DNA from: Deltaproteobacteria bacterium
Lineage (GTDB): Bacteria > Desulfobacterota > Desulfuromonadia > Geobacterales > Pseudopelobacteraceae
Assembly: GCA_021781535.1 (NCBI GenBank)
Contig: JAJXWO010000013.1
Location: 1 to 64,000 of the forward strand
Reading direction: 5' to 3'
DNA: 64,000 nucleotides
Position 1 is the first letter of the stretch, and each line of letters opens with the position of its first letter. The notes below the pieces were generated by a model. The model did not search any database, had not been told where the DNA came from, and worked only from the letters and a program-made list of their open reading frames with translations. Shown here in pieces: positions 1-64,000 of the stretch. The position numbers and the translations under genes are program-made.

Positions 1-307
1 GCTTTTCACAGGCCCGACGTGCTGCATATCCCTCCATGATGCTTTTGATTGCATAAAACTCCTCGACGTCCTTGGGGCTAAATTCGCTGACGATTGCACC
101 ACGGCGGGGTATTACCGTCAAATATCCCTCCGATTCCAGTTGGCGGAATGCTTCACGAATCGGAGTGCGGCTTATTCCGTACCGTTCGGCCAGTTCGGGT
201 TCTGATACCCGGCTGCCGGCCTTAAGGTTCCCGGAAACAATAGCTTCGCGGATGTTCTCCAGTATTTTTTCACGTAAAGTAAGATGTTTTTCCATTGGTT
301 TCTTCAT
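1..307 (-). CDS. GntR-family transcriptional regulator, FCD/FadR type (partial)
   Basis: The minus strand reads open from an ATG at 307 to the window edge, giving about 102 residues of the N-terminal part; the stop lies outside. It begins MKKPMEKHLTLREKILENIR and continues with a winged-helix pattern typical of GntR proteins: an AGSRVSEPELAERYGISRTP stretch, then PIREAFRQLESEGYL as recognition helix and wing, followed by the start of an alpha-helical FCD-type effector domain (VEEFYAIKSIMEGYAAR). Such proteins are usually repressors released by small organic acids. A perfect inverted repeat lies 31 bp upstream of the start, which suggests autoregulation. The ligand and any leftward partner genes cannot be judged because the gene is cut. 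Confidence 0.85.
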   Translation of the reverse strand, partial: MKKPMEKHLTLREKILENIREAIVSGNLKAGSRVSEPELAERYGISRTPIREAFRQLESEGYLTVIPRRGAIVSEFSPKDVEEFYAIKSIMEGYAARRACEK

Positions 308-337
308 AAGCGGATGGGCTCCCGGGATGATTTTGCA

Positions 338-360
338 ACATTGTATACAGTATACAATGT
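338..360. promoter_or_regulatory. Perfect palindromic operator, probable GntR-binding site
   Basis: Two perfect 11-bp arms (ACATTGTATAC and its reverse complement) flank a single central A. The TTGTATAC core resembles operators reported for FCD-type GntR regulators. It sits between the divergent GntR gene (start 307) and the K+ channel gene (start 498), so it could act on either promoter. That the adjacent GntR protein binds it is inference. Confidence 0.75.
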
Positions 361-497
361 TTGTCAAATTATAAAACTACGTTTCTGCAAATTTGTGACA
401 ATATGGAACATTACTTTACTATCATTATATAGTGATATTTATTGTCCAAAACAAAAGAAAATACCTTGTTTTCTTGAGCCCTTGCAGGTAATCTGCA

Positions 498-1553
498 GTG
501 ACTATGGATCCCGTACGCCACCTTAAAATTTCGTTTTTAGTGCTTCTGATGCTTATCTCGGGTGGGACGATTGGTTACATGTCCATTGAAGGGTGGCGTC
601 TGCTCGATTCTGTCTATATGACGGTGATCACTTTGGGGACGGTTGGTTTTAAGGAGGCTCACGATCTTTCTGATAGCGGCAAAATTTTCACAATAGGGTT
701 GATTATTGTTGGTGTCAGCGTTTTGGGCTATATCGTCGGAAGTCTTGCCCAGATAATGTTCGAGGGGCAGATTCAGCGGATCATGGGGAGGAAAAAGGTG
801 GAAAAAAAGATTGGTGCGCTTGTCGGACACTATATCATTTGCGGTTTTGGACGGATTGGTTCGCTGATTTGTAAAGAGTTTAAGGCAAATGGACTGAAAT
901 TTGTAATTATTGAAAAGAACGCAGATGCAACCGAACGGCTTGAAGAAGACGGCTACCTGTATATGAAAGGGGATGCCACTCTCGATGAAACCCTGCTGAA
1001 GGCCGGAATCAATAAAGCTAAAGGATTGATTTCTGTGGTCACTTCAGATACGGAAAACGTTTATATTACCCTGACCGCACGCGGGCTCAATCCGGATCTG
1101 TACATCATGTCCCGCTCTGGTGAGGAAGGCTCTGATATCAAGCTCAAACGGGCCGGGGCCAACAAGGTCGTGTCGCCGTATACCATCGGCGGCAACCGTA
1201 TGGCACAGTCTATTTTGCGCCCGAACGTGGTAGATTTTATCGAAATTGCAACCGGGTATGAACATCTGGAATTACAGATGGAGGAAATCCATATCCCGGC
1301 TCACTCGGCTTTTGTCGGAGAGACGCTTGTCAGTTCCGGATTCCGCAAGGAGATCGGCGTCATCATTGTCGGCATAAAAAAGGGCCACGGGAAAATGGTC
1401 TTCAATCCACATTCCCAGACCCGCATTGATGAGGATGACACGCTGATTGTGCTCGGAGATCCGGTTTCAATTCACAAGCTTGAGGATCTGGTCGCCCGCG
1501 CAGCTTCGGATGAAGTAATTAAACAACACAGAAGAGAGCATCATGAAAAATAA
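498..1553 (+). CDS. Two-TM potassium channel protein with RCK (TrkA-N/TrkA-C) domains
   Basis: This 351-residue protein starts with GTG at 498; an ATG two codons later is an alternative, and neither has a strong ribosome site. Two hydrophobic segments (about residues 9-27 and 74-98) bracket a pore helix and a selectivity filter reading TVGFKE, a variant of the usual TVGYGD. A Rossmann-type RCK domain follows, with nucleotide motif CGFGRIGS near residue 113 and an acidic residue at the end of the second strand (VIIEKN). The last 80 or so residues match a TrkA-C/RCK-C domain. The layout is that of a ligand-gated inner-membrane K+ channel subunit, likely tetrameric. Its 3' end overlaps the next gene by 11 bp, so the two are probably co-translated. 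Confidence 0.88.
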   Translation: MTMDPVRHLKISFLVLLMLISGGTIGYMSIEGWRLLDSVYMTVITLGTVGFKEAHDLSDSGKIFTIGLIIVGVSVLGYIVGSLAQIMFEGQIQRIMGRKKVEKKIGALVGHYIICGFGRIGSLICKEFKANGLKFVIIEKNADATERLEEDGYLYMKGDATLDETLLKAGINKAKGLISVVTSDTENVYITLTARGLNPDLYIMSRSGEEGSDIKLKRAGANKVVSPYTIGGNRMAQSILRPNVVDFIEIATGYEHLELQMEEIHIPAHSAFVGETLVSSGFRKEIGVIIVGIKKGHGKMVFNPHSQTRIDEDDTLIVLGDPVSIHKLEDLVARAASDEVIKQHRREHHEK

Positions 1554-2322
1554 AATACACGCCCATGTCCCCTACGGCCGTTTGGCAGAGCACCTGGAAT
1601 ACGCCATTGCGAACCGTGTCAATCCCGAGGTGTTTTTTTCAGCAGAGTCACTCGACCAACTGGTCATGGAAGAACTGTCTTCAGTGTGTACGGCACTGCA
1701 TGCTGCCGGACTGAAAACGACAATTCATGCCCCATTTCTGGATCTCAACCCAGGAGCGATTGATGCAAGCATCCGTGCGGCAACCCGACATCGTATTCAA
1801 CAGGTCATGCAGGCAGCCGAGCTGCTCCGTCCGCAAGTAATTGTGGTCCATCCCGGCTATGATGACCTCCGCTACGGAGACAATCGCCTTATATGGCTGA
1901 AAAACAGCATTGATTTCTGGCTGGAATTCGTACCCGTGGCCCAAAAGCTTGGAACGACACTGGCAGTTGAAAATATCTTCGAGAAGGAACCGTCCACAAT
2001 CAAGGCATTGATTGATGCCATTGATGATCCCTGTTTTCGGCATTGTTTCGATGTGGGACACTGGAATATGTTTACCACGGTAACTATTGAAGAGTGGTTC
2101 AGCGAACTGGGAGGGTATGTCGTCGAGACCCATATTCACGACAATCATGGCCAACGCGACGAACATCTGCCGGTGGGGGAAGGTGCGATTAACTTTGAAA
2201 AGTTTTTTCCACTCTTGACAGAGTATGCCCCGGCTGCCGTCTGGACGATAGAAGCGCATAATACCGAACATCTTCAGCGTGCCCTGAAAAATATTAACAC
2301 GTACTGTTCCTGTTGCTCATAG
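1543..2322 (+). CDS. Sugar phosphate isomerase/epimerase-like TIM-barrel protein
   Basis: The 259-residue product looks like the xylose isomerase-like TIM barrel (AP endonuclease family 2). Conserved metal-site segments are visible in order: TIHAPFLDLNPGA, VIVVHPGYD, LAVENIFEKEP, HCFDVGHWNMF, THIHDNHGQRDEHLPVGEG and a C-terminal WTIEAHN. These supply the His/Glu/Asp ligands for a divalent metal. The gene overlaps the end of the channel gene by 11 bp and precedes galE, which fits a role in sugar metabolism, but the substrate cannot be assigned from sequence. The DNA-repair enzyme endonuclease IV shares the fold; the shorter metal motifs here favour an isomerase-like member. Confidence 0.75.
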   Translation: MKNKIHAHVPYGRLAEHLEYAIANRVNPEVFFSAESLDQLVMEELSSVCTALHAAGLKTTIHAPFLDLNPGAIDASIRAATRHRIQQVMQAAELLRPQVIVVHPGYDDLRYGDNRLIWLKNSIDFWLEFVPVAQKLGTTLAVENIFEKEPSTIKALIDAIDDPCFRHCFDVGHWNMFTTVTIEEWFSELGGYVVETHIHDNHGQRDEHLPVGEGAINFEKFFPLLTEYAPAAVWTIEAHNTEHLQRALKNINTYCSCCS

Positions 2323-2373
2323 ACGGGACAAAACAACGCAAATACTATCTAACGTGCGAGAAAAGGATTCCAT

Positions 2374-3360
2374 ATGTCAGAAAAAATTTTGGTGAGTGGC
2401 GGTTGCGGGTACATCGGGAGTCATGTCGTGCGTCAGCTCTCTGAAAACGGCAACACGGTCGTTGTCTATGATAATCTGTCCACCGGATTTCGTGATGCCC
2501 TGACGCACGGTGAAAAATTGGTCGAAGGTGATCTGGCCGACCGCGACCGGTTGGATAATCTTTTTCAAAGCGATAGCTTCACTACGGTTCTGCATTTTGC
2601 CGCTGCTATAATCGCTCCGGAATCGGTTGCAAAGCCGTTGAAGTATTACGGCAATAATACCCGTAACACACTGGGGCTCTTGGAAGCGTGCGTGAAGCAT
2701 GGAGTCAAAAGGTTCATATTTTCCAGCACCGCCGCCGTCTATGGGCTTCCTGATGGTGGGGTGGCTTCTGAAGAGAGTTGCCCGGCACCGATCAATCCTT
2801 ACGGCACCTCAAAGCTGATGAGTGAATGGATGCTGCGTGATGTTTCTGCAGCGCATGGCATGAAGTACGTTGCGCTGCGCTATTTCAATGTGGCGGGAGC
2901 CGACCCGCAGGCGCGTATGGGGCAACGCACCCAGGATGCAACGCATTTGATCAAAGTTGCCTGCCAGGCGGCACTTGGGATGAGGGCCAGCGTCAGTATC
3001 TATGGCACTGATTATCCGACGCCTGACGGAACCGGCATTCGCGATTACATCCACATCGAAGATCTTGCTTCCGCACACCTCTGCGCACTCGATTATCTTG
3101 AAAAGGGTGGCGAGTCAACCGCCATGAATGTCGGGTATGGGTATGGCAGCAGTGTTCGGGATGTGCTGGAAGTGGTAAAAAAAGCGAGCGGTGCAGATTT
3201 TACGGTTCTTGAAGCGGAGCGGCGCCCGGGAGATCCTGCCTCGCTGGTGGCCAGTGCCGACAAAATAAGATCCCTGACCGGCTGGAAGCCTCGTTTTAAC
3301 AATCTTGAAACAATTGTGGCTGATGCCTGGCGGTGGGAAAGCATGTTGGCGGGGCGATAA
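2374..3360 (+). CDS. galE: UDP-glucose 4-epimerase
   Basis: The 328-residue protein belongs to the extended short-chain dehydrogenase family. The NAD-binding GGCGYIGSH motif lies at residues 9-17, SSTAAVYG near 117-124, and the catalytic pair Y143/K147 in NPYGTSK. The C-terminal sugar-binding portion (RYFNVAGADP, GIRDYIHIEDLA, NVGYGYGSSV, RRPGDPASLVAS) is typical of GalE. It interconverts UDP-glucose and UDP-galactose in the cytoplasm, supplying galactose units for surface polysaccharide. The ATG at 2374 follows an AAGGA site with normal spacing. It stands 51 bp after the isomerase-like gene and is probably transcribed with it. Confidence 0.93.
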   Translation: MSEKILVSGGCGYIGSHVVRQLSENGNTVVVYDNLSTGFRDALTHGEKLVEGDLADRDRLDNLFQSDSFTTVLHFAAAIIAPESVAKPLKYYGNNTRNTLGLLEACVKHGVKRFIFSSTAAVYGLPDGGVASEESCPAPINPYGTSKLMSEWMLRDVSAAHGMKYVALRYFNVAGADPQARMGQRTQDATHLIKVACQAALGMRASVSIYGTDYPTPDGTGIRDYIHIEDLASAHLCALDYLEKGGESTAMNVGYGYGSSVRDVLEVVKKASGADFTVLEAERRPGDPASLVASADKIRSLTGWKPRFNNLETIVADAWRWESMLAGR

Positions 3361-3462
3361 CTGATTCTCAGCACGGTGTCTTCTGCCGTTCTCATTCATC
3401 CTTTGGCATAACAGACGCCAATCAGGCGCCTTGAACTCTTGATTTTTATCATACAGGATTAC

Positions 3463-4185
3463 ATGGACTTTACCTCTCTTTACAGTACTCGGATACAGAC
3501 GTCATTCGATGATGATCAGGCCGCTATTCTTAAAGCCTTCCATGATAATCATACTTCCAAAAATGGTTCCAAGGTAAGCCTTACCAACTATTTCAATGGA
3601 TTGCCGATTACGTATCCGGCTGTGGTTCTCGGCGTGGAACGGGGCAGTCTTGATCTGGATGTCAATCCGCAGCAAGCGATTGCAATGGCAAGCGACCATT
3701 ACACGCTGATTCGCAGTGCTCTCTTTACTGATCCACTTATCGCTCATGTTCAGTATATTAACATCAGGAAACATGTTGCATCTGTTACGAAGCTCTGTTT
3801 TGTCGAAGTACTGGCTGAAAAACGTGCCGCGGTACGATTGAATCTGGACCCACCGGTGCGCGCTACAATTCAGCATGGAGAGCAGATGATTTCCGGTAAT
3901 CTGGTGGATATATCCACACAGGGGCTTGCGATAACAATTGATGGCTTGATTGAGCTGGATATCGGGATGGAACTGCCGGTGAAGTTTATGCTGCCTGATA
4001 CGGTGTTGATGAAGCAGACCCTTATCAAAGTGCCGGCAACACTTGTTGCTGTTGCAGGGGATGCGTCACCGTACCGTTATAGATTCCGGATTTCCCCGGA
4101 GAAGCATCAGGAACAGTTGATATCCCGCTACAGTTTTCAGCGTCAGGTCGAAATTATCCGGGGTTTGAAGGAAATAGCTGACTGA
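3463..4185 (+). CDS. PilZ-domain protein, probable c-di-GMP receptor
   Basis: I place the start at the ATG at 3463 (240 residues), which has an AGGA site five bases upstream; an in-frame TTG at 3439 is less likely. The C-terminal half carries both PilZ signature elements: R121-A-A-V-R125 (RxxxR) and D149-x-S151-x-x-G154 (DxSxxG), the residues that bind cyclic di-GMP in characterised PilZ proteins. The N-terminal ~115 residues resemble the YcgR-N/PilZN type of partner domain. It probably adjusts motility or surface attachment, but no motility genes are nearby and the target is unknown. It stands alone, convergent with the TonB-dependent receptor gene. Confidence 0.82.
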   Translation: MDFTSLYSTRIQTSFDDDQAAILKAFHDNHTSKNGSKVSLTNYFNGLPITYPAVVLGVERGSLDLDVNPQQAIAMASDHYTLIRSALFTDPLIAHVQYINIRKHVASVTKLCFVEVLAEKRAAVRLNLDPPVRATIQHGEQMISGNLVDISTQGLAITIDGLIELDIGMELPVKFMLPDTVLMKQTLIKVPATLVAVAGDASPYRYRFRISPEKHQEQLISRYSFQRQVEIIRGLKEIAD

Positions 4186-4232
4186 TGGATGATCCTGTCG
4201 CAACAGGCAGAACAGGATTGTTGATATCAAGC

Positions 4233-4269
4233 GAGAGCTCTGGAAGATAGTACATCTGCCAGAGCTCTC
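4233..4269. terminator. Stem-loop between convergent genes, probable bidirectional terminator
   Basis: Perfect 11-bp arms (GAGAGCTCTGG at 4233-4243 and its complement at 4259-4269) enclose a 15-nt loop. It lies exactly between the ends of the PilZ gene (+) and the receptor gene (-). The following T tracts are weak, so it may need Rho or act mainly as an RNA 3'-end stabiliser. Confidence 0.55.
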
Positions 4270-4287
4270 TTCTCGAATCTTATTGAG

Positions 4288-6342
4288 TTAGAACGCGTAC
4301 TCCACTGTGAAATACACATTTCTGCCATTCTCCGGAACCTTCACACCACTTTGAAACGGGTCTCTGGCGTATGACAGATGGCTGTAGTACTGCTTGTCAA
4401 ACAGGTTGTTGATGCCGATAATCAGTGTGACGTCACGATAATTGGCGCCGCCTTTTAAATCAGTTGTTGCCCATCCGGGAGTGACTGTCTCATTTAGCCC
4501 CGAATCGACTCTGTCCTGCTCCCGAGCAAGATTTTCCATAGCTTCCAGAAATACAGTGCCATTGTCATAGCGGACGGATACGGACCCGTTCAGTGGTGGA
4601 ATCTCGGAGAGCGGGGTGGCGGTACTCTCGTTACGGGCTTCAACATAGGAAAGAGATCCTTTCAGATACAGGTCATAATCCAGTGATACCTGGCTGTTCA
4701 ATTCAGCTCCCCACATTGTCGCATGAACATTCTGATAACTTTTTTCAGAGAGCGTCGGGATCTGATAGAAATTTATATAATCCTGCAGGTCGCTGTAAAA
4801 TAACGAAGTATTTACGTAGAAACGATCAGTAGAATATTTAGCGCCGACGTCGGCTTGGTGATTGACCGTAGATTTCAAATCCTTGTTGCCGTGCCAATAT
4901 GGCGATGTTACTGAAGGTGTTCCCGGAGTCGGAACGTCGAGGAATAATTCCTGCTGGTCCGGTGTGCGTGTCCCACGGGCGATACCGGTAAAAATATCAA
5001 GACCTTTAACCGGGGTATAGGTTAGTTGCAGATTGGCGCTGACGTTGGAAAAATCCCGGCTTGTGCCGGCTGTTACCAGTGTATTTGTTTTGTTTGCTTC
5101 GGCCCAGGTCAGATCGCCGCGCACCCCTCCTTTAAGGACCAGCTGTTTTCCCAGAGAAATCTTGTACTCACCAAATATGCCCAGATTGTCGATGGATGCG
5201 TCCGGGATCATGGCAAGGTCGGTGTAACGGTTGGCCATAGTATACATGGCCCGCCGATTGACCGCATTCCAATTACGGTTGTAATAGTCGATGCCGGTTT
5301 TCAGTGTACCTGGCCCAGCCGCCAGGACTGCACTCAGTTTCGCACCGTAAACCTGGGTTGAGGCATCGGTCTGCATGGAATAATAACGGGTCACATTGAG
5401 CGACGGATTTGAAGTGAAGCGGTAGCGGTCATCCATCAGGTGGTTAACCTTGTCCCAGTATGCCTGCAGTTTCAGATCCTTAAACAGCGGTGAAATCTTC
5501 TGGATTTGGTAGGTCCAGTTCAGGCGATGGGTTTTGTCATAATCAGCATCCATCTTAAGATAGGGATAAAGCACATGATCCGCGTCCTGATAGGTGTAGC
5601 CGATCTCGCTGCGGGAGTTTAGCGTGGGGTTCACGCCCAATTTACCCCATCCGGTGTTTATTTCATATGCTTTGGAATCGATGGCGTCGGACTTGTATCT
5701 ATTCGGACTGGCGGCCGGATAAATTTCTGTCAAACGCCTGCCGTCACCGGATTTGGGAACGTCGGAATATTTGTAGGCGTATCCCAGCAGGCCGTCATAG
5801 GCATCTGTGCCATAGGAAGCGGTTGCGGAGGTGTTGAGGCTGTTCCAGCTTCCGTAGCTCAGACTGACATCACTTCCGAACCCGATGCCCGGTTTCTTGG
5901 TCCGGGCATCAATCACGCCGCCAAGTCCTCCGGGGTTAGACAGGTCGTAGGGCCCCTTTATCACTGTTACCTGCTCGATCTCGGCAAAATCGTAATGAAA
6001 AGAAGGTGGGTCCATGCGGGACGGACAGGCGCCATGCAAGCGTACGCCGTCGACAAAAACATTGATGTTGTCTTTCTGGAGGCCGCGCAGTACGACATCG
6101 TTGGCGATAGCGCCCTTGTGAACGTAGCTGATCCCGTCAACCTGTTTGAGAGCCTCACCCATATCCCTGGCTGGACTCTCGCGCACTTCACGGATTGAGA
6201 GACTCGTTTCGTGTGGCGATTCTTTATGCCCACGGACAGTTATCTCGTCCAGCATCTGGTTTTCGGCGTCGGCGCGCTGGCTCAGGAGCGCTGCGCCGAG
6301 AAATGTTACCAACAGCGGCAGATCTTTTATATTCATACGCAT
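4288..6342 (-). CDS. TonB-dependent outer-membrane receptor, OprC/NosA-like (probable copper)
   Basis: The 684-residue protein has a signal peptide (cut near ADAEN), a plug domain starting at MLDEITVRGHKES, and a 22-strand barrel ending in a C-terminal aromatic residue (VYFTVEYAF). The plug holds GVRLHGACPSRMDPP with C106 and M110, the same Cys-x3-Met spacing and MDPP context seen in the OprC/NosA copper receptors; this is why I favour copper rather than a siderophore or cobalamin. The length also fits that family. Start 6342 has an AAGGAG site. It is the third gene of a leftward set with a TonB and a Cys/His-rich exported protein. Substrate assignment is inference from the motif. Confidence 0.8.
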   Translation of the reverse strand: MRMNIKDLPLLVTFLGAALLSQRADAENQMLDEITVRGHKESPHETSLSIREVRESPARDMGEALKQVDGISYVHKGAIANDVVLRGLQKDNINVFVDGVRLHGACPSRMDPPSFHYDFAEIEQVTVIKGPYDLSNPGGLGGVIDARTKKPGIGFGSDVSLSYGSWNSLNTSATASYGTDAYDGLLGYAYKYSDVPKSGDGRRLTEIYPAASPNRYKSDAIDSKAYEINTGWGKLGVNPTLNSRSEIGYTYQDADHVLYPYLKMDADYDKTHRLNWTYQIQKISPLFKDLKLQAYWDKVNHLMDDRYRFTSNPSLNVTRYYSMQTDASTQVYGAKLSAVLAAGPGTLKTGIDYYNRNWNAVNRRAMYTMANRYTDLAMIPDASIDNLGIFGEYKISLGKQLVLKGGVRGDLTWAEANKTNTLVTAGTSRDFSNVSANLQLTYTPVKGLDIFTGIARGTRTPDQQELFLDVPTPGTPSVTSPYWHGNKDLKSTVNHQADVGAKYSTDRFYVNTSLFYSDLQDYINFYQIPTLSEKSYQNVHATMWGAELNSQVSLDYDLYLKGSLSYVEARNESTATPLSEIPPLNGSVSVRYDNGTVFLEAMENLAREQDRVDSGLNETVTPGWATTDLKGGANYRDVTLIIGINNLFDKQYYSHLSYARDPFQSGVKVPENGRNVYFTVEYAF

Positions 6343-6401
6343 AAATTCTCCTTGAAAGTAAGGTGGTGCATTGTTGGGTTTGATGAAGATCAGTTCAGCG
6401 C

Positions 6402-7139
6402 CTATGGGGCCATTTTGAAATTAATCGGCACGACAATCTCTGCCCGCACCGGTGGCTTCGGGAATGGGGCAACTTTTCTGATAGTATCCAGTGCGCTTTT
6501 ATCCAGAATCGGAAAACCGGATGTTTCTGTTACCCTGATTTTATTGGCGCTGCCGTCTTCGGCTACGGTGAATGACACGACCACTTTCCCGCTCCAGTTC
6601 ATTTTGCGGGCCAGTGGTGGGTACACAAGATGCTTTGTGATCAGCTCCCTGATGTAGATAAAGTGCTCCTTCCGGTAACGCTGCTGATCATTATCCGTCT
6701 GTGGCTGTTCTTTTGTTGATGGTAATACGGGCATTTCTGATTGAGAATTTATGGCCGCATCGGCACTCTCGTCTTTTCGCCGCATGACAGCGGCAACCGG
6801 AGCCGTTGCCGGTACTCTTTGAGGTATCGCGGGGCTGTTTAATTTCTGCACCGGATCAGGCTGCGGAACGTGCGGAATCGCCTGTTGAAATTCCTGATGC
6901 GCCACTTCGTGCTTTACCGGTTGCGGCAACCTGTTCTGGACGACTGGACGGGTAACTATATGCACCGGCATTTGGGAAACTTTATGCCGCGGAATACCCA
7001 TTGGCACAGGCTCATCAAGTATTACCGTGATGGTATGTGGTGTTTGTTTGTCATCGCGTACTACCCAAAAAAACAGGTTTGTAGCCACTGCAAGATGCAG
7101 CACGAGTGACAAACAGAGCCATTTGGCTTGTTGAAGCAT
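6402..7139 (-). CDS. tonB: TonB-like energy transducer
   Basis: I choose ATG 7139 (245 residues), nine bases after GAGG; a GTG two codons upstream is too close to that site. The protein has one N-terminal membrane anchor (LCLSLVLHLAVATNLFFWVV), a long Pro/Gln/Val-rich periplasmic linker with many P-x-P and Q-x-V pairs, and a C-terminal TonB domain of about 80 residues (YPPLARKMNWSGKVVVSF, then VTETSGFPILDKSAL). It couples inner-membrane proton motive force, through ExbB/ExbD encoded elsewhere, to the receptor. Its place directly upstream of the receptor gene suggests a dedicated partner. Confidence 0.9.
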   Translation of the reverse strand: MLQQAKWLCLSLVLHLAVATNLFFWVVRDDKQTPHTITVILDEPVPMGIPRHKVSQMPVHIVTRPVVQNRLPQPVKHEVAHQEFQQAIPHVPQPDPVQKLNSPAIPQRVPATAPVAAVMRRKDESADAAINSQSEMPVLPSTKEQPQTDNDQQRYRKEHFIYIRELITKHLVYPPLARKMNWSGKVVVSFTVAEDGSANKIRVTETSGFPILDKSALDTIRKVAPFPKPPVRAEIVVPINFKMAP

Positions 7140-7243
7140 AAGCACTTACCTCGCCTCTGCTTTGAATAGTGGATCATGTTGCAGTAATGAAGCAGAGAAT
7201 CAGCATAGTGTGCCAGCGTGAGCCAGCGGTTGTCGGAGTTTTG

Positions 7244-7762
7244 TCAGGCTTGTTCCGGAGGTGGGTCAGGCGGCTTGAGATGAAGGGATGTCAGGTGCTC
7301 CGGGGGGATGAAGGAGAGGGTGCTTTGCCGCAGGGAAGGGCTTACCCCGGTAAAAAAGAGTGGTAGATGTGGACTTTCATCAGTATCTCCAGTACTGAAA
7401 AGTTTTCCGGTTCCGCAGGGTGCGGTGCTCAGAGTGGCTATTCTCTTTTTTTGAGAAGCAGCGCTGGAAGCAGTCGTTGATGTATCTCGATCTTTATGGG
7501 GAGAGGCGGCCGGAGACGCGCAGCAGTCGGCGAGAGGGGCGTTGTTCAAGCGATGTTTTTTCTGCCAACAGCAGCAGGTATGGGCAGCGCTACGTTCGAG
7601 CGAACAGCCGTCACTAGTACAATCACCGGAACATTCACCCGAGGTGGCGACATGAGCCACCAATTTTGCTTGCACGGCACGTGGTACAATTGGACTGAAA
7701 AGAGTCAGCAGATAGATTGTTGTCAGAAAAAGAGAGGTTATATGGCGATGGGGCTTTTTCAT
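7244..7762 (-). CDS. Exported Cys/His-rich protein of unknown function, metal-uptake cluster
   Basis: The ATG at 7762 follows GGAG and gives 172 residues; the upstream ATG at 7795 lacks a site. A signal peptide or single membrane anchor (HITSLFLTTIYLLTLFSPIV) leads to a short region dense in Cys: CSGDC, DGC, HTCCCW and DCC within about 50 residues, then a low-complexity Ser/Thr tail and a Pro-rich end. Clustered thiols in an exported protein beside a TonB receptor suggest metal binding or delivery. The pattern is reminiscent of small proteins annotated DUF2946 near metal transporters, but I do not claim membership. It is likely the first gene of the three-gene receptor set. Confidence 0.6.
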   Translation of the reverse strand: MKKPHRHITSLFLTTIYLLTLFSPIVPRAVQAKLVAHVATSGECSGDCTSDGCSLERSAAHTCCCWQKKHRLNNAPLADCCASPAASPHKDRDTSTTASSAASQKKRIATLSTAPCGTGKLFSTGDTDESPHLPLFFTGVSPSLRQSTLSFIPPEHLTSLHLKPPDPPPEQA

Positions 7763-7854
7763 GTAACTCCAGAAAAAAAACCAGCAATTGCGCAAATATG
7801 TGGCTCACCAGAAACTTATTATAAGCTTCCTCTTATGCTTTGGCTTCATGCTAT

Positions 7855-9033
7855 CTATTTCATGGTATTGTTGTCAAGTATATACGTCTGAGAAGTTGCT
7901 CCAGTTTGGACGCCGGCGTTGTTACCTGTTAAAGCGCAGGGTTGTATGGCTCCGTCAATGACGCTGCCGTCGTATCTGCAGAGCAGCGGATACACCCTAA
8001 TGCCGGGTGCATGCACGGCAGCAGCCAGCGTGGCCCGACCGGCCACCAGGGTCATAAGCGCTCGGTCAAAGTCCGTCGTAACGGCAATTTCACGGGCGGT
8101 ATTGGCCTTCGCAATAATAGCCACAATTTCTGGTGAAATGTGCGCTGCTTCTGCCCATCCACGCAGTACGGCAAGATCAAGTTCGGACGCTGCCGCATGG
8201 GTGTTCTCATGTCCGCAGGAAATTTTGAGCAGCTTGGCAAACTGGCAGGCAACGACCGGCTCCATGAAGCCGCGCTTTGCACACGCCCGCAACGCATACG
8301 CCACATGGTCCCCCATCATGATGCAGGCTTCCTCGGGGAGTTGCGAAAAATGCCGTTGGGCCGCCATCTCGCTGCTTCGGCCGGTGGAAAGGATAACAGT
8401 CCGGCAGCCGCAGGCCTTGGCAACATCCAGGGAGGCATCAATGGTATCGGTCCATGCCTTGGCCGAGATGGGGCGGACAATGCCGGTGGTGCCGAGGATC
8501 GAAAGTCCGCCGATGATGCCAAGCCGGGCGTTGAGGGTCTTTTTGGCGCGTTCCTCACCATCGGGAATTGAAATGACAATTTTGAATTCCCGATGGTGAA
8601 TTTTGAATTCAGACAGCACACCGCTGACGGCCTGTTCAATCATGGTGCGAGGTACCGGATTGATTGCCCACTCGCCCGGCGGAACGGCCAGCCCCGGCTT
8701 GGTAACCGTGCCGATGCCGATACCGCCGACGATGTTGATTTTGTTCCCCCCCTCAATAAAGGGAGGCGGGGGGGGATTTGCCGTTGCTGTTGCATGCACT
8801 TCCGCGCCGTTGGTTATGTCCGGGTCGTCACCGGCATCTTTGATCACGAAGCAGCTCGCCTCGTGTGCCGAGAACGACTGGCCATGCAGCTGAAAGGTGG
8901 CGCTGACCCCCGCCGGGAGGTCGATGCTGACTTCAGTGACAAGAGTTTTGCTCACCAGCAGTTGTGCAGCGCCTTTTGCCGCTGCTGCAGCGCAGGCCCC
9001 GGTGGTGTACCCGGAGCGGAGGTGATGTGTCAT
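7855..9033 (-). CDS. cbiD: Cobalt-precorrin-5B (C1)-methyltransferase
   Basis: This 392-residue protein begins LRSGYTTGACAAAAAKGA, the CbiD hallmark, and contains NARLGIIGGLSILGTTGIV, SFILSTGRSSE-like and MGDHVAYALR segments of the family. CbiD methylates C-1 of cobalt-precorrin-5B using S-adenosylmethionine in the anaerobic (early cobalt) cobalamin route. The start overlaps the AEC transporter stop by 4 bp. Two short repeat elements lie inside the frame: residues about 86-97 (NPPPPPFIEGGN) and about 145-155 (EFKIHHREFKI). Both fall in variable loops, so the enzyme is probably active. It is the last gene of the run coming from nuoE. Confidence 0.93.
   Translation of the reverse strand: MTHHLRSGYTTGACAAAAAKGAAQLLVSKTLVTEVSIDLPAGVSATFQLHGQSFSAHEASCFVIKDAGDDPDITNGAEVHATATANPPPPPFIEGGNKINIVGGIGIGTVTKPGLAVPPGEWAINPVPRTMIEQAVSGVLSEFKIHHREFKIVISIPDGEERAKKTLNARLGIIGGLSILGTTGIVRPISAKAWTDTIDASLDVAKACGCRTVILSTGRSSEMAAQRHFSQLPEEACIMMGDHVAYALRACAKRGFMEPVVACQFAKLLKISCGHENTHAAASELDLAVLRGWAEAAHISPEIVAIIAKANTAREIAVTTDFDRALMTLVAGRATLAAAVHAPGIRVYPLLCRYDGSVIDGAIQPCALTGNNAGVQTGATSQTYILDNNTMK
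8555..8610. repeat. Palindromic repeat element inside cbiD (A)
   Basis: A perfect 15-bp inverted repeat (8555-8569 with 8585-8599; arm TCACCATCGGGAATT) overlaps two direct copies of AATTTTGAATTC (8578-8589 and 8599-8610). It encodes the EFKIHHREFKI-type duplication in CbiD without a frame change. Similar AAAATTCA-rich repeats are common as dispersed elements in bacterial genomes. Insertion as a mobile repeat is inference. Confidence 0.65.
8741..8780. repeat. GC-rich palindromic repeat element inside cbiD (B)
   Basis: Seven Cs (8746-8752) and a short AT-containing centre are followed by a G-rich arm (8761-8775). On the coding strand it gives NPPPPPFIEGGN. This resembles a widely dispersed palindromic repeat with G-run/C-run arms and a TTTATTGA-like centre that is known to sit both between and within genes. 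The reading frame is preserved. Confidence 0.65.
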
Positions 9034-9938
9034 ACCACCCTCATGAGAAACAGATGCCAGATGTGGAGCGTGATAAACGAGAGCGGGATGCCGATGCCGA
9101 CCAGCATGCCGACCAGCTGCGGCCGGAGGTCATGGTCGATGGCAATAATGCCGGCGGTAATCATCGGGGCCATGGCTGCTTCAAAGATTGTAATCTGAAC
9201 GGCACTGCCGGTAGCCCCGATAATGGAGCTGTACAGCAGGAAAATGAGCGCCGGGCCAAGCAGGAGTTTATAGGCCAGTCCGCTCGCAAGCGGCATCAGA
9301 ACCTGGCGCATGCCGCCAAACTGAAGCTGGAAGCCGACTGAAACCAGTGCGAGCGGTGTCAAGGTACTGCCAAGTTTTTGCAGTATCTGGATGCTCCACT
9401 CCGGAAAAGAAATCGGTCGCAGCAGCAGCGCCAGGATTAACGCCTGAAAGGGGGGGAACAGCAGGATCTTGCGTGCCATCTGGCGTGGGGTGACATTGCC
9501 GGACGAATAGAGCGTCGCCGCCAGAATTCCGAGCGTTGAGAGCACCATGAAGGAGCCGAGCTGATCGGCAATAATGCCGATCCCCAGGAACTCTTTGCCG
9601 TAATATGCTTCTATCATCGGCAGGCCGACAAAGGATGTATTGCCCAGGCCGGCGACCAGTATCAGCGCCCCTGTCGTCTCTCTGTCAAGTTTAAACAGTT
9701 TTCCGGCCACCCCGAAAATGAGCCATGCGCAGCCAAACAGCAGCCAGGCCATGCCGGCTGTAAGCAGCAGTGATGAGTCGATCGTGAGGTCGTGGATATA
9801 CAGGATCGTCAGCGCCGGCAGAGAAATGTGGATGATGAAGCCGTTCAGCGCCGCCGGAGTGGCGGCGGGAAAGCGCCCCGTTTTTTTAAGCCCGAGACCT
9901 GCCAGCAGGCATATTGCCAAGAGGATAATGTTGGTCAT
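9030..9938 (-). CDS. AEC-family membrane transporter (auxin efflux carrier-like)
   Basis: The 302-residue protein is almost entirely hydrophobic with about ten predicted membrane segments in two five-helix halves. The N-terminal half has FIIHISLPALTILYIHDL and the middle VAGLGNTSFVGLPMIEAYYG, matching the NxxFxGxP-type motif of AEC/malonate-efflux carriers. Transported substrate is unknown; members move small organic acids. It is 9 bp downstream of cbiC and overlaps cbiD by 4 bp, so it is embedded in the cobalamin segment. A role in handling a cobalamin precursor or side product is possible but unsupported by the family. Confidence 0.8.
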   Translation of the reverse strand: MTNIILLAICLLAGLGLKKTGRFPAATPAALNGFIIHISLPALTILYIHDLTIDSSLLLTAGMAWLLFGCAWLIFGVAGKLFKLDRETTGALILVAGLGNTSFVGLPMIEAYYGKEFLGIGIIADQLGSFMVLSTLGILAATLYSSGNVTPRQMARKILLFPPFQALILALLLRPISFPEWSIQILQKLGSTLTPLALVSVGFQLQFGGMRQVLMPLASGLAYKLLLGPALIFLLYSSIIGATGSAVQITIFEAAMAPMITAGIIAIDHDLRPQLVGMLVGIGIPLSFITLHIWHLFLMRVV

Positions 9939-9947
9939 GGCGTCATG

Positions 9948-10592
9948 TCAGTGGCAAGTGGCCAGAATGGCCAGCGCATTTACCACTGCGGCAGCCACGG
10001 TGGAGCCACCTTTGCGCCCGATGTTGGTTATAAACGGGATACTGTGGGTATCGGAGGCCAGGGCATTTTTGCTTTCTTCCGCCCCCACAAATCCGACCGG
10101 CACCCCGATGATCAGGGCCGGTTTTGCCTGTCCGGTCCCAATGAGCCGCAGCAGTTCAAACAGTGCCGTCGGGGCATTGCCGATGACGAAGATGCGGTTG
10201 TCTGAATTTTTAGTGGCCTTGCGCATGGCGGCGATGGAGCGTGTGATCCCTTCTGCTCTCGCCTGCTCGGCAACATCCTGATCGGCAACATGGCAGGAAA
10301 ACGAACATCCCAGAGTGGCCAGCCGCGGTTTGCTGATCCCGGAAAGGGCCATATTCGTGTCGGTAACAATGCCGGCGCCCCCCTTGAGCGCAGCGACAGC
10401 TTTTTCGATCGCATTTTCGGAAATTACCATAGACTGGATGTAGTCAAAGTCGGCGCTGGTGTGTATTGCCCGGCGTACAAGCTGCCATTCCGTATTGGGC
10501 CAGCCGTGATCACCCGCCTCCGCGTCGATGATGCGAAATGATTCCTCTTCAATCTCTTCCGGTTTCATGCCCAGTGAGTCCATTAATGCCAT
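9948..10592 (-). CDS. cbiC: Cobalt-precorrin-8 methylmutase
   Basis: The 214-residue protein matches CbiC/CobH: RRAIHTSADFDYIQSM holds the catalytic His region, followed by GAGIVTDTNMALSGISK, and the C-terminal ALIIGVPVGFVGAEESK and PFITNIGRKGGSTVAAA stretches that frame the substrate pocket. It moves a methyl group from C-11 to C-12 to form cobyrinate. Its start overlaps the end of cbiX by 10 bp, which implies translational coupling. Confidence 0.94.
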   Translation of the reverse strand: MALMDSLGMKPEEIEEESFRIIDAEAGDHGWPNTEWQLVRRAIHTSADFDYIQSMVISENAIEKAVAALKGGAGIVTDTNMALSGISKPRLATLGCSFSCHVADQDVAEQARAEGITRSIAAMRKATKNSDNRIFVIGNAPTALFELLRLIGTGQAKPALIIGVPVGFVGAEESKNALASDTHSIPFITNIGRKGGSTVAAAVVNALAILATCH

Positions 10593-10966
10593 CCCAGCCT
10601 TTCAAGCGCTTCGCCAATTCGTTCCGCTTCGATTTCTGCCAGTTTGCGGTGCGCCCCCAGGTGTCCACCCATCTCCATGACCAGCCCCGGATACCGTTTC
10701 TGAGCCTCTTTTATCTCTTCCGGCAGATCGTGCTGGACATGGGCGCCCATGAAGAGGAAATAGGGCATCAACAGAATCCTGTCAGCGCCGCGTGCTACGC
10801 ACGTGTCAATCCCCTGCTGGATATTCGGCTCATGCAGTTCCCTGAACGAGACTTCAATAATGTCAAAACCGGTCATCTCCCGGACCATTGACGCTACTTC
10901 GCGAGCGGCATCATTGGCGTCGGATATCCGGCTCCCGTGGGCCATAATCAAAATTGCAGTTTTCAC
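10583..10966 (-). CDS. cbiX: Sirohydrochlorin cobaltochelatase, small type (CbiX-S)
   Basis: The 127-residue protein begins TAILIMAHGSR, the conserved metal-binding His segment, and carries LLMPYFLFMGAHVQHDLPEE with the second His. The length is that of the small homodimeric CbiX-S, half of the two-domain form. It inserts Co2+ into sirohydrochlorin, the entry step of anaerobic corrin synthesis. Start overlaps nuoG's stop by 4 bp. Confidence 0.92.
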   Translation of the reverse strand: MKTAILIMAHGSRISDANDAAREVASMVREMTGFDIIEVSFRELHEPNIQQGIDTCVARGADRILLMPYFLFMGAHVQHDLPEEIKEAQKRYPGLVMEMGGHLGAHRKLAEIEAERIGEALERLGWH

Positions 10967-12876
10967 CGTTGCTGATTCCTTTCGTAGATCATAGTCCCAT
11001 CACTTTCAGCCTCAAGCGATTCAAGCAGTTTCCACTGCTCACCGAAACGGTTATCTCCCGTCTGGTCATCCCCCAGTCGCTCCATCAATCCCGAGATAAT
11101 CTCCCACAAAGGAAGCATATCTCCCCCCGGAGGGTCGTGGCGATGAACCCGCGGCGGGTGAAGTTCCGGAGTTTCCCCCTTGATCGGCACCCCGGGCTGC
11201 ATCACTTTTTTAAAACGCTGGGCGCGTCCTTCATTGTTGATGTATGTGCCATCCATTTCAACCCAGGAGGTGGCTGGCAGGAATACTTCCACTCGCTCTA
11301 TCAGGCGCATCGGCAGCCAGTCGGCTGCGGCCAGTATCCGTATTCCCGGTGGCAGATCTGACGGCAGATCAGCTTCCAGTGCGATGACCCCCTTGATTGC
11401 GCCACCTGCCAGTGCCTCGGGGAGAGTAACAGCGCCCTGTTCGCGCGCCAGCATGGCGGTTCCGAAAGCATTGGGCCCGCTCAGGACGAAGGCCAGTTTT
11501 ACGCCATGCAGAGCCCTAGCCCGGATGCTGCCTATCGCCTGCCGGTTCATCCCGCAGACCACAACCGGGGTGCGGGCACCCGCAAACGGGACGTCGGTCA
11601 GTGAGGTGACGGCAGCGGAGTCATAGAGCTGCCGGCTCGTTTCCTTCTGGCACTCACTATTCACCACAAACACTTTGGCGCCATTACGGTACGCCTGGCG
11701 TACCGCCAGCGCCATCAGAGGCGCTTCAATCAACAGGTCACACTCAAGTATGGCAACCACGTCGGCCTGGCGAACATCTTCCTGGGAAGCCGTGTTGGTG
11801 CCGTTCAACAGGGCGACCGCTTCAACCGCCGTGGCAAAATGTGGTGAATCACCTGAATAACAGAGCGTTTCCGCACCGACCAGCTCCCGCAGGCGCGCCG
11901 CCATGATGGCAGCTTCCTGCGACATGCGTGGTGAGCCAACTATGGCCAGCGCAGTTGGCCCGTTCAGTTCGAGAAAACTTGCCAAACGCTCCTGCAGAGT
12001 ATCCAGGGCGATATCCATACTGACCGCCCCACGGTCCACCCGCGCCTGCCGGGGGCGATCCGGGGCATTGACGGCAGCAGTAGAGAAACGGCCCCGGTCG
12101 CAGATGAACCACCCGTTGACGGCATCGTTGCGGCGCGCCGTCACCTTGAGCAGTTCGCGGTAACGCGCCATCGGAACAGTATTGCATCCGAGCGAACATC
12201 CCGGACAGATCGAGGGGGCCATGTCATAATCCCAGTAGCGGGCACGAAAGCGTGCCGTTTTATCAGTAAAGACGCCGGTCGGGCAGATATCGACCAGGTT
12301 GCCGGAGAAGGGAGATTCGAGGCGACCGTCCTGCTGCCGCCCGAAATAGACCGCGCCGGAGCGCCCCATGACGCCGAAGTCCGTACCGCCGGCGTACTCC
12401 TGATAAAAACGGACGCAGCGGTAACACTGGATACAGCGGTTCATCTCATGCTCGATATAGTCACCGAGATACTGGTTATTGTAGGTGCGTTTCAAACCGT
12501 CATAACGCCGGATGCCGTGACCGCCGGCAATGGTGAAGTCTTGCAGCTGGCACTCACCTCCCTCGTCACAGACCGGACAGTCGTGGGGGTGGTTGATCAT
12601 CAGCCATTCAATGACTGCGCGGCGCATGGCAACCGCTTCCTGGTCGGTTGTCGAAACCACCATGCCATCCTGGGCAGGAAGCATGCAGGACATCTGGATA
12701 CCCTTGATCGGCCCGTCCAGCATCTTGACGGCACAGGCCCGGCAGGCACCTGCTTTTCCGAGAGCAGGATGCCAGCAGAAATGCGGAATGGTTATGCCGA
12801 TGCAGCGGGCCGCCTCCAGTACATTTGTTCCTTCGGGTACCTCAACCGGTATGGTGTCGATGGTCAGCTTCGGCAT
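10963..12876 (-). CDS. nuoG: NADH-quinone oxidoreductase subunit G-like iron-sulfur protein
   Basis: I take ATG 12876 (637 residues, MPKLTIDTIPVEVPEGT), four bases after nuoF's stop; an ATG at 12957 would overlap nuoF. Domains in order: a 2Fe-2S ferredoxin fold (HFCWHPALGKAGACRACAV), the His-Cys cluster motif (HPHDCPVCDEGGECQLQD), a 4Fe-4S pair site (CIQCYRCVRF with CPTGVF), a further 4Fe-4S motif of molybdopterin oxidoreductases (CPGCSLGC ... WFICDRGRF), and a reduced molybdopterin-type domain. It relays electrons from NuoF. No membrane Nuo subunits are present here, so a full complex I cannot be inferred; a soluble NADH-linked diaphorase module is an alternative. Confidence 0.88.
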   Translation of the reverse strand: MPKLTIDTIPVEVPEGTNVLEAARCIGITIPHFCWHPALGKAGACRACAVKMLDGPIKGIQMSCMLPAQDGMVVSTTDQEAVAMRRAVIEWLMINHPHDCPVCDEGGECQLQDFTIAGGHGIRRYDGLKRTYNNQYLGDYIEHEMNRCIQCYRCVRFYQEYAGGTDFGVMGRSGAVYFGRQQDGRLESPFSGNLVDICPTGVFTDKTARFRARYWDYDMAPSICPGCSLGCNTVPMARYRELLKVTARRNDAVNGWFICDRGRFSTAAVNAPDRPRQARVDRGAVSMDIALDTLQERLASFLELNGPTALAIVGSPRMSQEAAIMAARLRELVGAETLCYSGDSPHFATAVEAVALLNGTNTASQEDVRQADVVAILECDLLIEAPLMALAVRQAYRNGAKVFVVNSECQKETSRQLYDSAAVTSLTDVPFAGARTPVVVCGMNRQAIGSIRARALHGVKLAFVLSGPNAFGTAMLAREQGAVTLPEALAGGAIKGVIALEADLPSDLPPGIRILAAADWLPMRLIERVEVFLPATSWVEMDGTYINNEGRAQRFKKVMQPGVPIKGETPELHPPRVHRHDPPGGDMLPLWEIISGLMERLGDDQTGDNRFGEQWKLLESLEAESDGTMIYERNQQR

Positions 12877-12880
12877 ATCG

Positions 12881-14173
12881 TTACCCGGTCCTGTCAGCAA
12901 CGGTGCGGTCACCAGTGAAAGGACAGCGCCGTTCTGCAATATGTTCCAAGAGCTCATCCTCGAAATGGTTCAGAAGGCCTTCCACCGGTCCCATGGCGCC
13001 TGGAGCCAGCGCGCAGAAAGCATAATTCAGCATCTGGACATGCTCCCGCAGAATGTCGATGTCCTGTGCCTCACCGCGTCCGGATTCGATTCGCTCCAGG
13101 GTGTGACGCACGAATGGAAGCCCTTCGCGGCAGGGAGTACACCACCCGCAGGATTCACGGGCAAAAAAGCGGATCAGATTAAGCGTAACCGCCACCATGC
13201 AGGTGGTCTGGTCGAAGACGATAATTCCGCCGGTGCCGAGACGTGAACCGGCTTTAGCCACCGGGTCGAAATCCATTGGCACATCCCGGTGCGCGCTTGT
13301 GAAGAACGGCGTGGAAGCGCCGCCCGGTATGCACGCTTTGAAACGGCTGCCGGGGCGCATCCCGCCACAAGGGCCATCAATAATTTCGCCAAGGGTCATG
13401 CCGAGCGGCAGTTCGAAACAGTCGGTGTTGACGACATGCCCGCTGATGCAGAACAGTTTTGTGCCGGCCGCTTCGGGAATTGCCGCCGTATTTTTCCACC
13501 AGAGCGGTCCATTGTTGATAATTGCAGGAATGTTGGCCAGCGTTTCTACATTATTGACAACAGTCGGTTGTCCCCATAATCCTTTGATGGCAGGGAAGGG
13601 GGGTTTGGCGCGTGGATTGGCGCGTATTCCTTCCAATGCATTGATCAGCGCCGTTTCTTCTCCGCAGATGTAGCGCCCTGCCGACTGGTGAACATCAAGT
13701 TCCAGGCTGAAAGTACTCCCCAGGATACTGCTTCCTAAAAAACCGGAGCGGTGGGCTGCAGCAATTGCGTGGTGCAGGTTTTCAGCCGCCTGTTCATAGC
13801 CATGGCGCACAAATATGAATGCGTGCTGCACCCCGAGGGCATAGCAGGCCAGCGCCATTCCTTCAATCAGCAGGTGCGGATTACGCTCCAGCAGCACCCG
13901 GTCTTTATAGGTGCCGGGCTCCATTTCATCGCTGTTGCAGATCAGATAGCGCGGACCGGCCAGATTTCGCGGTACGAACGACCACTTTCGCCCGGTCGGA
14001 AATCCGGCGCCACCTCGACCACGCAGGCCTGAGTCGATCACCTGCTGCTGCACGTCGGCAGGTGCCATCTCGCTGAGCGCTTTTGCAAGGGCTTCAAAGC
14101 CGCCGCTTGATCGATATTCGTCAAAGGAAAGGCTGCGTCCGTGTCGGGTATGTTTAAACAGGATCTGTTCCAT
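12881..14173 (-). CDS. nuoF: NADH-quinone oxidoreductase subunit F (FMN/NADH-binding)
   Basis: The 430-residue protein shows the NADH/FMN motif GLRGRGGAGFPTGRKW near residues 49-64, an acidic CNSDEMEPGTYKDR, the ICGEETALINALEG loop, and the 4Fe-4S (N3) ligands in ESCGWCTPCREG near 350 with the fourth Cys in NYAFCALAPGA. It oxidises NADH and passes electrons via FMN to the iron-sulfur chain. The C-terminal ferredoxin-like extension found in hydrogenase-linked homologues is absent, so the protein is of plain NuoF type. It follows the small cytochrome gene by 60 bp. Confidence 0.93.
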   Translation of the reverse strand: MEQILFKHTRHGRSLSFDEYRSSGGFEALAKALSEMAPADVQQQVIDSGLRGRGGAGFPTGRKWSFVPRNLAGPRYLICNSDEMEPGTYKDRVLLERNPHLLIEGMALACYALGVQHAFIFVRHGYEQAAENLHHAIAAAHRSGFLGSSILGSTFSLELDVHQSAGRYICGEETALINALEGIRANPRAKPPFPAIKGLWGQPTVVNNVETLANIPAIINNGPLWWKNTAAIPEAAGTKLFCISGHVVNTDCFELPLGMTLGEIIDGPCGGMRPGSRFKACIPGGASTPFFTSAHRDVPMDFDPVAKAGSRLGTGGIIVFDQTTCMVAVTLNLIRFFARESCGWCTPCREGLPFVRHTLERIESGRGEAQDIDILREHVQMLNYAFCALAPGAMGPVEGLLNHFEDELLEHIAERRCPFTGDRTVADRTG

Positions 14174-14233
14174 GAATTCCTATTTATTTCACTGCCGAAT
14201 AAACAAATCAGGCGGTTACATTTCTGGTGGCAG

Positions 14234-14533
14234 CTACTTCTTAAAAGTCTTCATGATATACTCTGCGAGCTGTTTAGCGTCAGCATCAGAAATGGTCTTG
14301 GCGTCGAAGGAAGGCATTCCGCCGCCGCCACTTCGAACCTGTGTAATGATTTTCCCGGGATTTCTTATGCCCTTAAGGGTTTTGTCTGGTCTCATGACAT
14401 TGCCGCCGTGCGGGTGGCAAACGGAACAATTTGCCTTGAAGATTTCCCCGCCGGTGCTTGTCGCAGCGAAGGCAGGAGCTGACAGCACGACGCTGCTTAC
14501 CACTACGATTGCCATAAGCGTATTTTTTTTCAT
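14234..14533 (-). CDS. Small monohaem c-type cytochrome (c6/c553-like)
   Basis: ATG 14533 has AAGGAG six bases upstream and gives 99 residues; ATGs at 14551 and 14542 lie before or within the site. A signal peptide ends at AFA-A (residue 23). One haem motif C36-S-V-C39-H40 and a likely axial Met in GGGGMPSF mark a class I periplasmic cytochrome; the mature protein is about 9 kDa. The gene lies between nuoE and nuoF, which is unusual because NuoE and NuoF are cytoplasmic while this protein is exported. It may carry electrons for a partner reductase, or merely share expression. Confidence 0.9.
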   Translation of the reverse strand: MKKNTLMAIVVVSSVVLSAPAFAATSTGGEIFKANCSVCHPHGGNVMRPDKTLKGIRNPGKIITQVRSGGGGMPSFDAKTISDADAKQLAEYIMKTFKK

Positions 14534-14600
14534 TATCATCTCCTTTTTCATAGCAAGCTGCCCTCTTCGTGAGGTGCGTTACGACCGTGTGTCAGAATTC

Positions 14601-15095
14601 TCAGGACGTGGCAGAGATTCCAGGGGGATTATCCCGCAAGGCCGCCACAATTTCCGCACCCATTTCAGGCGTTACGCGGCCATACTGCTTTTCTCCGATC
14701 ATCATACAGGGGGCTTCGCCGCAGTTGCCGAGGCAGGAACAGGGGAGCAGGGTTACAGCGCCGTCTGGTGTGGTCGAACCGCACTCTATATTCAGCAGGT
14801 ACGCCAGGGATTCAAGCAGCGTTTCTCCTCCGGATGCCCAGCAGGATATCGAATCACAAACATGCACGACATGACTGCCGACCGGCCTGCGATAGACCAT
14901 TTCATAGAACGTGGCCAATTCTTCAACCTGTAGCGGCGACAGCTTCAGCAGCTGTGACGCTTCATTCAGCGCTTCATCTGTCAGCCATCCATAATGGCGC
15001 TGCAGCGCTTTCATCACGTCGACAGCCGCTTCGCGATTCGTTACTGCAGCGGCGACACGTTGCTCAAGGTCTGTTTTAAGGTGTTCGGGGATCAT
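14601..15095 (-). CDS. nuoE: NADH-quinone oxidoreductase subunit E, 2Fe-2S thioredoxin-like
   Basis: The 164-residue protein has the helical N-terminal region of NuoE (ALQRHYGWLTDEALNEAS, ELATFYEMVYRRPVG) and the 2Fe-2S ligands in CDSISC (C-x4-C) and CLGNC (C-x3-C). It docks on NuoF. It is the first Nuo-type gene of the run and lies 45 bp downstream of hemW. Confidence 0.92.
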   Translation of the reverse strand: MIPEHLKTDLEQRVAAAVTNREAAVDVMKALQRHYGWLTDEALNEASQLLKLSPLQVEELATFYEMVYRRPVGSHVVHVCDSISCWASGGETLLESLAYLLNIECGSTTPDGAVTLLPCSCLGNCGEAPCMMIGEKQYGRVTPEMGAEIVAALRDNPPGISATS

Positions 15096-15140
15096 GGAAA
15101 GTATTATAGATGCTTTGGCGCGTGTGGCAAGGGGAAAGAG

Positions 15141-16277
15141 TTACGGAAGAAATTTCTCGAATACCTGGTTCGAGAGCAATATCCCGCGGCTTGTAAGGGT
15201 AAGAACTCTCCCGTTTTGAATGAGAAACCCAAAGCGGACAAGATCTGCCGCTATCGTGCCGTAGACCGATTCGAACACCCGCCCGAACTCACGTTCAAAG
15301 GCGCGTAGATCCACCCCTTCTGCCAGGCGCAACCCCAAAAACATAAATTCACTCATGGCTTCAGCCTGCATCAGTTGACATGCGCCGACCCGTGTCAGCC
15401 GCCCTGACGTCACACCCCGGCGATATTCTTCCAGGTTGTCAGGATTACTGAACCGGACTCCATACCCATCCCGCAGAAACGAATGTGCCGCAACACCCAG
15501 GCCGAGATACCCATCTCGCTTCCAATAGCCGCTGTTATGCTGTGAAAGGTATCCGCTACGGGCGTAGTTGGCAATCTCGTAATGTTCAAACCCTGCAGAT
15601 GTCAACAGCTCGTCCGCCAGTTCAAACATGTCTGCCGAAAGATCATCATCGGCCAATTCCGGGCTGTTTGCCGGGTAACTGCGCGCAAAAGGGGTGCCTT
15701 CTTCTATCGTCAGACCGTAGATGGAAACATGCTCCGGGCTGAGCTGAATGGCATGCCTAAGTTCTGCTCGCCACTGATCGAGGCTCTGTCCGGGAAGGGA
15801 ATGGATCAAATCTATGCTGATGTTCGCAAACCCGGCTTCGCGCGCATCATGAAAGGCCTGACGGGACTGTTCGGTCGTATGAATTCGCCCGAGACGCGCC
15901 AGAAATGCATCATCAAAAGATTGGATTCCCAACGAAATCCGCGTAATGCCCGCATCACGGAACTCTTTAATGGAGTTGCGGCTCATGGTGCCCGGGTTCA
16001 CTTCCAGGGTTATTTCCGCATCTGCAGAGAGGCCGAAATAAACGGCAAATTTTTCAAGCAGCCGGGCAATCTGCAGCGGGTGCAGCAGCGACGGGGTACC
16101 ACCGCCGAAATATATCGAGTCAAGTGGCCGGGCGGCGGGCGCGTGGAGCAGCATCTCCCGCAGCAGGAGTGCGGGATACTCTGCACGTTCGCCCTTTTCG
16201 GGGTTGTGGGAAATAAAAGCGCAGTAATGGCACTTTTTAACGCAAAACGGTATGTGAACATAGAGTCTATTGAACAT
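15141..16277 (-). CDS. hemW: Radical SAM haem chaperone HemW
   Basis: The ATG at 16277 starts MFNRLYVHIPFCVKKCHYCA, which aligns with the normal HemW start and gives 378 residues; the open frame reaches 16472 but the extra 65 residues have no family character. The radical-SAM CxxxCxYC motif (CVKKCHYC), DSIYFGGGTPSLL, EVNPGTM, RISLGIQSF and the C-terminal HemN-C domain are all present. HemW proteins were long called oxygen-independent coproporphyrinogen oxidases but act as haem-delivery chaperones; they lack the extra N-terminal residues of true HemN. Its position upstream of the cytochrome and cobalamin genes gives the run a tetrapyrrole theme. Confidence 0.88.
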   Translation of the reverse strand: MFNRLYVHIPFCVKKCHYCAFISHNPEKGERAEYPALLLREMLLHAPAARPLDSIYFGGGTPSLLHPLQIARLLEKFAVYFGLSADAEITLEVNPGTMSRNSIKEFRDAGITRISLGIQSFDDAFLARLGRIHTTEQSRQAFHDAREAGFANISIDLIHSLPGQSLDQWRAELRHAIQLSPEHVSIYGLTIEEGTPFARSYPANSPELADDDLSADMFELADELLTSAGFEHYEIANYARSGYLSQHNSGYWKRDGYLGLGVAAHSFLRDGYGVRFSNPDNLEEYRRGVTSGRLTRVGACQLMQAEAMSEFMFLGLRLAEGVDLRAFEREFGRVFESVYGTIAADLVRFGFLIQNGRVLTLTSRGILLSNQVFEKFLP

Positions 16278-16426
16278 GTTTGTTCCTGTATTGAGGGCAG
16301 AACGGAGACTCCGCGATAAAAGAAAAGTAACAGAGGTCGGTATCGAGGGGCCGCTGTCATGGCACGATGGTACGATGGTACGTTCCGGACGGTTGAAAAC
16401 AGGGCAACATCCTGTTACAGTGCCGT

Positions 16427-17512
16427 ATGGCCGATCCGGTACAAACACATTACCAGAGGTACCCTTACCCACACTATCCGCTGATAGCCTCGGTGCGCCG
16501 TTGTGATACCTACGCGCTCAATTTGTGCGCCCTCTGGGCCCGCTTCAACCGGACTCTGCCTCCGCCCGAAGCAAAAAAAATACTTATTGCCGGGTGCGGC
16601 ACCTTTGCCCCGTATCCGTGGGCGATCGCCAATCCTGATGTGCCGATTACCGCGTTGGATCTGTCGGAGCGCAGCCTGCGAAGAGCTCGCTGGCACTGCT
16701 TTCTGCATGGGCGGTTCAATGTCGACTATCGCTGTGGTGACCTGACGGACCACGCTGCGATTGATGGTGCATTTGGCCTGATCGATTCTTTCGGCGTTCT
16801 CCATCACCTGGAGGATCCGCTGTCCGGCCTGATGAGTCTGGAGCGCCGCCTCGTGACGGGGGGAATCATGAGAGCCATGTTCTACAGCCGCTATGCCCGC
16901 CGGGAAGAGGAGTCCATTCGCCGTGCCTTCAGGCTCCTCGGAATAGATTCGCCCCGTGCTGCCCGAAGCCTGCTCAAAAAAGCCCGGGCCGGGTCGCGTC
17001 TTGCCCGGTATCTCGCCGTTGCCGACGAAGTAGCATCAGATGTCGGTATTGCCGATGCGCTTTTACACCCCCGAGCGCATACGTATCGAATCAATGAACT
17101 ACTGGAAATGATCGAAAAAGCCGGATTGCGGCCGCTCCTGTTTACGCATTACGGCGCTCATGAGGATGTTTCTGAAGAAATTGACCGTCTGCAGAGCCTT
17201 GAAAAGACCCACATGTCTCCCGGAAATTATATTCTGTATCTGGCAAGAAAAAATGAAGCCAACGAAAAAAAAACGGGCGGCAGCATGCTCATGCTTAACC
17301 CGTGCCTGATTCCGGCGGTCACCGCCTTGAAGTTCGGCACATCCAGAATTCCCGCACGCGTCGGATATGACAATCCACCGCTCGGGTGCCGCGAAAGAAG
17401 CTTTCTGAAAGCGTTTGTTTCTCCGGTGTCATGCAGCGCTCTAGCTGAAGAGAGGGCTGAAATGGTTGCCGTGTATAAAAGAGCACTTTTCCTGGTGGAA
17501 TATTCACCGTAG
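16427..17512 (+). CDS. Class I SAM-dependent methyltransferase
   Basis: The 361-residue protein begins with a short YPYPHYP segment, then a Rossmann methyltransferase fold: KILIAGCGTFAPYPWA (motif I), ITALDLSERSLRRAR (acidic end of strand 2), YRCGDLTD, and DSFGVLHHLEDP. The N-terminal YPxPxYP feature and the long C-terminal helical part recall a family of methyltransferases found beside TPR proteins. Substrate unknown. The last 80 residues (MLMLNPCLIPAV onward) show little methyltransferase character. It is divergent from hemW and ends 10 bp from the convergent lptD stop. Confidence 0.8.
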   Translation: MADPVQTHYQRYPYPHYPLIASVRRCDTYALNLCALWARFNRTLPPPEAKKILIAGCGTFAPYPWAIANPDVPITALDLSERSLRRARWHCFLHGRFNVDYRCGDLTDHAAIDGAFGLIDSFGVLHHLEDPLSGLMSLERRLVTGGIMRAMFYSRYARREEESIRRAFRLLGIDSPRAARSLLKKARAGSRLARYLAVADEVASDVGIADALLHPRAHTYRINELLEMIEKAGLRPLLFTHYGAHEDVSEEIDRLQSLEKTHMSPGNYILYLARKNEANEKKTGGSMLMLNPCLIPAVTALKFGTSRIPARVGYDNPPLGCRERSFLKAFVSPVSCSALAEERAEMVAVYKRALFLVEYSP

Positions 17513-17522
17513 GAGCCTGATT

Positions 17523-19631
17523 CTAATTGCTTCCCAGTCCCGCCAGATTGAAATTCACCGTATATGATTGATTCCCGAGGCGCTGATGGAACGCAAGGTT
17601 TACACTCCAGCATTTATGCCGGTATTCGGCCGCATACAGCGATTCGAGAAAATTACCGCGATCAAACGAGTACCGGGCGGTATAAGAAAGGTTAAGAGGT
17701 TTGATCATCTTGGTTGAAACATGTCCTTCGAAGTATTCGAGCTCGTTACGGGCCATCTGGTAACCTGCCCCGATCGAATTACCCTGTTGGTCATCCGCTT
17801 CAACTCCGGCTACCGCCGTTGACAGACGGTTTTCGTAGAGATTGTAGCGGGTGTCAAATGTGATCCGCATCTGCTTGGACAGCATTGTTTCCGATTCCAG
17901 TATCAGATCACTCCATGGGCGCTGGCTCTCTACAAGCGTCAACAGGTCACGTCGTCCCCCCTCGATAGCATAATCCGCACTGAGCCTGATTCGTGAAATA
18001 TCCCGATATTCAGTGGTATCACCAGAGACAAACTTGCCGTTTATTATGCTGGTCGCTGACAGTGTGATCATGTTTTGCCGGATAATGCGGTCTGTATAGT
18101 CATAAAACGGAAGCCGCTGCTGGTCATGGCCGGGTACAAAGTCATAGCTGATTTCCGGAATAAACTCGTGCCTGACTTTTTTGAGCAGCTGGAAATTGGT
18201 GTCATAGATACGCGTCAGTGATGTTGACAGACGGGCACCTGCCTCCGGCAGAAGATCGCCATCACTTGACTGGCTTCCGCTGCTGCTCTCTTGCCTGTCG
18301 GTGGCATAGCCTCTGATATGCGCGCCGGTAAACAGTGTCATCCGGAGATAGCTGTTGTAGGATTGCAGCAAGGTAACCCGGGGAAAGAGGCTGAGGCGTT
18401 GGCCGCTGGTGCCGGATTCTCGGTAGAGGTTGTCCACAGAGCCGTCAAGGTCAAAATAAAGCGGCATTGTGAAGATTGATTGTCGAACCCCTGCCACAGC
18501 AAATGACGGCAGCGTCTGCAGCGTTGTCTGGTCGTTGGCGGCATACAGGTACTGACTGTAGCGCAGGTAGGAAGAAACAGCGTAATGCTGCCACGTTTTC
18601 AGCGCATTGACCGTAGTGTCATTTGACTGCCGATTGTATTCCCCGCTCTTTTCGCCAAAATAATTCGTGGTAGTATCTGACTGGCGGCCGGAATTTCCAT
18701 TTTTATCACCAAAATCACTCAAAAAGGTCCGGTCACTGATGGCATTGGCATCCACACGCAGATTCGCGCTACTGGAAAAAACCTCTTTATGTTTCAGGGC
18801 CAATTGCCACCGCCACCGGTCCTCCTGTTGATCGTATATTGAATAGGGGCTGATGTGCCCTTCACTATCGCGTGAACGGATATAACGATAGTCCACCCCG
18901 ACCCCCACACCGCGACGCGACATCATATCCAGGTCAAGTTGAAGATCCTGGCTGGGTGAAATCACCAGGTAGGCAGGAATATCAAGCTCGGCTCCTCTCT
19001 TGTTCGAGTATCCAAAATGAGGGAACAGGAGCCCGGATCTTTTCTCCAGTACAACCGGAAAAGCCATCCAGGGAAGATAGAGGACCGGGATATTCTTTAT
19101 GTAAAAAATGACATTGCGCCCTGTGGCATACCCAAGCAGGTTGACGTTCAGTTTGTCGGCGCTGATCTTCCAGCTCGGATCAGGCATGTCACAGGAGGTC
19201 AGCTCTGTGGACAGCGCGGTAAACACGCTTTCGTCTATGCGGATAAGTTTGTCTGACGCTATCGTCATGCCTGATTCGGGAATTTTCAGTAGCGTCGAAT
19301 CCATTTCGGCGCGACCGGAATCCATATAGAGGACCAGCGTTTTACCCTTCAGGACGGTAGTGCCCTTTGTCATGACAACCGATCCGGTTGCATGCAGAAT
19401 ATGAGTGGTTGCTGCATATCGGACCTGGTCGGCGGCCAGATTCATGCCATTCCACAGAACGACCACATTACCTTCCGCGGTATAAATCCCGTCTGCTCCA
19501 CTCTGGCTCATGCGATCGGCGCTGATATGTACGTTTTCATCGGGTATGGCCGCCCCGGCAGCACCGGCGGATGGGACCCGACAACAAAGGAGGATGAATA
19601 AGAGCGCGTATAGATAATGGGTTGTCTTCAT
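17523..19631 (-). CDS. lptD: LPS-assembly protein LptD
   Basis: The 702-residue protein has a signal peptide, an OstA/LptA-like jellyroll N-terminal domain (VHISADRMSQSGADGIYTAE, VLKGKTLVLYMDSGRAEM) and the LptD barrel domain marked by NIPVLYLPWMAFPV, KRSGLLFPHFGYSNKRG and a C-terminal barrel rich in alternating aromatic strands. It sits in the outer membrane and, with the lipoprotein LptE, inserts lipopolysaccharide into the outer leaflet. Its length is short of the E. coli protein (784) but usual for deltaproteobacteria. The start is 8 bp after the folC stop. Confidence 0.9.
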   Translation of the reverse strand: MKTTHYLYALLFILLCCRVPSAGAAGAAIPDENVHISADRMSQSGADGIYTAEGNVVVLWNGMNLAADQVRYAATTHILHATGSVVMTKGTTVLKGKTLVLYMDSGRAEMDSTLLKIPESGMTIASDKLIRIDESVFTALSTELTSCDMPDPSWKISADKLNVNLLGYATGRNVIFYIKNIPVLYLPWMAFPVVLEKRSGLLFPHFGYSNKRGAELDIPAYLVISPSQDLQLDLDMMSRRGVGVGVDYRYIRSRDSEGHISPYSIYDQQEDRWRWQLALKHKEVFSSSANLRVDANAISDRTFLSDFGDKNGNSGRQSDTTTNYFGEKSGEYNRQSNDTTVNALKTWQHYAVSSYLRYSQYLYAANDQTTLQTLPSFAVAGVRQSIFTMPLYFDLDGSVDNLYRESGTSGQRLSLFPRVTLLQSYNSYLRMTLFTGAHIRGYATDRQESSSGSQSSDGDLLPEAGARLSTSLTRIYDTNFQLLKKVRHEFIPEISYDFVPGHDQQRLPFYDYTDRIIRQNMITLSATSIINGKFVSGDTTEYRDISRIRLSADYAIEGGRRDLLTLVESQRPWSDLILESETMLSKQMRITFDTRYNLYENRLSTAVAGVEADDQQGNSIGAGYQMARNELEYFEGHVSTKMIKPLNLSYTARYSFDRGNFLESLYAAEYRHKCWSVNLAFHQRLGNQSYTVNFNLAGLGSN

Positions 19632-19639
19632 CTGAAAAA

Positions 19640-20917
19640 TCAGCCTCTGATGCCGCTGTAATTAACATTTTCAAGCCACGCCTTGACTTCACCAACCACA
19701 AAAAGTGAACCGCATACCAGAATAAGATCTCCGTCGCCTGCTTCACTGCGTGCTGTGCAGACACCTTCAACGACAGAACCGCACGGCTGGGATGCAATCC
19801 CCTGCTTATGGAAAAAAGCGGAAAGGTCTTTATCTCTCAAGGCCCGATCAACTCCGGGAGTTACCGTGTAAATAGCATCAACACGTGGTGTCAGCGGCGC
19901 ATATATCCGGTCGATATCCTTGTCATCACAGACTCCTGTCACCATCAGCAACCGCGAATAGGAATAGTCCTGCAGCGCTTCCGCCAGCGCCATTGCACCG
20001 GCAGGATTGTGAGCCCCGTCAAGCAGCAGCCGCGGCGTACCCGGCACCAGTTCCATCCGGCCTGGCCAATACGCTGCGGAAATGCCTTCTTTAAAAGCTG
20101 CAGGGGGAATGAGAATGCCACCGGCTGCCAGCACTTCAGCTGCTGCAAGGGCAACAGCGGCATTTCCGGCTTGATAACGTCCCGCTATTCCCGGTGTGAG
20201 CTGTAGTATATCCCTGCGTATGCCATGGTAATCGAGGGTGCCGTCGGAGTTCCATGCCGCCGAAAAATCTTTACCGAACGTCTTCAGGCTACACCCCCTG
20301 GCATGAGCGATTTTTTCAACTGCTTCGCGCACGCTATCAGGCTGGCCGGCACTGATAACAAAACTGCCTGGCTCGATGATTCCGGCCTTTTCCCGGGCAA
20401 TTTCCGCGAGGGATATGCCGAGATACTCGGTATGGTCGAGGGCAATGGGGGTAAGTACGGTCATCTCGCCATCAAAAATGGCTGTGGCATCGGAACGTCC
20501 ACCCATCCCTGCTTCCATGACAGCCAGTTGGACCCGCTCTTCACTGAAAATGAATGCTGCCAGAGCTGTGGTAATTTCAAAAAAAGTCGCTTCTTCAGGG
20601 GCCGCTGCCAATACCGTATCCATGCTGGTCGCCAACTTTTCGGCAGGGTATTCATTTCCGTTTATTCTGAATCGCTCAGTGAAACGTATCAGGTGAGGGG
20701 AACTGAACTGGGCTACAGATTGCCCTGCATGAAGGAGGATAGCGGAAAGAAAGGCCGACGTTGAACCTTTTCCGTTGGTGCCGACGACATGAATAGTGCG
20801 GAATTTTTTTTCAGGATTACCCAGGCGATTGAGCAGCGTGCCAACCCTGTCGACGCCTGGCCGAATACCAAAGCGCCGACGGGCGTAAAGTTTTTCCAGC
20901 ACGCCTGTCAAAGGCAT
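19640..20917 (-). CDS. folC: Bifunctional folylpolyglutamate synthase/dihydrofolate synthase
   Basis: The 425-residue Mur-ligase-like protein has GIRPGVDRVGTLLNRLGNPE at the start, P-loop VVGTNGKGSTSAF, FSSPHLIRFTERFRING, EAGMGGRSDATAIFD, TPIALDHTEYLG and LLDGAHNPAGAMAL. These are the FolC markers for glutamate addition to folates. It overlaps neither neighbour but lies one base from the accD stop, in the order accD-folC-lptD, a common arrangement downstream of trp genes in many bacteria. Confidence 0.93.
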   Translation of the reverse strand: MPLTGVLEKLYARRRFGIRPGVDRVGTLLNRLGNPEKKFRTIHVVGTNGKGSTSAFLSAILLHAGQSVAQFSSPHLIRFTERFRINGNEYPAEKLATSMDTVLAAAPEEATFFEITTALAAFIFSEERVQLAVMEAGMGGRSDATAIFDGEMTVLTPIALDHTEYLGISLAEIAREKAGIIEPGSFVISAGQPDSVREAVEKIAHARGCSLKTFGKDFSAAWNSDGTLDYHGIRRDILQLTPGIAGRYQAGNAAVALAAAEVLAAGGILIPPAAFKEGISAAYWPGRMELVPGTPRLLLDGAHNPAGAMALAEALQDYSYSRLLMVTGVCDDKDIDRIYAPLTPRVDAIYTVTPGVDRALRDKDLSAFFHKQGIASQPCGSVVEGVCTARSEAGDGDLILVCGSLFVVGEVKAWLENVNYSGIRG

Positions 20918-20918
20918 G

Positions 20919-21773
20919 TCAGGCGGCAGGACGATGCAGCATTTTCAGTACGGAAGCCAGCTTTGCCCGCATCTCGGTCCGCGGGATTATCGCGTCGATC
21001 ATGCCGTGATCCAGCAGATATTCTGCCCGTTGAAAACCTTCCGGCAGTTTCTGGCGGATAGTCTGTTCAATGACCCGTGGGCCGGCAAAACCGATCAATG
21101 CTTTCGGCTCGGCTATATTCACATCTCCCAGCATGGCAAAGCTGGCGGTAACGCCACCGGTGGTTGGGTCGGTTAAGAGTGACACAAACGGGATGCCGGC
21201 TCTCTTGAGTTTAGCCAGGGCCGCAGAGGTCTTGGCCATCTGCATCAGTGAGAGGATGCTTTCCTGCATGCGGGCACCGCCGGAAGCCGAAATTATAATT
21301 ACCGGCTGACGGTTTTGTAAGCCGCGTTCGATAGAGCGGGTGATCTTCTCGCCCACGACGCTCCCCATGCTCCCGCCCATAAAGGAAAAATCAAAACAGG
21401 ACACTTGCACAGCCAGTCCCTCTATCGCCCCTTCGACGCAGATTACCGCATCTTTTGAACCACCTTTTGCCAGCGCGGCATCGATACGTTCCTGATAGCT
21501 TTTGGCATCTTTAAAATCAAGGAAATCGACGGATGTCACATCAGCATCAAATTCCTGCCACACACCATCGTCAAGCAGTGCCTCTAGGCGTTTGCGTGCA
21601 GAAATACGAAAATGGTGGCTGCACTTCGGACAAACCTGGAGATTTGCTTCCAGATCCTTGCTTAAAAGTGTTTCGGAGCAGCCGGGACATTTGACCCACA
21701 TCCCATCGGGGAAGGTAACTTTTTTTCCCTCTGATTTTTCTATACCGACTCTTTCTTTGGTAAACCAGCTCAT
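20919..21773 (-). CDS. accD: Acetyl-CoA carboxylase carboxyltransferase subunit beta
   Basis: The 284-residue protein has an N-terminal zinc ribbon (CPGCSETLL ... CPKCSHHFR) and a crotonase-fold carboxyltransferase domain (FMGGSMGSVVGEKITR, SASGGARMQE, DPTTGGVTASFAMLGD, GFAGPRVIEQTI). With AccA it transfers carboxyl from biotin to acetyl-CoA, giving malonyl-CoA for fatty acid synthesis. Located between trpA and folC on the same strand. Confidence 0.95.
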   Translation of the reverse strand: MSWFTKERVGIEKSEGKKVTFPDGMWVKCPGCSETLLSKDLEANLQVCPKCSHHFRISARKRLEALLDDGVWQEFDADVTSVDFLDFKDAKSYQERIDAALAKGGSKDAVICVEGAIEGLAVQVSCFDFSFMGGSMGSVVGEKITRSIERGLQNRQPVIIISASGGARMQESILSLMQMAKTSAALAKLKRAGIPFVSLLTDPTTGGVTASFAMLGDVNIAEPKALIGFAGPRVIEQTIRQKLPEGFQRAEYLLDHGMIDAIIPRTEMRAKLASVLKMLHRPAA

Positions 21774-21869
21774 AGGTAACCTCGCATGTTTCGTAACCGT
21801 AAAATAGTTAAGTATTAATAAAACCGCTAGGTAGCAGAATCAGAGTGCACTGTCAAGCGTGCCTGCATA

Positions 21870-22661
21870 TTATACAAGTGCATCCTTCAAAAGACTGACG
21901 TAGCTATGCAGTTGTTGCTTCAACTGTTCACCGCGGTATTGCTCGAAAAGTTTGACGATTGCACTGCCGACAACCACCCCCTCTGCAAGGTGTCCCACTT
22001 CGGCTGCTTGTGCCGGTGTGGATATGCCAAACCCGGCCATGACCGGCAACGCAATGGTTTGTTTCACCCGGGACAATTCTTGTGCCAGCGTGTCTGAAAC
22101 AGAAACTCTGGCACCTGTGACGCCGGTTACGGTGACATAATATACAAAGCCGCTGCCGAGCCGGTTAACGGTGGATATGCGGGCGGCATCGGAGGTTGGG
22201 GTAAGAAGAAAAATTACATCCAGTCCGTATTGCTTGGCCGGGACAGCCACCTGATGCGATTCTTCCGGCGGCATATCGACCAGGAGGACGCCGTCGACGC
22301 CTGATTCTGCTGCATCCCGGCAAAAGTTGTCGTAGCCGTAGGCGTGCACAGGGTTAAGGTAACCCATCAAAATAATCGGAATATGGGAGCGGGTCCGAAC
22401 TTTTTTCACCAGTTCCAGGATGCCATGAAGTGTTGTACCGGAAGCCAGAGCTCTTTCCGAGGAAAGCTGAATCGTCGGCCCGTCAGCCATCGGGTCCGAA
22501 AATGGAACCCCGAGTTCGATAATGTCTGCCCCGGCGTCTTCAAGCACATATATCATTTCTTCTGTTACGGTCAGATCCGGGTCACCGGCGGTAATAAAAG
22601 TTACCAACGCCGTGGCATGTTGTGTCTGAAGCGCACGAAAGCGTGCTGTAAGTCTACTCAT
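21870..22661 (-). CDS. trpA: Tryptophan synthase alpha subunit
   Basis: ATG 22661 gives 263 residues and places FITAGDP at the same distance from the start as in characterised TrpA proteins. An ATG at 22679 overlaps the chemoreceptor stop as ATGA and would add six residues, so translational coupling may use either. Catalytic and loop regions are intact: [58 protein letters not shown] and [11 protein letters not shown]. The partner TrpB is 13 kb away on the other strand, an unusual separation. Confidence 0.94.
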
Positions 22662-22675
22662 GGTTGTTCGGCCGA

Positions 22676-24841
22676 TCATATCTTGAATCCGGCCATCTCC
22701 TTCTTAAGCAGATCAATCTGATGGGTCAGATCCGTAACGGCGCCATTCATGGTTTTTGTCGCATGGCTGTTTGCAACTGTTACGCTTTCTATATTGTGTA
22801 CCGATTTTGAAATCAAGGTACTGTTATCGACCTGAGAACGGCACGCTTCGCGGATCTGATCAACCATGGAGGTGACATCCTCCGCTGAATGGGCGATCAA
22901 GCTGCTGGCTCGGCTCTGTTCGCGGGTTGAAGTGCGTACATGGATGGTGAGATCCTTCATCCGCTCAACCGCCGCAGAAATCATATCGGTGCCACGAGAG
23001 TGCTCACGCGATGAGTTGGCAATACTTTCAACCATATCTTCAACGCTTTCCATGGCTTCCCGGATACTCTGGCTGCCGCGAGCCTGTTCAACCGTTGCCT
23101 TGGCAATCTCGCTAACCTGAACTCCGGTCCGCCCAACTCCCGTAACGATCTTTTCAAGCGCAGTACCGGAACGTTGCGATAATCTTTCGCCCGCGGCAAT
23201 ACTGTTCTCAGCTTGGCTGATGGCATCGACGGCACGGCGTGTTTCTTCCTGGACCCCTTTTATCACGGTTGCAATTTCCCGGGTGGAGCTGCTCGTACGT
23301 TCGGCCAGTTCACGGATTTCGTCGGCAACCACGGCAAACCCTTTGCCATGCTCACCGGCCTGGGCTGCTATGATGGCCGCATTGAGTGCCAGAAGATTGG
23401 TCTGCTCTGCAACTTCGTCAATAACGGAAAGAATGGCTCCGATATCGTTTACCCGTATCGAGAGTGTTTCAACCACCTCCGACGTTATCCGGGATGACGC
23501 CCTGATCGCCTGCATGCCGGCAATCGCTTCAAGTACAGCATTCTTACCAATCTCTGCATCGCTTCGTACCGTCTCGGAAATAGCGGCCGAATCCATGGCA
23601 TTTTTTTCTACCTGTTTAATGCTCGCATCCATCTGGGCGATTGATGAGGCTGTCATGGTGGATGCGTCCAGCAAGTTGACGATGCTCGTGCCGATCTCTT
23701 TAATTGACGTAGTCATCTGTGTAATGGAAGAACTTACCTCTTCAACAGCTTCTTCAAGCTTTTCGGCGCTCATTGCGATCTCTTCAATCGTTGCGGCCAT
23801 CTCAAGTGACGACGCGGATGATTCGGTTGTGGACTCCAAGAGTTTATCGATCCCCTCGTAAACTTCATGTACCGATTTGTTTATTTGTACGACAGCGTGT
23901 GATGCTTCGAGCACAGACTTTTCCTGCATCTGCGCGGAATTTAGCGCCAGACGGGCACTGTTTTCCAGATTGCTGTCAATAGTGGTGAGCTCTTCTGAAG
24001 AGGAACTTATCCGCGCGACAATGCAATGGAGATTTTCAGCCATGGCGTTCATGGCATGTGCCACATCAGCTGCTTCTCCGCCGCCATGCACATCGAGGCG
24101 GGCGTCAAGCCTGCCGCCGGCCATGGCCCGTGCAAATTTGACACAGCTTCTGAGCGGCCTGGTAATAGAGGTTGTGATGAGATATGAAAACAGAGCGATA
24201 AGAACGATTACAGTGATAGTAACCGTTGCAGAGACAATGATTTTTGTTTTGATGCCTGTTGCGACCTGGTGTTCGGTTGCACTGACATCCTTCCGGATGT
24301 GGTCAATCATTTGAGCAACGGCCGTGCTGAACAAACTGAACCGTTGCGACTGGATTCCTGCCATAAGAGTGGTGGCTTTAAGCACATCACCCTTGGCTAC
24401 GGCTGGTAATACCTCATCCAACAACGTTTGTTGATATTCTTTCCAGATGCGGTTTGCTTTGTTGATAGCAGCAAGCTTCCCAGGAGACCCAGCCGATTCA
24501 AGAACAATCCCGAAGTTAAGCTCGATATCTTTTGTGAGGTTTTTAATAGAGGCGCTTTTCTTTTCGGATGTGGCGCTGTCAGTCCCATGCGTTAAATTCT
24601 GCATTTCACTGTTGATCTGGTAAAAGTCAGATTTCAGTAAGGCAATACTTTCAAGAGCATCTCTGTTTTTCTGGATGTATCGGTAGGTGGCGCCGCCAAT
24701 TTTTACTTCATTCATCATATACAGACTGATGGCGCCAACCAGCAGAATGCCAAGTAAAACCGCGGCAAAAAGAAGTACCATCTTAGTGCGAAGGGTGAAG
24801 CTGAGGCCAGTTGAACTGGCGGAAGACGTTCCGCTCTCCAC
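22676..24841 (-). CDS. Methyl-accepting chemotaxis protein
   Basis: The 721-residue receptor starts with GTG after GAGGAG. A first membrane helix (about 20-45), a periplasmic four-helix-bundle type sensor of roughly 160 residues, a second helix (about 206-228) and a HAMP domain precede a long cytoplasmic coiled coil. The hairpin tip reads [41 protein letters not shown] in the sequence, the standard CheA/CheW contact region (given here as positions near 475-515). No C-terminal CheR-docking pentapeptide is seen. Its stop overlaps a possible trpA start; there are no other chemotaxis genes close by. Confidence 0.93.
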
Positions 24842-24950
24842 AAAAACTCCTCTCCGGACTCTAAAGCTGGATAAATGAATACAATGAAGTCATTTTTTAA
24901 CAGATAAGCACAGGGAATAACTTCTATTTGCACTAAAGAATGCCGATGAT

Positions 24951-24980
24951 AAAAAAGCCGCCCGACTATAGCAGAGCGGC
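24951..24980 (-). terminator. Rho-independent terminator after the SLT-like lipoprotein gene
   Basis: Read on the minus strand, a GCCGC-TC / GG-GCGGC hairpin (arms 24976-24980 and 24957-24961, extendable by a wobble pair and one more) is followed directly by six T. It lies between the lipoprotein gene and the chemoreceptor gene and should separate them. Confidence 0.75.
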
Positions 24981-25064
24981 GACTTTTATATCAAGCAAAA
25001 ACACCCGGGCACGTGCCTGGAGCATCGTGTTGTACGGCAGCAGACAAGTACTGCACCTTTTGGA

Positions 25065-25694
25065 TCAACGGGTCAGCGATGCCGAGTCGGCCAATGCCAG
25101 TTTGTCGCTCTGAAGGTCCAGTTCCGCCATCATTTCCCGGCGAACTTTTTGTATCTTTTTTATATAAGCATTCGCTTGCGGCCCTTGGCCACAGTAATAC
25201 TTCTTGGCGCGTTCGAGGTTTCCCCGAGCCATGTCAAGTTTGGTATAAAGCTCACAGACCGCGGCTTCGGCGCATTTCCCATCGTCCAGCATATCTTTTA
25301 CGGAAAAGCCGTGGCTTTTGGCACGGCGCGGCATCAACTGCCAGACTCCGACAGCTCCTTTTGTTGAAACTGCCCGGGAGGAGAGCCGGTGGCCGCCTGT
25401 TTCAACCAGCGCGATCTCGGCCAGATCGAATGGCATGAAAACGGTACCGGCCGTCTTGTCAAAACAGATTGCTGCTAACTGATGTGCTCGTTCGGGTGAC
25501 GTTATGCGGGAAAATGCCAGCTCAATAACTTCTTGCTGTTTTTTCCGCTGGGTAAGTGAGACGCTGTTGTTGTCGAGGATGGAGGGTTCGGTGGCCAGCG
25601 ACGTGGTCGAATGGTTGTCTGTCGGTTTAAACGGGGCGTTTTCACACGCGGTCAATACTAACAGACACGTAAGATAGATAAGTTTTTTTCGCAT
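25065..25694 (-). CDS. SLT-domain lipoprotein (lytic transglycosylase-like)
   Basis: ATG 25694 gives 209 residues with a lipoprotein signal (KKLIYLTCLLVLTAC; lipobox LTAC). The middle contains IALVETGG, ALVETGGHRLSSRAVSTKGA and VGVWQLMPRRAKSHG, matching the catalytic Glu, the ESx-like SKAGAxGLMQLMP block of soluble lytic transglycosylases, and a later YYCGQGP segment in the position of the usual YNAG. Substitutions (ETGG for ESxF, WQLMP for MQLMP) mean activity is not certain. It would cleave peptidoglycan glycan strands at the inner face of the outer membrane. The upstream ribosome site is weak. Confidence 0.7.
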   Translation of the reverse strand: MRKKLIYLTCLLVLTACENAPFKPTDNHSTTSLATEPSILDNNSVSLTQRKKQQEVIELAFSRITSPERAHQLAAICFDKTAGTVFMPFDLAEIALVETGGHRLSSRAVSTKGAVGVWQLMPRRAKSHGFSVKDMLDDGKCAEAAVCELYTKLDMARGNLERAKKYYCGQGPQANAYIKKIQKVRREMMAELDLQSDKLALADSASLTR

Positions 25695-25809
25695 AATATA
25701 AGAGTAGGGAAGTTGTATCGGCTTTGCCGGAGCGGCGTCGTTGCCCACAGACTTCGAGGGCGTATCTCCGGCGGGGTACTCCTTTCTTAGTTATTTTGTC
25801 CCTGAAACG

Positions 25810-25836
25810 TCAAAATCCCGATTTCCGGGACTTTGA
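25810..25836. terminator. Stem-loop downstream of the Rrf2 gene
   Basis: An 11-bp stem with one mismatch (25810-25820 with 25826-25836) and a 5-nt loop lies about 100 bp after the Rrf2 stop and 115 bp before the lipoprotein start. A T-rich stretch is partly within the arm on the minus strand. It may be a terminator for the Rrf2 gene. Confidence 0.4.
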
Positions 25837-25932
25837 TGATTCTGTACAAGGTGGCTGGACAATATCGTGCCAAGCGCTATATGTCAACCTAATTTCGATA
25901 ATAATCAGTTGTATCAGGTAGTTATGTCTACG

Positions 25933-26340
25933 CTACTCTTCTTCTGACAGCTCTTTGAGGGTTACGCCATTCAGTACGCCGCGGACCTCTCCTTGTACCC
26001 GCCTCCATACCGGATGAACATTGCAGTCCCCTGAACGGTCACAATTGGCAGGAATATCAACGCAACGGTTCGGAACTATCGGGCCTTCAACCGCCTCGAC
26101 GACTTCCAAAAGTGTAATATTCTCAGGCGCGCGTCCCAGCATAAAGCCGCCGCCGGTGCCCCGAAACGACTTTACCAGCCCCATTTTACTGAACTGCTGG
26201 AATATTTTGGCGAGAAACGTTGGCGGGACATCAACTGCAGCAGCAATGTCGCTCAGCAGGCAGACCTTATCAAGCGGTTTTCCCGCCAGATACACGATGC
26301 CCCTGATTGCATATTCACCTTTACGAGTAAGCTCCATCAT
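25933..26340 (-). CDS. Rrf2-family transcriptional regulator, Fe-S type
   Basis: The 135-residue protein has the Rrf2 winged-helix start (MELTRKGEYAIRGIVYLA) and wing (KIFQQFSKMGLVKSFRGTGGGFML). Three Cys in the region CVDIPANCDRSGDC (near residues 93, 100 and 106) match the Fe-S ligand arrangement of IscR and related sensors. It probably senses cluster status, oxidants or NO. No isc/suf genes are adjacent, so the regulon is unknown. An ATG one codon downstream is an equal start choice. Confidence 0.87.
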   Translation of the reverse strand: MMELTRKGEYAIRGIVYLAGKPLDKVCLLSDIAAAVDVPPTFLAKIFQQFSKMGLVKSFRGTGGGFMLGRAPENITLLEVVEAVEGPIVPNRCVDIPANCDRSGDCNVHPVWRRVQGEVRGVLNGVTLKELSEEE

Positions 26341-26645
26341 ACAAAACTCCTAACCCTGATAGACAGGATACTGTGTGATATTGAAGTCATATTTTACCAG
26401 AAACGAGCATAAAATAACTTCTTGTACACTAAAAGACAATTTATATCCTTTTAGGAGGTTTTGCAGAGTTTGTCAACAGTATTTTATAAGGTTATGTTGG
26501 GTGCTACTTATCCCCATAGGCAGGATACATGCGTTAACGGAGCTGTTTTTTGCCGGCTTTGATGAACGCTATACGTGTGGTAATAAATTATTTCTGCAAA
26601 AACAGAAAGCCTTTCTATCGTGTTGCTGGCCTGAGGAAATCACTT
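26341..26645. other. Intergenic region between tatC and the Rrf2 gene
   Basis: This 305-bp stretch holds no convincing gene. On the minus strand a TTGTCT and a TATTTT hexamer 17 bp apart (about 26402-26430) could form the Rrf2 promoter, which is a weak match. A short TTTCTG/CAGAAA hairpin (26591-26608) follows tatC but is too weak to call a terminator. Confidence 0.4.
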
Positions 26646-27491
26646 CTAACCGGCCAAAGGTTCAGCTTCAATTGGAACCTTTTTTTTGCCGAAAATCAAT
26701 GCAACCCAGATACTTATTTCGTACATCAAGTACATCGGAATCATGATTACGAACATGGTAATGAGATCGGCATGAAACGCAGCGACAATTGCACTGGCGA
26801 GTAATGCATATTTCCGTTTGGGTGCCAGAAGTTGATAATTGACAATCCCGAAGCGTGCCAGCAACAGCGTCAGGACCGGCAACTCGAAGATGAGGCCGAA
26901 GATCAGGATCAATCGCAGGCAAAAATTTACGTATGCACTGATGTTGAACCAGCTCTGCAGACCTTCAGCTTCGTATGAAAGGGAAAAATTTATGATCACC
27001 GGCCAGATGATAATCAAAAAAAACAGTGCACCAACGCAGAAGGTAATGGTGGCAGCGGTTACAAAAGGGACAACCATCCGTCGTTCACGCCGTGTCAGTC
27101 CGGGCGCGATAAATAACCAGACCTGGTAAAAAACTATCGGCAAAACGAGGACAAAGCCGGCCAGCATGGAAATTTTACACTGCATGAAAAACGGCTCCAG
27201 CGGAGCGCTGTAATTGAGTACGTGCTGTTTTTGGGGAGCATTGACATCCTTGTCCAGATCGAAGTGGGCATACAACGCCGGTGCCCGCTCCTTGACCTTG
27301 GCATAGACCGATTTCTTGATTTCGGTCAGGTAGGTTGCACCGGTCAACGGCTTTTCTATGAAATGAAGCAGATCAGTGGAAAAATTCCACGCCACACCCA
27401 TGCCGATCACCACCGCGATAACAATGACGACCAGCCGCTTGCGCAGTTCAACCAGGTGTTCAATAAAAGGGATTACTTTTTCTTCGCTCAT
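26646..27491 (-). CDS. tatC: Sec-independent protein translocase TatC
   Basis: The 281-residue protein has six membrane segments. The conserved N-terminal cytoplasmic segment FIEHLVELRKRL, the LEPFFMQCKISMLAGFVLVLP block, PGLTRRERRMV and FELPVLTLLL are TatC landmarks that bind twin-arginine signals. The first periplasmic loop (about residues 50-90) is longer than in E. coli. TatA/TatB are not in the window. It follows rnr by 55 bp on the same strand. Confidence 0.95.
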   Translation of the reverse strand: MSEEKVIPFIEHLVELRKRLVVIVIAVVIGMGVAWNFSTDLLHFIEKPLTGATYLTEIKKSVYAKVKERAPALYAHFDLDKDVNAPQKQHVLNYSAPLEPFFMQCKISMLAGFVLVLPIVFYQVWLFIAPGLTRRERRMVVPFVTAATITFCVGALFFLIIIWPVIINFSLSYEAEGLQSWFNISAYVNFCLRLILIFGLIFELPVLTLLLARFGIVNYQLLAPKRKYALLASAIVAAFHADLITMFVIMIPMYLMYEISIWVALIFGKKKVPIEAEPLAG

Positions 27492-27546
27492 TCCTTCTTC
27501 CTATCACAGGGGCGTACCGGCTTGCAACCTGATTTCCATAAACGTT

Positions 27547-29937
27547 TCAGCGTCTCTTCCGGGGTCCACTTTTCCCTTTGCCGGGCCGGTCGCCTGTGAT
27601 GCGCGTGCCGTCCTGGTTGTGAACGTCGATCCGCGGTTTTAGGCCAGTTAACCGTTTGCCTCGCAGCGGAATGCGCGGATATTCTTCCAAACCGGCCGTG
27701 GTGCGGCCTGTCCGAGAGTCCGGAAACTGCGCAGTATGAGCTGCAAGAAGGAACTCGATCCGCCGTGTAGCCGGAGAAACCGACGCTACGGTGATTCGTG
27801 CCTCATCCCCGATCCGGAATACTTTTCCGGTGCGACGGCCGATCAGGGAGTGCTGCTTCTCGGCATGATTGTACTGGTCGTCCGTCAGGGTCGAGATATG
27901 CACCAGGCCCTCAACGAACAGTTCTTTCAGTTCCACGAAGAAGCCGAAGGCGGTCACCCCGGTGATGTAACCGTCAAACTCCTCCCCCACATGCTGCTGC
28001 ATGTACTGAAGCTTTTTCATTTCCACCACATCCCGTTCAGCTTCCATTGCGACCCGTTCGCGCTTGCTGGTGTGCTCGGCAACCTCATCCAGCCGTTCGG
28101 TGGCAATAGCAAGCTGCCTGGAGGCACGCTTATTTCCCCCCTCCCGACCTCCCCCCGCTGGGGGGAGGAGGTTGACTCCCTCCCCAGGAGGGGGAGGGGC
28201 GGGGAGGGGGATGCTGGGGGTGAGGGCTAACGCCGCCTTCAATATCCGATGCACCACCAGATCGGGATAGCGCCGGATCGGGGAGGTAAAGTGGCAGTAA
28301 CAGTCCGACGCCAGGCCGAAATGCCCGACATTATCGGCGGCATAGCGGGCCTGCCGCATGCAGCGGAGCAGGGAGTAATTGATCATCCGCTCTTCGGGAC
28401 GGCCGTCGGCCTGGGCCAGCAGGCGCTGGAGTTCCGACGGCTTGACCTTCTCATCAACAAGTTTGAATTCGTAGCCGAATCCAAAGACAAATTCCTGGAA
28501 TATCTGCAGTTTGGCCGGATCCGGATTCTCGTGGACCCGATAGAGAAAAGGGATGTCCCTGCTGGTGATGTACCGTGCCACCGCCTCATTGGCGGCCAGC
28601 ATGAACTCCTCGATCAGCTGGTGCGCCAGGTTGCGTTCGGCACGGATGATTCCTTCGGTCAGCCCGGTCAGGCCGATGATGATCTCCGGTTCGGGGAGGT
28701 CAAAATCGATGCTGCCCCGTTTTTTGCGCATCGCCATCAGAATCAGCGCCAGTTCCTTCATCTCCAGCAGCATCGGCGCCACCGGTCGGTATTTGTCGGC
28801 CAGTTCGCGGTCATCGTCGACAATAATCTGTTTCACAATCGTATAGGTCAGGCGGGCCGCACTCTGGATGACGCTCGGATAGAAGGAGGATTCAAGCATG
28901 GCGCCGTTGCGGTCAAAGAGCATTTCTGCCGTCATCGTCAAGCGGTCAACGTGCGGGTTGAGCGAGCAGATGCCGTTTGAAAGCCGCTCGGGCAGCATCG
29001 GGATGCAGCGGTCCGGGAAGTAGACCGAAGTCCCGCGCAGGTAGGCTTCCTGGTCCAGCGGGCTGTCTTTTGTGACATAGTTGGAAACATCGGCAATCGA
29101 CACCCAGAGCCGGAAATGCTCGCCCTCGCGGCGCAGGGATACGGCGTCGTCAAAGTCGCGGGCCGTCTCGCCGTCGATGGTCACGGTCGGCATCGAACGC
29201 AGGTCCATGCGCCCTTTCAGATCGCCACTGGAAACCGTATCGGCAATGTTCTCGGCCTCGGCCAGCACGTCCGGTCCAAAGACGTGCGGCAGGTCGAAAC
29301 GACGAATCACCGACTGTACCTCAACCTCCGGATCATCCGGCCACCCGAGAACCTCGGCGATTTTCCCTTCGGCAGGGCGCCCGCCAACAGGGTATGACGT
29401 CAATTCGGCCACCACCTGATGGCCGTCTTGCGCCAGACCACGCCCCGTGGCCGGAATCGCCACCACCAGATTCAACCGCTGGTCATCGGGGATGACGATC
29501 GCGCCACGCCTGGTTTCTTCATAGCGCCCGACGACGCGACTGGTGGTACGTTCGACCACCGCCAGCACCCTCCCGTCACGCTTGTTTCCTCCCATGCGGC
29601 TCGGGGCGGAACTTGCCTCCACCAGATCGCCGTGCATTGCACCTTTCAAAAACTTTGACGGTATGAATATGTCCTCCCCGCCGTCATCCGGAGTCACAAA
29701 ACCGTAGCCGTCGCGGTGTATCGAAATTCGGCCACGAATCGTTTTCATTTTTCCCGGCAAACTGTAGCTGTTTCCCTTCAGCCGGACCACTTCGCCGTCT
29801 TCGTTCATATCTTCCAGCATGTTTTTTAGTTCCCGCTTGACATGGCGACCACCAAAGGCACGTAAAAGAGCGTCAAAATGGATTGTTCCCTCCTGCTGTT
29901 TAAAAAAAGCCAGTATATGTTTTTTAGTGAGATTCAT
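27547..29937 (-). CDS. rnr: Ribonuclease R
   Basis: The 796-residue 3'-5' exoribonuclease has an N-terminal winged-helix, cold-shock (OB) domains, the RNB catalytic domain (TIDGETARDFDDAVSL with its Asp cluster; YFPDRCIPMLPERLSNGICSL; HFTSPIRRYPDLVVHR) and a C-terminal S1 domain (EEFDGYITGVTAFGFFVELK, VEGLVHIS) ending in a basic tail. It degrades structured RNA and joins ribosome rescue. Around residues 572-601 a Pro/Gly-rich insertion interrupts a variable loop after VVHRILKAAL; it is produced by a palindromic DNA repeat. The frame is intact. Confidence 0.94.
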   Translation of the reverse strand: MNLTKKHILAFFKQQEGTIHFDALLRAFGGRHVKRELKNMLEDMNEDGEVVRLKGNSYSLPGKMKTIRGRISIHRDGYGFVTPDDGGEDIFIPSKFLKGAMHGDLVEASSAPSRMGGNKRDGRVLAVVERTTSRVVGRYEETRRGAIVIPDDQRLNLVVAIPATGRGLAQDGHQVVAELTSYPVGGRPAEGKIAEVLGWPDDPEVEVQSVIRRFDLPHVFGPDVLAEAENIADTVSSGDLKGRMDLRSMPTVTIDGETARDFDDAVSLRREGEHFRLWVSIADVSNYVTKDSPLDQEAYLRGTSVYFPDRCIPMLPERLSNGICSLNPHVDRLTMTAEMLFDRNGAMLESSFYPSVIQSAARLTYTIVKQIIVDDDRELADKYRPVAPMLLEMKELALILMAMRKKRGSIDFDLPEPEIIIGLTGLTEGIIRAERNLAHQLIEEFMLAANEAVARYITSRDIPFLYRVHENPDPAKLQIFQEFVFGFGYEFKLVDEKVKPSELQRLLAQADGRPEERMINYSLLRCMRQARYAADNVGHFGLASDCYCHFTSPIRRYPDLVVHRILKAALALTPSIPLPAPPPPGEGVNLLPPAGGGREGGNKRASRQLAIATERLDEVAEHTSKRERVAMEAERDVVEMKKLQYMQQHVGEEFDGYITGVTAFGFFVELKELFVEGLVHISTLTDDQYNHAEKQHSLIGRRTGKVFRIGDEARITVASVSPATRRIEFLLAAHTAQFPDSRTGRTTAGLEEYPRIPLRGKRLTGLKPRIDVHNQDGTRITGDRPGKGKSGPRKRR
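28132..28222. repeat. GC-rich palindromic repeat element inside rnr
   Basis: Roughly 90 bp of C-run/G-run sequence contains a perfect 9-bp inverted repeat (28148-28156 with 28160-28168, arm CCTCCCCCC) and a second one (28178-28185 with 28191-28198, arm CCCTCCCC). It encodes about 30 residues that are Pro-rich then Gly-rich (LPAPPPPGEG, LLPPAGGGREGG). The composition breaks sharply from the surrounding gene, as expected of a dispersed repeat inserted in frame. Confidence 0.75.
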
Positions 29938-29997
29938 TGATCCGCTCCTCGATGATCCGCGTGGTCGTATTTGATGGCACAGTGTCTGTAATTGCTT

Positions 29998-30774
29998 TTA
30001 ACTCGCTTCACTTCCTTGGCTCTGCCGGCTCTGGGCAAGAATCTCGGCCGCCAGATCGAGGTTGGTTTCCGGGTTTAAGGTGGGTCCAAGCAGCCGGACC
30101 TGGCCAACCCGGGTAAGCAACCGGTCGTCATGGCCTGCTGCGGGGCAGAGTCTGCGCAGTTCGCTTACCAGGTAGGCAAAGTTCAGTTCCCGGGACAGCT
30201 TCATGGCTGCGCCGAATCCATTATAGGTCACGCCGTTCTGGCGAAAGACAACTGGCGGCCGCGTGCCGGCATAAAGATAAAGAACCTTTCCCCGCTCCTC
30301 GGTTGTTATCTCTTCCTGGCGTTCGACCGTGCTGGTCATCGGTATTCCGCCGGAAAGAAGGGTCTTGCCGATGCTGAGCTTGCGCTCGGTAACCGTTTTT
30401 AGCTCGGAAGTCCCCGCAATGCTCGTGCCCTGCAGTAGAAGGTCAATCTCTTCATAGGGGATCTCCTCCTGTTGCCCGTTACTCATTTCAATAAGGAGTG
30501 ACATTTTGGTGAACTGAAAGCGGCGGACGATGAAATTGCTTGCTCTGCTGCGAACCGCCATGGCATCGATGATCAGCGTTGAGAATCCGCTCTGCTCCAG
30601 TTTCTTCGCCACTGTCCGTGCCATTTCTCTGTCAGCGAAGCTGGCCACCACGGCAGGTCCGGCGCCGATCATGCGCGGTCGCGCTTCGAAGGCGGTTATA
30701 CCGAGTACGCCGGCGAGTGACTGGACCAACTCGGGTGTCTCTTCTTTCCAGCGGTTGATGACAACGACATGCAT
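29998..30774 (-). CDS. Conserved-looking protein of unknown function
   Basis: The ATG at 30774 has an excellent GGGGAGG site five bases upstream, giving 258 residues; the upstream ATG at 30831 has none. No membrane segment or signal is seen. The protein appears to have an N-terminal alpha/beta part (VVVINRWKEE, VVASFADREMARTVAKKLE, STLIIDA) that may bind a nucleotide or fold like an ACT-type domain, a middle basic/acidic part with IPYEEIDLLLQGT, and a C-terminal helical part (NFAYLVSELRRLCP). I do not recognise the family. It lies 60 bp upstream of rnr on the same strand. Confidence 0.7.
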   Translation of the reverse strand: MHVVVINRWKEETPELVQSLAGVLGITAFEARPRMIGAGPAVVASFADREMARTVAKKLEQSGFSTLIIDAMAVRSRASNFIVRRFQFTKMSLLIEMSNGQQEEIPYEEIDLLLQGTSIAGTSELKTVTERKLSIGKTLLSGGIPMTSTVERQEEITTEERGKVLYLYAGTRPPVVFRQNGVTYNGFGAAMKLSRELNFAYLVSELRRLCPAAGHDDRLLTRVGQVRLLGPTLNPETNLDLAAEILAQSRQSQGSEAS

Positions 30775-31248
30775 GTGAACCTCCCCGAGACGATACTCCT
30801 CACCATTTTTCCGGCAGATTGTAGACGTCATACCTCATGTGGCCATATATGCAAACTAGCATAGCAGATTATAATCTGCTTCTGAATAAAATCCCTCAGA
30901 TGAAGTAGGCGGTGAAAAGGTGAACAAGCGGATCCGGGCACGCGGTAACGAACTGCGGCGTATCCTGATCCGTAGCGGCGTTACAATCGCTGGCCGAGCG
31001 GGTGAATCAGAAAAAGCTGTGATGTGGCGGGGTGAAGGAGTCTTACGCGAATATGGACGGTTCGCTTGGTCCTGCCCGAATAACTCACTTTTGAGGATAT
31101 TTTTTGTATCCACTCGCGAAAAATATGCTAATATCTCGATTCTTTTTAAGCAAATCCTGATAAAACGGGATAAGTGCGTTAACGAAACCAATTTCTGCCA
31201 GAAAAGAGCAGAAATATCTTCTAACTTACTACTATCCGGGAGGTAGCC
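30775..31248. other. Intergenic region upstream of ribH, with an 18-bp palindrome
   Basis: This 474-bp gap separates divergent genes. It contains a perfect 18-bp palindrome at 30863-30880. A rightward open frame (GTG 30920 to 31246, 108 codons) has a weak AAAAGG site and coding-like composition only in its first half; no family is recognisable, so I do not call it a gene. No FMN-riboswitch-like structure was evident by eye before ribH. An AT-rich stretch at about 31095-31135 (TTGTAT ... TAATAT) could hold the ribH promoter. Confidence 0.45.
30863..30880. promoter_or_regulatory. Perfect 18-bp palindrome, possible operator
   Basis: AGCAGATTATAATCTGCT is its own reverse complement with no central spacer. 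It lies 88 bp upstream of the leftward start at 30774, a position suited to a regulator site. The binding protein is unknown. Confidence 0.45.
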
Positions 31249-31716
31249 ATGCCGCAATTCTTTGAAGGTAAGCTTGAAGCTAAAGGACAGAAGTTTGGTA
31301 TTGTCGTCAGTCGTTTCAACAGCTTTATCTGTGAACGTCTGCTGGAGGGGGCAGTTGATGCGCTGATCCGCCACGGTGTTGACGATAAAAACATTCATGT
31401 TGCACGTGTTCCGGGTGCTTTCGAGATTCCGCTCTTTGCTAAAAAAATGGCGGAATCAGGCACATATGATGCGCTGATTTGCCTCGGCGCCGTTATTCGC
31501 GGTTCTACGCCGCATTTTGATTATGTTGCCTCTGAAGTTTCCAAAGGGGTGGCGAGCGTTTCTCTGGAAAGCGGCGTTCCGATCGCCTTTGGTGTTCTGA
31601 CGACCGATACGATCGAGCAAGCGGTGGAACGCGCCGGCACCAAGGCGGGCAACAAGGGGTTTGAAGCGGCAGTTACCGCCATTGAATCCGTCAATCTTCT
31701 GAAGGTGCTCAAATAA
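31249..31716 (+). CDS. ribH: 6,7-dimethyl-8-ribityllumazine synthase
   Basis: The 155-residue protein has [46 protein letters not shown] and [18 protein letters not shown], covering the active-site residues of lumazine synthase. It condenses a pyrimidinedione with a four-carbon phosphate in riboflavin synthesis and usually forms icosahedral shells. GGGAGG precedes the ATG. Its stop overlaps the nusB start (TAATG), a ribH-nusB pairing common in bacteria. Confidence 0.96.
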
Positions 31717-32150
31717 TGGGATTACGGCGTGAAGCGCGTGAATTGGCACTGCAGATGTTGTATGCACTGGATTCGAACAGTTCTGTCGGGCTGCGTGAAA
31801 CGTTGCAGACCTTCCGCGAAGAACAGGGTGAAGCAACGGGGAAGGTGCGGGAATTTGCTGAAGGTCTGGTGCATGGAGTCCAATCCCAGCGTGCCGTCAT
31901 CGATGAAGCCATACGATCCCGTTCCAAAAACTGGTCGTTGACACGTATGCCGCGGGTTGACCTGAACGTCATGCGTCTGGCCACGTATGAACTGATGTTC
32001 CGTTCCGACATCCCCAAAAAAGTCAGCATCAACGAGGCGATTGAGATCGTCCGCCGTTATGGAGACAAGGAGTCACCGGCGTTTGTGAACGGCATTCTCG
32101 ATGAGATCGAAGCCTGTGCAAAAACTGAACTCTCAAGCGAGGAACAATGA
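31716..32150 (+). CDS. nusB: Transcription antitermination protein NusB
   Basis: The 144-residue all-helical protein begins [18 protein letters not shown] and holds [20 protein letters not shown] and [28 protein letters not shown], the NusB RNA- and NusE-binding regions. It acts in rRNA antitermination. Overlaps ribH by one base and hom by four. Confidence 0.94.
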
Positions 32151-33463
32151 AAGATATACAGGTTGGCCTGATAGGGTTTGGCAATATCGGGGCAGGAGTC
32201 GTCAGACTGCTGCGCGAGAACGCGGATGTTATTCGCACTAAAGTTGGTGCAGGCATCGTGTTGAAGCGCATTGCCGACCTTGATATAACCAGTGACCGGG
32301 GCGTTGCTGTTGATCCCGGCGTCCTGACAACCAGTGTCGATGACATATTCAATGATCCTGAAATCTCGGTGGTCATCGAATTGATCGGTGGGTATGAACC
32401 GGCCAAGAGTTTTGTGCTGAAGGCGATTGAAAAGGGGAAGCATATTGTTACCGCCAACAAGGCGCTGCTGGCGCTGCATGGTTCCGATATCTATGCCGCT
32501 GCGGTTCGCAAGGGAGTCGAAGTGCAGTTCGAGGCCGCCGTCGGCGGTGGCATTCCGGTGCTGACCGCGATCAAGAGCAACCTGGCCGCCAACCATTTCA
32601 GCAGTGTCTTCGGTATCATGAACGGCACCTGCAATTATATTCTGACCCGCATGACCCAGGAAGGCGCCGATTTTGCCGATGTGCTGAAAGCAGCGCAAGA
32701 GCTCGGCTATGCCGAGCCTGATCCGACCTTCGATGTTGAGGGGGTAGACACCGCCCATAAGCTGGCCGTGCTGATTTCGCTCTGTTTTGGCACCCGGATT
32801 GATTTTACCGATATTTATACTGAAGGAATTGCCAATATCAGCGGACTGGATGTCAAATATGCCGCACAATTCGGCTATCGTATCAAGCTGCTGGCTATCG
32901 GAAAATGTGTCGATGGCAAGATCGAAGCCCGCGTGCATCCGACCATGATTCCGCTCGACAGCCCTCTGGCGGATATCAATGGCGTGTTTAACGCGATCCG
33001 CCTGACCGGTGATTTTGTCGGCCCGGTCATGTTTTCCGGCCGCGGCGCAGGACAGAACCCCACCGCAAGTGCGATTGTCGGCGACCTGATCGGTCTTTCA
33101 CGCAGCATGAGGGCCGGTGCCGGGCGCCGCATGTCACCGCTCGGTTTTCTGGATAACACGGTTGTTACCATGCCGGTCAAGCCGATGGCCGAAATTGTCA
33201 GCAAATATATGCTCCGTTTCAGCACCCTCGACAAGCCGGGCGTGCTCGGAGGAATTGCCGGAGCGTTGGGAATACACGGCATCAGTATCGAATCGATGGT
33301 GCAGACCGCTCACGAAGTGGATGACTCGGCACCGGTGCCGATCGTCATCATGACCCACGCGGCCCGCGAAGGCTCGATCCGGACAGCGCTGGCGGAAATC
33401 GACCAGCTTGAGATCGTCTGTGAGAAGACCAGTTTTATCCGTATTGAAGACAATCTGGAATAG
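32147..33463 (+). CDS. hom: Homoserine dehydrogenase
   Basis: The 438-residue protein has an N-terminal NAD(P) fold ([14 protein letters not shown]), the catalytic domain ([38 protein letters not shown] with the catalytic Lys/Asp) and a C-terminal ACT domain ([22 protein letters not shown]) for threonine feedback. It reduces aspartate semialdehyde to homoserine. ATGA overlap with nusB suggests coupling. Confidence 0.95.
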
Positions 33464-33490
33464 ATATCCATATTTCAAACCGGAGGTATC

Positions 33491-34846
33491 ATGACCACCA
33501 AAATTCTGCTGCCTGAAGACCAGATACCGCGTCAGTGGTACAACATCATTCCCGATATGCCCGGCCCGTTGGCTCCCGTGATCAGCCCCCGGACCATGAA
33601 GCCCGTCACCCCGGACGAGATGCTGGCTATTTTCCCGATGGCGCTGATAGAGCAGGAGATGTCACAGCAGCGTTGGATCGATATTCCTGATGAAGTCCGT
33701 GAAATTTATCAGTTGTGGCGGCCGTCGCCGTTGTTCCGTGCCCACCGCCTGGAAAAAGCGCTCGGGACGCCGGCCAAGATCTATTACAAATATGAAGGGG
33801 TTTCCCCGGCAGGGTCGCACAAACCGAACTCGGCGATTCCGCAGGCGTATTATAACAAACAGGCCGGCATCCGCCGCCTGGCAACCGAGACCGGTGCCGG
33901 TCAGTGGGGGAGCTCCCTGGCTCTCGCCTGTTCCATGTTCGGCCTGGAATGCACCGTGTACATGGTCAAGGTTTCCTGCACCCAGAAGCCGTACCGCAAG
34001 AGTATGATGCAGTTGTGGGGCGCCCAGGTTCACCCTTCTCCTTCCGAGTTCACCAACGCCGGTCGAACAATTCTGGCTCATGATCCGGATTGTCAGGGTT
34101 CACTCGGCATCGCCATCTCGGAAGCGGTGGAGGATGCCGCCACCCATGCCGATACCAATTACGCCCTGGGGAGCGTGCTCAACCACGTCTGCCTGCATCA
34201 AACCATCATCGGCCAGGAAGCCCAGGCCCAGATGAAGATCGCCGGGGACTACCCTGATGTCGTTATCGCCTGCTGCGGCGGCGGTTCCAACTTTGCCGGA
34301 CTGGCGTTTCCGTTCATCTCTGACCGCGCCAATGGGAAAAATGTCCGGTGTGTGGCGGTCGAGCCGGCATCCTGCCCGACTCTCACCAAAGGGGTCTACG
34401 CCTTTGATTACGGCGATACCGCCAAGCTGGCGCCGATTTCGATGATGTACACGCTTGGTCACGACTTCATGCCTCCCGGCATTCATGCCGGCGGCCTCCG
34501 CTATCATGGCGAGTCGGCGCTGGTCTCGCAGCTCTACCACGCCGGGCAGATCGAGGCCAAATCCTACAAGCAGAACGCCTGCTTCGAGGGAGCACTCCTG
34601 TTTGCCCGCAGTGAAGGGATTGTCCCGGCCCCCGAATCATCCCATGCCGTGAGGGCAGCCATTGACGAGGCGGTGCTGGCCAAAGAGGAAGGGAAGGAAA
34701 AAACCATCCTGTTTGGACTTTCCGGCCATGGTCAGCTGGACATGGGTGCCTATGATTCCTATCTCTCCGGTAATCTGGAAGATTACGAGTATCCGGATAC
34801 GATGGTAGAGGACGCGCTGGGGCGTCTGCCGAAAATCAGTCTGTAG
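33491..34846 (+). CDS. trpB2: Tryptophan synthase beta-like protein, TrpB2 class
   Basis: The 451-residue PLP enzyme has the long N-terminal region of the TrpB2 class ([37 protein letters not shown]) and its PLP lysine K111 in [11 protein letters not shown]; the phosphate-cup glycine loop [11 protein letters not shown] follows. TrpB2 proteins usually act without TrpA and may use free indole or phosphoserine. GGAGG precedes the ATG. It stands directly upstream of trpF and classical trpB. Confidence 0.93.
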
Positions 34847-34849
34847 CGT

Positions 34850-35467
34850 ATGGTGCGAGTCAAGATTTGCGGCATAACCAATCTGGAAGATGCCCTGATG
34901 GCGGTCGAAGCCGGAGCTGATGCTCTCGGCTTCGTCTTTTTTCAGGGGTCACCCCGCTACGTTTCCCCTGCAGAGGCTGCCGTCATTATTCGCCGCCTCC
35001 CGGCTTTCGTGCAGACAGTCGGGCTGTTTGTCAATGAGGAACTGGCTACGGTCAACGAGGTTGCCGATCAGTGCGGCCTGGATTTGGTCCAGTTGCATGG
35101 TGAAGAGTCACCTGAGTATTGCGCCGCCGTTACGCGCAGGGTTATCAAGGCGTTCCGGGTGAAGGATGTTTCCAGTCTTGATGACATAACAAGCTATCGT
35201 GTTGCGGCCTGCCTGCTGGATGCCTGGTCTCCGGCGGCGCATGGCGGCACCGGTACGACTTTCAACTGGGAAATTGCCGCCTTGGCGTCCGCTGCGCACT
35301 GCATCATCCTGGCGGGGGGGCTGACCCCGGAGAATGTCGCCGTGGCGGTAGCAACGGTCAAGCCGTATGCGGTGGATGTTTCCAGCGGCGTAGAAGGTGC
35401 GCCGGGGAAGAAGGATGCTGTGAAGGTCAGCCGCTTTATTCGTGCTGCAAAGGAGCCTGTAACGTGA
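34850..35467 (+). CDS. trpF: Phosphoribosylanthranilate isomerase
   Basis: The 205-residue TIM barrel starts [17 protein letters not shown] with the catalytic Cys, followed by [48 protein letters not shown] with the catalytic Asp, and [15 protein letters not shown] and [15 protein letters not shown]. It performs the Amadori step of tryptophan synthesis. Three bases separate it from trpB2 and four overlap trpB. Confidence 0.95.
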
Positions 35468-36654
35468 GATTACCGGATAAAAAAGGCCATTTCGGCCAGT
35501 ACGGTGGGCGCTATGTCCCCGAAACACTTATGCCTGCCCTGCTGGAACTTGAAAAGGCCTATGAGTATTACCGCCATGACAAAGAGTTTAAACAGGAATT
35601 TGCGTATTATCTGCGCCAGTATGTCGGTCGTCCCAACCCGCTCTATTTTGCCGAGAAACTGACAAAAAAACTTGGCGGCGCTCGCATCTATCTTAAGCGG
35701 GAGGATTTGAACCATACCGGTGCGCATAAAATAAACAACACCATCGGTCAGGGCCTTCTGGCGCGGCGGATGGGGAAAAAACGAGTCATTGCCGAAACCG
35801 GTGCCGGTATGCACGGCGTGGCGACCGCCACGGTCGCAGCGCTGTTCGGCATGAAGTGCGAAGTTTTCATGGGTGAAGAGGACACCCGTCGGCAGGCCCA
35901 GAACGTTTTCCGCATGAAGCTGCTGGGAGCGACCGTGACCCCTGTCACAGCCGGCACCGCGACACTGAAAGACGCCATGAACGAGGCGATGCGCAACTGG
36001 GTTACCACCATCCATGAGACCTTTTACGTGATCGGCACCGTGGCGGGGCCGCACCCGTATCCCATGATGGTGCGCGACTTTCAGTCCGTGATCGGCACCG
36101 AGGTCAAACGGCAGCACAAGAAAGTCGAGGGGCGCTTGCCCGATTATCTGGTGGCCTCGGTTGGCGGAGGCAGTAATGCCCTTGGATTGTTCTACCCGTT
36201 TCTCAAGGATACGTCGGTGCGCCTGGTCGGGGTCGAAGCGTCCGGTCTCGGTATCGAAACCGGCAAGCACGCCGCTCCGCTTTGTGCCGGGTCACCCGGC
36301 ATTCTGCACGGCAACAAGACCTATCTGCTGCAGGATCAGCATGGCCAGATCACCCATGCCCACTCGATCTCGGCCGGCCTTGATTATCCCGGCGTCGGAC
36401 CGGAACACTCCTGGCTGAAGGATACCGGTCGCGCCGAATATGTTTCAATTACCGATACGGAGGCTTTGGACGGATTCAGTACCCTGACCCGTGAAGAGGG
36501 TATCATCCCGGCTCTGGAATCGTCACACGCTATCGCACACACGATGAAACTTGCTCCGACGCTGAGCAGGGATACGACGATAGTGGTTTGTCTGTCGGGG
36601 CGCGGAGACAAGGATATGCATACCGTTGCCGAGGCGTTGGGAGTCGAATTTTAA
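35464..36654 (+). CDS. trpB: Tryptophan synthase beta subunit (classical)
   Basis: The 396-residue protein begins [17 protein letters not shown], with PLP lysine K89 in [14 protein letters not shown], the catalytic [13 protein letters not shown] loop and the phosphate-binding [11 protein letters not shown]. It forms the alpha2beta2 complex with TrpA, whose gene is on the opposite strand at 21.9-22.7 kb. GTG start at 35464 overlaps trpF. Last gene of the ribH-trpB run. Confidence 0.95.
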
Positions 36655-36681
36655 CAGTGGTATAAGTTGTTAAGGATTGCT

Positions 36682-36708
36682 AAAAGCCTGAGAAATCAGG
36701 CTTTTTTT
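36682..36708 (+). terminator. Rho-independent terminator of the ribH-trpB operon
   Basis: Perfect 10-bp arms (AAAAGCCTGA, 36682-36691, and complement, 36696-36705) with a GAAA tetraloop, followed by a run of T to 36708. It lies 28 bp after trpB. Confidence 0.92.
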
Positions 36709-36774
36709 GTTGACCCGTTGTGAGTATATCGGCTATAAGCATAAACCTGTTTTATAAATCAAAGGAGGTTGAAT

Positions 36775-37779
36775 ATGCATCTTGTTGACCAGATCAAAGA
36801 GAAGGCCAGAAAGAACCTGCAGACGGTGGTGTTACCGGAAAGTTATGACGAGCGGATGCTGTTTGCCGCAGAGAAAATAGTTTCGGAAGGGTTGGCCAGG
36901 ATTGTTGTTCTCGGAGATCCGGCCACGATTCAAGCTGAAGCTGCTGCAAAGGGGATCAATCTTGCCGGTGTGGAACTGCTCCACCCGGCGTCATCTCCCA
37001 AGCTGGGGCAGTACGTGGCCGATCTGGTCGAGCTGCGCAAGAGCAAGGGGTTGACCGCTGATGAAGCCAGGACGCTCCTTACCGCCGCCGACAACCTCTA
37101 CTATGCCGGCATGATGGTGCGTAACGGCGACGCCGGCGGTGAAGTTGCCGGTGCCACCGGTACTACCGGCAACGTCCTCAAGGCCGCTTTCCAGACCGTC
37201 GGCCCGGCCGCCGGCATCAAAACGGTTTCGTCCTTCTTTCTGATGATCACCAAAAACCCCGGTTTTGGCGAGAACGGCATCATTCTCTTTGCCGACTGTG
37301 CAGTTAACCCCAACCCTGATGCCCAGGCGCTGGCAGAAATCGCCGTGGCGACAGCCGGAAACTGCACAGCGTTTCTTGATGTGGAAGCCCGCGTTGCCAT
37401 GCTCTCGTTCTCCACCAAGGGGAGCGCCAGTCACCCCGACTGCGACAAGGTTTTGAAAGCATTGGAAATAGCCAGGCAGATCAAGCCGGATATGCAGATT
37501 GACGGTGAATTGCAGGCCGATGCGGCTCTTCTCCCGAATGTCGGGAGTAAAAAGGCCCCCGGCAGCAGTGTGGCGGGCAAGGCAAATGTCCTGATTTTCC
37601 CCGATCTGGACGCCGGTAACATCGCCTACAAACTGGTGGAGCGTGTCGCCGGTGCCGAAGCGGTCGGCCCGATTATTCAAGGCCTGGCAAAGCCGGTTAA
37701 CGACCTCTCGCGCGGTTGTTCGGTGGAGGATATCGTCAATGTCACCGCCATCACGGCGGTGCAGGCGGCACAGAGGTAG
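36775..37779 (+). CDS. pta: Phosphate acetyltransferase
   Basis: ATG 36775 has AAAGGAGG six bases upstream; a TTG at 36769 in the same frame is inside the spacing and not used. The 334-residue protein is the short Pta class: VVLPESYDERMLFAAEKI, GMMVRNGDAGGEVAGA, ILFADCAVNPNPDAQAL, SFSTKGSASHPD and VLIFPDLDAGNIAYKL. It interconverts acetyl-CoA and acetyl phosphate. No ackA is next to it in the window. It has its own terminators on both sides. Confidence 0.94.
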   Translation: MHLVDQIKEKARKNLQTVVLPESYDERMLFAAEKIVSEGLARIVVLGDPATIQAEAAAKGINLAGVELLHPASSPKLGQYVADLVELRKSKGLTADEARTLLTAADNLYYAGMMVRNGDAGGEVAGATGTTGNVLKAAFQTVGPAAGIKTVSSFFLMITKNPGFGENGIILFADCAVNPNPDAQALAEIAVATAGNCTAFLDVEARVAMLSFSTKGSASHPDCDKVLKALEIARQIKPDMQIDGELQADAALLPNVGSKKAPGSSVAGKANVLIFPDLDAGNIAYKLVERVAGAEAVGPIIQGLAKPVNDLSRGCSVEDIVNVTAITAVQAAQR

Positions 37780-37813
37780 TTTTTTCGCTACGCTGCAAAG
37801 TCTGAGCGTACAA

Positions 37814-37849
37814 AGGGCGCATCCTCACCGGGATGCGCCCTCTATTTTT
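37814..37849 (+). terminator. Rho-independent terminator after pta
   Basis: Perfect 11-bp GC-rich arms (AGGGCGCATCC, 37814-37824, with 37831-37841), a 6-nt loop and a CTATTTTT tail. It ends pta transcription. Confidence 0.88.
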
Positions 37850-37900
37850 GACCGTCATTTTGTATGATTCGATGCTACATAGCCCGTAACAGTCTTGAAA

Positions 37901-37954
37901 AAAGGAGAGAGGCTATTTCACATATTCGTTACTGAAAAATAGCCTCTCTCCTTT
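37901..37954 (-). terminator. Long perfect stem-loop at the distal end of the cassette region
   Basis: Perfect 18-bp arms (AAAGGAGAGAGGCTATTT, 37901-37918, and complement, 37937-37954) flank an 18-nt loop. Read leftward the stem ends in a TTTTTT run, which fits a terminator for the toxin gene that stops at 37977. It also marks the boundary between core DNA (pta) and the cassette array. Confidence 0.7.
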
Positions 37955-37976
37955 AGGTATCTTAGTTAATTATTTA

Positions 37977-38276
37977 CTAATCACCTGATTCGTTTAGTCG
38001 CAATAGCCGGTGCCCTTCAAAAACAGTAAGTAATTCAATTCGATCATCATTCAATCGGTAGACAATGCGATATCCTCGGTAAATAAGCTCTCGAATATCA
38101 GGATTACCTATTTCTGGCACACTCCTTCCGCTTCTTGGATTGTCAGTCAAAATTGCTTCAGTGTGGTCAATGAGGGCATCAACAAACCGAACAGCGCGCT
38201 CTACACTGTCACGTGCAATAAACTCCTCTATATTAACCAGATTTTCACCGGACTCCTGTGACCATGTTACGCTCAT
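37977..38276 (-). CDS. RelE/ParE-family toxin
   Basis: The 99-residue protein shows the RelE/ParE fold: N-terminal helices (LVNIEEFIARDSVERAVRFVDALIDH), then IRELIYRGYRIVYRLNDDRIELLTVFEGHR, the strand region with basic residues usual in this family. It is either an mRNA interferase or a gyrase poison; sequence alone does not decide. It overlaps the antitoxin by 4 bp and is the most distal gene of the array. Confidence 0.88.
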   Translation of the reverse strand: MSVTWSQESGENLVNIEEFIARDSVERAVRFVDALIDHTEAILTDNPRSGRSVPEIGNPDIRELIYRGYRIVYRLNDDRIELLTVFEGHRLLRLNESGD

Positions 38277-38563
38277 GGATTACCCACACTTCTTCGGGCT
38301 CGCAGGGCTTCTCGTAGTTCGTCTGTAGTTTGGATACGCCCGTTTTCAACGTCTGCAATCCCCTTCTCAACAGAATCAAGAAAAGATTTTCGGTAAACCA
38401 ATTCATCGTAATCCAAAGCTGACAACAGTACACCAGCTGGTTTGCTATTTTGGGTAATGATAAGCGGATGTCTGGATGTCTGAAGTGTTTTGAACCACTT
38501 GGAAATATTGGTTTTAAATTCTGCAATTGGAACAATGTCATTACTGACTGAAATAGCTCTCAT
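38273..38563 (-). CDS. Phd/YefM-family antitoxin
   Basis: The 96-residue protein has the Phd/YefM N-terminal DNA-binding fold (IVPIAEFKTNISKWFKTLQ, PLIITQNSKPAGVLLSALDYDEL) and a helical C-terminal toxin-binding tail. It neutralises the toxin encoded next to it and probably represses the pair through the inverted repeat upstream. GGAGG lies upstream of the ATG at 38563. Confidence 0.88.
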   Translation of the reverse strand: MRAISVSNDIVPIAEFKTNISKWFKTLQTSRHPLIITQNSKPAGVLLSALDYDELVYRKSFLDSVEKGIADVENGRIQTTDELREALRARRSVGNP

Positions 38564-38593
38564 TGTTTTACCTCCTTGATATAAATCTCTTTA

Positions 38594-38611
38594 TGGTCAA
38601 AATATAGACCA
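38594..38611. promoter_or_regulatory. Inverted repeat upstream of the antitoxin gene, possible operator
   Basis: TGGTC (38594-38598) and GACCA (38607-38611) flank an AT-rich 8-bp centre, 31 bp upstream of the antitoxin start. Position and symmetry fit an autorepression site of a toxin-antitoxin operon. Confidence 0.5.
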
Positions 38612-38645
38612 ATAAATTGATCAACGCAAGTGCTCGGTTCATGTT

Positions 38646-38716
38646 CGCCCAACGGGGCTGCGCTTGACCTGCCGGGCGTCTTTATGCCCGGTCATGGTCT
38701 GAGCGCGTGTTGGGTG
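38646..38716 (-). other. attC recombination site (site 1)
   Basis: In the minus orientation the site opens ACCCAAC (fits RYYYAAC) and closes GTTGGGC (fits GTTRRRY). Internal arms pair imperfectly (GCGCT...AGCGC, TGACC...GGTC, CCGGGC...GCCCGG) around a short centre, as in attC folded on one strand. It is 71 bp long and overlaps the 3' end of the membrane-protein gene, whose stop lies inside it, a common cassette arrangement. Confidence 0.8.
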
Positions 38717-39372
38717 TTGTCTTTTTTTATCGGTGATAGTACTCCGACAAGCAAGCTTATTACCGCTATCCCAGCCCACGTCCAAAATACGATTGGAAGC
38801 CCTTTGCCAATCTCTTGCCACTGTTGTGTTGTTGTAGATTTGATATTCTTGAATTCGATATCTTCTTTGGTGGGGACATAGCGAGTCTGTTCACCGGCTT
38901 CAGTTAAGTAACTGACAATCGCTCCTTCATATAAATACTTATCGCGAGCATACATCTTTGACAGTTTTATTCTTGAAATCGCAGGTAAATCGCTTCTCTT
39001 CATCATGGCTTCCATCTTGCCGAAATTCGGCCTTTGAATTTCTTCTAAATTTCTGCCAACTTTTTTGTACATTTGAACAGATAATAATGGGATGGCACAC
39101 AGGCAAAGGCCTACAAGCAACATGGCTATGCCCATAAAGCTTGGCCATGTGCGGCGCATTTTCCTTATTCCGGTGGTAATAAGGCTGACTATTAAAAGGA
39201 GGGAACCGACCGTCTGCAATGAATTTGATAAAAAAATCTGAAGCTGAAACCTTCCATCGGCACCGACCTTTTCGAGGTTCCAGAAAGCTGTAATTGCTTC
39301 TGCGATCAAGATCATTGCGAGTGCAACAATAATTAGTCGCTCTCCACTTACTTTTGGTAATTTGATGCTCAT
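38692..39372 (-). CDS. Cassette-encoded membrane protein of unknown function
   Basis: The 226-residue protein has four likely membrane segments: LIIVALAMILIAEAITAFW, TVGSLLLIVSLITTGI, FMGIAMLLVGLCLCAIPLL and the C-terminal IVFWTWAGIAVISLLVGVL. Between segments three and four lies a soluble part of about 75 residues, with the last residues again cytoplasmic and basic. No recognised domain. Its 3' end runs into attC site 1, marking it as a gene cassette. Confidence 0.68.
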   Translation of the reverse strand: MSIKLPKVSGERLIIVALAMILIAEAITAFWNLEKVGADGRFQLQIFLSNSLQTVGSLLLIVSLITTGIRKMRRTWPSFMGIAMLLVGLCLCAIPLLSVQMYKKVGRNLEEIQRPNFGKMEAMMKRSDLPAISRIKLSKMYARDKYLYEGAIVSYLTEAGEQTRYVPTKEDIEFKNIKSTTTQQWQEIGKGLPIVFWTWAGIAVISLLVGVLSPIKKDNTQHALRP

Positions 39373-39392
39373 TTTTTCAATTCCATTTTATT

Positions 39393-39411
39393 CACCCAAC
39401 TCGTTATTGGG
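39393..39411. other. Possible attC remnant
   Basis: In the minus orientation GTTGGGTG (fits GTTRRRY plus one base) pairs over five bases with CCCAA across a short centre. It lies just upstream of the membrane-protein gene start, where the preceding cassette's site should end, but no matching distal half is found within 110 bp. Confidence 0.3.
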
Positions 39412-39499
39412 AGCCTTGTCTAGTCACAATATATTTTTATCACTTTATGTTGTAACATTTAATATTGACGGAACGTTTTTTTGTTGTTACGTTAAATCT

Positions 39500-39772
39500 A
39501 TGATCATTGAGTTCGATACTGCGAAAAGAGAAAAGACCCTGTTGGAGCGTGGTCTTGATTTTGCTGATTCCGACAAGGTTTTTGACGGACTTCACTTTAT
39601 CGCTCGCGATGATCGTTCTGATTACGGCGAGGAGCGCTTTTTCACAGTTGGGCTATTGAATAGCCGAATGGTTGTGATTGTCTGGACTCCGAGAAACGAC
39701 GCCCGCCGAATTATTTCTATGAGGTACGCTAATGACCGCGAAATCAGCCGTTACAAAAAACACCTTGGTTGA
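39500..39772 (+). CDS. brnT: BrnT-family toxin
   Basis: ATG 39500 gives 90 residues starting IIEFDTAKREKTLLERGLDF, with DYGEERFFTVGLLNSRMVVIVW and RRIISMRYANDREISRY, all BrnT hallmarks. BrnT is a RelE-fold ribonuclease. The gene runs opposite to the other cassette genes. No clear ribosome site is seen before the start. It overlaps brnA by 41 bp. Confidence 0.92.
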   Translation: MIIEFDTAKREKTLLERGLDFADSDKVFDGLHFIARDDRSDYGEERFFTVGLLNSRMVVIVWTPRNDARRIISMRYANDREISRYKKHLG

Positions 39773-40004
39773 TCCGGATGACGCTCCGGAACTGACCGAT
39801 GCTTGGTTTGAAAAAGCTGACCTTATGCAAGGCTCCAAGCTTGTCCGTCGGGGCCGTCCGACTGGCCAGACCAAGGCTTCGCAAACCGTCCGTTTTGATT
39901 TGGACGTCTTGGCGGCCTTCAAGGCCACGGGTAAAGGGTGGCAGACCCGCATGAACGAGGCACTTCGGGAATGGATTAAGGAACATCCGATGAAGCATGC
40001 CTGA
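39732..40004 (+). CDS. brnA: BrnA-family antitoxin
   Basis: The 90-residue protein has the acidic N-terminal part (DPDDAPELTDAWFEKADL), the linker RRGRPTGQTKA and a ribbon-helix-helix end (TVRFDLDVLAAFKATGKGWQTRMNEALREWI) typical of BrnA. It sequesters BrnT and autoregulates the pair. Its stop codon falls inside an 8-bp inverted repeat. Confidence 0.92.
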   Translation: MTAKSAVTKNTLVDPDDAPELTDAWFEKADLMQGSKLVRRGRPTGQTKASQTVRFDLDVLAAFKATGKGWQTRMNEALREWIKEHPMKHA

Positions 40005-40020
40005 CCCTCAGAGGTCAGGC
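39999..40020. repeat. Inverted repeat over the brnA stop codon, possible degenerate attC core
   Basis: GCCTGACC (39999-40006) and GGTCAGGC (40013-40020) flank six bases. The TGACC box is shared with the inner arms of the four attC sites in this array, but the outer GTTRRRY/RYYYAAC boxes are missing. It could be a terminator without a T run or a decayed attC. Confidence 0.4.
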
Positions 40021-40056
40021 CAAAAGCTCTACAGTATTCCTTCTCTGACCTTCCAA

Positions 40057-40281
40057 TCATTTTTTGAAGAGCCTATTTGCAATGCCGAAATATCCGATGC
40101 ACACCAAGATTACTGAAATTGTGAATATCGACAGTTTATTCTGGATTCCAAAGGCAAGCCCAATAGCGACTATTCCTATGAATCCAAAGAATAAAGCCAC
40201 TCCAGCCTTATTAGCTTCTCTTTTGGATATTGTCGCCCCGCTGAAACAGGCCTTGTAATCATCTTTATCTGAATTTTTCAT
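40057..40281 (-). CDS. Small cassette-encoded membrane protein
   Basis: ATG 40281 (74 residues) begins just after attC site 2; an earlier ATG at 40305 would lie inside that site. A charged N-terminus (KNSDKDDYK) leads to two membrane helices (GVALFFGFIGIVAIGLAFGI and IFTISVILVCIGYFGIANRL). No family recognised. Such tiny two-helix proteins are frequent among integron cassettes. Confidence 0.65.
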   Translation of the reverse strand: MKNSDKDDYKACFSGATISKREANKAGVALFFGFIGIVAIGLAFGIQNKLSIFTISVILVCIGYFGIANRLFKK

Positions 40282-40293
40282 TTTTCTGCCTTT

Positions 40294-40350
40294 GACCAAC
40301 GCCATAAGCCTGACCGGCGGTATTTTGGCCGGTCTTGGCGCTAGTTGGAC
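40294..40350 (-). other. attC recombination site (site 2)
   Basis: Read leftward it opens GTCCAAC (RYYYAAC) and closes GTTGGTC (GTTRRRY), with inner arms GCCAAG/CTTGGC-like and GACCGGCC/GGCCGGTC-like pairing around an eight-base centre. At 57 bp it is of minimal attC length. It lies 3' of the lipoprotein cassette and directly before the small membrane protein gene. Confidence 0.85.
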
Positions 40351-40404
40351 ATTGTTCTTTCTCGCTAAGTTGCTTAACTCACAAGTATTCCTCAGGTCTT
40401 TTGT

Positions 40405-40447
40405 AAAACTCCGTGAAGCCTTGGAATAAAAGGCGTCACGGAGTTTT
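40405..40447. terminator. Bidirectional terminator-like hairpin 3' of the lipoprotein gene
   Basis: Perfect 12-bp arms (AAAACTCCGTGA, 40405-40416, with 40436-40447) enclose a 19-nt loop that contains a nested GCCTT/AAGGC pair. Both directions end in a short T tract. It lies between the lipoprotein stop and attC site 2. Confidence 0.72.
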
Positions 40448-40490
40448 TGTTAGTTTAAATTTTCCTGTGTCAAGGGTTGATCATTCGGGG

Positions 40491-41315
40491 TCAATCTTTT
40501 TCTCTGCTCTTTTCAAGAGCTTCGAACTCTTTTCCATCACGACGAAAAACAGTATCCTCTAGTTTATCCTCTATAATTTTGTATACTATTTTCTCATTGC
40601 TGGATTCAATAACTGCGATTTTAAAGTCTTTAAACCTTATTTCTTTTGCGCTGGTTTCGTATACTAGGTTCTGAAAAAATGAAGGCCTAGCGAGATCGTT
40701 CCAAGTATATTCACGATAAGTCATTGAGATAGTGACGTTGTTAATTCCGCCATAGAGTAATTCAAAATTATTATCCCCCACCCAATAATGGTCATCAGAT
40801 TCATAACAGGGTGCTATTTTGTTAGTCACTATCATTGTGGTGTTTGCTGGGGTTAATACTGCATTGTTTAAGTCATACATACTGCTACTGTCATGGTTGT
40901 CATCGTAAATAGTTTTTACAACAATTTTGCCTTCGTTATTAACCATCAGTCCGTATGTATTGCCATTATCATCATCTATATCAAAAATTGAATATTCGAC
41001 ACCATTTATTTTGGTCTTGTCGCTTAAAGAAAATGATTTTTTATTGGAACCCTTTATGCTGAGATTTCGGTTAAATAATTTTTTATTGTATGAGCCTGTA
41101 ATAGTAAAATCGTTTGACGGGTTTGCGTAAAAGCACTTATTATTACCGTCCTTGTTAACCTCTCGATATATGTCTCTTATTTTTATAACTGGTTGCCCAA
41201 TATAGGCTGTTTCAATTTCCCCTACCGTGTAGCTTTTTATAAATGAGTGTTGTACCATCCCTTTTGAACAGCCGGACAAAGCCAGTACTATAATGATCCC
41301 AAGAACTTTTTTCAT
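40491..41315 (-). CDS. Cassette-encoded lipoprotein of unknown function
   Basis: ATG 41315, after GGGGG, gives 274 residues with a clear lipoprotein signal (KKVLGIIIVLALSGC, lipobox LSGC). The longer open frame would start inside attC site 3. The mature protein is polar, rich in Asn, Asp, Lys and Tyr, with no recognised domain; it has beta-rich stretches such as GVEYSIFDIDDDNGNTYGL and NVTISMTYREYTW. The AT-rich base composition differs from flanking core genes, a sign of transfer. Confidence 0.68.
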   Translation of the reverse strand: MKKVLGIIIVLALSGCSKGMVQHSFIKSYTVGEIETAYIGQPVIKIRDIYREVNKDGNNKCFYANPSNDFTITGSYNKKLFNRNLSIKGSNKKSFSLSDKTKINGVEYSIFDIDDDNGNTYGLMVNNEGKIVVKTIYDDNHDSSSMYDLNNAVLTPANTTMIVTNKIAPCYESDDHYWVGDNNFELLYGGINNVTISMTYREYTWNDLARPSFFQNLVYETSAKEIRFKDFKIAVIESSNEKIVYKIIEDKLEDTVFRRDGKEFEALEKSREKD

Positions 41316-41354
41316 ATTGCCCCCGTTAAATTTGTGCTTTGTAAAATTGTATTC

Positions 41355-41427
41355 GATCAACGGCTCGCGCAGTTGACCCGTTCGGGCAGCCTTTCCGCCC
41401 GACCGGTGTCCAACTGCCTGGTTGGGA
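41355..41427 (-). other. attC recombination site (site 3)
   Basis: Read leftward it opens TCCCAAC (one mismatch to RYYYAAC) and closes GTTGATC (fits GTTRRRY). Inner arms pair GTTGGACACC-like with GTTGACC-like segments and a CGGGCGG/CCGAACGGG-type core. It is 73 bp long, 38 bp after the stop of the unknown 217-residue gene. CAACGGCTC at its low end recurs in site 4. Confidence 0.8.
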
Positions 41428-41465
41428 ATCGTATTCAAATTATTTCACTTTCAAGGGCTGACCCC

Positions 41466-42119
41466 TCATTTGCTCATTAGATCTATCATACAAAATCCGA
41501 TGGCAGTCGGCTTGCAGATATCTTCTCCAATTGAGTTCTGACTGAATGCTAGTCCCGCGTTACAGAGTGATTGGCTGTCTTCGCTGTTCAGAAAGTCTTG
41601 GAACCGTATTCGCCGTTCAGAGGATTTCGGTGCTTGCTCGTACGACTTCATACTCTCATAGTACGTTTGTAATTTTGTCAGATCGGTAATCAAGGCACGA
41701 TCAATGGTCGCAGCCAATCGCAAAAACATATCATAGTCGATACTTCCGCTTAAATAAGCCGCGAAGCTTTTCCCCAATATAAATGCCTTTTCTAGATTGT
41801 CTTGTCGATCCAATAGAAGGATGAGATTTTCACCAACGTTCTGACAGAAGGATAAATCGGATAACTTGTCCACGAACTCTTCTTTGAGGCGACTTTCAAC
41901 AGTTGCACCTTGTAGAAACATTGCAATTTTTTTTAGGAATATGCGATCCTTTACAGTGCTGACCACACGATATCCTTTTATTAACCACCCAAAAACTGGG
42001 ATGTCCTTTAATACTCCTTCATTCAACATATCATCAAGCGCTAGCTCTGATACTTCTCCAGCAATTTCCGCAGCACCTGCTGAAAAGATTGACTTCACTA
42101 AAGAAGTTCCAATATTCAT
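41466..42119 (-). CDS. Cassette-encoded soluble protein of unknown function
   Basis: The 217-residue protein has an AAGGAG site before ATG 42119. The N-terminal half includes an amphipathic stretch (VFGWLIKGYRVVSTVKDRIFLKKIAMFLQG) that could be membrane-associated, followed by helical segments and a Ser/Glu-rich linker. The last 25 residues (GEDICKPTAIGFCMIDLM) contain paired Cys. I recognise no domain. It is flanked by attC sites 3 and 4, so it is a complete single-gene cassette. Confidence 0.68.
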   Translation of the reverse strand: MNIGTSLVKSIFSAGAAEIAGEVSELALDDMLNEGVLKDIPVFGWLIKGYRVVSTVKDRIFLKKIAMFLQGATVESRLKEEFVDKLSDLSFCQNVGENLILLLDRQDNLEKAFILGKSFAAYLSGSIDYDMFLRLAATIDRALITDLTKLQTYYESMKSYEQAPKSSERRIRFQDFLNSEDSQSLCNAGLAFSQNSIGEDICKPTAIGFCMIDLMSK

Positions 42120-42193
42120 CTTTGGCTCCTTTTACCGCTTTGACATCCAGGAAGCCGACGTAGAATTCGCACCAACTTTATTCGCCGCTGTTT

Positions 42194-42261
42194 TGCCAAC
42201 GGCTCAGCCGGTGACCCGACGCAGGTCCATCACGGTCGGGGGTTCACTGGTCTAGTTGGGA
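42194..42261 (-). other. attC recombination site (site 4)
   Basis: Read leftward it opens TCCCAAC and closes GTTGGCA, each with one or two departures from consensus. Inner boxes CCGACCG/CGGGTCAC-like pair imperfectly around a short centre. Both ends share sequence with site 3 (GTTGGGAATC and CAACGGCTC). It is 68 bp long and lies 55 bp 3' of the PKD/propeller gene. Confidence 0.72.
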
Positions 42262-42316
42262 ATCCGTTTTTGACTTTCCACTTTCAAGGTCAGACCAGTC
42301 CTGGGGCACTACCACG

Positions 42317-44296
42317 CTATCGTTTTGTGGAGATTGACACGGGCATTCTCCCCGTAGCGAACGTACCAATGCTGGTTAGCGCACCAGTAGTAGCGTTAAT
42401 ACTGTAAGCAGAAACAGTACCAGATCCGCCGTTTGCATTATAATTTGTCACATAGACGAACTTCCCGCTGGGGTCGATTGCGATGGAGCCAGATTGGCTC
42501 CCTGCTGCAAATGTACCAATGTTGGCCAGGGCACCTGTAGTGGTATCAATAGCAAAAGCAGATACGTTGCCGATTGTGGCACCGTTGAATGTGTCAGCGC
42601 CACGATTTACTACGTAAGCAAACTTACCGAGAGGGTCAACCACAACGGACTGCGGGCCGGTTCCCGTAGCAAAAGAACCAATGCTGGTTAGCGCACCAGT
42701 AGTAGCGTTAATACTGTAGGCGGAAACGGTATCAATTGAGTAATTCACCACATAAGCAAATTTCCCGCTGGGGTCAATATTGATAGGTTTATAAATGCTA
42801 CCTCCAACAACTGAGCTAATGTTGGTGAGTGAACCGGTTGTGGCGTCAAGTGTGTAGGTTGAAATTACTGTTGAAACGCCATTATATATTGCCAAATAAG
42901 CGAACCTGCCGCTGGGATCAAAAGTGATGGGACCAGGATACTTTCCAGCAGCGAACGTACCAATGCTGGTGAGCGTACCGGAAGTTGCGTCAACGCTGTA
43001 TGCGGAGCCGTAATTGGAATTCATATTCGCTGCAAAGGCGAACTTACCAGTAGGGTCAAATGTAACAGAAAAAGGACTATTTCCCGCAGCCACCGTAGCT
43101 GTGCTGGTTAGAGCGCCAGTGTTGGCGTCAATAGAGAATATATCGATGTTGTTGCCATTCCAATTAGGAACATAGGCAAACTTGCCAGATGGGTCAACTG
43201 TGAGAGATTCTGGAAGTGGATTGGAACTAAAATTGGTATTCGTAGCAAAAGCACCAATTCCAGTTAGCACGCCAGTAGTAGCATTAATGCCGTAGGCAGA
43301 TACGTTATTACCACCATAATTCACAACATAGGCGTAGCCGACCAAAGAATCTTTGACTGTAATCGTGATCGTTGCAACTGCACTGTTCGCTTTCCCATCA
43401 TTGACTACCAAGTTCAGAACATAGGCACCTGCAACGTCGGCTGTGAATGTTGGTTTGGCAACGCTTGCACTTGACAGAGCCGCGCTACTTCCCGCTGGTT
43501 TAGAAGTGAATGCCCAGCTATAGGTCAGTAGGTCACCATTCGCGTCACTGCTGGCGCTGCCGTCGAGCGTGACACCCGCGCCTGTAACAACACTTTGAGC
43601 TGCTCCAGCATTTGCCACAGGGGCTGCATTGGCAACAGAGGCGGTTATTGTAACGGTGACTGCAGCACTGTTTAATTTCCCGTCATTAACTACCAAGTTT
43701 AAAGCATAGGCACCTGCAACGTCGGCTGTAAATGCCGGTTTGACGACAGTTGCACTTGACAGAGCCGCATTACTTCCCGCAGGTTTAGAGGTGAAATCCC
43801 AGCTGTAGGTCAGCGGGTCGCCATTCGCATCACTGCTGGCGCTACCGTCGAGCGTGACAACCGCACCAGTGACAACACTCTGGGCTGCTCCAGCATTTGC
43901 CACAGGGGCTGCATTGGCAACAGAGGCGGTTATTGTAACTGAGGCCTCTGAGGTTACAGATTTTGTATCGGAGATTACCAATTTGAGAGAATACTGACCC
44001 GATAAATCTGGGATAAAAGTTGGATTTACTGTCGTTGTGTTAATAATTGTGGCGGCACTTCCGACCGGTTTAGTGGTCATGCTCCATTGATATGTGATTA
44101 GGCTCCCGTCAGCTCCGGTGCTCTGAGATCCATCCAATGTAACAAGGCTGCCAGCTAAAACGTTTTGTGCAGGGCCAGCGTTAGCCGTAGTTATTTTGTT
44201 ATTTGGGGCGTTACTACTGCTTCCACCACAGCCCGCCATTCCAAACACCACAGCCACAAATAATCCCATCATCACTCTGATTACATTCCATCTCAT
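42317..44296 (-). CDS. Cassette-encoded lipoprotein with PKD-like repeats and a beta-propeller
   Basis: The 659-residue protein follows AGGAGG and has a lipoprotein signal (lipobox MAGC, then GGSSS). Three tandem Ig-like/PKD modules cover about residues 35-315; the second and third are nearly identical (each with PVANAGAAQSVVTGA, DGSASSDANGD, YSWxFTSKPAGS). The rest is a seven-bladed propeller of lactonase/YVTN type built from units with FAYVVNY, VSAYxINATTGALTSIGTF and VDPSGKFAY. It is likely a surface or periplasmic binding protein. The internal near-identity implies recent duplication. At almost 2 kb it is large for a cassette. Confidence 0.82.
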   Translation of the reverse strand: MRWNVIRVMMGLFVAVVFGMAGCGGSSSNAPNNKITTANAGPAQNVLAGSLVTLDGSQSTGADGSLITYQWSMTTKPVGSAATIINTTTVNPTFIPDLSGQYSLKLVISDTKSVTSEASVTITASVANAAPVANAGAAQSVVTGAVVTLDGSASSDANGDPLTYSWDFTSKPAGSNAALSSATVVKPAFTADVAGAYALNLVVNDGKLNSAAVTVTITASVANAAPVANAGAAQSVVTGAGVTLDGSASSDANGDLLTYSWAFTSKPAGSSAALSSASVAKPTFTADVAGAYVLNLVVNDGKANSAVATITITVKDSLVGYAYVVNYGGNNVSAYGINATTGVLTGIGAFATNTNFSSNPLPESLTVDPSGKFAYVPNWNGNNIDIFSIDANTGALTSTATVAAGNSPFSVTFDPTGKFAFAANMNSNYGSAYSVDATSGTLTSIGTFAAGKYPGPITFDPSGRFAYLAIYNGVSTVISTYTLDATTGSLTNISSVVGGSIYKPINIDPSGKFAYVVNYSIDTVSAYSINATTGALTSIGSFATGTGPQSVVVDPLGKFAYVVNRGADTFNGATIGNVSAFAIDTTTGALANIGTFAAGSQSGSIAIDPSGKFVYVTNYNANGGSGTVSAYSINATTGALTSIGTFATGRMPVSISTKR

Positions 44297-44394
44297 GTTT
44301 CAATCCTCCTGATGTTTGCTCCGAGGTATACCGTTTCACTCCACGACGGAGCCTTTGTCTTGGTGTTCAACTCGTAAATCACCGGTTAGTGTCG

Positions 44395-44521
44395 GCATCT
44401 AATATTATATGCTGGCATCTAATGTTGTATGCCGGTATCCAATATTAGATGCAAGTGAAGTATCTAATATTGGATGCTTTAACTCGTTTTATTCTTCATC
44501 GAAGCATCAAATATTATATGC
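44395..44521. repeat. Five 18-bp near-palindromic repeats
   Basis: Copies at 44395-44412, 44415-44432, 44435-44452, 44460-44477 and 44504-44521 approximate the perfect palindrome GCATCTAATATTAGATGC with one to four changes each. The first three are spaced exactly 20 bp start to start. The last copy lies in the coding sequence of the adjacent small gene; the rest are just 3' of it. Spacing and lack of cas genes exclude CRISPR. Role unknown. Confidence 0.88.
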
Positions 44522-44844
44522 TTTTCCAGATCTGTACCTTTTATCTTTTCGTGCTGGATGTACCATAGTCTTACTTCAGGATCCCATCGACCACCCATTT
44601 TTTTTGCCATTTCTTTCAGTGCTGTTTCACTATACGCAATCTGAACCGGTACTAAGGTTAAGTCACTGACATTCACCTGAACAGGTGACAATTCCTTTCT
44701 TTCAACGATAAGCTCTACCGTCTTAATCCGGGTACGACATGCCTCATCATACCTGTAGCGCACACAGACAAGGGCGTCACCATACTTTTCAACCAGAGCT
44801 TTAGTTCCTTTCTGGCCCGGTTTCAGTTTAAGACGTGCGATCAC
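44479..44844 (-). CDS. Small protein with DUF5710-like C-terminus, linked to repeats
   Basis: The 121-residue protein starts with GTG at 44844 after GGAG. The first half is basic (IARLKLKPGQKGTKALVEKYGD, VCVRYRYDEACRTRIKTVELIV) and the second holds ETALKEMAKKMGGRWDPE and VRLWYIQHEKI, resembling the DUF5710 motif in which Gly-x-Arg-Trp-Asp is followed by Trp-Tyr. That domain is found in proteins handling nucleic acid. The gene lies between the integrase and the first clear cassette, and its 3' end carries the palindromic repeats, so protein and repeats may belong together. That link is inference. Confidence 0.68.
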   Translation of the reverse strand: MIARLKLKPGQKGTKALVEKYGDALVCVRYRYDEACRTRIKTVELIVERKELSPVQVNVSDLTLVPVQIAYSETALKEMAKKMGGRWDPEVRLWYIQHEKIKGTDLEKHIIFDASMKNKTS

Positions 44845-45014
44845 TTTTTACTCCAATTGGTAGTCAGCAGTTTACTCCGTATAATTCTGCGGCAATGTAG
44901 CACGCACATTTGTTAGCAACAATTAAAAAAACCACTACTTCAAAATATCCCATCAGTGTTTATTATGTTTTTGCTTGAATTAATGCCCACTGTTCAATAG
45001 CATGACTTGAAATC
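44845..45014. other. Integrase leader region, expected location of attI
   Basis: This AT-rich 170-bp stretch lies between the divergent integrase and the first array gene, where attI and the cassette promoter normally sit. A TTGTTAGCAACAA near-palindrome (44910-44922) is the only symmetric candidate for an integrase-binding site. I could not identify attI with confidence. Confidence 0.35.
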
Positions 45015-45788
45015 ATGAGAGGTGCCAGCCATATGATTCATATCGCAAATTCAGTTTTTGTTGAGTATGAAGTTGCCCTTAATAAGGGCGGGATTCCTTC
45101 TTCACTTTATGCCGATTACAAAAAGTGGCTGCGATATTATCTCGATTTCTGCGTCAAACATGTGACGACCAGCGATAGGTCAGAACGCAAACAACAGTTT
45201 TTAAAGAAGTTGGGAGAAAAGAAACAAAATAATGAACAGATAAAACAGGCATCGCATGCTGTTTCGCTTTACTTTGATATGCAAAGGCAGGAGGAAACGC
45301 AGAAAAAACCTACCGAAGAGCCATCCTCTCAAGAAAGTTCAGCAACATTGCCAAATCAGGCAACTTTTGAGTCGACCCTGTCTCGATCAACGGTATGGCC
45401 CCCAACTTTTAACTTGCGCCAATCGCAATATCTCGTGGCCGGATACCAAGATAAATCCTGCTCTCCAGAGTGGGATGCACTCATCAGCAAGCTGGCCGAT
45501 GAGATAAAGGTTCGTCACTATTCCCGCAAGACGTTGAAAACCTATGCTCACTGGTCGCGTCAGTTTCAGCGTTTCTTGAAAAACAAATCTCCGCAGGAGC
45601 TATCAACTGCTGACGTAAAGGAATATCTGACGTACCTGGCAGTCAAGTGCAAGGTTGCCGCAACGACCCAAAACCAGGCCTTCAATTCGCTCCTGTTTCT
45701 CTTTCGCCATGCAACGACCATGATCTACACCCATTGCGTGCCGGTCAGGACAGTAAAGGAAGCAAAAAGCCCGCTGGATCTTGATTAG
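45015..45788 (+). pseudogene. intI: Integron-type tyrosine recombinase with deleted catalytic core
   Basis: The open frame gives 257 residues (an ATG at 45033 is an alternative start). An N-terminal extension (SSLYADYKKWLRYYLDFC, KQASHAVSLYFDM) and a SAM-like core-binding domain (KVRHYSRKTLKTYAHWSRQF, ADVKEYLTYLAV, TTQNQAFNSLLFLFRH) match integron integrases of the long type. Directly after FLFRH the sequence jumps to ATTMIYTHC and ends KSPLDLD, which is the extreme C-terminus of IntI with the nucleophile Tyr. The box I Arg and the HxxR region, about 170-190 residues expected here, are missing. The junction is near 45708-45716 and keeps the frame. Recombination activity is therefore not expected. 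Confidence 0.82.
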
Positions 45789-45807
45789 TGAATCTGCTGT
45801 CCGGTGT

Positions 45808-46212
45808 TCACAGATCCCCGGTCATCTCCTGCAGCAGGTATAACTTGACGTTAACCTTCCGTACGCACTCCACGACCTCTTTCAGCCGCTCTTCATCAAG
45901 TCCGCACTCTTCATCAATCCCCTGAAACCATGGATAACCTTTAGGAAGCGGTGTCAGGGAGCCGTCCCGAAGCAGCATGACATCCACCAGGTCGTTGACC
46001 CGCCCTGTGGCCTCCCACGGATCACGATAATTGAACTGCCGGGCGACGACGTGCATTCCCATGCCGTTGGAAAAGAGGGCCTTCACTTCAAATGAAAACT
46101 CGCGCGGAGCGCTGTAACTGTCGCTCCGTCCGGAGCGGACCATGACATCGGCGCCTGCCTCTTTCAGGATCTCCCCGACTGATTCGGCGGTCATTGCCGT
46201 ATATGTTTCCAC
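45808..46212 (-). CDS. Small protein of unknown function paired with MoxR/VWA genes
   Basis: I take GTG 46212, one base after the VWA stop and six bases after GGAGG, giving 134 residues; an ATG at 46260 would overlap the VWA gene. The protein is mixed alpha/beta, with TAESVGEILKEAGADVMVRSG, FSFEVKALFSNGMGMHVV and DEERLKEVVECVRKVNVKLYLL. No known domain. Tight linkage suggests it is a substrate or adaptor of the ATPase/VWA pair. Confidence 0.68.
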   Translation of the reverse strand: METYTAMTAESVGEILKEAGADVMVRSGRSDSYSAPREFSFEVKALFSNGMGMHVVARQFNYRDPWEATGRVNDLVDVMLLRDGSLTPLPKGYPWFQGIDEECGLDEERLKEVVECVRKVNVKLYLLQEMTGDL

Positions 46213-46213
46213 G

Positions 46214-47386
46214 TTATACCTCCATCCGTAATTCGACACCCCACGGTACCGGCTTTTCACCCGCAGCGGTCAGCACCCACAAAGTCGGAAATTCCATCTG
46301 TTCCGGGGCCGGTCCGACACCGTCGGTGAGATAGATAACCGCTGCAGGCAGGGGATGCATGGTTTTTGCGTAATCAAAGACCGGCCGCAGGTCGGTGAAG
46401 CCGCTGCCGTCATACCGCTCGACAACGCCGGGAGCCCCACTGAATGAGTTGACCTGTTGGATGCGGCTGTTGGCATAAAGTACCGTGACGGAGGCATCAC
46501 GGCCGGCCGCGATCTGGAGCAGTTCCCGGGCAAAGGCTTCCCGCAGCTCGGCGCTGTTGGTCGAATCACTGACGTCAATCCCGACCAGCAGGTTAAGGCG
46601 CCGTCGTTTCCTGATGCCGGGGGTTATATGGTCGAAGCGGCGGTGTTCCCGCATCCATGAGCTTTTGTGGCCGGTCCGGCCGGCGGTGGCAATGAATTGC
46701 CTCAGGATCTGGCGCCAGGGGAGGGGAGATGGACGAAGCAGGGTATCAACTATGTGTCTGAGTTCCACCGGGGTTTCGCCATCACTCCCTCTCAGGCTGT
46801 CCCTGGTAATGGCCCGCATCGTCTCTTCAGCCAATACCAGTGGTGTGCTGTCGGCATCGTTCCAGAGCGCGTGACTGTCCAGGGTTGTTTCCGAGCTGCT
46901 ACCGCGCCCGTCGCCTGCCGCACCGCATTCCGAACTGTCGGCGTCACCGTAGCCGCTGCCGTCCAGATTGCCGGTATCGAACGGAGGAACAAGCCGGTCA
47001 TAATACTCTTCTGCCGCCAGTCCCTCCTCTGCGCCGTAATACCCGGGAAGGAGCGCATCTTCCGGAAGGTCGTTGATACCCGGGTTGATCGCAAGATCGC
47101 AGGCGATATCCCAGTCATGCTGATTGCGTCCCTTGCGGCGCAGCGGGTGCAGGTGCAGCAGGTGCTTGACCAGGTGTTCAAGCAGTGCTCGTTGCTGTGC
47201 CGCTGCCAGGGTGTCGAAAGAGGCGGGATCAATGGCGAGGACGGGAATTCCCTCCCGCACGGTTATTCCGGCAGCTTTTCCCTCCAGTGGCCGTTGCTCA
47301 CGGCGCAGGTTAAGGATGAAATGCCCGTAGAACGGCCGTTCGCGAAGCAGCCGCACGACGGCGTTTTCAAGGGGACCGCTGTTCAT
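46214..47386 (-). CDS. VWA-domain protein with metallopeptidase-like N-terminus (DUF2201 type)
   Basis: The 390-residue protein has an N-terminal region with LEHLVKHLLHLHPLRRKGRNQ and HDWDIACDLAINPGINDLP, the pattern of the DUF2201 putative metallopeptidase domain, and an acidic Ser/Asp/Gly-rich middle. The C-terminal VWA-like part holds a MIDAS motif (GIDVSDSTNSAE). Such proteins work with MoxR ATPases to place cofactors or remodel complexes. It overlaps the ATPase gene by 4 bp. Confidence 0.85.
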   Translation of the reverse strand: MNSGPLENAVVRLLRERPFYGHFILNLRREQRPLEGKAAGITVREGIPVLAIDPASFDTLAAAQQRALLEHLVKHLLHLHPLRRKGRNQHDWDIACDLAINPGINDLPEDALLPGYYGAEEGLAAEEYYDRLVPPFDTGNLDGSGYGDADSSECGAAGDGRGSSSETTLDSHALWNDADSTPLVLAEETMRAITRDSLRGSDGETPVELRHIVDTLLRPSPLPWRQILRQFIATAGRTGHKSSWMREHRRFDHITPGIRKRRRLNLLVGIDVSDSTNSAELREAFARELLQIAAGRDASVTVLYANSRIQQVNSFSGAPGVVERYDGSGFTDLRPVFDYAKTMHPLPAAVIYLTDGVGPAPEQMEFPTLWVLTAAGEKPVPWGVELRMEV

Positions 47387-48441
47387 GCCTCACGGGAGAT
47401 AGTCTGAATCGCGTCGAACACCACGCTGTCGTATTTGTCCTGGGCAATGCCCAATGCGACCGCAGGGATCTTGAGCAGTGACTTGACAAAGCCGAAGCGC
47501 TGGTCGCGCGGCAGAACGGCGATGTAGCCAACCAGATTCGCTTCCTGTTCAGGCTCCAGTGCAGGAGAAACCTGCAGCGTGGCGATCAGGTCATTGGCCG
47601 TGGCCGCCTGGACGTCGTCCCGTTGTCCTGTCGCCTGCCCGGCAACCCGGTTCCAGTCGTTCAGAATCTCCGCGGCAGTCAGCGGGCGTCCTTTGCTGTC
47701 GGCCAGCCAGCGCATGAAGGTGATGGCGGCTTCCGTGCCGATGATGCCGGCATAGACCTCCATTTCCAGATCCCCGGGAAAATTGCAGTTTCTGCGCAGG
47801 ATGCTGACCATCTCCCATCCCCGTTCGGTCGGCTCAACCAGCAGATTCATCGGTGCCCCCTGGCGCGCCAGCATAGCGGAATTTCCGGCCAGAAACTGTC
47901 GCACGTCTCCGGATAGTTCCCTCTGGATGGCGTAGCGTGCCCAACAGGTATAATCGGTCTCGACGAACAGCATGATCATCCGGTCGATCAAGGCCCGGTC
48001 GAGCGTGGCGACCTGGTAGGTGCCGTCAGGGGGGTTAATGCTGACGATAACCTTGTGCCGCCGGGAGAGGTGATGGGTGTGCAGCGAACGGTTAAGTCCT
48101 TCGGCGGGCGGCTCAACAAACTGAAAAATTGCTTGAAGTGTATCTTCCTGCTGGGCCCGGTTTAGCTCATCACAGTGAACCACCGTCGGAGGGGCATCAT
48201 CACCGGGCCACCAGGACGGCCGGGACCAGTGCATGACCTCGCCGTCCCGAAAGGGAATTCCTACAAGGTCACCCACTTCCATCTGCCCGAGGCGCAATGA
48301 CACATAGTTGCGCTCAATCTCGCGGCAGGCCTGAATGATACCCGCACTTTTCCCCACGCCGCGATGACCGACCACACAGGGGGTGAGATCGGTTTTGGTG
48401 ATGATTTCCTTGATGACTGTTTTCATCTGTTCGATGTTCAT
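47383..48441 (-). CDS. MoxR-family AAA+ ATPase
   Basis: The 352-residue protein has Walker A GHRGVGKS near residue 25, Walker B VVHCDELNRA, a sensor region VIVSINPPDGTY and arginine ALIDRM. It lacks other domains. MoxR ATPases act as chaperones together with VWA proteins, here encoded downstream with a 4-bp overlap. The target complex is unknown. Confidence 0.9.
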   Translation of the reverse strand: MNIEQMKTVIKEIITKTDLTPCVVGHRGVGKSAGIIQACREIERNYVSLRLGQMEVGDLVGIPFRDGEVMHWSRPSWWPGDDAPPTVVHCDELNRAQQEDTLQAIFQFVEPPAEGLNRSLHTHHLSRRHKVIVSINPPDGTYQVATLDRALIDRMIMLFVETDYTCWARYAIQRELSGDVRQFLAGNSAMLARQGAPMNLLVEPTERGWEMVSILRRNCNFPGDLEMEVYAGIIGTEAAITFMRWLADSKGRPLTAAEILNDWNRVAGQATGQRDDVQAATANDLIATLQVSPALEPEQEANLVGYIAVLPRDQRFGFVKSLLKIPAVALGIAQDKYDSVVFDAIQTISREA

Positions 48442-48454
48442 GCCTGTCTATACC

Positions 48455-49129
48455 TTACACATATCTGAGCGGATCGCTCAGCCCGGCTTCGGCAAAGCCC
48501 TTGAGGCGCAACCGGCAGGAATCGCACTGTCCGCAGGAAAGACCTGCCGGGTTCGGGTCGTAACAGGAATGTGTCAGGGAGTAATCCACCCCCAGCTCCA
48601 TACCGCGCCGGATGATGTCCGCCTTGCTCATGCTGATCAGCGGTGCATGAATTTTAAATTTCGAGGTGCCCTCGACTCCGGCCTTGGTCGCCAGATTGGC
48701 CATTTTTTCGAACGCGTCAATATATTCCGGCCGACAGTCGGGATAGCCGGAGTAATCAAGGGCGTTGACGCCGATATAGATGTCCGCCGCACCCAGTACT
48801 TCGGCCCATCCCAGGGCAAACGAGAGGAAAATGGTATTGCGGGCCGGCACATAGGTGACCGGAATTTCGCTCCCGACACCATCTTTAGGCACGTCGATGT
48901 CAGCTGTCAGCGCGCTCCCTCCCATCAGGCGCAGGTCGAAATCGACAACCAGATGTTCTGCCGCGCCGATTTTTTTGGCGTTCTGCCGGGCAACCGACAG
49001 TTCGAAGCTGTGCCGCTGGCCATACGAAAAACTGATTGCAAAAGGGGCGAAACCATCAGCTCTGGCTATTGCCATACAGGTGGTGGAATCGAGTCCGCTG
49101 CTATACAAAACTACCGCTTTACGTTGCAT
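48455..49129 (-). CDS. queC: 7-cyano-7-deazaguanine synthase
   Basis: ATG 49129 (224 residues) starts [20 protein letters not shown], containing the PP-loop SGLDST at the usual distance from the start; an ATG at 49150 adds seven residues without a site. [17 protein letters not shown] and the zinc ligands in [15 protein letters not shown] follow. QueC makes preQ0 for queuosine. It lies 13 bp upstream of the MoxR gene on the same strand. Confidence 0.94.
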
Positions 49130-49289
49130 GATAGGGGTCTCCAGGTACACGTTATGACTTTATCGTTTGCAATTTTACCCGTATTGAGTACAATAAGTCT
49201 ACTTTCTCATGGATCTTCGCCGGAAAAAAGTAAAATCATCACATACGATGAGGTCTGCCGGATCGCAGACCTTTTTCATTTGAGGCACA

Positions 49290-49577
49290 ATGCGCTTAAA
49301 AGAGGAACAGATCCGGGGGCTGGCAGAAAAGATTTACAATGATCTGTCGGCAGACCTGCTGATAACGCCGCGCGGAGAGCGCGGGGTGGTCATTGACGGG
49401 ATTGTCCGCACCATTGCGAAAAACTTTGCCGTTGAGCAGAAGCTGGAGCAGGATGCGGAGAAGCTGCTGGATGAAACCATGGCGGCAATGGGCAGCGGTG
49501 CGGCTGAAATAGATCGCCGCCGGATGCTGAAAATGGTTAAGGAAAAGCTGGCCAAGGAACGGAAGATAGTCCTGTGA
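49290..49577 (+). CDS. DUF507 protein (first of two)
   Basis: The 95-residue protein begins RLKEEQIRGLAEKIYNDL and continues with a helical, highly charged pattern (KNFAVEQKLEQDAEKLLDETM, RMLKMVKEKLAKERKIVL), the DUF507 signature. Function unknown. It is followed by a second, diverged copy 9 bp later; the pair is a frequent feature of deltaproteobacteria. Confidence 0.87.
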   Translation: MRLKEEQIRGLAEKIYNDLSADLLITPRGERGVVIDGIVRTIAKNFAVEQKLEQDAEKLLDETMAAMGSGAAEIDRRRMLKMVKEKLAKERKIVL

Positions 49578-49586
49578 GGTAGTACC

Positions 49587-49847
49587 ATGTCATTATCAGA
49601 AGATCGCATTTCAACGATGGCCCATGAAATAATGACGTGTATCTGGCGGGACGACCTGGCCGACATATCTGATGAAAGTCGTGCACTGAGCCGGGTCAAG
49701 CAGTCTCTGGAAGCTTTTTTTGGCTCTGTGGAGGAGATCGAAGCGGCGGTCAGGGCAAAGCTTCGCAACAAAGCACCCGGTAGTCGGGATTACGATGTTC
49801 TCTACCAGAAGTTTTACCACGACGAAATGGCGCGGAGAAATCTGTAA
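49587..49847 (+). CDS. DUF507 protein (second of two)
   Basis: The 86-residue protein starts SLSEDRISTMAHEIMTCIWRD and ends VLYQKFYHDEMARRNL, the DUF507 end motif. Less similar to its neighbour than expected for a recent duplication, so the two may form a heteromer. Followed by a terminator. Confidence 0.87.
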   Translation: MSLSEDRISTMAHEIMTCIWRDDLADISDESRALSRVKQSLEAFFGSVEEIEAAVRAKLRNKAPGSRDYDVLYQKFYHDEMARRNL

Positions 49848-49942
49848 AAATCCGGCGGGTGCGGGTGCCACGCGACCGGTCCCGTATTTTTCTTTAGCAA
49901 TGATGTCGAAAACGCCAGCTCATTATTATACTCACTCTTCCC

Positions 49943-49971
49943 GGCCATGAGCAGCAGCTCACGGCCTTTTT
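49943..49971 (+). terminator. Rho-independent terminator after the DUF507 pair
   Basis: Arms GGCCATGAGC (49943-49952) and GCTCACGGCC (49957-49966) pair with one mismatch around an AGCA loop, followed by TTTTT. It lies 18 bp before the transglycosylase start. Confidence 0.8.
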
Positions 49972-49988
49972 CACGAAAGGCAGATATT

Positions 49989-52079
49989 ATGTTGTATCGT
50001 TTCAGGTTGATTTTGCCGGCATGTGCAGGACTGCTGTTTTTAATCGGCACCACTCGCTCCGTACACGCGGATGACTATGCGAACCGTGCTGCCGCACACT
50101 ACCGTGATAAGGATTTTGCCGGCGCTTATGCATTGGCCGGCAAATCATCCGATCAAACGCATCGCTCCTATCTCCTTGGAATGGCGGCATTTCGTTTGGA
50201 AAAATTCGATGAAGCAGCGGTGCTACTGGCCGATGCAGAACAGAAGTTGCCGCTGATAGCCGAGTATGCCGCATTGTTTCAGGCAGAAGCGCTCCTGAAA
50301 TTGAAGAGATATCCTGCCGCATCTGCCAAAGCGGCGTCGATTAATTCGTCCGTTGCGTCTGCCAGAGTGGTGCGCCGTTCGGAAAAACTGTATGCCGACA
50401 TTCTGTATGAGGCTGGGGACTACAAGGGAGCGCTTAAGGCCTTTCAATCATTCATGGAGAAATACCCTTCAGGCGGCGACGCTGTCGATGCCAGCTTTTC
50501 GTCAGCACGGTGTCGGGAAGCGTTGGCGGATGCCGGCGGGGCACTGATGATCTATCGAAGCATCTGGCTCAATAACCCGGCCTCACCTCTTGCCGCCAGA
50601 GCACAAGAGCGGCTCAAACAACTTGAACGCCCTGGACTTGTTGCCACACCGTATACGGCTGCAGAGCTTTTGAAGCGTGCTTCTATCCTCTATGCCCAGC
50701 GCAAGTACAGTGCCTCCTTGAATACGCTGGAAATGATCCCGGCGGAATCCGCTCCTCAGGATATTACAGGCCGGATCGATCTGCGGACCGGCATGGCGCT
50801 CTATCGCCTGAGGAGGTACAAACAGGCTGAAAAACTGTTCCGCAAGGCAGCTGCCAGCCTTCAGCCCGGAGTGCGTTCCGAAGCCCGTTTCTGGCTGGCC
50901 AAGTCACTTGAACGGCAGGATCTGAAAGCGCAGGCTCTTGTACTGTACTTGGAGCTGGGTGGCGAAGGTAAAAAACAGGAATTTGCTGCTGCTGCCATGA
51001 ATGAAGCGGCCGGAATGAAGCGTGGGCTCGGGCTCTATGCTGAAGCGGCCCTTTTGTTCGAGCAGGCCGCCACGCTTGCGCCCGACGCAAAAGTCATGGC
51101 TAAATCGATCTGGAATTCGGGATGGAGCCGTTACCTGGCGGGTGAATATCCTGCCGCTGTCGATGATTTCAAGAGGCTGCTTGCTAATACAGCCCAGCGC
51201 GAGAAAATACTGTACTGGTTGGGGAGGACGTTTGAAAAAAGTGGTGACGCTGCCGCCACCACGTACTATAACTACCTGCTCAGCGAGTTCCCCTCCGGTT
51301 TCTATGCCACCTGGTATCGTGAACAGAAGGGAATAAAAGACACCCGTGAATCATTCGGCAATCACGACGTACTGGCAGGACTCCCGCTCGTATCCGGATT
51401 TGACAAAGCGCGCCTGCTTGCCTCACTCGGAATGCTTGAAGAGGCCCGATCAGAGATGGCAGTGGCCCGTAAAAAATATGGCGAGAAGAAGGGGCAATTT
51501 CCTGTCCTTGCCAGGGTCTATCTCGAAATGCGTGATTTTGGCTCGGCAATCTACCTGTTTACACAAAACGGCCCCGTGGCGTGGAAAAAAGAGACCTTAC
51601 CGCTCTGGGCGGCAGGCTATCCGCGCGCTTATACTGATCTCGTCAGCCAGAATGCCGTCCTTAACGGGTTGTCAGAAGGGCTGGTGTATGCGATGATTCG
51701 CGCCGAAAGTGGTTTTGCCCCTGCCATCAAGTCGGGCGCCGGAGCAATCGGGTTAATGCAGATGATGCCTGCCACGGCCAAGATGACCGCCCATGAAAAA
51801 GGGGAGTTTAACCCGCTTCGTCTGACCGTGCCGGAATATAATATCCGTTTGGGCACCAGGCATCTGAGCCATTTGATGAAAGAGCAAAATAATGATCCGG
51901 TCGACATGGCTGCGTCTTATAACGCCGGATCAGGTGCGCTTGGCCGATGGAAAAACAATTTTAAGGGGCTGGCGAAGGATGAATTCATCGAGAGCATCCC
52001 TTATAAGGAAACCCGCGACTATGTAAAAAAAGTGTACGCTTCGGCGGCTACGTATCGTCAGCTGTATGGATTGAAATAG
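49989..52079 (+). CDS. slt: Soluble lytic murein transglycosylase, Slt70-like with TPR repeats
   Basis: ATG 49989 (696 residues) has AAAGG upstream and a signal peptide (LILPACAGLLFLIGTTRSVHA). A long superhelical region of TPR-like repeats (AAHYRDKDFAGAYALAG; LYEAGDYKGALKAFQSFME; YAQRKYSASLNTLE; YLAGEYPAAVDDFKRLL) is followed by the SLT domain: GLVYAMIRAESGFAPAIKSG with the catalytic Glu, AIGLMQMMPATAK, NIRLGTRHLSHLM and ASYNAGSGALGRWK. It cleaves peptidoglycan to anhydromuropeptides in the periplasm. Confidence 0.92.
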   Translation: MLYRFRLILPACAGLLFLIGTTRSVHADDYANRAAAHYRDKDFAGAYALAGKSSDQTHRSYLLGMAAFRLEKFDEAAVLLADAEQKLPLIAEYAALFQAEALLKLKRYPAASAKAASINSSVASARVVRRSEKLYADILYEAGDYKGALKAFQSFMEKYPSGGDAVDASFSSARCREALADAGGALMIYRSIWLNNPASPLAARAQERLKQLERPGLVATPYTAAELLKRASILYAQRKYSASLNTLEMIPAESAPQDITGRIDLRTGMALYRLRRYKQAEKLFRKAAASLQPGVRSEARFWLAKSLERQDLKAQALVLYLELGGEGKKQEFAAAAMNEAAGMKRGLGLYAEAALLFEQAATLAPDAKVMAKSIWNSGWSRYLAGEYPAAVDDFKRLLANTAQREKILYWLGRTFEKSGDAAATTYYNYLLSEFPSGFYATWYREQKGIKDTRESFGNHDVLAGLPLVSGFDKARLLASLGMLEEARSEMAVARKKYGEKKGQFPVLARVYLEMRDFGSAIYLFTQNGPVAWKKETLPLWAAGYPRAYTDLVSQNAVLNGLSEGLVYAMIRAESGFAPAIKSGAGAIGLMQMMPATAKMTAHEKGEFNPLRLTVPEYNIRLGTRHLSHLMKEQNNDPVDMAASYNAGSGALGRWKNNFKGLAKDEFIESIPYKETRDYVKKVYASAATYRQLYGLK

Positions 52080-52130
52080 TTTTCGGCCAACGACCGGTCG
52101 CTCATTTTAACACCCGAAAGGCTTACCAGG

Positions 52131-54743
52131 ATGGCAGAACAAACCCCGATGATGCGACAATATCTGGAGATCAAGTCGGGATACCCCGATGCAATCCTCT
52201 TCTTCCGCATGGGGGACTTTTACGAAATGTTTCTGGATGATGCCCTGCTGGCTTCCCGAGTGCTGGATATCGCCCTGACCTCCCGCAACAAGGGAAGTGG
52301 CGACGAGATCCCTTTTTGCGGTGTCCCGTTTCATTCTGCAGCTCCCTATGTCGCCCGGCTGATTGAAACCGGCCATAAGGTGGCCATTTGTGAACAGGTA
52401 GAAGATCCGAAACAGGCGAAGGGAATTGTCCGGCGTGAGGTTGTCAGGGTCGTTACTCCCGGCCTTCTGATCGAGTCCGAAAGCCTTGTCCCGGACGAAA
52501 ATAATTATCTGCTGGCACTTTGCGAAGCGTCAGGCGGCAGATGGGGGTGCGCCTGGTTGGATGTTTCCACCGGCGAGTTCCGTGCAACGGAATTGGCCGG
52601 AGCCTCTGCCGTGCTGGCGGAAGCTGTTGGAGTCAATCCCCGTGAAATTCTGCTCTCCGATACCCTTGATCGTGAAGCGCTGCCGGCTGATCTGCGCTCA
52701 TTTTTAAGTGAGCGGATTGTTTCCCGGGCCCCGGGCTGGATCTATGATCGCGACTATGCCACCACGCTGCTCTGCGGTCATTTCGGTGCCGCTTCTGACG
52801 AGGCGCTCGGCCTGGATGGGTCACCGACCGCCCTGCTTGCCGCCGCGGCCGCCCTCTATTATCTGCGTGAAAACCGCAAGGCTGCCCTGCCGCACATCCG
52901 TGACATTATCGTCTCAAAGCGCAGCCAGCATCTGGCTCTTGATCCCGCCACCCGTCGCAATCTGGAAATCACCGCCAGCATGGCGGAAGGGAAACGCACC
53001 GGTTCACTGCTTGGATGTCTGGATCGCACCGGTACCGCAATGGGAGCCCGCCGTTTGAAACAGTGGCTCAGTTACCCGCTCATCGAGCTGGAGCCGATCA
53101 GGCAGCGGCTTGATGCGGTCGAAGAGCTGCAGGATTCGCCACGCCTGCGTGAAGATTTGACCGCACGCTTGAAGAACGTCGCCGATATGGAGCGGCTTAA
53201 CGGCCGCATCGGCATGGCCAGCGCCGGTGGGCGCGACCTGCGGGCGCTTCATGATTCGTTGGTTCACCTCCCTCCGTTGCTGGACCGCTTGGCAGAGGGG
53301 CGGTGTTCTCTGCTGCAGTCGCTTACCATCGCTATTGATCCTCTGGATGACCTCTGCTCGCTGATGTCACGAGGTATTATCGAAAACCCTCCATTTTCGC
53401 TTCGTGAAGGGGGGATCATCGCATCCGGTTACAATGCCGAACTCGACGAGTTGCGCGCCATCAGCAGCGAAGGGAAGGGGTTTATTGCCCGGCTCGAAGC
53501 CCAGGAACGGGCACGAACCGGCATATCGACCCTTAAAATCCGCTACAATCGGGTTTTCGGCTATTCGATCGAGATTACTAAAAGCAATCTGGCATCTGTC
53601 CCTCCCGATTACACCCGCCGCCAGACGCTGGCTAATGCCGAGCGCTATGTCACTGAAGAGTTGAAAAACTATGAAGAAAAAGTGTTGGGGGCAGAAGAGC
53701 GGATCTGTAATCTGGAGTTTACCCTGTTTCAGGAAATCCGCGAACTGGTAGCCGGTCAGGCCGAACGGATTGCCCGGACGGCCGATAGTCTGGCGATTCT
53801 TGATGTGCTCCTCTCGCTGGCAACGGTGGCCGCTGAGCGTAACTACTGCAAGCCGCTGGTAGATGAATCTGATGTTATCGATATTCGCGATGGCCGTCAC
53901 CCGGTGATCGAGGCGATGAAGCTGGGGGAGCGCTTCGTGCCGAACGATACCCTGCTTGATGCCGAGGGTAACCAGTTGTTGATGATTACCGGACCAAATA
54001 TGGCAGGTAAATCGACCTATATGCGTCAGGTGGCGCTGATCACACTGATGGCCCAGGCCGGCAGCTTCGTCCCGGCCACGGCGGCGCGCATCGGTATTGC
54101 TGACCGCATTTTCACCCGCGTCGGGGCTGGCGATAATCTGGCCCGCGGCCAGTCCACCTTCATGCTGGAGATGATGGAAGCTGCCGGGATTCTCCGCAAC
54201 GCCACCCCCCGGAGCCTGATTATCATGGATGAAATCGGTCGCGGGACCTCGACCTTTGACGGTGTATCCATCGCCTGGGCAGTGGCTGAATACATTCATG
54301 ACACTCCCACGTGCCGCAGTCGCACCCTCTTTGCCACCCATTACCATGAACTTACCGAGCTGGCTGTCACCCGCGACCGGATCAAAAACTTTACGGTTGC
54401 CGTGCGTGAATGGAACGACCAGGTTATCTTTCTTCGCACCATTGTTCCCGGTGGCGCCTCCCATTCCTACGGCATCCAGGTGGCTCGTCTTGCGGGTATG
54501 CCGGCTGACGTGATTGAACGGGCCAAAGAAATTTTGCGTAACCTCGAGAACGGCGAGTTTGAAGAGGGTGCCCCGCGCCTGGCCAAGAGCACCAAAAAAC
54601 CGCTTCGCGAACCGTCACCCCAGTTCTCGCTGTTTGAAACAAGCGAGGATCAGTTGCGCCAACGTCTGAAAAAACTGAACATCTCCACCCTGACGCCACT
54701 GGAAGCGCTCAACCTGCTTGATGAACTGAAACGGATGGTGTGA
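52131..54743 (+). CDS. mutS: DNA mismatch repair protein MutS
   Basis: The 870-residue protein has the mismatch-reading [15 protein letters not shown] near residue 25, the lever/clamp domains, Walker [34 protein letters not shown], Walker [16 protein letters not shown] and the ATPase [13 protein letters not shown]. The C-terminal dimer/tetramer end is present ([17 protein letters not shown]). Starts 51 bp after slt. Confidence 0.96.
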
Positions 54744-54749
54744 TACGGG

Positions 54750-54827
54750 ATGAATGTTGACGCAATTATGTTGTTATTCGATGAACGGTCACAGAGTCTG
54801 CTGGATTACCTGAAAAGGAAACTATAA
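54750..54827 (+). CDS. Possible 25-residue microprotein or leader ORF
   Basis: ATG 54750 to TAA 54827 encodes NVDAIMLLFDERSQSLLDYL and a basic end (KRKL). Its stop abuts the ATG of the RRM gene (TAA-ATG), so translation could be coupled. The ribosome site is weak (CGGG). It may be a real leader, or a chance frame in the mutS-RRM gap. Confidence 0.3.
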   Translation: MNVDAIMLLFDERSQSLLDYLKRKL

Positions 54828-55133
54828 ATGGGCGTTGAAGTTTATGTGGGGCATGTTTCCGCTAGCGTCACGGAAGATGAGATGCGGAAGCTGTTCTCGG
54901 TAGTGGGTACTGTTACGTCTGTTCATTTGGTAGTCGATCCCGACTCCGGTGAATTCAGAGGGTGTGGGTACGTCAGGATGTCAACCGAAGAAGAGGCCCG
55001 GGATGCGATTGATCTCCTGAATGGCGCCAAGCTTGGTAATTCCCTGATCGTTGTAAAAAATGCTCCACCCAAGACGTTTAAAAAAACCGGATCGGGTGCT
55101 CATGGCGGAAAGTTGGTTAAAAAGAAGGAGTGA
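54828..55133 (+). CDS. RRM-type RNA-binding protein
   Basis: The 101-residue protein is a single RRM: RNP2 VYVGHV at residues 5-10, VTEDEMRKLFSVVGTV, RNP1 FRGCGYVRM near 43-51, and a basic Lys-rich tail. The RNP1 central aromatic is replaced (GCGYV rather than GFGFV), though RNA binding remains likely. Small bacterial RRM proteins act as RNA chaperones, often under cold stress. Stands alone on the plus strand. Confidence 0.9.
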   Translation: MGVEVYVGHVSASVTEDEMRKLFSVVGTVTSVHLVVDPDSGEFRGCGYVRMSTEEEARDAIDLLNGAKLGNSLIVVKNAPPKTFKKTGSGAHGGKLVKKKE

Positions 55134-55257
55134 GGAGTTGTGATCTGGAAAGTGAACGTGGAAGATGTTCATGCCCTCATTACTTGAAACATATCGATAT
55201 TTCTGTTAAAAGGCACAGAACTCTTTCAGAGCGACCCTGTTGCAATAAAGCGACCCC

Positions 55258-56517
55258 ATGAATCGATTCCTCCAAATAATGATGTTTCTCCTGATACCTT
55301 GTCTGATGGCGCCGCTTCCGTCTTTTGCAGCCAGGCACACCAAGGGTATTGCCGTGGAAAAAGCATCAGCTGCTTCAGGCCGACTTGCTGTTCTCCATGA
55401 GATGAAACACTGGTCGAACCCTGATTACACCCGCATTTCGCTGGAACTTGATCGAGATGTGACATGGGATGCTCACGAACTCGGCAAATACGCTCCCGGA
55501 AAGCCCGGTAGGGTCTATATTGATTTGAAACAGACACGCATGGGGAAAAATGTCAGGAATATAACTATCGAAGATGGCCTGCTGAAGGATGCCCGGGCTG
55601 GACAGTACAGGCCTGATGTGGTGAGGGTGGTGCTGGATACCGAAAATATAAAAGATTATAAAATATTTTCTCTGTCCAATCCGACGCGATTGGTGATCGA
55701 TGTCCGCGGGGGACGACCGACAGAAATAGCGCGTCTTGATCAGACAATCAGTGCGGCGCCTGAACGGGGCGTCACGCTGAAAAGTGAGCAACCGTCTGCT
55801 GCCGTAGAAAAGGAATCCAGGCGTTCAAAAAAGCAGAGTGTTTCAAAAATCAGGAGGATTGTGGTAGATCCCGGTCACGGTGGGCACGATCCGGGTGCCG
55901 TTGGACCAAGTGGCATCCAGGAAAAGGACGTCGTTTTGGCCATCGGGCTCAGGTTGAGGGAACTGCTCAAGGATGAGCTGGGGGTGGATGTCGTTATGAC
56001 GCGCTCAACCGATATATTTATCCCGCTGGAGGAACGCACGGCTATCGCCAACAAAGTCGGCGCCGACCTGTTCCTTTCTGTGCATGCCAACGCTGCGCCA
56101 AACCACTCTGCAGCCGGTATTGAAACGTACTACCTCAATCTGGCCAAGACCGACAAGGTGGCGCAATTGGCCGCCAAGGAGAACGGCACGACTCTTGACA
56201 AGGTCAGTATGTTGCAGGGGGTTCTGTTTGATCTGATGGCAAACTATAAATTAAACGATTCGGCACATCTGGCCGATGAAGTTCAGAAGGCACTCCATAA
56301 AAAAATCCGTACCCACCACAGCGACGTAAAAAACCTGGGGGTCAAGCAGGGTCCATTCTATGTGCTAATAGGAGCAGCCATGCCCAGCATCCTGGTTGAA
56401 ACCGCCTTTGTTTCAAACCCTACCGAAGAATCCCGTCTCAAAGATCCCGTTTATCAGCAGATGGTTGCCGAAGGCATACTGGAGGGGGTCCGCAGCTATA
56501 TTACCAGCCTGAAGTGA
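55258..56517 (+). CDS. amiC: N-acetylmuramoyl-L-alanine amidase with AMIN domain
   Basis: The 419-residue protein has a signal peptide (LIPCLMAPLPSFAA), an AMIN domain (about 40-150: YTRISLELDRDVTWDAHEL, KDYKIFSLSNPTRLVIDVRGG), a short linker and an Amidase_3 domain: VVDPGHGGHDPGAVG with zinc His, a catalytic-site Glu in GIQEKDVVLAIG, SVHANAAPNHSAAGIETYYLN and ILVETAFVSN. It cleaves septal peptidoglycan at division. The ribosome site is weak. Confidence 0.92.
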   Translation: MNRFLQIMMFLLIPCLMAPLPSFAARHTKGIAVEKASAASGRLAVLHEMKHWSNPDYTRISLELDRDVTWDAHELGKYAPGKPGRVYIDLKQTRMGKNVRNITIEDGLLKDARAGQYRPDVVRVVLDTENIKDYKIFSLSNPTRLVIDVRGGRPTEIARLDQTISAAPERGVTLKSEQPSAAVEKESRRSKKQSVSKIRRIVVDPGHGGHDPGAVGPSGIQEKDVVLAIGLRLRELLKDELGVDVVMTRSTDIFIPLEERTAIANKVGADLFLSVHANAAPNHSAAGIETYYLNLAKTDKVAQLAAKENGTTLDKVSMLQGVLFDLMANYKLNDSAHLADEVQKALHKKIRTHHSDVKNLGVKQGPFYVLIGAAMPSILVETAFVSNPTEESRLKDPVYQQMVAEGILEGVRSYITSLK

Positions 56518-56582
56518 TTTTCATGCTGAGGTGCTTGTATATAACTCAGGAGACCGGTGTACCTATTCAGTCTGTACGAAAA

Positions 56583-57050
56583 TCAAGCAGGTTCACGGGC
56601 AGATATCTCTCCGGCAGTTGCCGGACGTACGGCAGTGACAGTGCCGATAAATATCAATGCCATGCCGGATAACGGGTGATTGCCGTCCAGAACCGCTTTT
56701 CCATCAGCAATTTCCGTTACGGTATAAAAAACGGCGCTATCCTCTATGCCCCCCTCCATATCACCTTCAATCATCATTCCGACTTTCAGTGGTTGTGGCA
56801 GGTTTTCAACCGGTTCAATCTGCAGCAAATCAAAATCGTATTCGCCAAACGCATCATTCGGTTGTAGTTTTACCGTTACGGAATCTCCAACGGTTTTCCC
56901 TTCCAATGCGTCTTCTATAGGGATAAAAACACCATCATATCCGCCGTGTAGGTAGACTATCGGTTCATCGCCCTTATCGAGCATATTTCCGTCCGGGTCT
57001 GTGAGGTTATAGCTGAGTGTGACGACTTTGTTTTTTCCTATGCGTATCAT
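56583..57050 (-). CDS. slyD: FKBP-type peptidyl-prolyl isomerase, SlyD-like
   Basis: ATG 57050 (155 residues) has AAGGA seven bases upstream; an ATG at 57068 is not needed. It begins IRIGKNKVVTLSYNLTDPDG with FKBP residues (VYLHGGYDGVFIPIEDALEG, NDAFGEYD) and an inserted-flap chaperone domain (GMMIEGDMEG ... VDGNHPLSG as LDGNHPLSGM). The His-rich metal tail of E. coli SlyD is absent. Cytoplasmic folding helper. Confidence 0.88.
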   Translation of the reverse strand: MIRIGKNKVVTLSYNLTDPDGNMLDKGDEPIVYLHGGYDGVFIPIEDALEGKTVGDSVTVKLQPNDAFGEYDFDLLQIEPVENLPQPLKVGMMIEGDMEGGIEDSAVFYTVTEIADGKAVLDGNHPLSGMALIFIGTVTAVRPATAGEISAREPA

Positions 57051-57139
57051 TATGGATCCTTGGTACAAAGTGTATTGCTGCTACAGCACTAATTATAATC
57101 AATAGTGTGGTAGCAAAACCGGGTTCAGGCGTCAATAGT

Positions 57140-57700
57140 TTACTGGACAATCTTCGGATGATGGGAATGCGTATCTGTAAGCTGTCTGGTGATGACATTG
57201 GCGATAGTGAGCCGTTCGGAGGATTCGGGGCTGTTTGATTGGGACAGATAGATGGAATTGATCGCTACCAGCAGTGTGTTAAGTTTGTCAAGATCAACGG
57301 CACTGGAGCCGGAGAGTGATTCAGTGCCGTTCAGATTCAGAGGGCAACAGTCACTATTGCGTTGTCCATCAGCCGTGTAGATGATCGGCAGACCGTGGGT
57401 CCGGCAGATGACAGGGCGGGCATCATACAGCAGGCAGCGGTGATGAAGCAGGAGCGGGCATCGCTCGTTACCGGCATGTTTTGCAACGTGCCGGTAAATT
57501 TCTTCCGCCTGCTGCTCAGGCAGGCTTTCCACTGCTTCTCGCATGGCGGCGGCTTCCACCGGAAAAATAGTGATCGATGTACAGCAGGAGCTGCAACCTG
57601 ACGAACAGGTTATTTGCTCTCCCAGTGATGCTGCAATAGAAGTGCACAGAGCATCGACTCTGGCAATCAGTTGTTTGTAGTTATCAAGATAGTGTGCCAT
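57140..57700 (-). CDS. YkgJ-family Cys-cluster protein
   Basis: The 186-residue protein carries Cys clusters CSSGCSSCC, CPLLLHHRCLLYDARPVICRTHG and DCCPLNL, the pattern of YkgJ (CxxCxxCC ... CPxL ... YxxRPxxCR) zinc or Fe-S binding proteins. Function unknown. Located between prfA and slyD on the same strand. Confidence 0.85.
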   Translation of the reverse strand: MAHYLDNYKQLIARVDALCTSIAASLGEQITCSSGCSSCCTSITIFPVEAAAMREAVESLPEQQAEEIYRHVAKHAGNERCPLLLHHRCLLYDARPVICRTHGLPIIYTADGQRNSDCCPLNLNGTESLSGSSAVDLDKLNTLLVAINSIYLSQSNSPESSERLTIANVITRQLTDTHSHHPKIVQ

Positions 57701-57745
57701 AGGATGGGAATGTTGCCTGTTTTGATGCCGGAATACTGCGGCGTA

Positions 57746-58816
57746 TTAATTTCCTTCACTCTGGGCTTTAAGAGCCTCCATCTGGTAATACGCCCGTAAA
57801 GCATCCGTTATTTCCGTGATATCACCGGTCATGATCGAATCGAGACGATAAAGGGTCAACCCGATACGGTGATCGGTCATACGTCCCTGAGGGAAGTTGT
57901 AAGTGCGGATTCGCTCGCTCCGGTCACCAGATCCGACCTGCTGTTTGCGGTCTGCAGCCAGTTTGGAATCCTGAGCCTGTTGAATGGTGGCCAGGATGCG
58001 TGATTTGAGCACCTTCATGGCTGTCGCGCGGTTCTTTATCTGGCTCCGCTCTTCCTGGCAGGCGACGACCGTACCGGTCGGAAGGTGGGTGATGCGGACG
58101 GCGGAGTCGGTGGTATTGACGTGCTGACCACCGGCACCGGAAGAGCGATATACATCTATCTTTAAATCATCCGGACGGATATCTATGTCAACATCTTCAG
58201 CTTCAGGCATGATAGCCACCGTACATGCACTGGTATGAATGCGTCCTTGGGCCTCGGTCTCAGGGACACGCTGGACGCGATGAGTTCCGGACTCGTACTT
58301 GAGTTTGGCAAAGACCCCCACACCCTCTACAGAAGCAATTATCTCCTTGTAGCCGCCCCGTTCAGATTCGGATGCAGAGATGACCTCAACCTTCCAGCGG
58401 TTGGCATCGGCGTAGCGCGAATACATGCGGAACAAGTCGCCGGCAAACAGGGCAGATTCGTCTCCGCCGGTACCGGCACGGATCTCCAGAATAACGCTCT
58501 TGTCATCATGAGGATCCTTGGGGAGCAGCAACAGCTGAATATCGGCATCAAGCTGTTCCTTTTCAGCTTCCAGGCATTTCAACTCGTCTTCTGCCATTTC
58601 TTTCATATCAGGATCGGCCAAGAGTTCGCGGTTGTCTGAAATCTCACTCAGCACTTTCCGGTAGCGGCGATAGGCTGCTACAAGTTCACTCAGGTCAGAA
58701 TGTTCCCGGGAGAACTTGCGAAACTCCGGCTGGTTGGAAATAACTGCCGGGTCGGACAGTAGCGCCTCCAATTCCTGATAGCGTCGTTCCAGTTCTTCGA
58801 TCTTGTCCATCATCAT
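57746..58816 (-). CDS. prfA: Peptide chain release factor 1
   Basis: The 356-residue protein has the hallmark GGQ loop [35 protein letters not shown], and C-terminal [19 protein letters not shown], which identify RF1. Three ATGs in a row (58816, 58813, 58810) are possible starts. It releases chains at UAA and UAG. Follows hisG by 35 bp. Confidence 0.95.
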
Positions 58817-58851
58817 ACGTTGTAATCCATCACCGGTTGGCGGTGTTTCTG

Positions 58852-59727
58852 TTAAATTATCTTGTTCAGGGGGTATTCGATGATTCCCTCGGCACCCAGT
58901 TTAATGAGGTCCGGCACAACCGTACGTACCTCTTTTTCTGACAGGATGCTTTCAATTGAGAGCCAATCTGAATTATAAAGGTGCGATACGGTAGGATTCT
59001 TGAGGCTGGGGAGCATCCGGGTAATTGCGTCAATCTTGTCGGCTGGAGCATTCATTTTCAGGCCGACCATGCCTTCCGCATCAAGCGATGATTTCAACAG
59101 TGTCGCAATCTGGTTGATCTTAGCCCTTTTCCAGGGATCAGCCCAGGCAGATTTGCTGGCAAGCAAAACCGGTACGGACTCCATCAGTTCACACACGATG
59201 CGCAGGCCGTTTGCTTTGATGGTTGATCCGGTCTCGGTAACCTCGACAATGGCATCGCAGAGACCGTCGACCACTTTCGCTTCGGTGGCACCCCAGGAAA
59301 ACTCGACGTTAACCGGAATGTTGAGCTCGTCAAAATAGCGCTTGGTAAAGCCGACCAGCTCAGTGGAAATAGTGGCACCGTGGAGATCTTCCGGTTTCTG
59401 TACTTTTGAATCGCCATTGACCACCAGTACCCAGCGGGCCGGCCGTCTGGAAACTTTTGAATATACCATTTCACAGACTTCAACCACATCGGAGTCATTT
59501 TCCCGCACCCAGTCACGACCGGCAATCCCGGCATCAATAGTCTGGCGCTCAACGTATCTGGCCATCTCCTGCGGGCGGATCAGTTTACAGTTCATTTCGG
59601 TGTCATCGACGCCGGGAAAATAGCTGCGGGAGGAGATGCTGATCTGCCAGCCGGCCTTTTTAAAAAGACCGACAGTTGCGTCTTCAAGGCTTCCTTTGGG
59701 GATGCCGAAATTTAGAATATTTGACAT
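58852..59727 (-). CDS. hisG: ATP phosphoribosyltransferase, long form
   Basis: ATG 59727 (291 residues, [17 protein letters not shown]) has AGAGGA upstream; the open frame continues to 59868 but those 47 residues overlap hisI and are not family-like. [29 protein letters not shown], and a C-terminal PII-like domain ([19 protein letters not shown]) identify the long HisG form that is inhibited by histidine. First step of histidine synthesis. Confidence 0.93.
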
Positions 59728-59746
59728 GATAATCCTCTTTCCACGT

Positions 59747-60127
59747 TTATGCTTTTTTGTAAACTTCGTTCGGGTCAAACAGCGGATTTGAGTGTTCCAC
59801 CCACTGGCCGTTCTCCCATTTAACATAAAAACAGCTGCGGTTTCCGGTGTGACAAGCGGCCGGTCCATTCTGTTTTACCTTGATAACGACCGTATCGGCA
59901 TCACAGTCGGTTAGAACTTCCATTACTTCCTGGGTATTGCCGGATTCTTCGCCCTTCATCCAGTATTTATTGCGGGTGCGGCTGAAAAACCAGGTTTTGC
60001 CGTCTTTTAGCGTCAAATCGAGAGTTTTCTTATCCATAAAGGCTACCATCAGAATTTCACCGTTCTGGTAATCCTGAATAACGGCCGGAATCAATCCACC
60101 CATTTTATCGAAATCGATCTGAATCAT
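59747..60127 (-). CDS. hisI: Phosphoribosyl-AMP cyclohydrolase
   Basis: The 126-residue protein has [42 protein letters not shown] and [20 protein letters not shown], with the Mg-binding Asp cluster and zinc-binding Cys of HisI. It lacks a HisE domain. The start is only 27 bp from a strong terminator, so its promoter position is unclear. hisG follows 19 bp downstream. Confidence 0.94.
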
Positions 60128-60160
60128 GTTTTACCTCCCGAATTTACGTGATTAAAAAAA

Positions 60161-60185
60161 AACGCCCTGAAAAAGTCAGGGCGTT
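60161..60185 (-). terminator. Strong terminator upstream of hisI
   Basis: Perfect 10-bp arms (AACGCCCTGA, 60161-60170, with 60176-60185) and a 5-nt loop. Leftward it ends in nine T, a strong terminator for transcription arriving from the element region; rightward it has only four T. Confidence 0.88.
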
Positions 60186-60192
60186 TTGGAGA

Positions 60193-60220
60193 TGGTGGCG
60201 GTGCAGAGATTTGAATCCCT
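60193..60220 (-). other. Degenerate tRNA-3'-end-like sequence, possible att site remnant
   Basis: Read leftward it resembles the end of a tRNA: a T-loop like TTCAAAT in an imperfect stem, then GCACCGCCACCA. No anticodon or D arm precedes it and the T stem has mismatches, so it is not a tRNA gene. Integrating elements often leave such 3'-end copies. It is followed by a terminator at 60161-60185. Confidence 0.42.
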
Positions 60221-60384
60221 ATGCCCAAAACTACCCTTGAATCTTGCAATATAAATGATTTTGTTACGTTTTACCAGAAAATTCATGATTTGAACTCCAA
60301 TAGTAAGTGTCCGTTTCGGTGTACCGCCAGTGTACCGCCGCCAGGTTGACAAAAGGCCGGATTGCTTCGGCTTTTTCAAACCCC

Positions 60385-61002
60385 TCATGGAAGAATTATT
60401 CCTGCACACATGTTGTTCGGGCCGAAAACGCATAAATCCCGATTAAGATATAACAGCCAAGCAGTGTTGATGTCATCAGCATCAAGTGGATGCGCAGCGG
60501 ATAGTATTAAATTTTCAATTGATGTCTCCTGCTTGTAGAAATACATGCCTGCACGTAACTGGATTACAGAGCGAAGAGGGGAAACGGACTTTTTCGGTAC
60601 GGCCAGATAATCTGGGCACCACTTTGCTGTCGTTGATCCGCCATCAAGTCTATCCATCTGGATCGCTTTGTGCCGGAGTTGGTAAGTGGTGAAATCGATA
60701 AGATGATTATTGCTCTCAAGCCAAACATGGTAAGCTACTACTTCAGGTTGCGGCGGCATGTGTGGCAATGGTGCATGCAAGATTACATCACCGTCACCTT
60801 TGCCAACCCTCCAGGCGGCGTATCCAGCAACAAGTTTTGAAGACACTCCCAAGCGGTTCAGTATCTCTTGGGCGATAGCAGCATGAATGTAGCAATCTGA
60901 GCCGAGGTTTCCGCTGGCTGCTGTGGCAAGGCGGCGGAGTGCTGAGGAGATGCGAGGCAGGTCGTTATTCTTGTCAAATTTCGGTATTGCTCGCGAGGTC
61001 AT
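60385..61002 (-). CDS. Transglutaminase-like/cysteine-peptidase-like protein of unknown function
   Basis: The 205-residue protein has three blocks in the order expected of a Cys-His-Asp fold: SDCYIHAAIAQEILNRLGV with a candidate nucleophile Cys, VAYHVWLESNNHLIDFTTYQ with candidate His and Asp. WCPDYLAVPKKSV follows. This resembles small transglutaminase-like proteins; activity is inference. The start overlaps the RadC-like stop by 4 bp, so it is the third gene of an operon. Confidence 0.66.
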   Translation of the reverse strand: MTSRAIPKFDKNNDLPRISSALRRLATAASGNLGSDCYIHAAIAQEILNRLGVSSKLVAGYAAWRVGKGDGDVILHAPLPHMPPQPEVVAYHVWLESNNHLIDFTTYQLRHKAIQMDRLDGGSTTAKWCPDYLAVPKKSVSPLRSVIQLRAGMYFYKQETSIENLILSAAHPLDADDINTAWLLYLNRDLCVFGPNNMCAGIILP

Positions 61003-61511
61003 AATAGACCTCGCTCGACAAATGACAGATAGCCTTCCGTTCCAACAATTACATGATCGAGAACTTTTATGCCGATTATTTCACCGGCTTCTTTCAACCT
61101 TCTGGTAATGGCAATATCTTCTGCACTTGGCGTTGGGTCGCCAGTTGGGTGATTATGCACCAGGAGCAAGGCCGCTGCTGACGTGATCAATGATGTCTTG
61201 AACACTTCGCGAGGGTGGACGATGCTTTGGTTCAAACTGCCGACTGATACCAAATCCAAGCAAAGGATTCTATTCTTGCCGTCGAGATGAACGGTGAAAA
61301 AGTGTTCCTTTGCCTCGTTATGCAAGAAGCTGAATATCTGCGCCACTTGTTCCGGTGAAGTATAGCGCCGGTCGGCCTGAAGGTAGGCGGCAACTTCTTC
61401 ACGTACCTCCAGAGTTTCCATTGTGGCGCGGATTTGCTTGAATTTAATGGGACGGCGCGGAACCTTCATTGTCTCCGCGCCGAACAAGGTTTCTACGGTA
61501 ATGACTTTCAT
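60999..61511 (-). CDS. RadC-family JAB-domain protein
   Basis: The 170-residue protein has HFFTVHLDGKNRILCLDLVS, LNQSIVHPREVFK and LLVHNHPTGDPTPSAEDIAIT, the HxHx7-8DD-type metal motif of the RadC/MPN+ fold. It lacks the N-terminal helix-hairpin-helix of chromosomal RadC, as is usual for copies on mobile elements. Function unproven. It overlaps both neighbours by 4 bp. Confidence 0.9.
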   Translation of the reverse strand: MKVITVETLFGAETMKVPRRPIKFKQIRATMETLEVREEVAAYLQADRRYTSPEQVAQIFSFLHNEAKEHFFTVHLDGKNRILCLDLVSVGSLNQSIVHPREVFKTSLITSAAALLLVHNHPTGDPTPSAEDIAITRRLKEAGEIIGIKVLDHVIVGTEGYLSFVERGLL

Positions 61512-62113
61512 TTTGCTACCCGTTTTAACTCGCGGTCACGCCAGGTAATCGCCATACCTGTAAGGGCATCCGTGATTGTTTGCCATTCCGGTTGTGGAAC
61601 CTTCTTGCGGGACGATACAATTGATTGCTTACCGGTTGCACTGACGAGCGTTACATGCAAAAGCACTCTGTCAGCACCGGCAATCTGCCTGGCAAAAACG
61701 ACACCTTCAGCCTTGCAACCGAGAATTTCTAAGTTTGATGGTAGCTTGACAGTCTCGGTTATATACCCGTTGAGGCCCAAGCGTTCCCTGAGAACCTTGG
61801 ATTCTTTGGGAATAGTAACAGTAACGGTATCGGCCGTTTGAGGTTCTGGTGACGACTCTGTAACTACCTCTAATTCGCTTTCTGCAACAACTTCAACCTG
61901 CTCCGTGTTATCTTGGCAAACAACTGTTTCAGATACAGGTGGAACAATCGCGGAATCTGCTACATGCTGTTCTGGTGGCTGTTCCATTTCTACAGCGACT
62001 TTTTTAACAGTAACACCTGTCTTTTTCATATTGCCTTGCTTGCTTGGATTACGTTTGACATTCACTGCTGGCGTAACTTCTTTCTTCTGGTTTTTCACGG
62101 CTTCTTTTTTCAT
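61508..62113 (-). CDS. Protein of unknown function, Lys-rich start
   Basis: The 201-residue protein has a Lys-rich N-terminus (KKEAVKNQKKEV ... KKTGVTVKKVAV), an acidic Glu/Val/Ser middle and an ordered C-terminal part (LGLNGYITETVKLPSNLEILG, AEGVVFARQIAGADRVLLHV). The last segment could bind nucleic acid or a partner. First gene of the three-gene unit. Family not recognised. Confidence 0.62.
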   Translation of the reverse strand: MKKEAVKNQKKEVTPAVNVKRNPSKQGNMKKTGVTVKKVAVEMEQPPEQHVADSAIVPPVSETVVCQDNTEQVEVVAESELEVVTESSPEPQTADTVTVTIPKESKVLRERLGLNGYITETVKLPSNLEILGCKAEGVVFARQIAGADRVLLHVTLVSATGKQSIVSSRKKVPQPEWQTITDALTGMAITWRDRELKRVAK

Positions 62114-62317
62114 AAATATCTCCTTTATTCAAGTATTTAACCTGCATTCAATCTATACGATTGCAGTAAAACAGTACAGGTAATAATATGATATTTTCAT
62201 TATAATTTATTTACTATGCAAGTAATAACCAGACCAAAACACGACAATCCGGAAAATAATGTAGATTGAAATATGTAATTCATAGTGTTATAGTTTGTTT
62301 GTAGCAACGGAGGGGAT

Positions 62318-62701
62318 GTGCGGATATTCAAAACAAAGTGGTTCGTCCGGTATGTGCGGCAGGAGCACATTAGCGATCACGGCTTGCGTGATGCTATTGA
62401 ACGTGCCGAGCGTGGGCTTGTAGATGCCGATTTAGGCGGAGGGGTCATCAAACAGCGGGTGGCACGGACGGGGCAGGGGCGTTCCGGTGGCTACCGGATG
62501 TTGATTGCTTACCGCTCCGGCAATAGAGCTGTTTTCATGTACGGCATTGCTAAAAATGATAGGGGTAATATTGACGAAGACGAACTTGCAACGTTGCGAG
62601 AGATCGGGGCGGCATGGCTGGCGGCACAGCCGGAAGAGCTAAGCCATGCCATTAAAGAGGGTATTTTGGAGGAAATGAACGATGACAACAAAAGCAAATA
62701 A
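62318..62701 (+). CDS. RelE/HigB-like toxin
   Basis: GTG 62318 follows GGAGGGG. The 127-residue protein begins RIFKTKWFVRYVRQEHISDH and has VIKQRVARTGQGRSGGYRMLIAYRSGNRAVFMYGIAKNDRGNI, the basic core of this HigB-like RelE subgroup. It probably cleaves mRNA. It overlaps the antitoxin by 20 bp. Confidence 0.87.
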   Translation: MRIFKTKWFVRYVRQEHISDHGLRDAIERAERGLVDADLGGGVIKQRVARTGQGRSGGYRMLIAYRSGNRAVFMYGIAKNDRGNIDEDELATLREIGAAWLAAQPEELSHAIKEGILEEMNDDNKSK

Positions 62702-63017
62702 AAATAGCCCGTTGACACAGGCACTGCTTGAAACTGCCGACGATATGCACGGCATAGGCCTTTTGGGAAAAGATTCTTACGAAAAAATCACCATGCGGCA
62801 CTTGGGAGTAAAAACACCGGAGGTAGAACCGCTGTCAGCTGAAGAAATCCGTAAGATACGGGAACAAACTCACATGAGCCAGTCAGTATTCGCCCACTGC
62901 CTCAATGTGACGGTAGGGTACGTATCACAATTAGAGAGGGGAGCAAAACGCCCGACTGGTGCAGCGCTCATGCTGTTGAATGTTATTCACCGCAAGGGGA
63001 TTGAAGCGATTCTGTAA
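62682..63017 (+). CDS. HigA-like XRE-family antitoxin
   Basis: The 111-residue protein has a helix-turn-helix (EEIRKIREQTHMSQSVFAHCLNVTVGYVSQLERGAKRPTG) near residues 52-92 and a helical N-terminus that should bind the toxin. Toxin-first order is usual for HigBA. Confidence 0.88.
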   Translation: MTTKANKNSPLTQALLETADDMHGIGLLGKDSYEKITMRHLGVKTPEVEPLSAEEIRKIREQTHMSQSVFAHCLNVTVGYVSQLERGAKRPTGAALMLLNVIHRKGIEAIL

Positions 63018-63292
63018 CTCTCACACTTACCAACAGTTTATGACGTTCCCCGCTTCCTCGCAGACTCAATGAAGCGGTTATAAACTGACGCCCCTCTAAA
63101 GTCCGCACATTACAAACCGGCTTGATGTAAGTCTTGCCCATCACAAATATGCCGAATTTCAGATTATGACACGTTGAGACAGAAATCCTTTTAATGTCGT
63201 CTGTACCTGTATTTAAAATCGAATCAGTCGTAATAGGGCCTATGTTCGGCTCAAGTACAGATCACTTGGGTAAAGTACAGATAAAAGCTATT

Positions 63293-63667
63293 TTATGGTT
63301 CAAATTCATTTTTATCGCTTGATTCAAATTCTTTTCTGCAGAATGAATCCGTGAGCCCATCTATCTTAATCCCCTGTATATTTCCCGTTTCCGCTTCCCG
63401 TTCAGCATACTGCTCAGAATACGCCGCAGGGATCTTCTGCTCAACAATAGCAATTGCCTCAGCGATGGCTTGAAACTGTTTCGAGACTGGATCATCATCT
63501 AGACTGGTGGAGAGATAGTTGTCCTGTGTTTTTTTACAGAGCGCATCAATCCCGGCGGAAGTGATTCCTTCAGCGATTATCTCAGCTGACGTTTTCCCCG
63601 TTAGAATTTCCGTTGCTACAATGCACACTGCCAGTTGTGCGCCAAATTTCTTGATTACCTCTTTCAT
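63293..63667 (-). CDS. Protein of unknown function
   Basis: The 124-residue protein begins KEVIKKFGAQLAVCIVATEI and is helical, with no membrane or known domain. Starts upstream of the partial gene at the window edge run in the same direction, so it is probably part of a longer leftward unit. The 275 bp to its left hold no gene. Confidence 0.55.
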   Translation of the reverse strand: MKEVIKKFGAQLAVCIVATEILTGKTSAEIIAEGITSAGIDALCKKTQDNYLSTSLDDDPVSKQFQAIAEAIAIVEQKIPAAYSEQYAEREAETGNIQGIKIDGLTDSFCRKEFESSDKNEFEP

Positions 63668-63699
63668 ACTACCCCTTTGTCATAAGTCGGCTTACCGAG

Positions 63700-64000
63700 T
63701 CAGGCTATCCGGTCCCGTTTGGCCTGCAATGAGTTATTGTCTTCCATGCAGGTTTGAATATTCTGGATACGCTCTTTTATGGAGATATGTTCATAACGTT
63801 CTTGTATGGCGGCTCTCGTTGCTTCCGGGGGCTTTTTGCGGATTCTGTGTAGAGTTTGGCGGATTATGAGCTGGTTGACCAGTGGAAGAACTATTTTTGA
63901 CACTGCAACGGAGGCCTTAGTGTTATGTAGCTGGATTCTGCGCTCAGTGAATTGAAATATCACTTCACTGAGCAGCTGTTCAGGGGTGATCCTGAGCCCG
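63700..64000 (-). CDS. Protein of unknown function (partial at window edge)
   Basis: The frame is open from the window edge to the stop at 63700 (100 codons); a GTG at 63963 could be a start but coding continues upstream in frame (TPEQLLSEVIFQFTERR), so the gene is probably cut by the edge. The seen part is helical and basic (RIRKKPPEATRAAIQERYEH). No recognised family. Confidence 0.55.
   Translation of the reverse strand, partial: GLRITPEQLLSEVIFQFTERRIQLHNTKASVAVSKIVLPLVNQLIIRQTLHRIRKKPPEATRAAIQERYEHISIKERIQNIQTCMEDNNSLQAKRDRIA

Follow-up and report, generated by a model that had tools for sequence, protein, structure and literature searches.

What is an integron integrase gene that has kept both its ends and its reading frame and has no catalytic core: the dead remnant of a recombinase, or a short DNA-binding protein maintained in its own right? 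This question is raised by a gene located at 45015-45788 on the forward strand of a 64,000-nt stretch of a Geobacterales genome (contig JAJXWO010000013.1, positions 1 to 64,000, hereafter the window), which a sequence-only reading had described as an integrase reduced to its DNA-binding half. In this work, we mapped the deletion, compared the gene and its chromosomal site among relatives, and weighed the possible explanations. Taken together, our results favor a decay reading, in which the gene is what is left of a long-type chromosomal IntI, is catalytically dead, and represents one point in a decay series; we assign this reading a probability of about 0.85.

The open reading frame (ORF) displays no internal stops and encodes 257 residues from the ATG at 45015; nevertheless, Met 45033 seems the likelier start (45033-45788, forward strand, 251 aa), since homologues start at the matching residue and GAGAGGTG is found just upstream. 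Compared with the intact 464-aa relative P0002, the ORF matches residues 1-228 and 442-464 in a single frame, and this match, together with that to PF13495, upholds the identification of a long-type integron integrase with an in-frame loss of its core. The mapping was resolved to the base by DNA alignment to three intact genes (L008, L009 and L010), in which the match breaks off at 45712 and picks up at 45713, with 639 nt (213 codons) missing relative to each of them, somewhat more than the 170-190 codons estimated earlier. Microhomology was looked for at the junction and not seen, the join being CATGC followed by AACGACC. The deleted part comprises the GCGLR, HTFRHSF and LGH segments; motif comparison with the intact relatives indicates that the box I Arg and HxxR, as had been noticed, and then LGH are lost, while the Tyr motif TTMIYTHC stays within a retained C-terminal tail (TTMIYTHC to KSPLDLD, including the nucleophile Tyr and followed by the stop; 45714-45788, forward strand). 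Functional IntI proteins use a catalytic set constituted by Arg, HxxR, His and Tyr, and this set is incomplete in the window ORF, in which the Tyr motif alone is left. The IntI-specific additional domain, which we take to be the stretch between the catalytic boxes that lies inside the deleted 213 codons, is gone from the ORF and present in the intact relatives. Consistently, the only Pfam domain detected in the 257-aa ORF was the SAM-like core-binding domain (PF13495, residues 156-233, 45465-45713, forward strand, E 8.5e-28), and the integron-integrase model TIGR02249 covered residues 157-232 only (E 1e-20), with a score of 74.3 versus a cut-off of 265.

An assembly artefact might be suspected, as the source assembly is fragmented (133 contigs) and carries 8.87% contamination. 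However, the junction has no repeat for an assembler to collapse, the frame is kept, the flank continues the gene order of the relatives, and a comparable deletion (G094) sits in a one-contig genome; we thus regard an artefact as highly improbable. When a 141-nt junction query was compared with 138 genomes of the order, 61 matched and the join was spanned only by the window's own genome, so that the short allele had no other carrier in this set; a search of viral contigs for the exact junction gave no match either.

The 251-257 aa ORF is 24-26% smaller than the 337-position integron integrase model NF011946, whose length is presumably that of IntI1. In a 2008 survey, close to a third of the intI genes were scored as pseudogenes, a category that took in major deletions and any product smaller than IntI1 by 20% or more (Nemergut et al., 2008, PMC2426708); by that definition (frameshift, stop, or a product at least 20% smaller than IntI1), the window ORF counts as an intI pseudogene. 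Like the pseudogenes described in that survey, it is an inactivated integrase with an adjoining cassette array; unlike those carrying a stop or a frameshift, its loss is a single in-frame internal deletion. A second study showed that an active intI1 imposes a cost on Acinetobacter baylyi, in which it is quickly lost by frameshift (PMC3510236), and the window fits both reports. The survey also describes a deltaproteobacterial clade 15 whose IntI are about 120 aa longer than others by a single fusion (PMC2426708). Judged by its similar extension length and its host group, the window integrase probably belongs to this family; unlike the clade-15 proteins as presented there, it has its core deleted, and its extension is interpreted in this work as a core-binding-like domain. 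Among the matches listed from the open-access literature, none described a natural core-deleted IntI, as judged by titles and the openings of abstracts.

The retained part was modeled with AlphaFold2, which predicted two four-helix domains with a low-confidence linker and tail (mean pLDDT 80.7, pTM 0.48). The first predicted domain lies in the N-terminal extension and resembles a core-binding (SAM-like) domain (45048-45305, forward strand; helices 12-24, 29-49, 55-68 and 73-97), and the second is the core-binding domain itself (helices 151-166, 171-187, 198-211 and 216-233). With the extension folded alone, VIA-align ranked the core-binding domains of VchIntIA, XerA and archaeal Xer at the top (Z 9.1-9.5), including residues 2-85 of VchIntIA in PDB 2a3v (Z 9.5, 79 aligned, 2.7 A), versus Z 5.6-7.1 for lambda integrase and Cre, all within the range below about 13 that is not decisive for helical bundles. 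PF13495 was detected at E<=0.1 in the extension of 28 of the 30 family members (best 1.1e-10), and the window extension alone reached 20 bits, below Pfam's cut-off of 27. Other searches with the extension gave less: Foldseek returned no match at E<=0.001, a PDB-sequence profile search listed 2a3v at E 0.78 only, ranked under unrelated chains, and profile-profile comparison with the core-binding domain yielded a probability of 12%. On balance, the N-terminal extension of the long-type IntI (45033-45323 and its relatives) is very probably a second core-binding-like domain, so that two would stand in tandem, which would give structural meaning to the fusion of about 120 aa reported in PMC2426708. 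The core-binding domain proper is similar to that of VchIntIA/IntI4 (PDB 2a3v; 39% identity over 75 columns, Foldseek E 1.2e-3), a protein from which the window product differs in having no catalytic domain and a second core-binding-like domain.

The integrase is located at the end of a chromosomal integron block of approximately 8 kb (about 37780-45808), in which most genes are on the opposite strand. Its neighbors are a phosphate acetyltransferase-type (pta-like) gene (36769-37779) on one side and, on the other, a 150-residue ORF and then a DUF2201/VWA gene. With up to one mismatch allowed, a strict attC pattern (RYYYAAC/GTTRRRY) picked out 38647-38715 only; a looser scan of the whole window for folded hairpins bounded by CAAC/GTTG, with branched structures left out, gave 46 candidate pairs, and the four strongest single-stem hairpins were all inside the block. 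These attC-like sites correspond to 42194-42261 (site 1, constrained fold, the weakest of the four, unconstrained z -0.99), 41355-41427 (site 2, constrained and unconstrained folds), 40294-40350 (site 3, constrained fold, the unconstrained one taking in only part) and 38647-38715 (site 4, strict pattern and constrained fold). They score on both strands, so the scan leaves their orientation unfixed, and the margin is small (-10.9 for site 1 versus -9.0 for the next hairpin, at 31316-31382). Thus, the adjacent attC array expected of an integron integrase is represented by four attC-like hairpins, as detected by folding.

Among the genes of the array, that at 42317-44296 (reverse strand) encodes a 659-aa protein with PKD and lactonase-type beta-propeller domains, and two cassette genes on the same strand, at 41466-42119 (217 aa) and 40491-41315 (274 aa), displayed no Pfam matches at E<=0.01. 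We also observed two toxin-antitoxin pairs: BrnT toxin and BrnA antitoxin genes within the array (39500-40004, forward strand), and, at the block end away from the integrase, a Phd/ParE-like pair consisting of a Phd/YefM antitoxin gene and a ParE toxin gene (37977-38563, reverse strand). Toxin-antitoxin pairs are common in chromosomal integrons. Next to the integrase there is a DUF5710-like gene (scoring at Pfam's cut-off), which partly overlaps five 19-nt repeats forming inverted repeats, the gene and repeats occupying 44395-44522 and 44479-44844. In L008 and L010, sequence resembling this region likewise lies upstream of the integrase; in G029 (L207), visual inspection suggests a similar gene with a different repeat.

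The proposal that the deletion froze the array is consistent with these data: the array adjoins a protein that would be unable to recombine it, because the catalytic residues are missing. The 639-nt deletion took out most of the catalytic domain, with the two core-binding-like domains and the last 23 codons remaining in frame, and we propose that the integron's own integrase lost the ability to recombine the array. This event may be fairly recent, since the gene has no further lesions, and the loss might have been tolerated or even favored if an active integrase is costly, as was shown for intI1 in Acinetobacter baylyi (PMC3510236).

The same chromosomal site was then compared among relatives, using as anchor the DUF2201/VWA gene, which was detected in 32 more genomes of this genus; 30 were used (G001 and G002 being left out), with adjoining stretches of 1.8 to 10.6 kb from each. 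The full-length gene was sought at this site, and within these stretches none of the 30 relatives carried an intact long-type integrase (0 of 31 loci including the window). Instead, remnants of different extent were found: G029 has a gene with another in-frame deletion (P0002 residue 229 joined to 413), and G027 a 5'-truncated, frame-broken copy with a 76-nt insertion; in G013 two integrase scraps survive, and in G022 and G034 the end of the gene is all that remains (32 residues and, by blastn, 28 nt, respectively). In 10 of the 30 relatives the site is empty, without the integron block and with the flanks 5-109 nt apart; the flanks are 460-2855 nt apart in 8, G034 included, and the left flank is absent from the stretch examined in the remaining 12. 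Separately, the site of G033 (L215 1585-2506) holds a 920-nt insert that appears to encode a MazEF-type toxin-antitoxin pair.

Deletions of this gene were also surveyed across the order. A search with P0002 in 141 genomes gave, among the matches listed, 44 that cover at least 430 of the 464 residues without a stop, and a profile built from 56 full-length integrase genes was used to find internal deletions at 206 loci, which were taken from the search listings rather than from every genome, with duplicate genes counted once. Defining a large deletion as the loss of at least 80 HMM positions, 18 were identified including that of the window, every one with a different join: 11 in frame (window, G029, G121, G088, G010, G009, G068, G120, G056, G095 and G094) and 7 out of frame (G086, G133, G062, G051, G028, G079 and G074). 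The out-of-frame set includes G062, with 83 extra nt at the join, and the ambiguous G074, in which a 9-bit piece in frame is followed by a frameshift; among the in-frame cases, the join of G009 carries 18 additional nt, a contig end truncates G088, and G010 and G095 show upstream decay. Left out of the count were three deletions of smaller size (in frame in G082 and G079, out of frame in G027:C71), linker length variants (L100 and L195), insertion cases (three copies of an S23 gene, G027:C37, L124 and L125) and single-ended loci (L073/L120, L170, L172, L173, L184, L190, L193, L194, L205 and others). A class-wide search beyond the order returned, among the matches listed, mostly short-type or divergent integrases, which were kept out of the count as well.

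The share of 11 in 18 is nominally unusual against an expectation of one third (p=0.014). However, in the 56 intact genes the two copies of a 4-8 nt direct repeat lie in the same phase in 41-51% of cases, and against this null of 0.41-0.51, which presumes repeat-mediated deletion and to which the repeat-free window junction does not itself conform, p rises to 0.07-0.27. Adding the three smaller deletions gives 13 of 21 in frame (p=0.007 versus 1/3; 0.04-0.22 versus 0.41-0.51). Short repeats and their phase bias can therefore accommodate the in-frame share, so that the apparent bias is weakened rather than fully explained. The argument that an in-frame loss leaving both ends intact is unlike random decay thus finds no support, given the recurrence of large deletions with differing joins, the phase of the repeats, and the graded remnants at a site that is intact in none of the 31 loci.

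With respect to selection, the retained core-binding domain is as constrained as between intact genes, with an omega of about 0.06. Over 98 core-binding codons, the window and G029 differ by 17 synonymous nucleotide differences and 4 replacements (omega 0.057), the comparison with the intact gene of G016 gives 0.073, and the two intact-intact pairs computed give 0.021 and 0.078. The synonymous divergence between the window and G029 is 0.39 in this domain versus 0.13-0.21 in three flanking genes, and consequently much of the constraint may predate the deletion or may have come with recombined sequence. In the tree of the short core-binding region, the window joins the intact G016 gene (support 0.94), not G029. 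A recent deletion with recombination upstream fits these data best, and such a deletion explains the constraint equally well as a retained product.

A variant history within the decay reading is that an older core deletion in the common ancestor of the window and G029 was passed on to both, that the window then lost a further 75 nt in frame, and that the short ORF has lasted ever since that ancestor. The left breaks of both genes coincide to within 3 nt at the same chromosomal site, and on either side of the junction the window is 98% (63 nt to the left) and 100% (78 nt to the right) identical to G029. This history nevertheless still calls for another deletion that begins where the first one was joined and is at odds with the placement of the core-binding region with G016; we consider it a tentative possibility, on the unlikely side. 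The common left break may reflect shared ancestry plus a second deletion, or coincidence.

Several observations speak against decay: the ORF is fully open, omega is 0.057, each of the 11 in-frame derivatives keeps an open frame as far as the native stop (reaching the profile N-terminus in 8), the in-frame share departs nominally from one third, and decay does not account for the left break common with G029. A rival reading is a retained DNA-binding derivative, in which the tandem core-binding-like domains and the tail would attach to attI/attC or enter IntI multimers and thereby prevent recombination, as a natural dominant negative; both helical domains are predicted at high confidence, and the existence of further in-frame derivatives and the low omega of the core-binding domain are in line with it. 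Conversely, the join is unique to one of 138 genomes, no intact long-type integrase that it could antagonize was found in its own assembly (94.9% complete), and the constraint may be older than the deletion, as indicated by the excess synonymous divergence. Moreover, although some in-frame derivatives retain the core-binding domain, the parts kept vary, and the set has no common binding module, since five (G009, G010, G056, G068 and G094) have lost all or nearly all of that domain. We therefore consider a retained binder improbable, and slightly more so the broader proposal that in-frame core-deleted integrases constitute a recurrent mini-IntI class of Geobacterales, with tandem core-binding domains and an IntI tail, occupying attI/attC or poisoning IntI multimers, with the effect of stabilizing arrays. 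For a functional mini-integrase, which is possible, the positive evidence amounts to the open frame and a constraint that can predate the deletion.

Under the preferred reading, a decaying remnant, the locus provides a base-level example of a chromosomal integron losing its engine, and one site in one genus displays the steps: in-frame core deletion, truncation, scraps and empty site. Should the short proteins act, they would constitute a natural brake on cassette shuffling, which is not indicated here; the picture is rather one of ordinary gene decay that leaves a small collection of genes stranded than of a new kind of protein.

Two further observations were made on integrases of the order. 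In three genomes, a 23S_rRNA_IVP gene (S23, PF05635) replaces the catalytic core of a long-type integrase: L006 2583-2936 (contig C102 of the window's own genome) and L135 279-629, both recognized by Pfam, and L121 1661-1972, which includes a run of N. All three start after the same integrase codon (profile position 229, TQNQAF/AL) and are bounded by TGAAGACTGAAGG-like inverted repeats, with the integrase restarting at profile position 419 in two genomes and 459 in the third; this looks like one insertion with loss of neighboring integrase sequence, extended in one genome. The element was considered as the cause of the window deletion and dropped, its left end being about 10 codons off. Finally, in many genomes (e.g., G091:C63, G131:C1 and G081:C6) there are short matches confined to the final 60-75 nt of the integrase gene, in some cases without a longer integrase match there among the matches listed, and these isolated matches may be leftover 3' ends of lost integrases.
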